DNA from: Patescibacteria group bacterium
GTDB lineage: Bacteria > Patescibacteriota > Patescibacteriia > Patescibacteriales > UBA12465
Assembly (NCBI GenBank): GCA_027858435.1
Contig: JAQICS010000035.1
Span: 1-32,161, forward strand
Direction of reading: 5' to 3'
DNA: 32,161 nucleotides
The translations under genes were made by a program, and so were the position numbers. This document shows, in pieces, positions 1 through 32,161 of this stretch; position 1 is the first letter of the stretch, and the number at the start of each line of letters is the position of its first letter. The notes below the pieces were generated by a model, which did no database searches, was not told where the DNA came from, and worked only from the letters and a program-made list of their open reading frames with translations.

Positions 1-590
1 TCACAGGACTTCTTGCTTTAATTTTTTCTTTTTCTCGTGCTTCTTGGTTAGCCTTTGTTGTTAGTTTAATTACTTTGCTTATAGTTTTCCTTGTAAAAAA
101 GAATTTATCAGCCTTTAAGAGACTTTTAATTTTAACTTTTTTCTCTTTAATTTTAGCGGGTATAATATTTGTTCCTTTTAGCGATCTTTTTACTGGGCGC
201 CTTCAAGCCTCCGGTAGGTTAGAGGAAAAATCATTAAATGAAAGACAGGCTCAAGTTTATGAAGCCTCTGATTTATTAAATCAGAATTGGTTATTTGGAG
301 TAGGTTTAGGAAATTATACGCAAAAATTAAGAGAAAATGATGAAACCAAAAAAGCCTATTGGCAATATCAACCAGTTCATAACTCATTTTTATTGCTATT
401 ATCTGAAACTGGAATTTTTAGCTTATTATTTTTCCTAGCTATTTTAATTGCTCTTTCAAGAGATAAAAGAAAAGCAGAATATTTTTGGCCTATTATTTTA
501 ATGCTTCTTATTTTACTTACCTTTGATCATTGGTTAATTAGTTTGCCATTTGGTACACTTTTTCTTTTCTTTGTTTTAGGATTAATATAA
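1..590 (+). CDS. O-antigen ligase / Wzy-like polytopic membrane protein, C-terminal fragment (5' end outside window)
   Basis: Frame open from nt 3 (TGLLALIFSFSRASWLAF...); many hydrophobic segments; 'NQNWLFGVGLGNYTQ...PVHNSFLLLLSETGIFSLLFFLAIL' is typical of the Wzy_C / O-antigen ligase family. The ORF-track start at 75 is an internal TTG. Confidence 0.75.
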   Translation, partial: TGLLALIFSFSRASWLAFVVSLITLLIVFLVKKNLSAFKRLLILTFFSLILAGIIFVPFSDLFTGRLQASGRLEEKSLNERQAQVYEASDLLNQNWLFGVGLGNYTQKLRENDETKKAYWQYQPVHNSFLLLLSETGIFSLLFFLAILIALSRDKRKAEYFWPIILMLLILLTFDHWLISLPFGTLFLFFVLGLI

Positions 591-833
591 CTGCCTACTG
601 TTTATTTGATAATTTTTTTGTAAATAAAGCAAATCTTTTTCAAGATTCTTTAAAGTCTTTTCAATTTTAATTACCTCTTCTTCATTTTCAGCTTGAACAT
701 TTTTTAAGTCTTGTTCAATTAAGCTAAGAATGGTAGCGATAGTGCCAAAATAATCTTCTTTTTTGATATGAAATTTTACACTTTCTCTATCATTTAGAAT
801 TAAGTAGTTTTTTCCTATTTTATACTTTTTCAT
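582..833 (-). CDS. small hypothetical protein (83 aa), predicted C-terminal coiled coil
   Basis: ATG-initiated ORF whose start overlaps the radC stop by 4 nt (830-833), suggesting an operon; Glu/Lys heptad-like C-terminal half. Confidence 0.6.
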   Translation of the reverse strand: MKKYKIGKNYLILNDRESVKFHIKKEDYFGTIATILSLIEQDLKNVQAENEEEVIKIEKTLKNLEKDLLYLQKNYQINSRQLY

Positions 834-1567
834 TGAATTATGCTTTTGTAATCATCTGCGCTAATTAAGATGTGATCTAAAACTTCGATTCCAATAATTT
901 TACCAGCTTCAATTAAATTTTTAGTTATTTCAATATCAGCGTCACTTGGCTCTAGGCTACCAGAAGGGTGATTGTGAGCTATAATAATAGCGGCAGCTGA
1001 ATATTCAAGGGCTGGTTTAAACACTTCTCTTGGGGCAATCAGAGAAGAATCAAGGGTTCCTATTGAGACAACCTCATCGTGTATTAGTTGATAGTGTGAG
1101 TTTAAATACAATCCTCTAAATTGCTCTTTATGTAATTTACTCATATCTTTTAAGTGTTCAAAGGCATCCTTAGCGGTTCTAATGGTAATATTTGCACCAG
1201 GCTTTTTTTGATAAAACCTTCTACCAATCTCAAAGCAAGAAACTAATTGACAAGCTTTAGATAGAGGAATATCTAAATCTTTTTCAATAATTTCAGGATT
1301 TTTTTGATAAATTATTCCTTTTTCACCGTATTCTTTTAATAATCTACTAGTCATATTCATTACTTCTTCTTTTTTAGTTCCAGTGTTTAAAATAATAGCT
1401 AGAAGTTGAGCCGAGCTTAAACTACTTATTCCATCTTTTAATAGTTTTTCACGAGGTTTCTCTTCTTTTGGTAAGTCTCTAACTCTAGTAATCTCGTATT
1501 TTTTGTTTTTAGATTTTATTAAATTATCTACTAAGATAATATTATTATCCTTTATTTTATAGTTCAT
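830..1567 (-). CDS. radC: RadC family JAB/MPN-domain protein
   Basis: 'LPKEEKPREKLLKDGISSLSSAQLLAIILNTGT' N-terminus and JAMM motif 'AHNHPSGSLEPSDAD'. Confidence 0.93.
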   Translation of the reverse strand: MNYKIKDNNIILVDNLIKSKNKKYEITRVRDLPKEEKPREKLLKDGISSLSSAQLLAIILNTGTKKEEVMNMTSRLLKEYGEKGIIYQKNPEIIEKDLDIPLSKACQLVSCFEIGRRFYQKKPGANITIRTAKDAFEHLKDMSKLHKEQFRGLYLNSHYQLIHDEVVSIGTLDSSLIAPREVFKPALEYSAAAIIIAHNHPSGSLEPSDADIEITKNLIEAGKIIGIEVLDHILISADDYKSIIQ

Positions 1568-1623
1568 ATAATTGTTTAGAGTAAATAGTTAAATATATAG
1601 CCTTATTTATTTTTTGTCTTTCA

Positions 1624-1632
1624 ATTATAGCA
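1624..1632 (-). promoter_or_regulatory. putative extended -10 (TGCTATAAT) upstream of radC
   Basis: Reverse complement of ATTATAGCA at 1624-1632 reads TGCTATAAT; no good -35 seen. Confidence 0.35.
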
Positions 1633-1690
1633 TAATTATGTTAAATTAAAAAAAGATTTTTAATAATAATAATTAACTAATTTTTAAGAT

Positions 1691-2965
1691 ATGAACAATT
1701 TTAAAGTAAAGAAAAGCAAAAATGGTGTACCAATGTATTTAATTCCAGTTAAAGGCGCTAAAACCGCTACAGTATTATTTATATTTAACACTGGTTCTCG
1801 CTATGAAAACAAAGATAACAATGGAATTTCTCACTTTTTAGAACACATGTTCTTTAAAGGCACAAAGAAAAGACCGGATACTGCTACAATTTCTAGTTCT
1901 CTTGATTCACTTGGCAGTGAATTCAATGCTTTTACTGGAAAAGAATACACCGGATATCATGTAAAGGTAACTTCTTCAAAAATTAAGAAAGCAAGTAATA
2001 TTATTGGTGATATGCTTCTTAATTCCGTTTTTGATAAAGATGAAATTGAAAGAGAAAAAGGAGTAATAATTGAGGAGTTAAATATGTATGAAGATAATCC
2101 TTTAATGCACATCGAAGATGTTTTTGAAAAATGTCTATACAAAGACTCCCCCGCTGGTTGGGATACAATTGGTACCAAGAAAAACATTAAAGGTTTTAAA
2201 AGAGAAGACTTTACTAATTATTTTAAAAGCCAATATGGTACTAAAAGTCTTTCTTTTGTTATCGCTGGTAACTATAGCAATGATGATATAAAAGCAGTTG
2301 AGAAAATAATTAATCAATTTGAGGATAATAAATTTAAAAATAAAGAAAAGGTAGTAGAAAATCAAAAGAAACCAGAAATTTTGGCTGAGTATAAGAAAGT
2401 TGATCAAGTAACTCTTTCCCTAGGAGTTAGAACAGTACCAGCGGGACATAAATGGCAAGCAAAATTAAAATTACTTTCAATTATTTTAGGAGGTTCAATG
2501 AGCTCTCGTTTATTTATCAAACTCAGAGAAAGAAGTGGTTTAGCGTATTTTGTTAGAACAACGACGGAGTTTAATAGTGATTCTGGTTATTTAACTACTC
2601 AAGCAGGAGTACCAATTGAAAAAGCTAAAGATGCAGTTAAAATTATTTTAGATGAGTATAATAATATTTCTCAAGAGTTAATAACTGACAAAGAATTAAA
2701 AAGAGTTAAAGACATGTATAAAGGAAAATTAAATTTAAACATGGAAACAAGTGATGAGGTAGCTAACTGGTATGGAAGACAAGCAATACTTCATAAAAAT
2801 GATATTACTTCACCTAAGAAATTTTTAGAAAGTATTAATAAGATTACTGCTAAAGATTTAAAGAAAGTTGCTAAATCTGTATTTAAAGATGAAAATTTAA
2901 ACTTAGCTTTAATTGGCGATGTTAAAGAGGATCAATTTAAAAAGGTATTGAAATTAAATAAATAA
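1691..2965 (+). CDS. M16 family zinc peptidase (insulinase/processing-peptidase-like)
   Basis: Inverted zinc motif HFLEHMFFKGT (HxxEH) with downstream 'EREKGVIIEELNMYEDNP'; M16 C-terminal domain 'GGSMSSRLFIKLRERSGLAYFV'. Confidence 0.93.
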   Translation: MNNFKVKKSKNGVPMYLIPVKGAKTATVLFIFNTGSRYENKDNNGISHFLEHMFFKGTKKRPDTATISSSLDSLGSEFNAFTGKEYTGYHVKVTSSKIKKASNIIGDMLLNSVFDKDEIEREKGVIIEELNMYEDNPLMHIEDVFEKCLYKDSPAGWDTIGTKKNIKGFKREDFTNYFKSQYGTKSLSFVIAGNYSNDDIKAVEKIINQFEDNKFKNKEKVVENQKKPEILAEYKKVDQVTLSLGVRTVPAGHKWQAKLKLLSIILGGSMSSRLFIKLRERSGLAYFVRTTTEFNSDSGYLTTQAGVPIEKAKDAVKIILDEYNNISQELITDKELKRVKDMYKGKLNLNMETSDEVANWYGRQAILHKNDITSPKKFLESINKITAKDLKKVAKSVFKDENLNLALIGDVKEDQFKKVLKLNK

Positions 2966-2969
2966 TTAA

Positions 2970-5918
2970 ATGAAAGATTTTTTAAAACAATTAAATACTC
3001 ATCAAAAGCAAGCGGTTACTCATGGTAATGGTCCTTTATTAATTGTTGCTGGGGCGGGAACTGGAAAAACAACTGTTTTAATTAATCGTTTAGCCTATTT
3101 AATTTTAGAAAAAGATGTTAATCAAGATTCAATCTTACTTTTAACATTTACTGAAAAGGCAGCTTCAGAATTAGAAGAAAGAGCAGATTTAATTCTTCCC
3201 TATGGCTATGTTGATAATTGGATTAGCACATTTCATAGCTTTGCTGAAAAAATACTGCGTGATTATGGCATGGAAATTGGTTTAAATCCGGCTTTTAAGT
3301 TATTAACACAAACTGAACAGTGGGTTTTAATCAAGAAGAATTTAGATAAATTTGAACTTAACTATTACAAACCACTTGGTAATCCGAATAAGTTTATATC
3401 TGAGTTAATTAAATATTTTTCTCGCTTAAAAGATGAAAATATATCTCCTGAAGAATATCGTTTATATGTAGAATCAATTAAAGATAGTGAAGAAATTGAA
3501 GATCAAGAAAAAGATAGACAAAAAGAATTATCTTCAGCCTATATCACTTACACTAAACTACTTCTTGATAATAATTTCTTAGATTTTGGTGATTTAATTT
3601 TCTATGTTTTAAAACTATTTAACACAAGGAAAAATATCTTAAATTATTATCAACAAAAGTTTTCCTATATCATGGTTGATGAGTTTCAAGATACTAACTT
3701 AGCTCAGTATGAGTTAATTAAAATGTTATCAAAACCTGATAATAATTTAACTGTGGTTGGTGATGATAATCAGGCAATATATAAATTTAGAGGAGCCTCA
3801 TTGTCAAATATTTTACAATTTAAAGACGATTACAAGGAGGCAGTAGAGATTGTTTTAAATGAAAACTTTAGATCAAGACAAGAGATACTTGATAGAGCAT
3901 ATCAATTAATTCAAAACAATAATCCTAATACTTTAGAGTATAAATTAAAAATTAACAAAGAGTTAAAAGCTAAAAACTCTAATTATATAGATAAAAAAGA
4001 TAAGGATGCAGTTTCTTTTTTTAACCTACAAAGCCATGAAGAAGAAGTTACTTTTGTAGTGGATAAGATAAGAGATTTAAAAGAAAAAGATAAGGAAGCT
4101 TTTTATTCTGATTTTGCTATTTTAGTTAGAGCAAATGATACTGCAGATGCCTATATCAAAGAACTGGGAAGACATAATATTCCTAATCAATTTATGTCTT
4201 GGAGAGGACTGTACTACAAGCCAGTTATCCTAGATATCATAGCCTATTTCCGGTTACTTGATAATTATCATGAATCTTCCGCTTGTTTTAGAGTGCTAAA
4301 CATGGAAACTTTTAAGGTTTCTCATCTTGATTTGGTTAATATTAACAAAATGGCTAATCGTAAAGCTTGGTCATTATTTGAAGCTTTACAAAATATTTCT
4401 AAAATTAGGAATATAAGCTCTAAAAGTGTAGTTAATATAAAGAAACTTCTAACGCTAATATCTGAGCATTCAAAAATGGTGGCAAATAGTAGTCCTAGTC
4501 AAATATTTCTTAAGTTTGCCTATGATTCTGGTTTTTTAGAAAGTTATGACTTTGATAGAGATATTGAAATTTTTTCCTATCTCAATCAATTTTATCAAAA
4601 AATTAAAACATTAGAGCAAACAGAAATTGACTTAAAGTTAAAAGACTTTTTAACTGCTATTGATTTAGAATTAGAGGCTGGAGAGACTGGTTCTTTAAAA
4701 TTAGATTTTGTTGATAGTGATTCAGTTAAAATAATGACTGTTCACGGAGCTAAAGGTTTGGAATTTAAATATGTATTTTTAGTTAATTTAGTTGATAAAA
4801 AATTTCCAACTATTAATAGAAGTGAAAAGATTTCTATTCCTGAGGAAATTGTTAAAGAAAAAACAATTTCTGATGGAGATATTCACACCGAAGAAGAAAG
4901 AAGACTTTTCTATGTTGCTATTACCAGAGCTAAAGACAAATTGTTTTTAACTGGAGCTAAAGACTATGGTGGTGCTAGAGAGAAAAAGCCATCAAGATTT
5001 ATCAATGAACTAGGACTTGAGAAAATAATTGAACCAGAAATAAAGTTAAGTGAAAAAAATGAGTTTTTAAAAGATCTTCATTTTGTTAATTTAAGAAATA
5101 TGGAAAAAGATGAGAAAAGCAGTGAAGAAAAATTACCACTTCCGGAAAAGTTTTCATTTTCCCAATTAGCTGCCTTTTCAAATTGCCCTCTTCAGTATAA
5201 ATTTGCTTTTATTTTAAAAATTCCAGCTGCTACTGATAAAGCATCTTTAGTTTTTGGACGAGTGATGCATAACACTTTATACAATTTTCTCCTTCCTGCT
5301 TTAAGTGAGAGAAGTTTAGCTCAAGGAAATCTTTTTCCTCTTTCAAAGGAAGAGGCTGAAAAATTATTTAGTTTAAAAAGATTAAAAGAATTATATTCAG
5401 AGTTTTGGCAAAACGATGGCTATGAAAGCAAAAAACAAAGAGAAGAATATAGAAAAAAAGGAGAAGAATCATTAAAATTATTTTATGAAAATTATACTAA
5501 ATTGCCACCTAAAGAAGTTATTTATTTAGAAAAAAGATTTTCTTTTAAGATAAAAGGTGATGTAATTAAAGGTGCAATTGATAGAGTTGATTTGTTAGAA
5601 GATGGAACATTAGAAATTGTTGATTATAAGACTGGTAGTCCTAAGGACAAGCTTGCACCAAAAGATAAAAAACAGTTAATATTGTATCAATTATTTCTTG
5701 AAGATTTCTTAGGTAAAAAAGTATCTCTTTTAAGCTATTATTATCTAGAGAATGGACAAAAGATGTCTTTTACCCCTAAAGAAAAAGATATTGAAAAAGT
5801 GAAGTTGGAAATAATAAATGAGATTAGTGAAATTAAGAAAAGAAATTTTCCGCCTAAACCATCTCATCTTTGTAAATACTGTGATTTTAATAGAATTTGT
5901 GAATTTAAACAGAATTAA
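2970..5918 (+). CDS. UvrD/PcrA-type superfamily 1 helicase with C-terminal PD-(D/E)XK nuclease domain
   Basis: Walker [56 protein letters not shown]-terminal '[18 protein letters not shown]', 'LEIVDYKTG', '[12 protein letters not shown]'. Confidence 0.93.
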
Positions 5919-5929
5919 ATATTAATTAT

Positions 5930-6949
5930 ATGGCTGATGATAAAAACAATGAAAGAGTTATAAGTCCGAAAGAAAGTAATAATGATCAAAAATTAGATTT
6001 TTCTCTTAGACCAAAATCTTTAATTGATTATGTTGGACAAAATAGGATTAAAAAAAATCTTAAAATTAGTATTGAGGCTGCAAAAAAAAGAGAAGAACCA
6101 ATTGAACATGTCTTATTATATGGAGCTCCGGGATTAGGAAAAACTACTCTTGCTCATGTAATTGCTAATGAGACGAGTGCTAATATTAAAGTAACTTCTG
6201 GTCCAGCTATTGAAAAAAGTGGTGATTTAGCCGCTATTTTAAGTAATTTAGAAGAAGGAGATATTCTATTTATCGATGAAATTCACAGACTTCATAAAAC
6301 GGTTGAAGAAATCTTATACCCAGCTATGGAAGACTTTGCCCTTGATATTATTATGGGAAAAGGACCAACTGCCAGAACTCTAAGATTAGATTTACCCAAC
6401 TTTACAGTTATTGGTGCCACTACCTTAGCTAGCCTTTTATCCGCTCCTCTAAGAGATAGATTTGGTATAATTCATCATCTAAATTTCTATGAAGGTGAAG
6501 ATCTTGAAAAAATAATTTCTCGTAGTGCTAAAATTTTAAATATTGAAATTGATCAAGAATCAGAAAAAGCGATTGCTAAACGTAGTCGTAAAACTCCTAG
6601 AGTTGCCAACAGACTACTTAAAAGAGTCCGTGATTATTGCCAAGTTGAGGGAAACGGTCACATAGATTATGGTTCTTGCCTGGAAGCTTTTAAGATTTTA
6701 GAAGTTGATGAAATTGGTCTTGATTCAGTTGATAGACATATTATGAGAGTGATAGCTGACAAGTTTAAAGGTGGTCCAGTTGGTTTAAATACTCTAGCAG
6801 CAGCAAGTGGTGAAGAGATTGATACTATTTTAAATGTCTATGAACCATATTTAATGCAAATGGGCTTTTTAGATAGATCACCACGGGGTAGGATATTAAC
6901 AGAAAGAGGTTTTAATCATTTGCAAATTGATTTAGAAGAAATGTTATGA
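5930..6949 (+). CDS. ruvB: Holliday junction branch migration ATPase RuvB
   Basis: '[12 protein letters not shown]', '[20 protein letters not shown]', 'LFIDEIHRL', '[30 protein letters not shown]' and the winged-helix C-terminus. Confidence 0.97.
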
Positions 6950-8043
6950 AAAAAGAAGAAATTTTAATTGACGATTTTGATTATTATTTACCCGAGAATT
7001 TAATAGCTCAAAAACCTAGTTTAAAGCGCGACGATTGTCGTTTGCTTTTTTTAAATAAGCGAAACGGCGAAATAAGGCATGATAAGTTTAAAAGTATTGA
7101 AAATGAGTTAAATAGAAACGATGTCTTAGTTTTAAATAATTCAAAAGTTTTCCCAGCCCGGTTACATGGGCAAAAAAAATTAACAGAAGGAAAAATAGAA
7201 TTATTACTTCATCATAGTTTATCAATACAAAATAAAGAAATTTGGGAGGTAATGATTAAAGGAAAAATAAATATTGAAACTATTTTGGAATTTAAAGATG
7301 GATTAGAGGCTAAGGTGTTAGAAAAAAATGAAGATGGTTTGTGTAAAATTGAGTTTAATAAAAAAAATAGAGAGTTTTTTAAGACAATTAATAAAATAGG
7401 TGAAACGCCACTTCCTCCATATATTAAAAGAGAAAAAGGTTTGCACAAAAACGATAAGTCAGATTATCAAACAGTTTTTGCCAGTGATGATAAGGTTGGT
7501 TCAAGTGCTGCGCCAACCGCTGGACTACATTTTAGCAAAGAAATGCTTAATAGATTAGAAGAAAAAGGAGTACAAATTATTTATGTTACTCTACATGTTG
7601 GTCTTGGTACTTTCGCGCCAGTTAAAACAAAAAACATGCTAGATCATAAAATGCATAGTGAATTTGTTAGTATTAAAACTAATTATGTAAAAAAATTAGT
7701 TGAAGCTAGAGAAGAAAAAAGGAGAATAATTGCAGTTGGTACTACATCATGCCGAGCAATTGAATCTCTGGTTAAATTAAAATCAGATGAACTGAATACT
7801 ATAGATAAAGTAGATAATAAAGTTAAAGAAGAAATATCTTTTTGGACAGATATTTATATTTATCCTGGCTATAAATTTGAATTAACCAATGCTTTAATTA
7901 CAAACTTTCATTTGCCTAAATCTACCCTTTTATTACTAGTTGGCGCTCTTGCTAAGGTAGAAAATATTAAAAAAGCATACAAGGAGGCAATTGACTTAAA
8001 ATACCGCTTTTTTAGCTATGGTGATGCTATGTTTATTTATTAA
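6946..8043 (+). CDS. queA: S-adenosylmethionine:tRNA ribosyltransferase-isomerase
   Basis: '[25 protein letters not shown]', 'PPYIKRE', '[17 protein letters not shown]', '[11 protein letters not shown]', '[16 protein letters not shown]'; ATGA overlap with the ruvB stop. Confidence 0.96.
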
Positions 8044-8064
8044 ATATTAGCTAAAAAAACACAG

Positions 8065-8093
8065 TTGATTTTTTAAGGTTTTTCTGTTATACT
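8065..8093 (+). promoter_or_regulatory. sigma70-type promoter for the lepB-hisS-rpsU unit
   Basis: TTGATT - 17 nt - TATACT, with an extended -10 (TGT TATACT); predicted TSS about 36 nt before the lepB ATG. Confidence 0.7.
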
Positions 8094-8135
8094 CTAATTG
8101 ATTTTGTTAATAAATTTATTATTTTTTTAAATTAT

Positions 8136-8699
8136 ATGAAAAAATTTCTTTTATTTATCTGGGAGTTAGTAAAAGTGGCCGCAATTTCTGCAGCTATTAT
8201 TATCCCTGTTAGATATTACTTAATACAACCCTTTTATGTAAAAGGAGCTTCAATGGAGCCCAATTTTCATGATAGTGAATATTTAATTGTTGATGAGATA
8301 AGTTATCGTTTTAATGAACCAAATCGTGGCCAAGTAATTGTTTTTAGATACCCTAAAAATCCTCAAGAATATTTTATTAAAAGAATAATTGGTTTACCAG
8401 GAGAAGAGTTACAAATTAAAGATGGAGATGTTGTTGTATATAATGAAAATAATCCTCAAGGTTTAGTGTTAAACGAAACTTACTTGAAAACAGACTTAGA
8501 AACATTTAATTCAGATACAAAAAAAATAAAACTTGCTGATGATGAATATTTTGTTTTAGGGGATAATAGAAATGCTTCAAAAGACTCAAGAAGTTTTGGA
8601 GTACTTGATAATAACTTTATCATTGGAAAAGTATTATTACGTGGCTGGCCACTAGATAATATAACAGTTTTTAATAAGGAATTTTGGCCTATATATTAA
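8136..8699 (+). CDS. lepB: signal peptidase I
   Basis: N-terminal TM, 'GASMEPNFHDSEYLIVDE' (catalytic Ser), 'RGQVIVFRYPKNPQEYFIKRIIGLPGE' (catalytic Lys), 'YFVLGDNRNASKDSRSFG'. Confidence 0.96.
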   Translation: MKKFLLFIWELVKVAAISAAIIIPVRYYLIQPFYVKGASMEPNFHDSEYLIVDEISYRFNEPNRGQVIVFRYPKNPQEYFIKRIIGLPGEELQIKDGDVVVYNENNPQGLVLNETYLKTDLETFNSDTKKIKLADDEYFVLGDNRNASKDSRSFGVLDNNFIIGKVLLRGWPLDNITVFNKEFWPIY

Positions 8700-8707
8700 C
8701 AAATATT

Positions 8708-10108
8708 ATGAATAATCAAAAAAGTAAAACTAAAAAAACAAAAAACACAAATAATTCAAGCTCTTCAAATAAAGCAGTTAAGAAGAGTCATAAGCGACCA
8801 GGAAGAGTGATGGGCGTTAAGGATTACGCTGGCTTTGAAGGTGAATCATTTTCTTTATTAAAAGAAAAGATTAATCAGTTCGCTAATTATTATAGTTTAA
8901 AAAACATTGAAGTTCCGATTATTGAAAGCTATGATTTATATAAAAAATCAAAGAGAGTTGAAAATGATAAGGAGCTATACTTTGTTGAAGGTGAAAAAGG
9001 TGAAAAACTAGTTTTAAGACCTGAGATTACTCAAGGAGTAATTAGATCACTTTTAGAAAATAATTTATTTGAAAATTCAAATTCACATAGACTATTTTCA
9101 TTAGGTAAAGTTTTCAGAAAAGAAAAACTTAAATCTGGTCACTACAGAGAATTTACGCAAGCTAATTTTGAAATTATTGGTGATAGAAAACCTATTACCG
9201 AAGCCCTATTTCTAGCAGCCGTATCCGAGTTATATAAAGACTTAGGTATTAATATTCAAATACAAATAAACTGTTTAGGAGATCATACTTGTCGTAAGGA
9301 ATATTCCTCTAAGTTATCAGCATTTTTTAAAGAGAGAGGAAAAAAATCTAAAATGTGTACATGTTGTAAAAATGTTTTAGCTAAAAACCCTATCGCCCTA
9401 CTAGATTGCACTGAAGAATCTTGCCAATCAATTAGAGAAGAGGCTCCACAAATATTGGATTCCTTATCACCTGATAGTCGTGAATATTTCACTAAAACTC
9501 TAGAGTATTTAGATGAAATGAATGTAAACTACAATCTTTCTCCATATTTAGTTAGAGGCTTTAGCTATTACACCGACACTGTTTATGAATTTTGGTCAGT
9601 AAATGAAGATGGAGAAATTAATGGTAAAAATTCTTTAGCCGCTGGTGGAAGATATGATAACTATATTGAAAGTTTTGATGGAGAAGAAGTCCCAGCTTTT
9701 GGTTTAGCTATTGGACTAGAGAGAACATTAGCTAGAATTAAAGATAAGTCCCTCTTGAATTTTAAAAAAGAAGATGATATTATATTTATCGCCCAACTTG
9801 GAGATCAAGCAAGGATAAAATGTTTAAAATTATTCAAAAATTTACAAGCAGAAGGATTTAAAGTGAGACAGTCTTTAACATCTGATAGTTTAAAAATTCA
9901 ATTGGAAGAAGCTGCTAAAATGAAAGCTAAAACAAGTTTAATTTTAGGAAAAAAAGAGATTATGGATGGCACAGTTCTTCTAAGAGATATGGATTCTGGG
10001 GCCCAAGAAACTGTTATATTTAAAAAAGTAAAAGAAAGGTTAATTAAGATGAATAAAATAACAGAAAAAAAAGTTAATATTAGAAAGGAGGCTGGGATTT
10101 ATGGCTGA
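8708..10108 (+). CDS. hisS: histidyl-tRNA synthetase
   Basis: Class II motif 2 'GKVFRKEKLKSGHYREFTQANFEIIG', HisA 'LVRGFSYYTDTVYEF', motif 3 'AAGGRYDNYI...AFGLAIGLERTLARI'. ATG at 8708 preferred over the TTG at 8684. Basic/Ser-Asn-rich N-terminal extension. Confidence 0.93.
   Translation: MNNQKSKTKKTKNTNNSSSSNKAVKKSHKRPGRVMGVKDYAGFEGESFSLLKEKINQFANYYSLKNIEVPIIESYDLYKKSKRVENDKELYFVEGEKGEKLVLRPEITQGVIRSLLENNLFENSNSHRLFSLGKVFRKEKLKSGHYREFTQANFEIIGDRKPITEALFLAAVSELYKDLGINIQIQINCLGDHTCRKEYSSKLSAFFKERGKKSKMCTCCKNVLAKNPIALLDCTEESCQSIREEAPQILDSLSPDSREYFTKTLEYLDEMNVNYNLSPYLVRGFSYYTDTVYEFWSVNEDGEINGKNSLAAGGRYDNYIESFDGEEVPAFGLAIGLERTLARIKDKSLLNFKKEDDIIFIAQLGDQARIKCLKLFKNLQAEGFKVRQSLTSDSLKIQLEEAAKMKAKTSLILGKKEIMDGTVLLRDMDSGAQETVIFKKVKERLIKMNKITEKKVNIRKEAGIYG
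10084..10091 (+). promoter_or_regulatory. strong Shine-Dalgarno sequence (AAAGGAGG) for rpsU, inside the hisS coding sequence
   Basis: AAAGGAGG ends 9 nt before the rpsU ATG at 10101. Confidence 0.85.
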
Positions 10109-10337
10109 TTTTAAAAGAAAACCGGGTGAAAGTTTTGAAGGTTTTTTACGTAAGTTTAAAAGAGGATTAAAGAACAGTAAAAAGCTGAATAAAGCTAGAT
10201 CTAAAAAACATTTAGAATCTAAAACCACCAAACAAAAGCAAAAGAAAAAAGCTTTAATTGGTTTAGAACTACAGAAGAAAAATGAGTATTTACGTAAAAT
10301 TGGAAAAATGCCTGAGAGTAACGGCAGACGTAGATAA
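10101..10337 (+). CDS. rpsU: small ribosomal subunit protein bS21
   Basis: 78-aa basic protein; 'ESFEGFLRKFKRGLKNSKKLNKARSKKHLESKTTKQKQKKKAL' matches the S21 pattern. Start overlaps the hisS end by 8 nt. Confidence 0.88.
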   Translation: MADFKRKPGESFEGFLRKFKRGLKNSKKLNKARSKKHLESKTTKQKQKKKALIGLELQKKNEYLRKIGKMPESNGRRR

Positions 10338-10351
10338 ACAAAAACAAAAAT

Positions 10352-10388
10352 AAAAAACATCATTACTGCAAAGCAATGATGTTTTTTT
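10352..10388. terminator. bidirectional intrinsic terminator between rpsU and relA
   Basis: AAAAAACATCATT - loop - AATGATGTTTTTTT hairpin between convergent genes, with an A-tract/T-tract on each side. Confidence 0.85.
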
Positions 10389-10403
10389 AAGTATTAATTT
10401 TTT

Positions 10404-11870
10404 TTATTTCTCTTTAATTCCTGGTATAAATCTTTTAAGTCTTTCAAGAGATGATTTTCTAGCATATTGTTTAATTCTTTCCTTTGCTCTTCTGGTTTTA
10501 ACAAACTTTAGCCAATCCGGGTTTGGATGATGTCTATTTTTTTCAGTAACAATTTTTACCATATCACCATTTCTTAGTTCTTGATCAAGTTTTCCTAGTT
10601 TGTCATTAATTAAAACACTAGCAGCTTTGTTACCAATATTTGAATGAACAGCGTAGGCAAAGTCAATTGGAGTTGATCTTTCAGGTAGTTCAAAGACATC
10701 TCCTTGAGGAGAGAAAACAAAAATTCTATCTTGAAAAACATCAAGTTTAACCTTTTTAACTAATTCATCAGTGTTAGTTACTTCTTTTTGTACTTCAATT
10801 ATTTCTTTTATCCAGTTTGGACTTTGATAGTTATTTCTTTCAGAGTGTTTGTAATACCAATGCGCAGCTAAACCGTATAAACTTTCTTCATGCATTTCAT
10901 TAGTTCTAATTTGAAATTCAGTTGCTTTTCCTTCAGGTCCATAAATTGTAGTATGAAGAGATTTATATCCATTTGGTTTAGGAACAGCAATGTAGTCTTT
11001 AAAACGACTAGGGTTTGGCTTCCAAAGAGTATGAATTATACCCAACGTTTTATAGCAATCGTTAATACTGGGGACAATAATTCTTAGAGCAAATACATCG
11101 TAAATTTCATCAAATTTACGATTCTTTTTTTGCATTTTTTGGTAAATACTATATAGATGTTTAAAACGAATTTCAATTCCGTAATCTACATTTGCCTCCT
11201 TTAGTTTTGGAGTTAAAATATTTTTTATTTTTTGAAAAAACTGATTTCTTTCAACTTTCTTTTCCACTTCATATTTATATTCTAGTTCATGAAATTTATC
11301 AGGGTATAGGATTTTAAAACAAATATCTTCCATTTGCCATTTTAGTCGACTAATGCCCAGTAATCCGGCAATTGGTACATATATTTCTAAAGTTTCTCTA
11401 GCAATTCTTTTTTGTTTTTCAACTGGGAGACCTTCAATAGTTCTTAAATTATTTAAACGATCACAAAATTTAATAAATATTACACGTAAGTCATTTGTCA
11501 TTGCTAAAAACATTTTCTTTAGATTTTCTTTGTATCTTTCAATTCCGCGGTATTTAATTTTACCCAGTTTGGTAATTCCTTTAACAAGATTAGCTACCTC
11601 TTCACCAAATTCTTTTTCAACATCATCAAGAGTTCTATATGTATCTTCAGGCACATCATGAAGAAGACCAGCAATCACTGTTGCTAGATCTGCTTTAATC
11701 TCAGTTAGAATATAGGCGGTGTGTAGGGGGTGGTTAATATATGGTTCACCTGTTTTTCTCATTTGTCCTTGATGAGCTTCTTTAGCATACTCATAAGCAA
11801 GGTGTAGAATTGATGCATCAACACCCGGATGATTCTCTTTAAATTTGTTTATAATTCTATCTATTGTCAT
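10404..11870 (-). CDS. RelA/SpoT family (p)ppGpp synthetase/hydrolase, short form (HD + synthetase + TGS)
   Basis: HD domain 'GLLHDVPED', synthetase 'RFKDYIAVPKPNGYKSLHTTIYG', TGS 'VFSPQGDVFELPERSTPIDFAYAVHSNIGNKA'; ends shortly after TGS, so no C-terminal ACT region. Confidence 0.94.
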   Translation of the reverse strand: MTIDRIINKFKENHPGVDASILHLAYEYAKEAHQGQMRKTGEPYINHPLHTAYILTEIKADLATVIAGLLHDVPEDTYRTLDDVEKEFGEEVANLVKGITKLGKIKYRGIERYKENLKKMFLAMTNDLRVIFIKFCDRLNNLRTIEGLPVEKQKRIARETLEIYVPIAGLLGISRLKWQMEDICFKILYPDKFHELEYKYEVEKKVERNQFFQKIKNILTPKLKEANVDYGIEIRFKHLYSIYQKMQKKNRKFDEIYDVFALRIIVPSINDCYKTLGIIHTLWKPNPSRFKDYIAVPKPNGYKSLHTTIYGPEGKATEFQIRTNEMHEESLYGLAAHWYYKHSERNNYQSPNWIKEIIEVQKEVTNTDELVKKVKLDVFQDRIFVFSPQGDVFELPERSTPIDFAYAVHSNIGNKAASVLINDKLGKLDQELRNGDMVKIVTEKNRHHPNPDWLKFVKTRRAKERIKQYARKSSLERLKRFIPGIKEK

Positions 11871-11968
11871 TAAAAAATATTTTTATTTTTTTATCTTATA
11901 TGCTATTATTTATATACTGAAACTATAGCATAAAAAATGCAAATTTTAAACACTTTAATTTTTTTCAA

Positions 11969-14719
11969 ATGAAAGGAAAAATAAAATTTTTAGTCTTGTT
12001 TTTTGGTATATTAGCTTTCTTCTTTATAGCTAATACTTCATTAGCGCAGACAAATCAAACAAATGACTACGGAGTTCAAAAGGTGGGAGAACAATTAGAT
12101 GGAAGATTAGGTGAAACTCAAGATGTTAGAGTTACTGTGGTGCGCTTTATTCAACTAGCTCTAAGTTTCTTGGGTATAATTGCAGTTATTATTATTCTTT
12201 ATGCTGGTTTTCTCTGGATGACATCAGGTGGTAATGAGGAAAAAATAGCTCGAGCTAAAAAAATATTAATAAATGCAGTAATTGGTTTAGTAATTATTTT
12301 ATCAGCTTGGACAATAGCTACTTATTTAATTAATAGGATAAGTGGTATTACCGGTGAAGGCGGCGGCAGTGGATTGGTTTATGACACACCACCAACTGGT
12401 TTTTATAACCCAGGTGCAGGAGCAATTGGAGTTTGCTCAGTACAAAGTACTTATCCAGAACATAAACAAAAAGATGTAGCTAGAAATTCTTCAATAATGA
12501 TTATGTTTAAAGAGGAAGTTGATTTAAACTCTATTTGTATAGATAATGCTGGTACAAGTTGTGCTTGTGATAATGATGTATGTAATAAATTAAATCCTGA
12601 GGTAATCAAAATATATAAGACCGATTTTGGTGATGCTTGTGGTAGTGGTACTTGCCCAAATAATGATGCCAACACAAATGTTACTGATGTGTTAGTATCT
12701 GTTCCAAGTAGTAATAAAACTTTAGTATTAAAACCATTAAATAATCTTGGTTCAAGTGATGGATATACTCCCTATACAGTTAATTTTAGTGAAAGAATTA
12801 AAAAACTAGATGGAGATTCTATTTTTAGAGGTTGTTCTAGTAATTACTTAGAAATAAACTTTACCGTTAGCAATGTCTTAGATTTGAGTCCTCCTCAAAT
12901 AATTGATGGAGGAGTTTTTCCACCACCAGATAATGAAAAAGATTATGTTGGTGAAGATAATCCTGCTCAAGCAGCTAGTGCGGAAATAAAAGTAAATTCT
13001 TGTCCACAAAAATATAATTCAGCTTCAATTATTTCTGTTAAAGATGGAGAGGGTCAAAGTGAAAACTTTGAAGTAAATATTTCTGATTACAGTGGAGAAA
13101 TAGATAAGTTTGAAATTTCTGTTCCTACTGATAGTGAAAATAAAGCCCAATTATTTAACGGAAACACTGGCGCTTTATTAGGAGTTACAGATTTTGTAAA
13201 CAATGAGGCATATTTTAATGATTTTGATTTAACTCTTACAGTAGATGAACATCCAGAAGGAAGTTTTTGGGAGATAGAAATAATGACAGAAAAATTAGCA
13301 GATAGTTTAAGAATTAACTCATCTGTTTATATATTTTATGATTCAAGTGTTAATAATAAAATAGAAGTGGTTGAGAATTGTAATTCAAATTCTAATGAAG
13401 ATTTAGCTACTCAAGCTACAAAGATAAAAGCGATAATTAGTGGCAACTCGAGTATTGAAATAATGGAATCAGAAGATTCTAGTTTAATATCTCTTGAAGC
13501 TAAAGTAGCTGGTAGTTCTGGAAATAATATTGCTCTTGAATTTGAAGGAAGTGAAGCGATAAGTGTAACCCCATTTTCAGGAGGCGTAGATAGTGATAGT
13601 ACAAGTCAAATAAATAAAAAAGAAGATAAACCAAGAAACTCAGCTCTACAAATTAATTTTAATGAAGCTATTAATCCCGTAACAGTTTCTGGGACTGCTG
13701 AGGAAGTTTCAAAGGCTATTAAGCTTGTTAATTATAATTCCCAAGCTGGTGGAAGCAATGATCAGTGTAGTGCTAATTCTGATTGCTTGTCATATAAATG
13801 TGAAAATTCTAGATGCATTGGTGATTTTGTAAATGGAAGCTATACTCTTTCAAGTGATTATGAAACAGTTGAATTTGTTTCTGATAATGAATGTGGTGTA
13901 AATGGTTGTGGGGAAGTTATATATTGTCTTCCAGCAAATAGTCATTTAAAGGTGGAAATAAATGCCGCTAATTTAAAAGAGTGTAGCAATGATAATAATT
14001 GTGCTGCTTTAAGTCCGTATACTTCTTGTACGACAAACGAGCTCAATTACAATACTTGTCAGGATGATGAAGGTAATAACTATCCATCAGCTAATTTAAC
14101 TAATCTTGATGGGGTAGTTGACGCTGCTATTAATTCTTTAGATGGTAATAGAAATTTATACAGTGATGGACCGGTAAATTTTTATAATCAAAATAATGCA
14201 AATATTGAAGACGGTGATAGTTATAGTTATTCTTTCTTTATCACAAATGATATTAAATTAGATCCTCCTAAAATTATTTCAATTAGTCCAAGTCAAGGAG
14301 GAGAAGGGGTGAAGCCAAGTAAAAATATTGATATTAGATTTAATTCTTTAATATTAAATAACACACTGCGAAGCGGAGATGTTGACATAGAAAGTGGAGA
14401 TAATATTTTTAATCATAAATATATTAATCTAAAAAGTGGGTCACCAGCTGCTTTTGGTTTTTGGATTAGATCAGAAAATATTGACACTGAGCCAATGGAC
14501 GGGGAACCTGATTTGTCAATTGCATCAATTAACCATACTCCTCTACCTGAATCAATGACTTTCTATAGCCAAGTTGGCTCAGGTGTTAAAGATATATATC
14601 AGAATTGCTACAAACCTGCCGTTGGGCCAGGATGTAGTCAAATTGATGCGTCTTGTTGTTTCGGTAATAATACTAATGTACTAGATCTAGATCAGGATGG
14701 TAATTGTATAATAGAGTAA
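11969..14719 (+). CDS. surface protein: signal peptide + type IV secretion pilin-like two-TM anchor + large ectodomain with Ig-like (Big_5-type) segments and a cysteine-rich module
   Basis: 'LAQTNQ' signal-like end; 'VTVVRFIQLALSFLGIIAVIIILYAGFLWMTSGGNEEKIARAKKILINAVIGLVIILSAWTIATYLI'; Big_5-like 'YPEHKQKDVARNSSIMIMFKEEVD' and 'ISPSQGGEGVKPSKNIDIRFNSLI'; 'CSANSDCLSYKCENSRC'. Confidence 0.85.
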   Translation: MKGKIKFLVLFFGILAFFFIANTSLAQTNQTNDYGVQKVGEQLDGRLGETQDVRVTVVRFIQLALSFLGIIAVIIILYAGFLWMTSGGNEEKIARAKKILINAVIGLVIILSAWTIATYLINRISGITGEGGGSGLVYDTPPTGFYNPGAGAIGVCSVQSTYPEHKQKDVARNSSIMIMFKEEVDLNSICIDNAGTSCACDNDVCNKLNPEVIKIYKTDFGDACGSGTCPNNDANTNVTDVLVSVPSSNKTLVLKPLNNLGSSDGYTPYTVNFSERIKKLDGDSIFRGCSSNYLEINFTVSNVLDLSPPQIIDGGVFPPPDNEKDYVGEDNPAQAASAEIKVNSCPQKYNSASIISVKDGEGQSENFEVNISDYSGEIDKFEISVPTDSENKAQLFNGNTGALLGVTDFVNNEAYFNDFDLTLTVDEHPEGSFWEIEIMTEKLADSLRINSSVYIFYDSSVNNKIEVVENCNSNSNEDLATQATKIKAIISGNSSIEIMESEDSSLISLEAKVAGSSGNNIALEFEGSEAISVTPFSGGVDSDSTSQINKKEDKPRNSALQINFNEAINPVTVSGTAEEVSKAIKLVNYNSQAGGSNDQCSANSDCLSYKCENSRCIGDFVNGSYTLSSDYETVEFVSDNECGVNGCGEVIYCLPANSHLKVEINAANLKECSNDNNCAALSPYTSCTTNELNYNTCQDDEGNNYPSANLTNLDGVVDAAINSLDGNRNLYSDGPVNFYNQNNANIEDGDSYSYSFFITNDIKLDPPKIISISPSQGGEGVKPSKNIDIRFNSLILNNTLRSGDVDIESGDNIFNHKYINLKSGSPAAFGFWIRSENIDTEPMDGEPDLSIASINHTPLPESMTFYSQVGSGVKDIYQNCYKPAVGPGCSQIDASCCFGNNTNVLDLDQDGNCIIE

Positions 14720-14756
14720 TTAATTAATTTAAAATCATTTTAATAATATAAAGAAA

Positions 14757-17700
14757 ATGATAAAAAGAAAACAAATTTTTAAATATTTAGGCTTTTTTCT
14801 AATTTTTGTTGGAATTTTAGCTTTTCGTTTTGTTCTAGCACAAAACTATGGTGTTGATGAAGTTGGTACTCAACTGGGAGGAAGTTTAGGAGAAACCAAC
14901 ACTGACCCTAGAGCACTGGCAACCAGGATAATTAATATTTCTTTGGGATTTTTAGGAATAATAGCTTTGATTATTATTCTATACGCTGGTTTTTTATGGA
15001 TGACTTCAGGTGGCAATGAAGAAAAAATTGCTAAAGCTCGTAAAACTTTAATTGCTGGAGTTATTGGTTTAGTTATTATTCTTTCTTCTTGGGGCTTAGC
15101 TTCTTGGTTGATAAAAACTATAAGTGATACCACAAACGGAACTGGTGGTGATATAACCTATGAAGATGGTGACTCTCGTTCTTGTGGTTGTGTTGGATAT
15201 CAGTTATTTAATAATGGTTCCTGGGGCTCATGTCTTGGTGAAGGAGATTGTAGCGGTCCTGGCGGAGGTTTACCAGAAAGCTGTGATGCAAATGGGCTTG
15301 TTTCTGGTTGTCAGGTCGACAATGATATTTGTGGTGCTAGTGCATATTGTAATGATGAATGTGTTTGTGAGACTTTAGGTGATTCAGGTGATTCTTGTAA
15401 TTTAAGTGGTGAAGAAGGTGTTTGTCAGGCTAGTGATGACTTATGTGGTCAGTATTTAACTTGTAATCCTGATTCTTGTGTTTGTGAAGGATCTCCTGTC
15501 ATTACAGGAATAAGTCCAGTTGGGGGATTTTGTCAAAATGAGCAAAATAAAAGTTGTCAGGATGATAGTGATTGTGAAGACGTATGTAATTTAACTGCCC
15601 CAAATGGAGCACCAAGCAATTTCTTAACTATTAGTGGTCAAAATTTTGGTGAATATGATCCAGAATTAAGTAGGGTTATTTTTGTCGGAAACAATAATTT
15701 AAAAGAAGGAGTATTACCGGATACTATAAACCCAAACTGTATTAGTTTCTGGAGAAATGATCAAATAATTATTGCAATTCCTGAAGGTGCTGGTACTGGT
15801 CCAATTAAAATAATTGATTATCAAGATAAATCAGATCAAACTAATGATGAATATGGACCAATAATTCCTGATTTTAGATCAAATAATATAGTTAGACCGG
15901 GATTATGTGAAATAGATCCAGTTAGTGGAAAATTAAGTGCTGAAATTTCATACTCAGGTGTTAATTTATACAATGGTAGAGCATATTTTGGAAATTATAA
16001 TAGTAATGTAAAAGCTCTATCATCTGATTTTGAAAATAACGGCTTAACTGGTAAATCAGTAATACCTAACATTGAAGCTGGTGAATCTGGTAGTTTTGTA
16101 AAGGCTAGTATAAGTGGTAATGAAGAAAATAGTAATTACCTTACTTTTATAAAAGAAAGAGAGGAAAATGAGGGTTCTTTTATTTCCTACTTTAAACCTT
16201 TAGATGGAAATGCTGGTCAATACGTTACCATTTATGGATCTGGTTTTGGTAGAACAAAAGGGGCTAAATCAGTATATTTTGGTGAAACTGAGGCTTCATA
16301 TGATTTTCCTGAAGTTTGTTTAAATTCTGTTTGGAGTGAAGATGAAATAACAGTTAAAGTTCCGGCTGGATTAGAGGACGATGATTATATAATTAGAGTA
16401 GAATTAGACGAGACTAGTATTAGTACTGAAGAATTAAATCCAGATTCTTTTGAATTTGATAAAAATAAAGATTTAAAAACAAGTTTGTGTAAAATTGATC
16501 CAGAAAGAGGAACTATTAACACTGAAGTTTCACTATGGGGGGAATATTTTGGAGATAAAGATGCTGAGGTCCTAGTCAGTTTTAATGGTAGTGCTGATTA
16601 TATAAGTGAAAAAGTTGAAAAAGATGGAAGAGCTGACTTGCTTCAAACTTCAGTTCCAGAAGGTGCTATAACAGGACCCGTTAAAGTTAAAAAAAATAAT
16701 GAATATGGAAATGAATTAAATTTTACAGTTGGTAAATGTAGTAGTAATTCAGATTGTGGAGGGCAGTTTTGTTGTCCAGAAGGAACATATAAAGAAGGAT
16801 CTTGTGTAAGTAATTTTGGTGGTTGTTATGTTGATGTTCCAAGTTCAGTTTATGAATGGAGTTTTAGTACAACATTTTCTGAAACAATACCCGATGCAGA
16901 TAGTTGTGCAGGCTTAGCTCAAGCCACAGGTTTTTGTAGTACTGGTATGTGTCCTAATGTTCCAGGTATGTGTTCACCTTATTCTGGTGGAGAAAAAGTT
17001 TATGGAGAAGATTGTAGTTACGATTGTACTAAGGTTATTGGTTGTCGTTTGGGTGAAAAAGACTGTTCATATAATGTAAACTTAGATAAATGTTTACAAA
17101 TATTAGAAGGTGATGAAAGTAATAATTGTAATTTAGAGAAAGATGTTGAATATGAATTTAACGGTGAAACAATAAATACAACTGCAACTTGTAATAATAA
17201 TGGAAACTGGGAGATAAATGTTTCAACTACTTGCCCAGAAAACTACGATAAAGGAATAGGGGATATTTGTTATAACCCTGAGTCCGAATGTAGAAATTGT
17301 GAAGATGGTCTTAGTTGTCAATTGGTAGGTGGTTCAGAGCGTTGTGTTTCTGAAAAACTTTGTGATGAAGGATCGGTGTGTGAATCAGAAAACGGTTTAT
17401 CCAATGGACAATGTGTTTCAATAACTAGTGCTAGTTGTGAATGTTGTTGCACAATTGGTAAAAGTGCTCGTGATTGTTGTAGTTTTCAAACTGAATCAGA
17501 AGTTACAGTTCAACTTGAATGTGGCGGAACTTGTGGTAGTGCAAGTGATGTTGATAATGGTTATGGAGTTTGTGGTGGTTGCGCTGCTGCTTCTGATTCA
17601 TCAGCTGAGCTAAGAGATGCGGCTTGTAGTTGTAGTGGTCATAGTGGCCAATATTGTGAAGTTAATGATGATGCTCCTGAAGGATATTGTACTGATTGCT

Positions 17701-20700
17701 CAAGTTTAAGCTCTGAAGCTTGTGTTGAACACGCTGATGTTTGTTGTCTAGATTCAAATGGAACAGAAGAAACTTCTGATGACATATGTCGTGGAGGAGT
17801 AGGGGATATAATTACAGATAATGAAAATAGTGGAGACTATGGCTATTGCGCATATTATGATTGTTCAGATGATAGTACCTGTGCTAGTAGTACTCCTTTA
17901 AAGGTGGGAGGTTTTCTTGACGTTAATAAATGTGAAACAGGGTGTGCAGTTGAAGATCCTTGTTCTGGTATTAATAACTACGAAGATTGTGTAAATCAAG
18001 CCACTGGTAATTGTTGTTTTGATAATGATAGTAACGAATGTAAATCAGGTGAAGCAATAGACAATAGTTCTGATAATGATGGTTATTGCGCTTATTATGA
18101 TTGCATGGAAAATGAAGATGCTTGTGATAGTAGTACACCTTCAAAAAATGGAGATTATCTTGGTTTAAATGAATGTGAAGATGCTTGTGAAGACCCTCAA
18201 ATTGGAGCTGATTTAGAATGTGTTAATACTACAAGCAAAATTGAAGCATGTAATACATCGTTGTGTGGTGGAAGTGGACTTTCGTGTTTAACTGATACTG
18301 GAGCTTTAGGGCCAGTTGGTGATAGCGATTGTGGCGTTTGTTGTTGTGATCCAAGTCAGGAAAATAATAATTCTGGAGTTGATGGAAACCTTATTTGTTT
18401 AGCTAATCAAGGTGCTTGCACAGGCGGTGATAGGGGTCTTTATTGTGGTTGTGAAAGCGATAGTCAATGCGGGAATATTGATGCTATTGGTTGTGGATTA
18501 GATACTTGTTGTCATGCTAGGCCAGAAATAGTTTCTACAAATCCAGAACATTTAGCAGATAATGTATGTAGAAACGCTAGTTTAAGAGTTCAATTTAATC
18601 AATTAATGAGTGCTGAATCTGTAACAGATAATGTTATATTAATTGAAGAAAAAATTAACGCAAATGAACCATGTGACAACGGAACATTTATTGCTAGCGC
18701 TAATTCAATTGATGGTGTATATGATGATAAAATAAATGTTTTTGCTAAAGTTTCAAATTTCTTTAAAAATACCTACCGAAAAGTAGCAAGTTTAATTTCT
18801 CCTTCGTTTAATAGAAGGGCTCTTGCTAGTCCACCCAGTGAGGATAATCTGTATTGTTTAGTTCCAGGTAATGCAAGTTTAGAAAATGATGAAAATACCA
18901 GCACTATTGTTTATAATTCAAATACCCTACTTGATGCTTCAACTAACTATTATTTAGTTATTAAAGGTGATGAAGTATTAGATAGTAATACTGGAGTTTT
19001 CAGCTTAGATGGAATTGGATTTAATGGAAGTGGATATGAAGGCAGTGAAGAAGAAAATATTAAATTTAATCAAGTTAGTTATAAAAATTCACATATTATT
19101 AAATTTTCAACTATTTCAGATCAAGAAACATCTGGTATTTGTTTAATTGATAGAATGGAATTAGAGCCAGTTAGTTATTTATTTAATACACATGATGATG
19201 CTCTTGACTCTGATGAGTTAGATGAGTATGGAGTAGATAGTTTTGATACGCAAGCTGATAGAGATAAAGTTTGGACAGCTAACGCTTATAGTGATAGTCA
19301 AGTGATTAGACCGGTAATTGGATATTATTGGGATTATAATTTTACCATTTCAAATGATGAGATAGTTAGTGGAGAAAAATTAGAAGATATGCCAGATAAT
19401 CAATACTTTGTAAGTGCTCAGGATGAAATAACTGATGGACACACCAAATTAAACGCAGTAATTGATATGAACCCTTACAGTGAAGATGGAGGATGTTCTT
19501 TTAGTTCTAGTTGTGCTGATAATAATAATTGTTGTAATGATTATTTAAAGGGAGACGGCTTTAGTGACATAAGTGATATTTATGTCTTTATCTGCAATAA
19601 TCCATGGCCTAAAAAAAGTGCTAGTGGACTTTGGTCACCATGGAAAGACACAGATGACAATTGTTCAGTAGGGGATACAAATTGTAATGATTTTAATTAC
19701 AGCTTCTATTACTGCCGTGATGCAGGAAAAGATGGAACCTTTGATGACCTGCCAGCAGTTTTAAATGATCCAGTAATTATTGGACAAAAGGATAATAATG
19801 ACAACTTAGTTTGTAGTTCAGATAGATCCGCTACTTGTGAAAGCGTAAATGATTCCTGTGGAGAAGATGCTAATAATGATGGTATTTCAGATGGTATTTG
19901 TATTTGGAACGTTTTAAAAGAATCATATTTCTTTAGAGAAGAACTTCCTTCATCAGGAGAAATAACAAGAGTAATTGATTTAAAAACTGGTGGAGCAATA
20001 AAAATAGAATGGCAATCAAACGTAGAGCAAGTTGCTTCTTATAAAATATATTATATTAAATCAGGAGATAGTAATATTTCCTTTAAAGAAGTGGGAACTG
20101 ATGTTTGCAATGAAATTGACTCAACATATAAATGTGAAGTTACTCTATCTGGACTTGAAAATGAAATAAATTATTCATTTAGAATCGGGGTTATATCTAC
20201 TGGAGGAGCAGAAAGTCAAGCGATAAATGAAAGAATTAAAATGCCAACAGACAAGGAGGAGCCACCTACACCAGTTGGCTTATCTGCAGAAGTTGAAGGT
20301 GATAGAGTAAAAATTAGCTGGGAGGAAAATGAAGATGACAATGACACTTATTTCTATCGTCTATATATGGGAACTACTTCTGGTATACCTGGTAAATCAT
20401 TTGATACAAGCAATAAAGACGATATTGAAGGAAATGAGTTAAATAGTTTATACATCTCAAAAGAAGAATTTTCCTCCAACATTAATTATCTAAGCTTATC
20501 AGCTTTTGATAGATATAATAATGAGAGTGAAAAAACAGACGAAGAAACAATTGACGTAAGACCAGCTACTCCAACAGACTTAAATGCAGAATTAGGTGAG
20601 GAGGGTAATAATATAAAAATAACTTGGACAGAAAATGATGAAAATGTTTATTTCTACCGTCTTTATTTAGGAAATATTTCTGGTCAATACACAAAATCGT

Positions 20701-20864
20701 TTGACACAGACTTTAAAATAGAAGGAGAGCCGTTAAATAGTTTAAATATTTCTAAAGATGAATTTTATACAGATACCAATTATCTAAGCTTAACAGCTTT
20801 TGATAAATTTGATTTCAAAAGTAATAAATCTGATGAAATAACATTTACTTTTGAAGAAGAATAA
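14757..20864 (+). CDS. giant (2035 aa) surface protein: pilin-like two-TM anchor, cysteine-rich modules, IPT/TIG-like, Big_5-like and C-terminal FN3-like domains
   Basis: 'ATRIINISLGFLGIIALIIILYAGFLWMTSGGNEEKIAKARKTLIAGVIGLVIILSSWGLASWLI'; TIG-like 'PLDGNAGQYVTIYGSGFGRTKGAKSVYFG'; Big_5-like 'RPEIVSTNPEHLADNVCRNASLRVQFNQLM'; tandem FN3-like C-terminus. Confidence 0.87.
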   Translation: MIKRKQIFKYLGFFLIFVGILAFRFVLAQNYGVDEVGTQLGGSLGETNTDPRALATRIINISLGFLGIIALIIILYAGFLWMTSGGNEEKIAKARKTLIAGVIGLVIILSSWGLASWLIKTISDTTNGTGGDITYEDGDSRSCGCVGYQLFNNGSWGSCLGEGDCSGPGGGLPESCDANGLVSGCQVDNDICGASAYCNDECVCETLGDSGDSCNLSGEEGVCQASDDLCGQYLTCNPDSCVCEGSPVITGISPVGGFCQNEQNKSCQDDSDCEDVCNLTAPNGAPSNFLTISGQNFGEYDPELSRVIFVGNNNLKEGVLPDTINPNCISFWRNDQIIIAIPEGAGTGPIKIIDYQDKSDQTNDEYGPIIPDFRSNNIVRPGLCEIDPVSGKLSAEISYSGVNLYNGRAYFGNYNSNVKALSSDFENNGLTGKSVIPNIEAGESGSFVKASISGNEENSNYLTFIKEREENEGSFISYFKPLDGNAGQYVTIYGSGFGRTKGAKSVYFGETEASYDFPEVCLNSVWSEDEITVKVPAGLEDDDYIIRVELDETSISTEELNPDSFEFDKNKDLKTSLCKIDPERGTINTEVSLWGEYFGDKDAEVLVSFNGSADYISEKVEKDGRADLLQTSVPEGAITGPVKVKKNNEYGNELNFTVGKCSSNSDCGGQFCCPEGTYKEGSCVSNFGGCYVDVPSSVYEWSFSTTFSETIPDADSCAGLAQATGFCSTGMCPNVPGMCSPYSGGEKVYGEDCSYDCTKVIGCRLGEKDCSYNVNLDKCLQILEGDESNNCNLEKDVEYEFNGETINTTATCNNNGNWEINVSTTCPENYDKGIGDICYNPESECRNCEDGLSCQLVGGSERCVSEKLCDEGSVCESENGLSNGQCVSITSASCECCCTIGKSARDCCSFQTESEVTVQLECGGTCGSASDVDNGYGVCGGCAAASDSSAELRDAACSCSGHSGQYCEVNDDAPEGYCTDCSSLSSEACVEHADVCCLDSNGTEETSDDICRGGVGDIITDNENSGDYGYCAYYDCSDDSTCASSTPLKVGGFLDVNKCETGCAVEDPCSGINNYEDCVNQATGNCCFDNDSNECKSGEAIDNSSDNDGYCAYYDCMENEDACDSSTPSKNGDYLGLNECEDACEDPQIGADLECVNTTSKIEACNTSLCGGSGLSCLTDTGALGPVGDSDCGVCCCDPSQENNNSGVDGNLICLANQGACTGGDRGLYCGCESDSQCGNIDAIGCGLDTCCHARPEIVSTNPEHLADNVCRNASLRVQFNQLMSAESVTDNVILIEEKINANEPCDNGTFIASANSIDGVYDDKINVFAKVSNFFKNTYRKVASLISPSFNRRALASPPSEDNLYCLVPGNASLENDENTSTIVYNSNTLLDASTNYYLVIKGDEVLDSNTGVFSLDGIGFNGSGYEGSEEENIKFNQVSYKNSHIIKFSTISDQETSGICLIDRMELEPVSYLFNTHDDALDSDELDEYGVDSFDTQADRDKVWTANAYSDSQVIRPVIGYYWDYNFTISNDEIVSGEKLEDMPDNQYFVSAQDEITDGHTKLNAVIDMNPYSEDGGCSFSSSCADNNNCCNDYLKGDGFSDISDIYVFICNNPWPKKSASGLWSPWKDTDDNCSVGDTNCNDFNYSFYYCRDAGKDGTFDDLPAVLNDPVIIGQKDNNDNLVCSSDRSATCESVNDSCGEDANNDGISDGICIWNVLKESYFFREELPSSGEITRVIDLKTGGAIKIEWQSNVEQVASYKIYYIKSGDSNISFKEVGTDVCNEIDSTYKCEVTLSGLENEINYSFRIGVISTGGAESQAINERIKMPTDKEEPPTPVGLSAEVEGDRVKISWEENEDDNDTYFYRLYMGTTSGIPGKSFDTSNKDDIEGNELNSLYISKEEFSSNINYLSLSAFDRYNNESEKTDEETIDVRPATPTDLNAELGEEGNNIKITWTENDENVYFYRLYLGNISGQYTKSFDTDFKIEGEPLNSLNISKDEFYTDTNYLSLTAFDKFDFKSNKSDEITFTFEEE
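17736..18195 (+). repeat. intragenic tandem cysteine-rich repeat (~80 aa / ~240 nt spacing, two copies)
   Basis: 'CCLDSN...DYGYCAYYDCSDDSTCASSTPLKVGGFLDVNKCETGC' and 'CCFDND...NDGYCAYYDCMENEDACDSSTPSKNGDYLGLNECEDAC'. Confidence 0.85.
20259..20861 (+). repeat. two tandem FN3-like repeats (~100 aa each)
   Basis: 'PPTPVGLSAEVEGDRVKISWEENEDDNDTYFYRLYMGTTSG...SLYISKEEFSSNINYLSLSAFDRYNNES' versus 'PATPTDLNAELGEEGNNIKITWTENDENVYFYRLYLGNISG...SLNISKDEFYTDTNYLSLTAFDKFDFKS'. Confidence 0.88.
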
Positions 20865-20881
20865 TTTTTCTATATATTTTT

Positions 20882-23800
20882 ATGAAAAAAATTAACAAAA
20901 AATCATTAATTAAAAAGACAATTGTTTTTTCTTTGCTTTTGTTCTCCTTTATAGTATTTTTTAAAGTAAAAGCCCAAACAGAAAATAATTATAGTGATCA
21001 ATCTGATGCTATTGCGGTTAAGGTAATACCAAATCCTAATCATTACAGTATTTCTACTTGGTATAGTAATCAAGGATTCATTGGCTCACCTCAATCACTA
21101 ACAGTGGATGGCTACGAGGCAATTAGAAATGGAAGAACGGTTTATGTAAACGCCGCTAATGTGTCTGATGATAAAATTTATACAAATATTTATGTGATTT
21201 CCTTCAGTCAACAACCTTCAGAAAAAACTGTAGATATTTTAGGTCAAATTGTTTCTCGTTGGGAGTTTAATGATAATTTAAATGAAGATTTATCTGAGGA
21301 TTTATCTGACAACCCAAATACTTGTATTATTTCTTCATATAATTGTGATACTGATGAGGATTGTAGTGAAGGTCAAAGCTGTTCTACGGAAGGCGAAACA
21401 ATCGGTACCTGTTTACTTGAAGAAGAAAAAAATTGTTTAATAGACGATGATTGTCCTAGTGGTTATTTTTGCAATAGTCCTAAAGCGATAGTAATAAGGG
21501 ATACTAAAAGAATAGGAATGTTAGAGGAAATGAAAACAGCTCTTTCAAACTATTATAAAAGAAATGGGAATTACCCAACTTTTAGCGCTGGAACATATTT
21601 AGCTGATAAGTCTATTTCTGTTTGGCCTAGTTGGAAAGAAAAAGTTTTACCAGAAATTGCTATGTCACCTACTTATACGGATGTAATTAATAGGATTGGT
21701 GATTGCCCAGGTTTTGATAAAGATACTTGTTGGAATGTTGAAGAAAGAAAATTTTACAGTGAACCTGATTATCAATCCTTAGAATTAGAATTACCTGAAA
21801 ATAGTTATGTAATGGTTTATACTACTAATTCAGAGGGTTCAGAATATAATTTATGCTCATCACTAGAAACTTCTAAAATAGAAAAAAGATTTGAACCAGG
21901 AGATTATAGTGGATCTGCTTGTCAAACAAACTTTACCGTATCAGGTCAAACAGGTGAGAATAAAGCGCCGGAGTTAGTTGATTTCTATCTTGAATCACAA
22001 TCAGATAATGAATTAAATGGATATATTAGAGTTAAAGATTTAAATAAAGATAATTTAGATTGGAGTTTAGATACAAGCATGTCAGACTGGTCAGGTTGGA
22101 TTTCTCCTCCTAGATTAATTGATACTAGTAGTAATTATGAAAAAAAGATTTATGCTGAGAAAACAGCTTATAATAATGGAGATCCATATAAAATTAAAGT
22201 TACTGTAACTGATGGAAATGGTGGTCAATATGAAGAAGAATTTGAAATACAAATTAATGAACCCGGTGTTTATATTGAAGCAGAAAATTCTACACACACT
22301 TTAAAAGTTGGTGTTCCTTTTAAATATTCTCTCTATTTTTCTGGAAGCACTTTACCAGAAAATATAGAAGATATTAATTATGGGATTAGTAAAATATCTG
22401 ATCAAAACATAGATATTACCAATTTTATTCAGCTTGAAGCTCCTAGGCCTGAAAAAGTAGGTATTAACAGATATAAGGTTACATACGAGGGTGACATTAA
22501 TCCAGATGATTACCAAAATGATGAATTTGCTGAAGATGTTAGATTGGGTTTTGAAATTTCAGTAGATGACAAAAATGGAAGAGAATTTAAAAAAGAATTT
22601 TATATTGACATTATTTCACCAAAACCACCACTTGATTTTAGTTGTCCATTAGTAACCAGGGTTAATACTGAACATACAAGTGATATTAATGAATATAGTT
22701 GTAAGATAGGTAAAAAAACTTATTTAGGCGGAGAGGTGGAATATTCTTTATCTAATACTCAAGCAAAATTGGAAAACTTTACTTTCAATGATGAAGGCTA
22801 TAATCCTAATATGGTTTACCTTGAAGGTTACCCAGGGTCAACTGGTTCGGTAAACACTTCAATTATTGCTAAAACAGTCTTTGGAGCAACAAGTACAAAA
22901 ATTTTTAATTTAAAAATAAATTCATATTGTGGCGATGGTTATTTGGGAGACCCAAATACAGAAAGGAAAGGAGGACCATACAATGATGGCTATGAATTAT
23001 GTGAAGGAGTATTGGGAATAACAAATAGTGCTACTAGTAGTACTATTAATATGCAATACGCTTGTACTGTTAATAGTGATACAGAAATACCACTGGAAAT
23101 TTCAACTAATAACTATTGTACCTTTAGCGGTTATTTAAGTGGTGGTGGATATTGCGGAGATTATTTTTGTCAAAGCAGCTATGAAGATACAAGTAATTGT
23201 CCAATAGATTGTTCCGATGATGTCGGAGAAGAAAATAATTATTGCATAGATAGCTCTGACTGTGAGCTTGGTTATAAATGTAATACTTTATCTGGGAGTT
23301 GTGTAATTGATGAAGATTATTGTGGAAGCAATGATGATTGTGAAACAGGTTTTGAATGTAATAGTGAAAATGAGTGCGAAGCAAAGTGTTGGAATAAAAC
23401 CGAGACAGTTGCAACTGTTAATGTATTTAGAGGTGATGCTACTGTTCCCGGTGAATACACACGAAAACCCAGTTCATGGGAATTTGCTTATGATTTTACC
23501 TATGATAGCTCACAAATTAACGATACTTTTATTAACGTAAATCAAACAAATGTATGCCAATGGGACGGAGAAAAGAATAATTGTACTGTGATTAGAATTG
23601 ATAATCCTTATTGCTATCAACCAGACCCCTTGGTGTGTCCAACTGGATTTAATGAAAGAGAGTTAGTGGAAACAGCGTATACAAAATGTTGGGCAGACGG
23701 ATTTAATGATTGGCCTGATCAAGAAATATTTGAATGTAGAAAAAATGTGCTTTTTGAAAGATGTTATAATGAACCATGTAGAACTAATACCGAAATTAAT

Positions 23801-24445
23801 GGTTATGAAACTTCTAAAGATATAGATGGTTTAATTGATGCAAGTGGTAATTGTGTTTATATGGATAATCAATATTGTATAAATGATAGTGAGTGTAATG
23901 ATGGTTATGAATGTACTAATCATGAATGTGTTGTAAAATGTTGGGACGCTGAAGAGCAAACTAAAACAATTCAATTTACTGAAGGTGCTGCAGTAAAACC
24001 TTATATTGATTATCCTTATTTTGATCAAACAGCAGGACCTGACGCACCTAGCAATCCCACCGTAAGTTTTAATTCTCAGCAAATAAGCAATAGCAATTCT
24101 AATAAAGAATGTTCACTTGATCCTGTAATAGACTCAACTGAAACTATAGAAGATTGTACAATAGTAAATTTAAATCATGCTTTATGTGAGACTTCTGGAG
24201 GAAATGAACCAGAGTGTCCAGAAGGATATAATAATTTAACTTTATTGGACGAAAAAAGTGATAATTATTATTGTTGGGGTGAAGCAGAAAACCCAAGCCC
24301 AGACAACAGTGGTATTGATTGGCGTCAAACAAAAATATATGAATGCACTAAGACAATAAATGAATTTTGTGTTGGAGAGGATTGTACTATTGACACTATT
24401 TCAGATGGTACAATTAATTCTAATGGAGAATGTGTTAATAAATAA
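20882..24445 (+). CDS. secreted cysteine-rich multidomain protein with an embedded pseudopilin (GspG-like) segment and a duplicated C-terminal domain
   Basis: N-terminal signal-like segment 'TIVFSLLLFSFIVFFKVKAQ'; 'RDTKRIGMLEEMKTALSNYYKRNGNYPT'; recurrent CxxxxDCxxGxxC modules; cadherin/PKD-like 'GENKAPELVDFYLESQSDNELNGYIRVKDLNKDNLDWSL'. Confidence 0.82.
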   Translation: MKKINKKSLIKKTIVFSLLLFSFIVFFKVKAQTENNYSDQSDAIAVKVIPNPNHYSISTWYSNQGFIGSPQSLTVDGYEAIRNGRTVYVNAANVSDDKIYTNIYVISFSQQPSEKTVDILGQIVSRWEFNDNLNEDLSEDLSDNPNTCIISSYNCDTDEDCSEGQSCSTEGETIGTCLLEEEKNCLIDDDCPSGYFCNSPKAIVIRDTKRIGMLEEMKTALSNYYKRNGNYPTFSAGTYLADKSISVWPSWKEKVLPEIAMSPTYTDVINRIGDCPGFDKDTCWNVEERKFYSEPDYQSLELELPENSYVMVYTTNSEGSEYNLCSSLETSKIEKRFEPGDYSGSACQTNFTVSGQTGENKAPELVDFYLESQSDNELNGYIRVKDLNKDNLDWSLDTSMSDWSGWISPPRLIDTSSNYEKKIYAEKTAYNNGDPYKIKVTVTDGNGGQYEEEFEIQINEPGVYIEAENSTHTLKVGVPFKYSLYFSGSTLPENIEDINYGISKISDQNIDITNFIQLEAPRPEKVGINRYKVTYEGDINPDDYQNDEFAEDVRLGFEISVDDKNGREFKKEFYIDIISPKPPLDFSCPLVTRVNTEHTSDINEYSCKIGKKTYLGGEVEYSLSNTQAKLENFTFNDEGYNPNMVYLEGYPGSTGSVNTSIIAKTVFGATSTKIFNLKINSYCGDGYLGDPNTERKGGPYNDGYELCEGVLGITNSATSSTINMQYACTVNSDTEIPLEISTNNYCTFSGYLSGGGYCGDYFCQSSYEDTSNCPIDCSDDVGEENNYCIDSSDCELGYKCNTLSGSCVIDEDYCGSNDDCETGFECNSENECEAKCWNKTETVATVNVFRGDATVPGEYTRKPSSWEFAYDFTYDSSQINDTFINVNQTNVCQWDGEKNNCTVIRIDNPYCYQPDPLVCPTGFNERELVETAYTKCWADGFNDWPDQEIFECRKNVLFERCYNEPCRTNTEINGYETSKDIDGLIDASGNCVYMDNQYCINDSECNDGYECTNHECVVKCWDAEEQTKTIQFTEGAAVKPYIDYPYFDQTAGPDAPSNPTVSFNSQQISNSNSNKECSLDPVIDSTETIEDCTIVNLNHALCETSGGNEPECPEGYNNLTLLDEKSDNYYCWGEAENPSPDNSGIDWRQTKIYECTKTINEFCVGEDCTIDTISDGTINSNGECVNK
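23321..24442 (+). repeat. tandem duplication of a ~185-189 aa cysteine-rich domain
   Basis: Unit 1 about 23321-23875, unit 2 about 23876-24442. Aligned landmarks: CGSNDDCETGFEC...KCW / CINDSECNDGYEC...KCW; CTVIRIDNPYC / CTIVNLNHALC; CPTGFNERELVE / CPEGYNNLTLLDE; EIFECRKN / KIYECTKT; GLIDASGNCV / GTINSNGECV. Confidence 0.88.
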
Positions 24446-24449
24446 ATAT

Positions 24450-24725
24450 ATGAATAAAAAGAAAATTATAATCCTTTCCTCTTTGTTGCTGGTGTTAATA
24501 GTAGTGATTGTTTTATTATTTACCTTAAACAATAACAACAAAGAAAATGAAGGTCAAAAAGAATATACTCCAATGTTTTTAAATGAAGAACAAAAACAAG
24601 AGTTTGGTTTGAACCCAGAGACCCGTGCTCAAGTTTTTTATGATGATAAAGGTAAAGCAATTTATAGAATAATTAGAAAGGATAGTGATATAATAACAAA
24701 TCCAGAAGCTGTAGATTCAAAATAA
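24450..24725 (+). CDS. small single-TM protein (91 aa), unknown function
   Basis: ATG at 24450, 4 nt after the upstream stop (the ORF-track start at 24360 overlaps the upstream gene); 'KKKIIILSSLLLVLIVVIVLLFTL' TM, then 'TPMFLNEEQKQEFGLNPETRAQVFYDDKGKAIYRIIRKDSDII'. Confidence 0.75.
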   Translation: MNKKKIIILSSLLLVLIVVIVLLFTLNNNNKENEGQKEYTPMFLNEEQKQEFGLNPETRAQVFYDDKGKAIYRIIRKDSDIITNPEAVDSK

Positions 24726-24727
24726 GT

Positions 24728-24756
24728 TTGGATAATATATTAAAATATTGTATAAT
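24728..24756 (+). promoter_or_regulatory. sigma70-type promoter
   Basis: TTGGAT - 17 nt - TATAAT; predicted TSS about 23 nt before the ATG at 24786. Confidence 0.7.
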
Positions 24757-24785
24757 ATAAGTAAATAATAATAACAATAAGAGCT

Positions 24786-25769
24786 ATGTTTAATGATTTA
24801 AATGAGGGTCAAGAAAAAGACTCTGAAAAAGTAGATGATATATTTGCTGAAACTGATAATGTTTCAGAAGATAATTCTGCTTCTTCAAAAGAACAAATTG
24901 AAACAAAAAAAGTTGGTTTAGCGTCTAACTCAAATAATTCGAATCTAAGCCAAGAACAGCAAGAAAACCCTAAAATTAGCTATGACGAACCCGAAGAAGG
25001 TAGTGGTAATAGTAAGTGGTTAAAGATTGCTATTATTGTGGTAGTGGCTGCTATTGTTTTATTAGGTGGTTATTTAGTATATTCTAAATTTATCGCACCC
25101 GATAATGTAAAAAATATTGATAATAACAATAACCAAGATGTTACAAATGGTAATAATGATGAAGGTGATGTAAACAACGATAATAATGGAAATGATAACA
25201 ATGACGCAAATCAAGAAAACAATAACGGAGAGGATAATTTTGTAGATCCTGTAACTGATGTAGATGAAGAAGAAGAAGATGAAGTAGATCTGCAAAACAC
25301 TGATACTGACGAAGATGGTTTAAGTGATTATGAGGAAATTTATATGCACGGAACTGACACAGAAAAAGCTGATAGTGACGAGGATGGATTATCAGATTAT
25401 GATGAAGTTGTTACTCATAAAACTAATCCTTTAAAACCTGACACAGATGGTGATGGTTTAACTGATTATGATGAGATAAATGAATATAGTACAAATCCAA
25501 TGGAAAAAGATACTGACAGTGATGGATATTCTGACGGTGAAGAAGTTGAAGCTGGTTACGATCCACTTAATAAACCAGAAGAAGATACTGGTAGTGAAAG
25601 TGAATATACTGATGAAGAATTAAAGAATATGGATAGCGACAATGATGGATTATCAGATTATGATGAGATAAATGTACATGGAAGTAATCCAAACAACGAG
25701 GACACTGACGGAGATGGTTATCCTGATGGTGAAGAAGTAGAAAATGGTTATTCACCAATTGGCGAATAA
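24786..25769 (+). CDS. membrane-anchored protein with thrombospondin-type-3-like Ca-binding repeats
   Basis: Acidic N-terminus, TM 'WLKIAIIVVVAAIVLLGGYLVYSKF', Asn/Asp-rich linker, then repeats of 'DTDGDGLTDYDEI...TNP'. Confidence 0.87.
   Translation: MFNDLNEGQEKDSEKVDDIFAETDNVSEDNSASSKEQIETKKVGLASNSNNSNLSQEQQENPKISYDEPEEGSGNSKWLKIAIIVVVAAIVLLGGYLVYSKFIAPDNVKNIDNNNNQDVTNGNNDEGDVNNDNNGNDNNDANQENNNGEDNFVDPVTDVDEEEEDEVDLQNTDTDEDGLSDYEEIYMHGTDTEKADSDEDGLSDYDEVVTHKTNPLKPDTDGDGLTDYDEINEYSTNPMEKDTDSDGYSDGEEVEAGYDPLNKPEEDTGSESEYTDEELKNMDSDNDGLSDYDEINVHGSNPNNEDTDGDGYPDGEEVENGYSPIGE
25302..25766 (+). repeat. TSP3-like DxDxDGxxDxxE repeats; first four on an exact 69-nt (23-aa) period
   Basis: Unit starts at 25302, 25371, 25440, 25509 (exactly 69 nt apart); two more units after a short linker. 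Confidence 0.88.
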
Positions 25770-25808
25770 TAATTTAAGGTATAAATATAATTATTATATT
25801 TTCAGCTT

Positions 25809-25970
25809 ATGGATGATAAAAAAAAGAAACAAAATAATTCTAAAAATGGAATTAATTTGTTTAAAAAAAAACAACCAAAAAGATTGTCTCTTAATTTACA
25901 TACGATGCCTAAAACAGAAACCGGTCATTTTCAAAAATGGCTAGTTTTGGGATTTTTAGTTTTTGTTTAA
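25809..25970 (+). pseudogene. truncated relative of the neighbouring TM-anchored proteins, or a 53-aa microprotein
   Basis: ATG GAT GAT AAA...'MDDKKKKQNNSKNGINLFKKKQPKRLSLNLHTMPKTETGHFQKWLVLGFLVFV*'; hydrophobic reading continues in frame after the stop as 'IVLLILFFI*'. Shares an 'HxMPK' motif with the downstream gene ('IVHNMPKEDS'). Confidence 0.5.
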
Positions 25971-26003
25971 ATCGTTCTTTTAATTCTATTTTTTATATAA
26001 ACT

Positions 26004-27035
26004 ATGTTTTTTAATAAAAAGAAAAAAAAGAATAATGAGAAAGAACAAGATAATACTGAAAATATTGAAGAAAAAGTAGAAAAAGATTTAATTGTTCATA
26101 ACATGCCTAAAGAAGATTCTCTTCAGGGTAAAACTTCTAATCCAGTTTCGGCTGGAAAGGTTAGTGTATCAAATATTGACAGCTCCGATAAGAAGTCAAA
26201 ATTAGTTGGTGTTTTAATTATAGTTGGAGGATTAATTTTAATATCTGGCCTTGTTTTCATCACTTACAGATATGCTATTTCTCCAGTAGCAAGAGATGGT
26301 AATAATCAAAACAATCAAAATGTAGTTGAAGAAGAACAAAAGGAGGAAAATAATCAGGAGGTCCAAGTAGAAGAAGAGGAAGAAATAATACCAGATGATG
26401 AAGTCGAAATTGAAGTACCAGATAAAGAAGAAGTAGCTACTAGTAGTGAAGAAGTAGAAGTGGAAGTTGAGGTTGCTGTTTTAGATAGTGATGATGATGG
26501 TTTAACTGATAAAGAGGAAATAATATTAGGAACAAACTTAAATGTTTTAGATAGTGATGATGACAGTTATAGTGATTTACAAGAAGTACAAAATTTATAT
26601 GACCCTATTAGTTCTGAAAGATTAGAGGATAATGAGAATATAGAAACATATGTTAATGATGTTTATTCTTTAAGCTTTTTATACCCAAATGATTGGCAAA
26701 TTAAAAACAATGAGAATGAATTATTTATTCTAGAAACCCTTAAGTCTTCATTTGTTCAATTATCAATTTCTGATAATGTTGATAATCAAGGAATACTTAG
26801 TTGGTATGAAACAACTTTTTCACAAAGCAATATTGATCAAGATAGTATAATTGATAAGGATAATTTTGAAGGAGTTATTGGAAGAGATGGTTTAAATGTT
26901 TATTTAACAGATAGTAGTAGAGAGTATATTTATGTACTATCATACACACCAGGAGAAGAAGAAGGCTTGGCATTTGAAAACATCTTTGAAATGATGATTA
27001 ACTCACTTAAAACATCAGATAACAGCGGTGAATAA
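26004..27035 (+). CDS. membrane-anchored protein with two TSP3-like repeats and a C-terminal PsbP-like/globular domain
   Basis: TM 'LVGVLIIVGGLILISGLVFITYRYA', Glu-rich linker, 'DSDDDGLTDKEEIILGTNLNVLDSDDDSYSDLQEV', then 'YVNDVYSLSFLYPNDWQIKNNENELFIL...'. Confidence 0.83.
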   Translation: MFFNKKKKKNNEKEQDNTENIEEKVEKDLIVHNMPKEDSLQGKTSNPVSAGKVSVSNIDSSDKKSKLVGVLIIVGGLILISGLVFITYRYAISPVARDGNNQNNQNVVEEEQKEENNQEVQVEEEEEIIPDDEVEIEVPDKEEVATSSEEVEVEVEVAVLDSDDDGLTDKEEIILGTNLNVLDSDDDSYSDLQEVQNLYDPISSERLEDNENIETYVNDVYSLSFLYPNDWQIKNNENELFILETLKSSFVQLSISDNVDNQGILSWYETTFSQSNIDQDSIIDKDNFEGVIGRDGLNVYLTDSSREYIYVLSYTPGEEEGLAFENIFEMMINSLKTSDNSGE

Positions 27036-27092
27036 TATTTAAACAAAGCTATTTAAAAGATTGTTATATAAAATTGTTATACAAGATTATAC

Positions 27093-27124
27093 AAAAAAAG
27101 GATGTTTTAAAACATCCTTTTTTC
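27093..27124. terminator. bidirectional intrinsic terminator between the TSP3-like gene and clpP
   Basis: Near-perfect palindrome AAAAAAAGGATGTTTT/AAAACATCCTTTTTT between convergent genes. Confidence 0.85.
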
Positions 27125-27173
27125 TTTTTTTGTCTCTTTTTAAATCTAAACAAGTTTAGATCTTAATTTTAAA

Positions 27174-27752
27174 TTATTTTCCAATAATTTTATCAACTAA
27201 TCCATATGATTTAGCTTTGTCTGCTGTCATGAAATTATCACGATCACTGTCTTTTTCTACATCACTAAAGTTTTTACCAGTGTGTTTAGCTAGAATTTTA
27301 TTTAGCTTCTCTTTTGTTTTTAGAATGTGTTCTGCATGAATTTTAATATCAGAAGCTTGGCCTTCAGTACCACCCATTACTTGATGAATCATTACTTCGC
27401 TGTTTGGAAGAATAAATCTTTTTCCTTTCTTTCCAGCAGCTAGCAATATTGAGGCCATTGAGGCTGCCATTCCAACACAGATTGTAGACACGTTAGCATT
27501 AATATAATTCATAGTATCATATATAGCTAACCCAGCGTTTACTGAGCCTCCTGGTGAATTAATGTAGAACTTAATATCTTGATCTTTGTTTTCTGCGTCT
27601 AAAAAAAGTAGTTGAGCGATGATAATATTTGCTACATGATCATCAATAGCTTCTCCTAAAAAAATTATTCTATCTTTTAGAAGTCTTGAATATATATCAT
27701 AAGCTCTTTCTGTTTGTCCTTCTTTTTCTATCACAGTTGGTATTAATGGCAT
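27174..27752 (-). CDS. clpP: ATP-dependent Clp protease proteolytic subunit
   Basis: '[19 protein letters not shown]', catalytic Ser 'GMAASMAS', His 'MIHQVMGG', Asp 'DSDRDNFM'. Confidence 0.97.
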
Positions 27753-27841
27753 AAAATTATAATTAGTTTGTAATTTAACTTAAATTATAGAGCAAACAAG
27801 GCTTTTTGTAAAGAAAGAAGACTAATTTTTTATTTAAAGGC

Positions 27842-27870
27842 TTGATTTTTAAAAATATTTATTCTAAGAT
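27842..27870 (+). promoter_or_regulatory. putative sigma70-type promoter for secDF
   Basis: TTGATT - 17 nt - TAAGAT; predicted TSS near 27877, leader about 65 nt. Confidence 0.5.
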
Positions 27871-27895
27871 GAAATATAGTTTGAAAATAAGTGAT

Positions 27896-27932
27896 AAAGA
27901 AAGCTTTTCCTTTAAGGGGAAGCATCTTTTTT
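27896..27932 (+). promoter_or_regulatory. terminator-like hairpin in the secD 5' leader
   Basis: GCTTTTCC (27903-27910), loop TTTAA, GGGGAAGC (27916-27923), then ATCTTTTTT; ends about 10 nt before the likely ATG. Confidence 0.5.
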
Positions 27933-27941
27933 AAAATTAAT

Positions 27942-29696
27942 ATGTCTTTAAATCAAAAAGTTTCGAAAATTTCGGCCAAGGGTCGTATGTGGTGGGTTTT
28001 TTCAGTAGTTATGATTTTGTTATTAACAACTTTAGTGGTTGTATCAGGAGAATCATATAACAATTTTTCTAAAAGTGTGGCTGAAAAGACTAATGATGTA
28101 GTTGTTTTACCAACAATTGAAAAACCTTTAGAATTTAACCTTGGTTTAGATTTAAAAGGTGGTGCTCATTTAGTGTATAAAGCTGATATGAGTGGTATTG
28201 AAGAAGCTGATAGGTCTAATGCTCTTGAATCTGTAAGAGATGTAATTGAAAGAAGGGTTAATGCCTTTGGTGTTAGTGAACCTTTAGTTCAAGCCAATAG
28301 AACTTCATCTGGTGATTATAGAATAATTGCTGAATTAGCTGGTATTAAGAATGTTGAGGAGGCAATTGATATGATTGGTGAAACACCAATTTTAGAATTT
28401 AAAGAAGAAAACAGAGAAGTTGTTAATGAGCTTCAAAACGAAATTGACAAAGCACAGCAGGAACAAGTAGAAGAATCTACTGCAACCAGTACTTCAACTG
28501 AAACAAGTACCTCCACTGAAATAGGTACTACTTCTAAAGACATGCTAGATATCAATTTAGGTGACAATGAAGGCGCTCAAGAAATAAGTGTTGAAGATGG
28601 AGTAGCTCAAGCAGATTTTGATATTGATAAGATGTTAGCAGAAAAACAAGAAGCAGGAGAACTAGATGATATGTGGGTCACAACTGATTTAACTGGTAAA
28701 TATTTAAAAAGAGCTAGTGTTCAATTTAATCCAAATGACGGATCACCAGAAGTATCCTTAGAATTTGATAGTGAAGGATCTGATTTATTTGCCGAAATTA
28801 CTGATAGAAACATTGGTAGACCAGTAGCAATATTTTTAGATGGTTTACCTATTAATGTTCCAAATGTTAATGAAAAAATAACCGGAGGAAAAGCACAAAT
28901 ATCTGGTAATTTTACTCTTGAAGAAGCTAAAGATTTAGTTACTAGACTTAACTCTGGAGCTCTTCCTGTACCAATATCACTTGAATCACAAAAAACAGTT
29001 GAAGCCAGTTTAGGTGCTGCTTCAATTAAAAAAAGTTTAAAAGCAGGAATTATTGGTTTAATCCTAGTTTCAATCTTCTTAATGATTGTTTATAGATGGC
29101 CAGGATTCTTATCAATCTTTTCTTTGGCAGTTTATGGTTTAAGTGTACTTGCAATCTTTAAAGCTCTACCAGTTTGGCTAGCAGTAGCTTTAATTGCTCT
29201 TATGATAGCCTTGCTTTTCTATATTTTTAATGAGTTAAAAATATTTACTGCTTCCTTAGCCTTCTTGTTTGGAATCTTTGGATTATTACTATTTTTCTAT
29301 GCTTTAAAACCAATTACCCTAACAGTAGCGGGAATTGCCGGATTTGTTCTATCACTAGGAATGGCAGTTGATGCTAATGTTTTAATCTTCTCTCGTATTA
29401 AAGAAGAGTTTAGAAATGGAAAATCAATTAAATTAGCTATTGATGAAGGGTTTAGAAAAGCTTGGCCTTCAATTAGAGATGGAAACTTTTCAACCATTTT
29501 AACTTGTTTGATATTAATGTATTTTGGTACTTCAACTATACAAGGTTTTGGAACTACTCTATTTATTGGAATTATAGTTTCATTATTTAGTGCTATTGTA
29601 GTTACCAGAGTTTTAATGATAATTTCCAGCGGTTCATTTTTAGAGAAAAGACCATGGATTTTAGGACTTAAGAAAAATAATAAATTAGATAAATAA
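27942..29696 (+). CDS. secD: protein translocase subunit SecD
   Basis: 'FNLGLDLKGGAHLVYKAD', 'VRDVIERRVNAFGVSEP', 'GALPVPISLESQKTVEASLG', 'GMAVDANVLIFSRIKEE'. ATG at 27942 preferred over the GTG at 27891. Confidence 0.95.
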   Translation: MSLNQKVSKISAKGRMWWVFSVVMILLLTTLVVVSGESYNNFSKSVAEKTNDVVVLPTIEKPLEFNLGLDLKGGAHLVYKADMSGIEEADRSNALESVRDVIERRVNAFGVSEPLVQANRTSSGDYRIIAELAGIKNVEEAIDMIGETPILEFKEENREVVNELQNEIDKAQQEQVEESTATSTSTETSTSTEIGTTSKDMLDINLGDNEGAQEISVEDGVAQADFDIDKMLAEKQEAGELDDMWVTTDLTGKYLKRASVQFNPNDGSPEVSLEFDSEGSDLFAEITDRNIGRPVAIFLDGLPINVPNVNEKITGGKAQISGNFTLEEAKDLVTRLNSGALPVPISLESQKTVEASLGAASIKKSLKAGIIGLILVSIFLMIVYRWPGFLSIFSLAVYGLSVLAIFKALPVWLAVALIALMIALLFYIFNELKIFTASLAFLFGIFGLLLFFYALKPITLTVAGIAGFVLSLGMAVDANVLIFSRIKEEFRNGKSIKLAIDEGFRKAWPSIRDGNFSTILTCLILMYFGTSTIQGFGTTLFIGIIVSLFSAIVVTRVLMIISSGSFLEKRPWILGLKKNNKLDK

Positions 29697-29716
29697 AAGA
29701 GATTAAAGCAAATTAT

Positions 29717-30652
29717 ATGCTACAAATTATAAAAAACAGAAAAATATTTCTAACCATATCTGGACTGCTAGTTACTACTTCAATTATATTTTTATCTCTT
29801 TGGGGTTTAAATTTTGGTATTGATTTTCAAGGAGGAAGTTTACTAGAGGTCAGATACGATGGTTATCAGCCAAGTATTGCTGAAATTCAAGAAAACTTAC
29901 AAGACGTTGAAGTTAATAATTTAATTATTCAGCCCACACAAGATTCATATATCTTGAGATTTAAAGAAAATTCAGAAGATATTCACAGAGAAGTTGTAGC
30001 TGGATTAAGAGGTATTATCTCAGATAATGAAGAAGCCTCACTTACTGAATTACAATTTAATTCTGTTGGTCCTTCAATTGGTAATGAACTTAAAAGCAAA
30101 TCCTTTAATGCAGTAGTTATTGCCTTAATAATGATTATTATTTTTATCTCTTTTGCTTTTAGAAAAGTTTCTCTTCCAGTTTCTTCCTGGAAATACGGAG
30201 TAGCTTCAATTATTGCTCTTGCTCATGATGTTATTATCACCCTAGGTTTATTCTCATTTTTAGGTTATTTCTATGGAGTTGAAATTAACACCCCTTTTAT
30301 TGCCGCTATATTAACAATTCTTGGTTATAGTATCAATGATACAATTGTTGTCTTTGATAGAGTTAGAGATAATCTACCGAAGAGCAAACAAACCTTTGCT
30401 GACACAGTTAACATGAGTTTAAATCAAACTCTAGGTAGATCTCTTAGTACTTCAACAACTACAATTCTAGCTCTTTTATCTATTTATTTCTTTGGCGGAA
30501 ATACTATAAAAGATTTCTCACTAGCCTTAACCATTGGTATCTTTATTGGTACATATAGTTCTATATTTGTAGCTAGTCCAGCCCTTGTTATATGGGATAA
30601 TATTTCTAGAAAAAAGAAAGCAGTAGTTACTGAAGAAGAACAGGTAGAGTAA
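29717..30652 (+). CDS. secF: protein translocase subunit SecF
   Basis: 'LNFGIDFQGGSLLEVRYDG', 'ILTILGYSINDTIVVFDRVRDNL', 'NQTLGRSLSTSTTTILALLSIYFFGGNTIKDFSLALTIGIFIGTYSSIFVASPAL'. Confidence 0.96.
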   Translation: MLQIIKNRKIFLTISGLLVTTSIIFLSLWGLNFGIDFQGGSLLEVRYDGYQPSIAEIQENLQDVEVNNLIIQPTQDSYILRFKENSEDIHREVVAGLRGIISDNEEASLTELQFNSVGPSIGNELKSKSFNAVVIALIMIIIFISFAFRKVSLPVSSWKYGVASIIALAHDVIITLGLFSFLGYFYGVEINTPFIAAILTILGYSINDTIVVFDRVRDNLPKSKQTFADTVNMSLNQTLGRSLSTSTTTILALLSIYFFGGNTIKDFSLALTIGIFIGTYSSIFVASPALVIWDNISRKKKAVVTEEEQVE

Positions 30653-30704
30653 TGGAGAAAGAAAAAAGATAAAGAAAAAAGATAAAGAAAAAAAGAAAAT
30701 GTAT

Positions 30705-30738
30705 AAAAAAATCACTAAATATTATAGTGATTTTTTTT
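30705..30738 (+). terminator. intrinsic terminator after secDF
   Basis: ATCACTA - AATATTA - TAGTGAT stem, flanked by an A-run and followed by TTTTTTT. Confidence 0.85.
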
Positions 30739-30739
30739 A

Positions 30740-30768
30740 TTGTTTAGTTATAGATACTTTGCTATAAT
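30740..30768 (+). promoter_or_regulatory. sigma70-type promoter immediately upstream of the Wzy-like gene
   Basis: TTGTTT - 17 nt - TATAAT, with extended -10 (TGC TATAAT); -10 ends 6 nt before the ATG at 30775. Confidence 0.75.
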
Positions 30769-30774
30769 TTTAAT

Positions 30775-32161
30775 ATGAAAAACAACATTATTTCTAGTAT
30801 AATAACTAAGTTTAATAGCTTACATAGTTTTAGTAAACAAAAGGTATCATACTTATCAATTTTAGATAAGTTAATTTCCTTTTTTATTTTTAGTGGGATA
30901 TTTCTTTTTCCGCTAATTTTTTCTGTATTTTTACAAACTGGTAATACTTTTGCATTATACAAGTTAACATTTTTAAAGGTATATATAATAATATTGTTCT
31001 TTTTATTTGTAATTCGAGAAGTTAGTCAAATATCTCCAATTTGGTCTAAGTTTAAAAAAATATTTAAAAAATATTATTTATTTCCTACTTTATTTATAGT
31101 TTTGTTTGGGGTAAGTATTTTGTTTTCTTCAGATATTACTACTAGTTTTTTTGGAAAAATTGATAGACAACAAGGTTATTTAAGCTATATTTTATATTTT
31201 CTTTGGTTTGTTTTCTTAAGCTTAGAGTTAATTAGAAATAAGTCCTTAAAAAGAAAGTCTAATTTAAATCTATATTTATTCAGTTTTGTGTTATCTGGTT
31301 TTATAGCTTCTCTTTATGGAATAATGCAATATTTAGGTATTGATTTTTACACGTGGTCTGAGGAGCCTTTTATAACCAAAAGAGCTTTTTCAAGTCTTGG
31401 TCAACCTAATTTTTTTGCATCCTGGCTACTTTTAGTCTTACCACTTAGTGTAGCTCTTGGTGTAAAGGCAAAAAAATATAAAACAAAAATATTTTTATTT
31501 TTTGTAAGTTTTATTAACTTATTAGCATTATTTACAACTGGAAGTAGGGCAGCGTGGCTGGCTTTAATTTTTATTTTTTTCCTTATTTTTATTAAATTAA
31601 TAGTAATTAAAAAAATATCTGTTAAAGGTAAGATTATTTCAATTGTTTTCATTATACTTTTTACCCTTAGTTCGCTTTACTTAATCGAGCAACAAATACC
31701 AGGAAGAATTTCACAAATGTTTGATATTAAAAAGGGTAGTACTAGTGCTCGGGTTGACTTTTATTCAGTAGCAGCTGAGGCAATTTCTAAAAAACCAATT
31801 GTTGGTTATGGTGTTGAAAATATACAACAAACCTATGTTGGTTATTATGATGCCAGTTGGGGAGTTCATAGTGACGTTAACCAAGTCCCTGATAGAGCTC
31901 ATAATTTAATTCTTGATATTTTAATGGCTGGAGGAATAATATTATTTATTGCTTATACTTTTCTTTATTTTGATTTTTATAGAAAATATAAATATAGTTT
32001 AATTGGTAATAACAATAGACTTGTTGTTAATGCTTTTTTTCTAGGAGTTTCTGCTTATTTACTGTCTCTTTTATTTGGTTTTTCTATTCCCTCAGGTGAA
32101 CTTTATTTCTTTTCATATTTAGCAATTTTAACTTATTTTACTTTTTCAAGTAATTTTAAAG
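30775..32161 (+). CDS. O-antigen ligase / Wzy-like polytopic membrane protein (N-terminal part; 3' end outside window, absent from ORF track)
   Basis: Manual translation from ATG 30775: 'MKNNIISSIITKFNSLHSFSKQKVSYLSILDKLISFF...IDRQQGYLSYILYFLWFVFL...SLGQPNFFASWLLLVLPLSVALG...TTGSRAAWLALIFIFFLIFIKL...PIVGYGVENIQQTYV...PDRAHNLILDILMAGGIILFIAYTF'; open to the window end. Confidence 0.85.
   Translation, partial: MKNNIISSIITKFNSLHSFSKQKVSYLSILDKLISFFIFSGIFLFPLIFSVFLQTGNTFALYKLTFLKVYIIILFFLFVIREVSQISPIWSKFKKIFKKYYLFPTLFIVLFGVSILFSSDITTSFFGKIDRQQGYLSYILYFLWFVFLSLELIRNKSLKRKSNLNLYLFSFVLSGFIASLYGIMQYLGIDFYTWSEEPFITKRAFSSLGQPNFFASWLLLVLPLSVALGVKAKKYKTKIFLFFVSFINLLALFTTGSRAAWLALIFIFFLIFIKLIVIKKISVKGKIISIVFIILFTLSSLYLIEQQIPGRISQMFDIKKGSTSARVDFYSVAAEAISKKPIVGYGVENIQQTYVGYYDASWGVHSDVNQVPDRAHNLILDILMAGGIILFIAYTFLYFDFYRKYKYSLIGNNNRLVVNAFFLGVSAYLLSLLFGFSIPSGELYFFSYLAILTYFTFSSNFK

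Follow-up and report, generated by a model that had tools for sequence, protein, structure and literature searches.

In Flavobacterium, Tyr54 of the ribosomal protein bS21 stacks on A1534 of the 16S rRNA, redirects the 3′ tail and blocks the anti-Shine-Dalgarno (anti-SD) sequence. For the autoregulation of bS21 in Flavobacterium johnsoniae and the Bacteroidota, the work of Jha (2021) is said to stand beside that of McNutt (2023). The ribosomes of F. johnsoniae hide the 16S tail in a pocket formed by bS21, bS18 and bS6, and those without bS21 initiate faster on the rpsU mRNA (PMC9976891). This autoregulation by bS21-less ribosomes has been put forward as an unambiguous example of a specialised ribosome in bacteria, and descriptions of it are confined to Bacteroidota; the criteria of McNutt 2023 are a pairing of rpsU below −13 kcal/mol that is the strongest among ribosomal-protein genes (PMC9976891). 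In Escherichia coli, the C-terminus of bS21 adjoins the SD helix (PMC7550191), and bS21 was argued to hinder an extended SD helix (PMC13009471). Extended SD-aSD helices are widely used in Staphylococcus aureus, where about 84% of mRNAs have an SD (PMC13009471). Among the searchable papers, none was found that deals with rpsU or with the use of SDs in Patescibacteria.

The rpsU gene considered here lies on a contig of a Patescibacteria group bacterium (JAQICS010000035.1), the whole of which, 32,161 nucleotides, is called the window. An earlier note on this DNA had singled out rpsU as the only gene of the window with a strong SD and proposed a circuit like that of the Bacteroidota.

Pairing of the rpsU leader with the 16S rRNA tail

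The source genome (916 kb, 70 contigs) is that of a Falkowbacteria-type Patescibacterium, its nearest named relatives being Candidatus Falkowbacteria MAGs. Its single-copy 16S gene ends with ACCUCCUUUCUA (GGATCACCTCCTTTCTAGGG in DNA), and the anti-SD is intact in this tail, as the proposal presupposed. The spacing of 9 nt between the SD core AAAGGAGG (10084–10091) and the rpsU ATG was confirmed, and the complement proved longer than noted. Downstream of TAGAAAGGAGG come C10092, TGG, ATTT and one further T before ATG 10101; the leader forms 11 consecutive pairs with the 16S tail, and three additional ones with C10092 looped out. The pairing energy to UCACCUCCUUUCUA is −18.7 kcal/mol, this and all other SD-16S energies being computed with ViennaRNA and not with free_scan. 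The SD was also correctly located inside the end of hisS: it lies in the hisS frame, and the hisS stop codon (10106–10108) leaves an overlap of 8 nt with rpsU. No RNA structure above chance was found in the rpsU leader (z = +1.0).

Table 1. Features of the rpsU region (window positions).
Feature	Position	Strand	Basis or remark
hisS, histidyl-tRNA synthetase	8684..10108	+	Start uncertain (TTG 8684 or ATG 8708); 3′ end holds the rpsU SD
Extended SD, distal part TAGAAAGGAGG	10081..10091	+	Fully complementary over 11 nt to the 16S 3′ tail CCUCCUUUCUA of this genome; sequence, 16S tail, duplex energy
Extra base C, predicted to be looped out, breaking the complement	10092..10092	+	Found in most relatives; base and position vary
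Extended SD, start-proximal part UGG	10093..10095	+	Pairs with UCA of the 16S tail; duplex structure
rpsU, ribosomal protein bS21, 78 aa	10101..10337	+	PF01165 and alignment-profile match
Terminator-like inverted repeat AAAAAACATCATT/AATGATGTTTTTT (13 bp, perfect) and T run	10352..10387	.	Between rpsU and the convergent relA/spoT; read from sequence

SD usage in the window and in the genome

All other gene starts of the window are without usable SD. The nearest values are −4.8 kcal/mol for the TTG start of hisS and −6.4 for gene 24450, the SD-like site of the latter being too far upstream of the start. Upstream regions were then scored against the genome's own 16S tail for 492 genes (minimum length 75 aa) in a 566-kb sample, made of stretches that cover 62% of the genome. 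Gene starts were called mechanically in this sample, and modest SDs at misplaced starts could escape. Only three of the 492 genes reach −13 kcal/mol, all three being below −18: a Lys/Ala-rich protein of 78 aa (−22.4), a stand-alone type IV secretion system (T4SS) pilin of 137 aa (−18.9) and rpsU (−18.7). The fourth-ranked gene is at −12.9. The rpsU SD is more than chance, since shuffling the upstream sequences leaves about 0.2 genes per 492 at −13 or lower.

The genome is otherwise SD-poor. At a threshold of −4, 59 SD-like sites were counted at gene starts versus 134 in a mock region farther upstream, which has a higher G+C content. Compared with shuffles of the same base composition, the excess is small (−7 or below in 4% of genes versus 2% of shuffles). 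Over the whole genome, the pattern AAGGAGG-before-ATG has 17 matches versus 19 for a reversed control, and few of them are at plausible gene starts. Three unrelated genes (L034:4839, L036:7138 and L022:7632) have an ordinary GGAGGACC SD and were perhaps acquired recently.

Thirty ribosomal-protein and elongation-factor genes were located by homology to E. coli, six more that were sought being absent from the sample. Apart from rpsU, none has a strong SD, the best value being −6.4; tuf and fus have none, and rpsU has the strongest SD of the ribosomal-protein genes tested. The gene of bS18, rpsR, was considered as a second SD-bearing gene of the pocket and rejected, as 0/30 of the examined rpsR genes have an SD. 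The statement that only rpsU has a strong SD is true for the window and among these 30 genes. As a genome-wide claim it falls because of the extended SDs of the pilin and Lys/Ala-rich genes, even though equally strong SDs are few.

The extended SD and its extra base in relatives

The rpsU element is present in 29/29 congeneric or confamilial genes of a first set and in most of 20 mainly order-level genes. When named MAGs and a phylum-wide draw are taken together, the rpsU SD is at or below −13 kcal/mol in 96/103 usable loci, which bears out the expected conservation. Among genes neighbouring rpsU in the same named loci, the proportion is 1/108, even with the best early start chosen. More distant members of the phylum reach −13 in 27/40 cases, many of them with a plain AAGGAGGTGA, and some relatives (e.g. 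L139, L174, L205) have no rpsU SD. In one member of the order (G049; rpsU of L139/L089), rpsU is without SD and the bulged motif precedes a 71-aa CxxC-type zinc-ribbon-like protein (L265).

The complement in the rpsU leaders of relatives spans the full 16S tail, (C)TAGAAAGGAGGTGA; in most cases one extra base, and no more, lies within the GGAGG core or beside it. The commonest split form is TAGAAAGG-N-AGGTG; AGAAAG-N-GAGGTG and GGAG-N-GTG also occur, and the window has GGAGG-C-TG. With a simple alignment classifier, a single insertion was clearly the better description in 57/77 named rpsU loci and 11/26 phylum loci. In the named set, the inserted base is A in 25 cases, T in 14, C in 11 and G in 7. 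Of 18 occurrences of the exact bulged string AGAAAGGNAGGTG in 36 genomes, 17 are at rpsU. The extra base splits the helix into about 8 distal and 5–6 proximal base pairs in most relatives, and into 11 and 3 in the window. The 16S tails do not themselves hold an extra base, a possibility that was ruled out by their invariance: GGATCACCTCCTTTCTA is essentially the same among relatives. No earlier report of the extra base at rpsU was found in the literature within reach of the search.

Mapped onto a hisS tree (76 rows), the extra base persists through no fewer than 20 changes of identity and 13 changes of position; the tree is a quick one, and these counts are minima. As the insertion persists while base and position change, its presence, rather than its identity, appears to be under selection. 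It may instead have drifted from a contiguous 13-bp SD and be tolerated without any role, which would be compatible with every explanation of the SD itself. Even with the extra base, the predicted duplex remains very strong (about −17 to −20 kcal/mol), and between roughly a tenth and a fifth of the relatives have the contiguous version. Mismatch-free single insertions (60 related loci and the window) are nevertheless much commoner than single mismatches (9 cases), deletions being rare, and the same classifier found no single insertion in the pilin (0/30) or Lys/Ala-rich (0/9) genes of the same lineage. Roleless drift is judged unlikely.

Two explanations would tie the conserved string to hisS. 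The gene lies upstream of rpsU in 76/80 related loci, and it had been suggested that translation of hisS is coupled to the rpsU SD, which would reload terminating ribosomes onto rpsU. The adjacency and the 8-nt overlap in the window agree with such coupling. An in-frame position of the SD within hisS is limited to 20/74 loci, a minority that includes the near relatives of the window, and the hisS stop lies over 24 nt, and often over 50, upstream of rpsU in 48/74; the SD remains at or below −13 in 44 of these 48, which makes coupling a very improbable explanation. That the string is merely hisS coding sequence would fit the in-frame loci and the window. It is hardly credible, and was rejected as the cause, as the same string also appears in loci whose hisS stop lies far upstream, corresponds base by base to the 16S tail and admits all four bases at the extra position. 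Nor is the extra base itself due to hisS coding, since it is found in 33 of the 48 loci with hisS ending more than 24 nt upstream.

Other genes with an extended SD

The stand-alone pilin (T4SS/TrbC-type, PF18895; G000:C3:4671-5081, i.e. L071:4671-5081) is preceded by the extended SD CTAGAAAGGTGGTGA, which is kept across the genus, the family and most of the order. In several relatives it reads AGAAAGG[T/G/A]GGTGA, with no inserted base. The small Lys/Ala-rich protein (G000:C17:15855, i.e. L037:15855) is histone-H1-like and matches no Pfam family; its extended SD is contiguous, as in several relatives (AGAAAGG[A/G]GGTGA). Such proteins with an extended SD were also seen at L237, L245, L247, L268, L271, L273, L276, L277, L283 and L285. 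Two very large genes of the window (11969–14719 and 14757–20864) start with a T4SS pilin/TrbC-type domain, recognized in the first by Pfam PF18895 and in both by likeness to the stand-alone pilin; both are without SD.

The two further extended SDs support the main rival to a feedback, namely that the few genes whose small protein must be made in very large amounts (bS21, the pilin and the Lys/Ala-rich protein) keep the strongest SDs as a high-expression signal. Both are kept in relatives, and rpsU, being downstream of hisS, may need an independent and stronger initiation. This explanation leaves the extra base, found at rpsU only, unaccounted for, and the other ribosomal proteins, presumably made in similar amounts, have no SD, like tuf, fus and rpsR. 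It is a serious candidate, held with somewhat less than even confidence. It is also possible that all three genes respond to bS21-poor ribosomes.

The bS21 protein

The match of the rpsU product to PF01165 (E = 9.5e-5, 22.5 bits) is under the curated cut-off of 27. Solved bS21 chains are recovered with its alignment profile (best E = 1.8e-7), and the structure model has three helices with a mean pLDDT of 83. By predicted fold and sequence the protein qualifies as a bS21. Comparison of positions with the F. johnsoniae chain 7jil_z revealed no counterpart of Tyr54, the window protein having Gly54 and Ile53. A viral origin of this type of bS21 was considered and dropped, no match to it being found among viral contigs. 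Many order-level bS21 (L093–L104, L108) end in a basic stretch and Trp (...EEPRRRW), reminiscent of the RLY terminus of E. coli bS21, which contacts the 30S head (PMC7550191).

Discussion

The locus resembles the F. johnsoniae and Bacteroidota circuit in its SD-poor genome, its intact anti-SD and its conserved extended rpsU SD, which is below −13 kcal/mol and the strongest among ribosomal-protein genes. It differs in belonging to another phylum, in lacking Tyr54 and an SD at rpsR, and in the two further extended-SD genes; in Flavobacteriales rpsU is the only strong-SD gene, whereas here 3/492 genes are at or below −13. Moreover, 9–13 consecutive pairs are described in Bacteroidota; the window gene has 11, and the SD of most relatives is interrupted by one extra base. 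Because Tyr54 is absent, rpsR has no SD and strong SDs are not exclusive to rpsU, a shared mechanism could be proposed only as convergence. The circuit suggested by the earlier note is therefore retained as one that possibly works like that of the Bacteroidota, without being claimed to be the same.

As in the extended helices of S. aureus, pairing extends toward the start codon and bS21 is seen as an obstacle. Unlike the present genome, S. aureus is SD-rich and uses such helices widely, and no role of rpsU is reported there. An ordinary strong SD (AAGGAGGTGA), present at rpsU in distant Patescibacteria, pairs with the same anti-SD; unlike the rpsU element, it is shorter, contiguous and not limited to a few genes.

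The best reading, given roughly even chances, is a Flavobacterium-like feedback of bS21 through the split SD. The rpsU SD can pair with practically the whole of the 16S 3′ tail, most other mRNAs being translated without SD. Bound to the 30S platform, bS21 may block or strain the start-proximal half of this pairing; subunits without bS21 would pair fully with the rpsU mRNA, and bS21 would be made until the subunits are replete, a feedback demonstrated by experiment in Flavobacterium. The extra base may further create two half-helices, the distal one anchoring the mRNA and the proximal one reporting whether the tail is free of bS21.

This feedback is favoured because rpsU stands at −18.7 with nothing beyond −6.4 among the 30 ribosomal and elongation-factor genes, and because its SD is conserved, strong SDs are almost absent from adjacent genes and the 16S tail is essentially invariant. 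It is also favoured because the single extra base is specific to rpsU and persists on the hisS tree. A survey of 22 genomes, each represented by one or more 20-kb stretches, argues likewise: the rpsU SD is at or below −13 in 10/10 genomes with SDs near chance level versus 3/12 SD-richer ones (Fisher p = 0.0005, uncorrected for kinship or G+C). The feedback is weakened because Tyr54 has no counterpart, because extended SDs also precede two other genes, one of which has a contiguous and stronger version, and because some relatives have no rpsU SD while distant members of the phylum often have the ordinary one.

A bolder and rather doubtful version is that Patescibacteria independently evolved a sensing of ribosome composition, in which the split rpsU SD, with its one looped-out base, would detect whether the 30S platform carries bS21, and ribosomes poor in bS21 would also selectively translate a small contiguous-SD regulon comprising the T4SS pilin and the Lys/Ala-rich protein. 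The status of bS21 could then be linked to pilin production in predicted episymbionts. The occurrence of the Bacteroidota signature in Patescibacteria, in the absence of the known sequestering residue, would imply more than one origin of bS21 autoregulation; how the sensing works could be tested through the looped-out base.

A C immediately 5′ of TAGAAAG precedes 24/33 rpsU genes outside the window's family and 14/16 pilin genes, and 0/30 rpsU genes of the window's family type. This C hints that the mature 16S tail would end in ...UUUCUAG.
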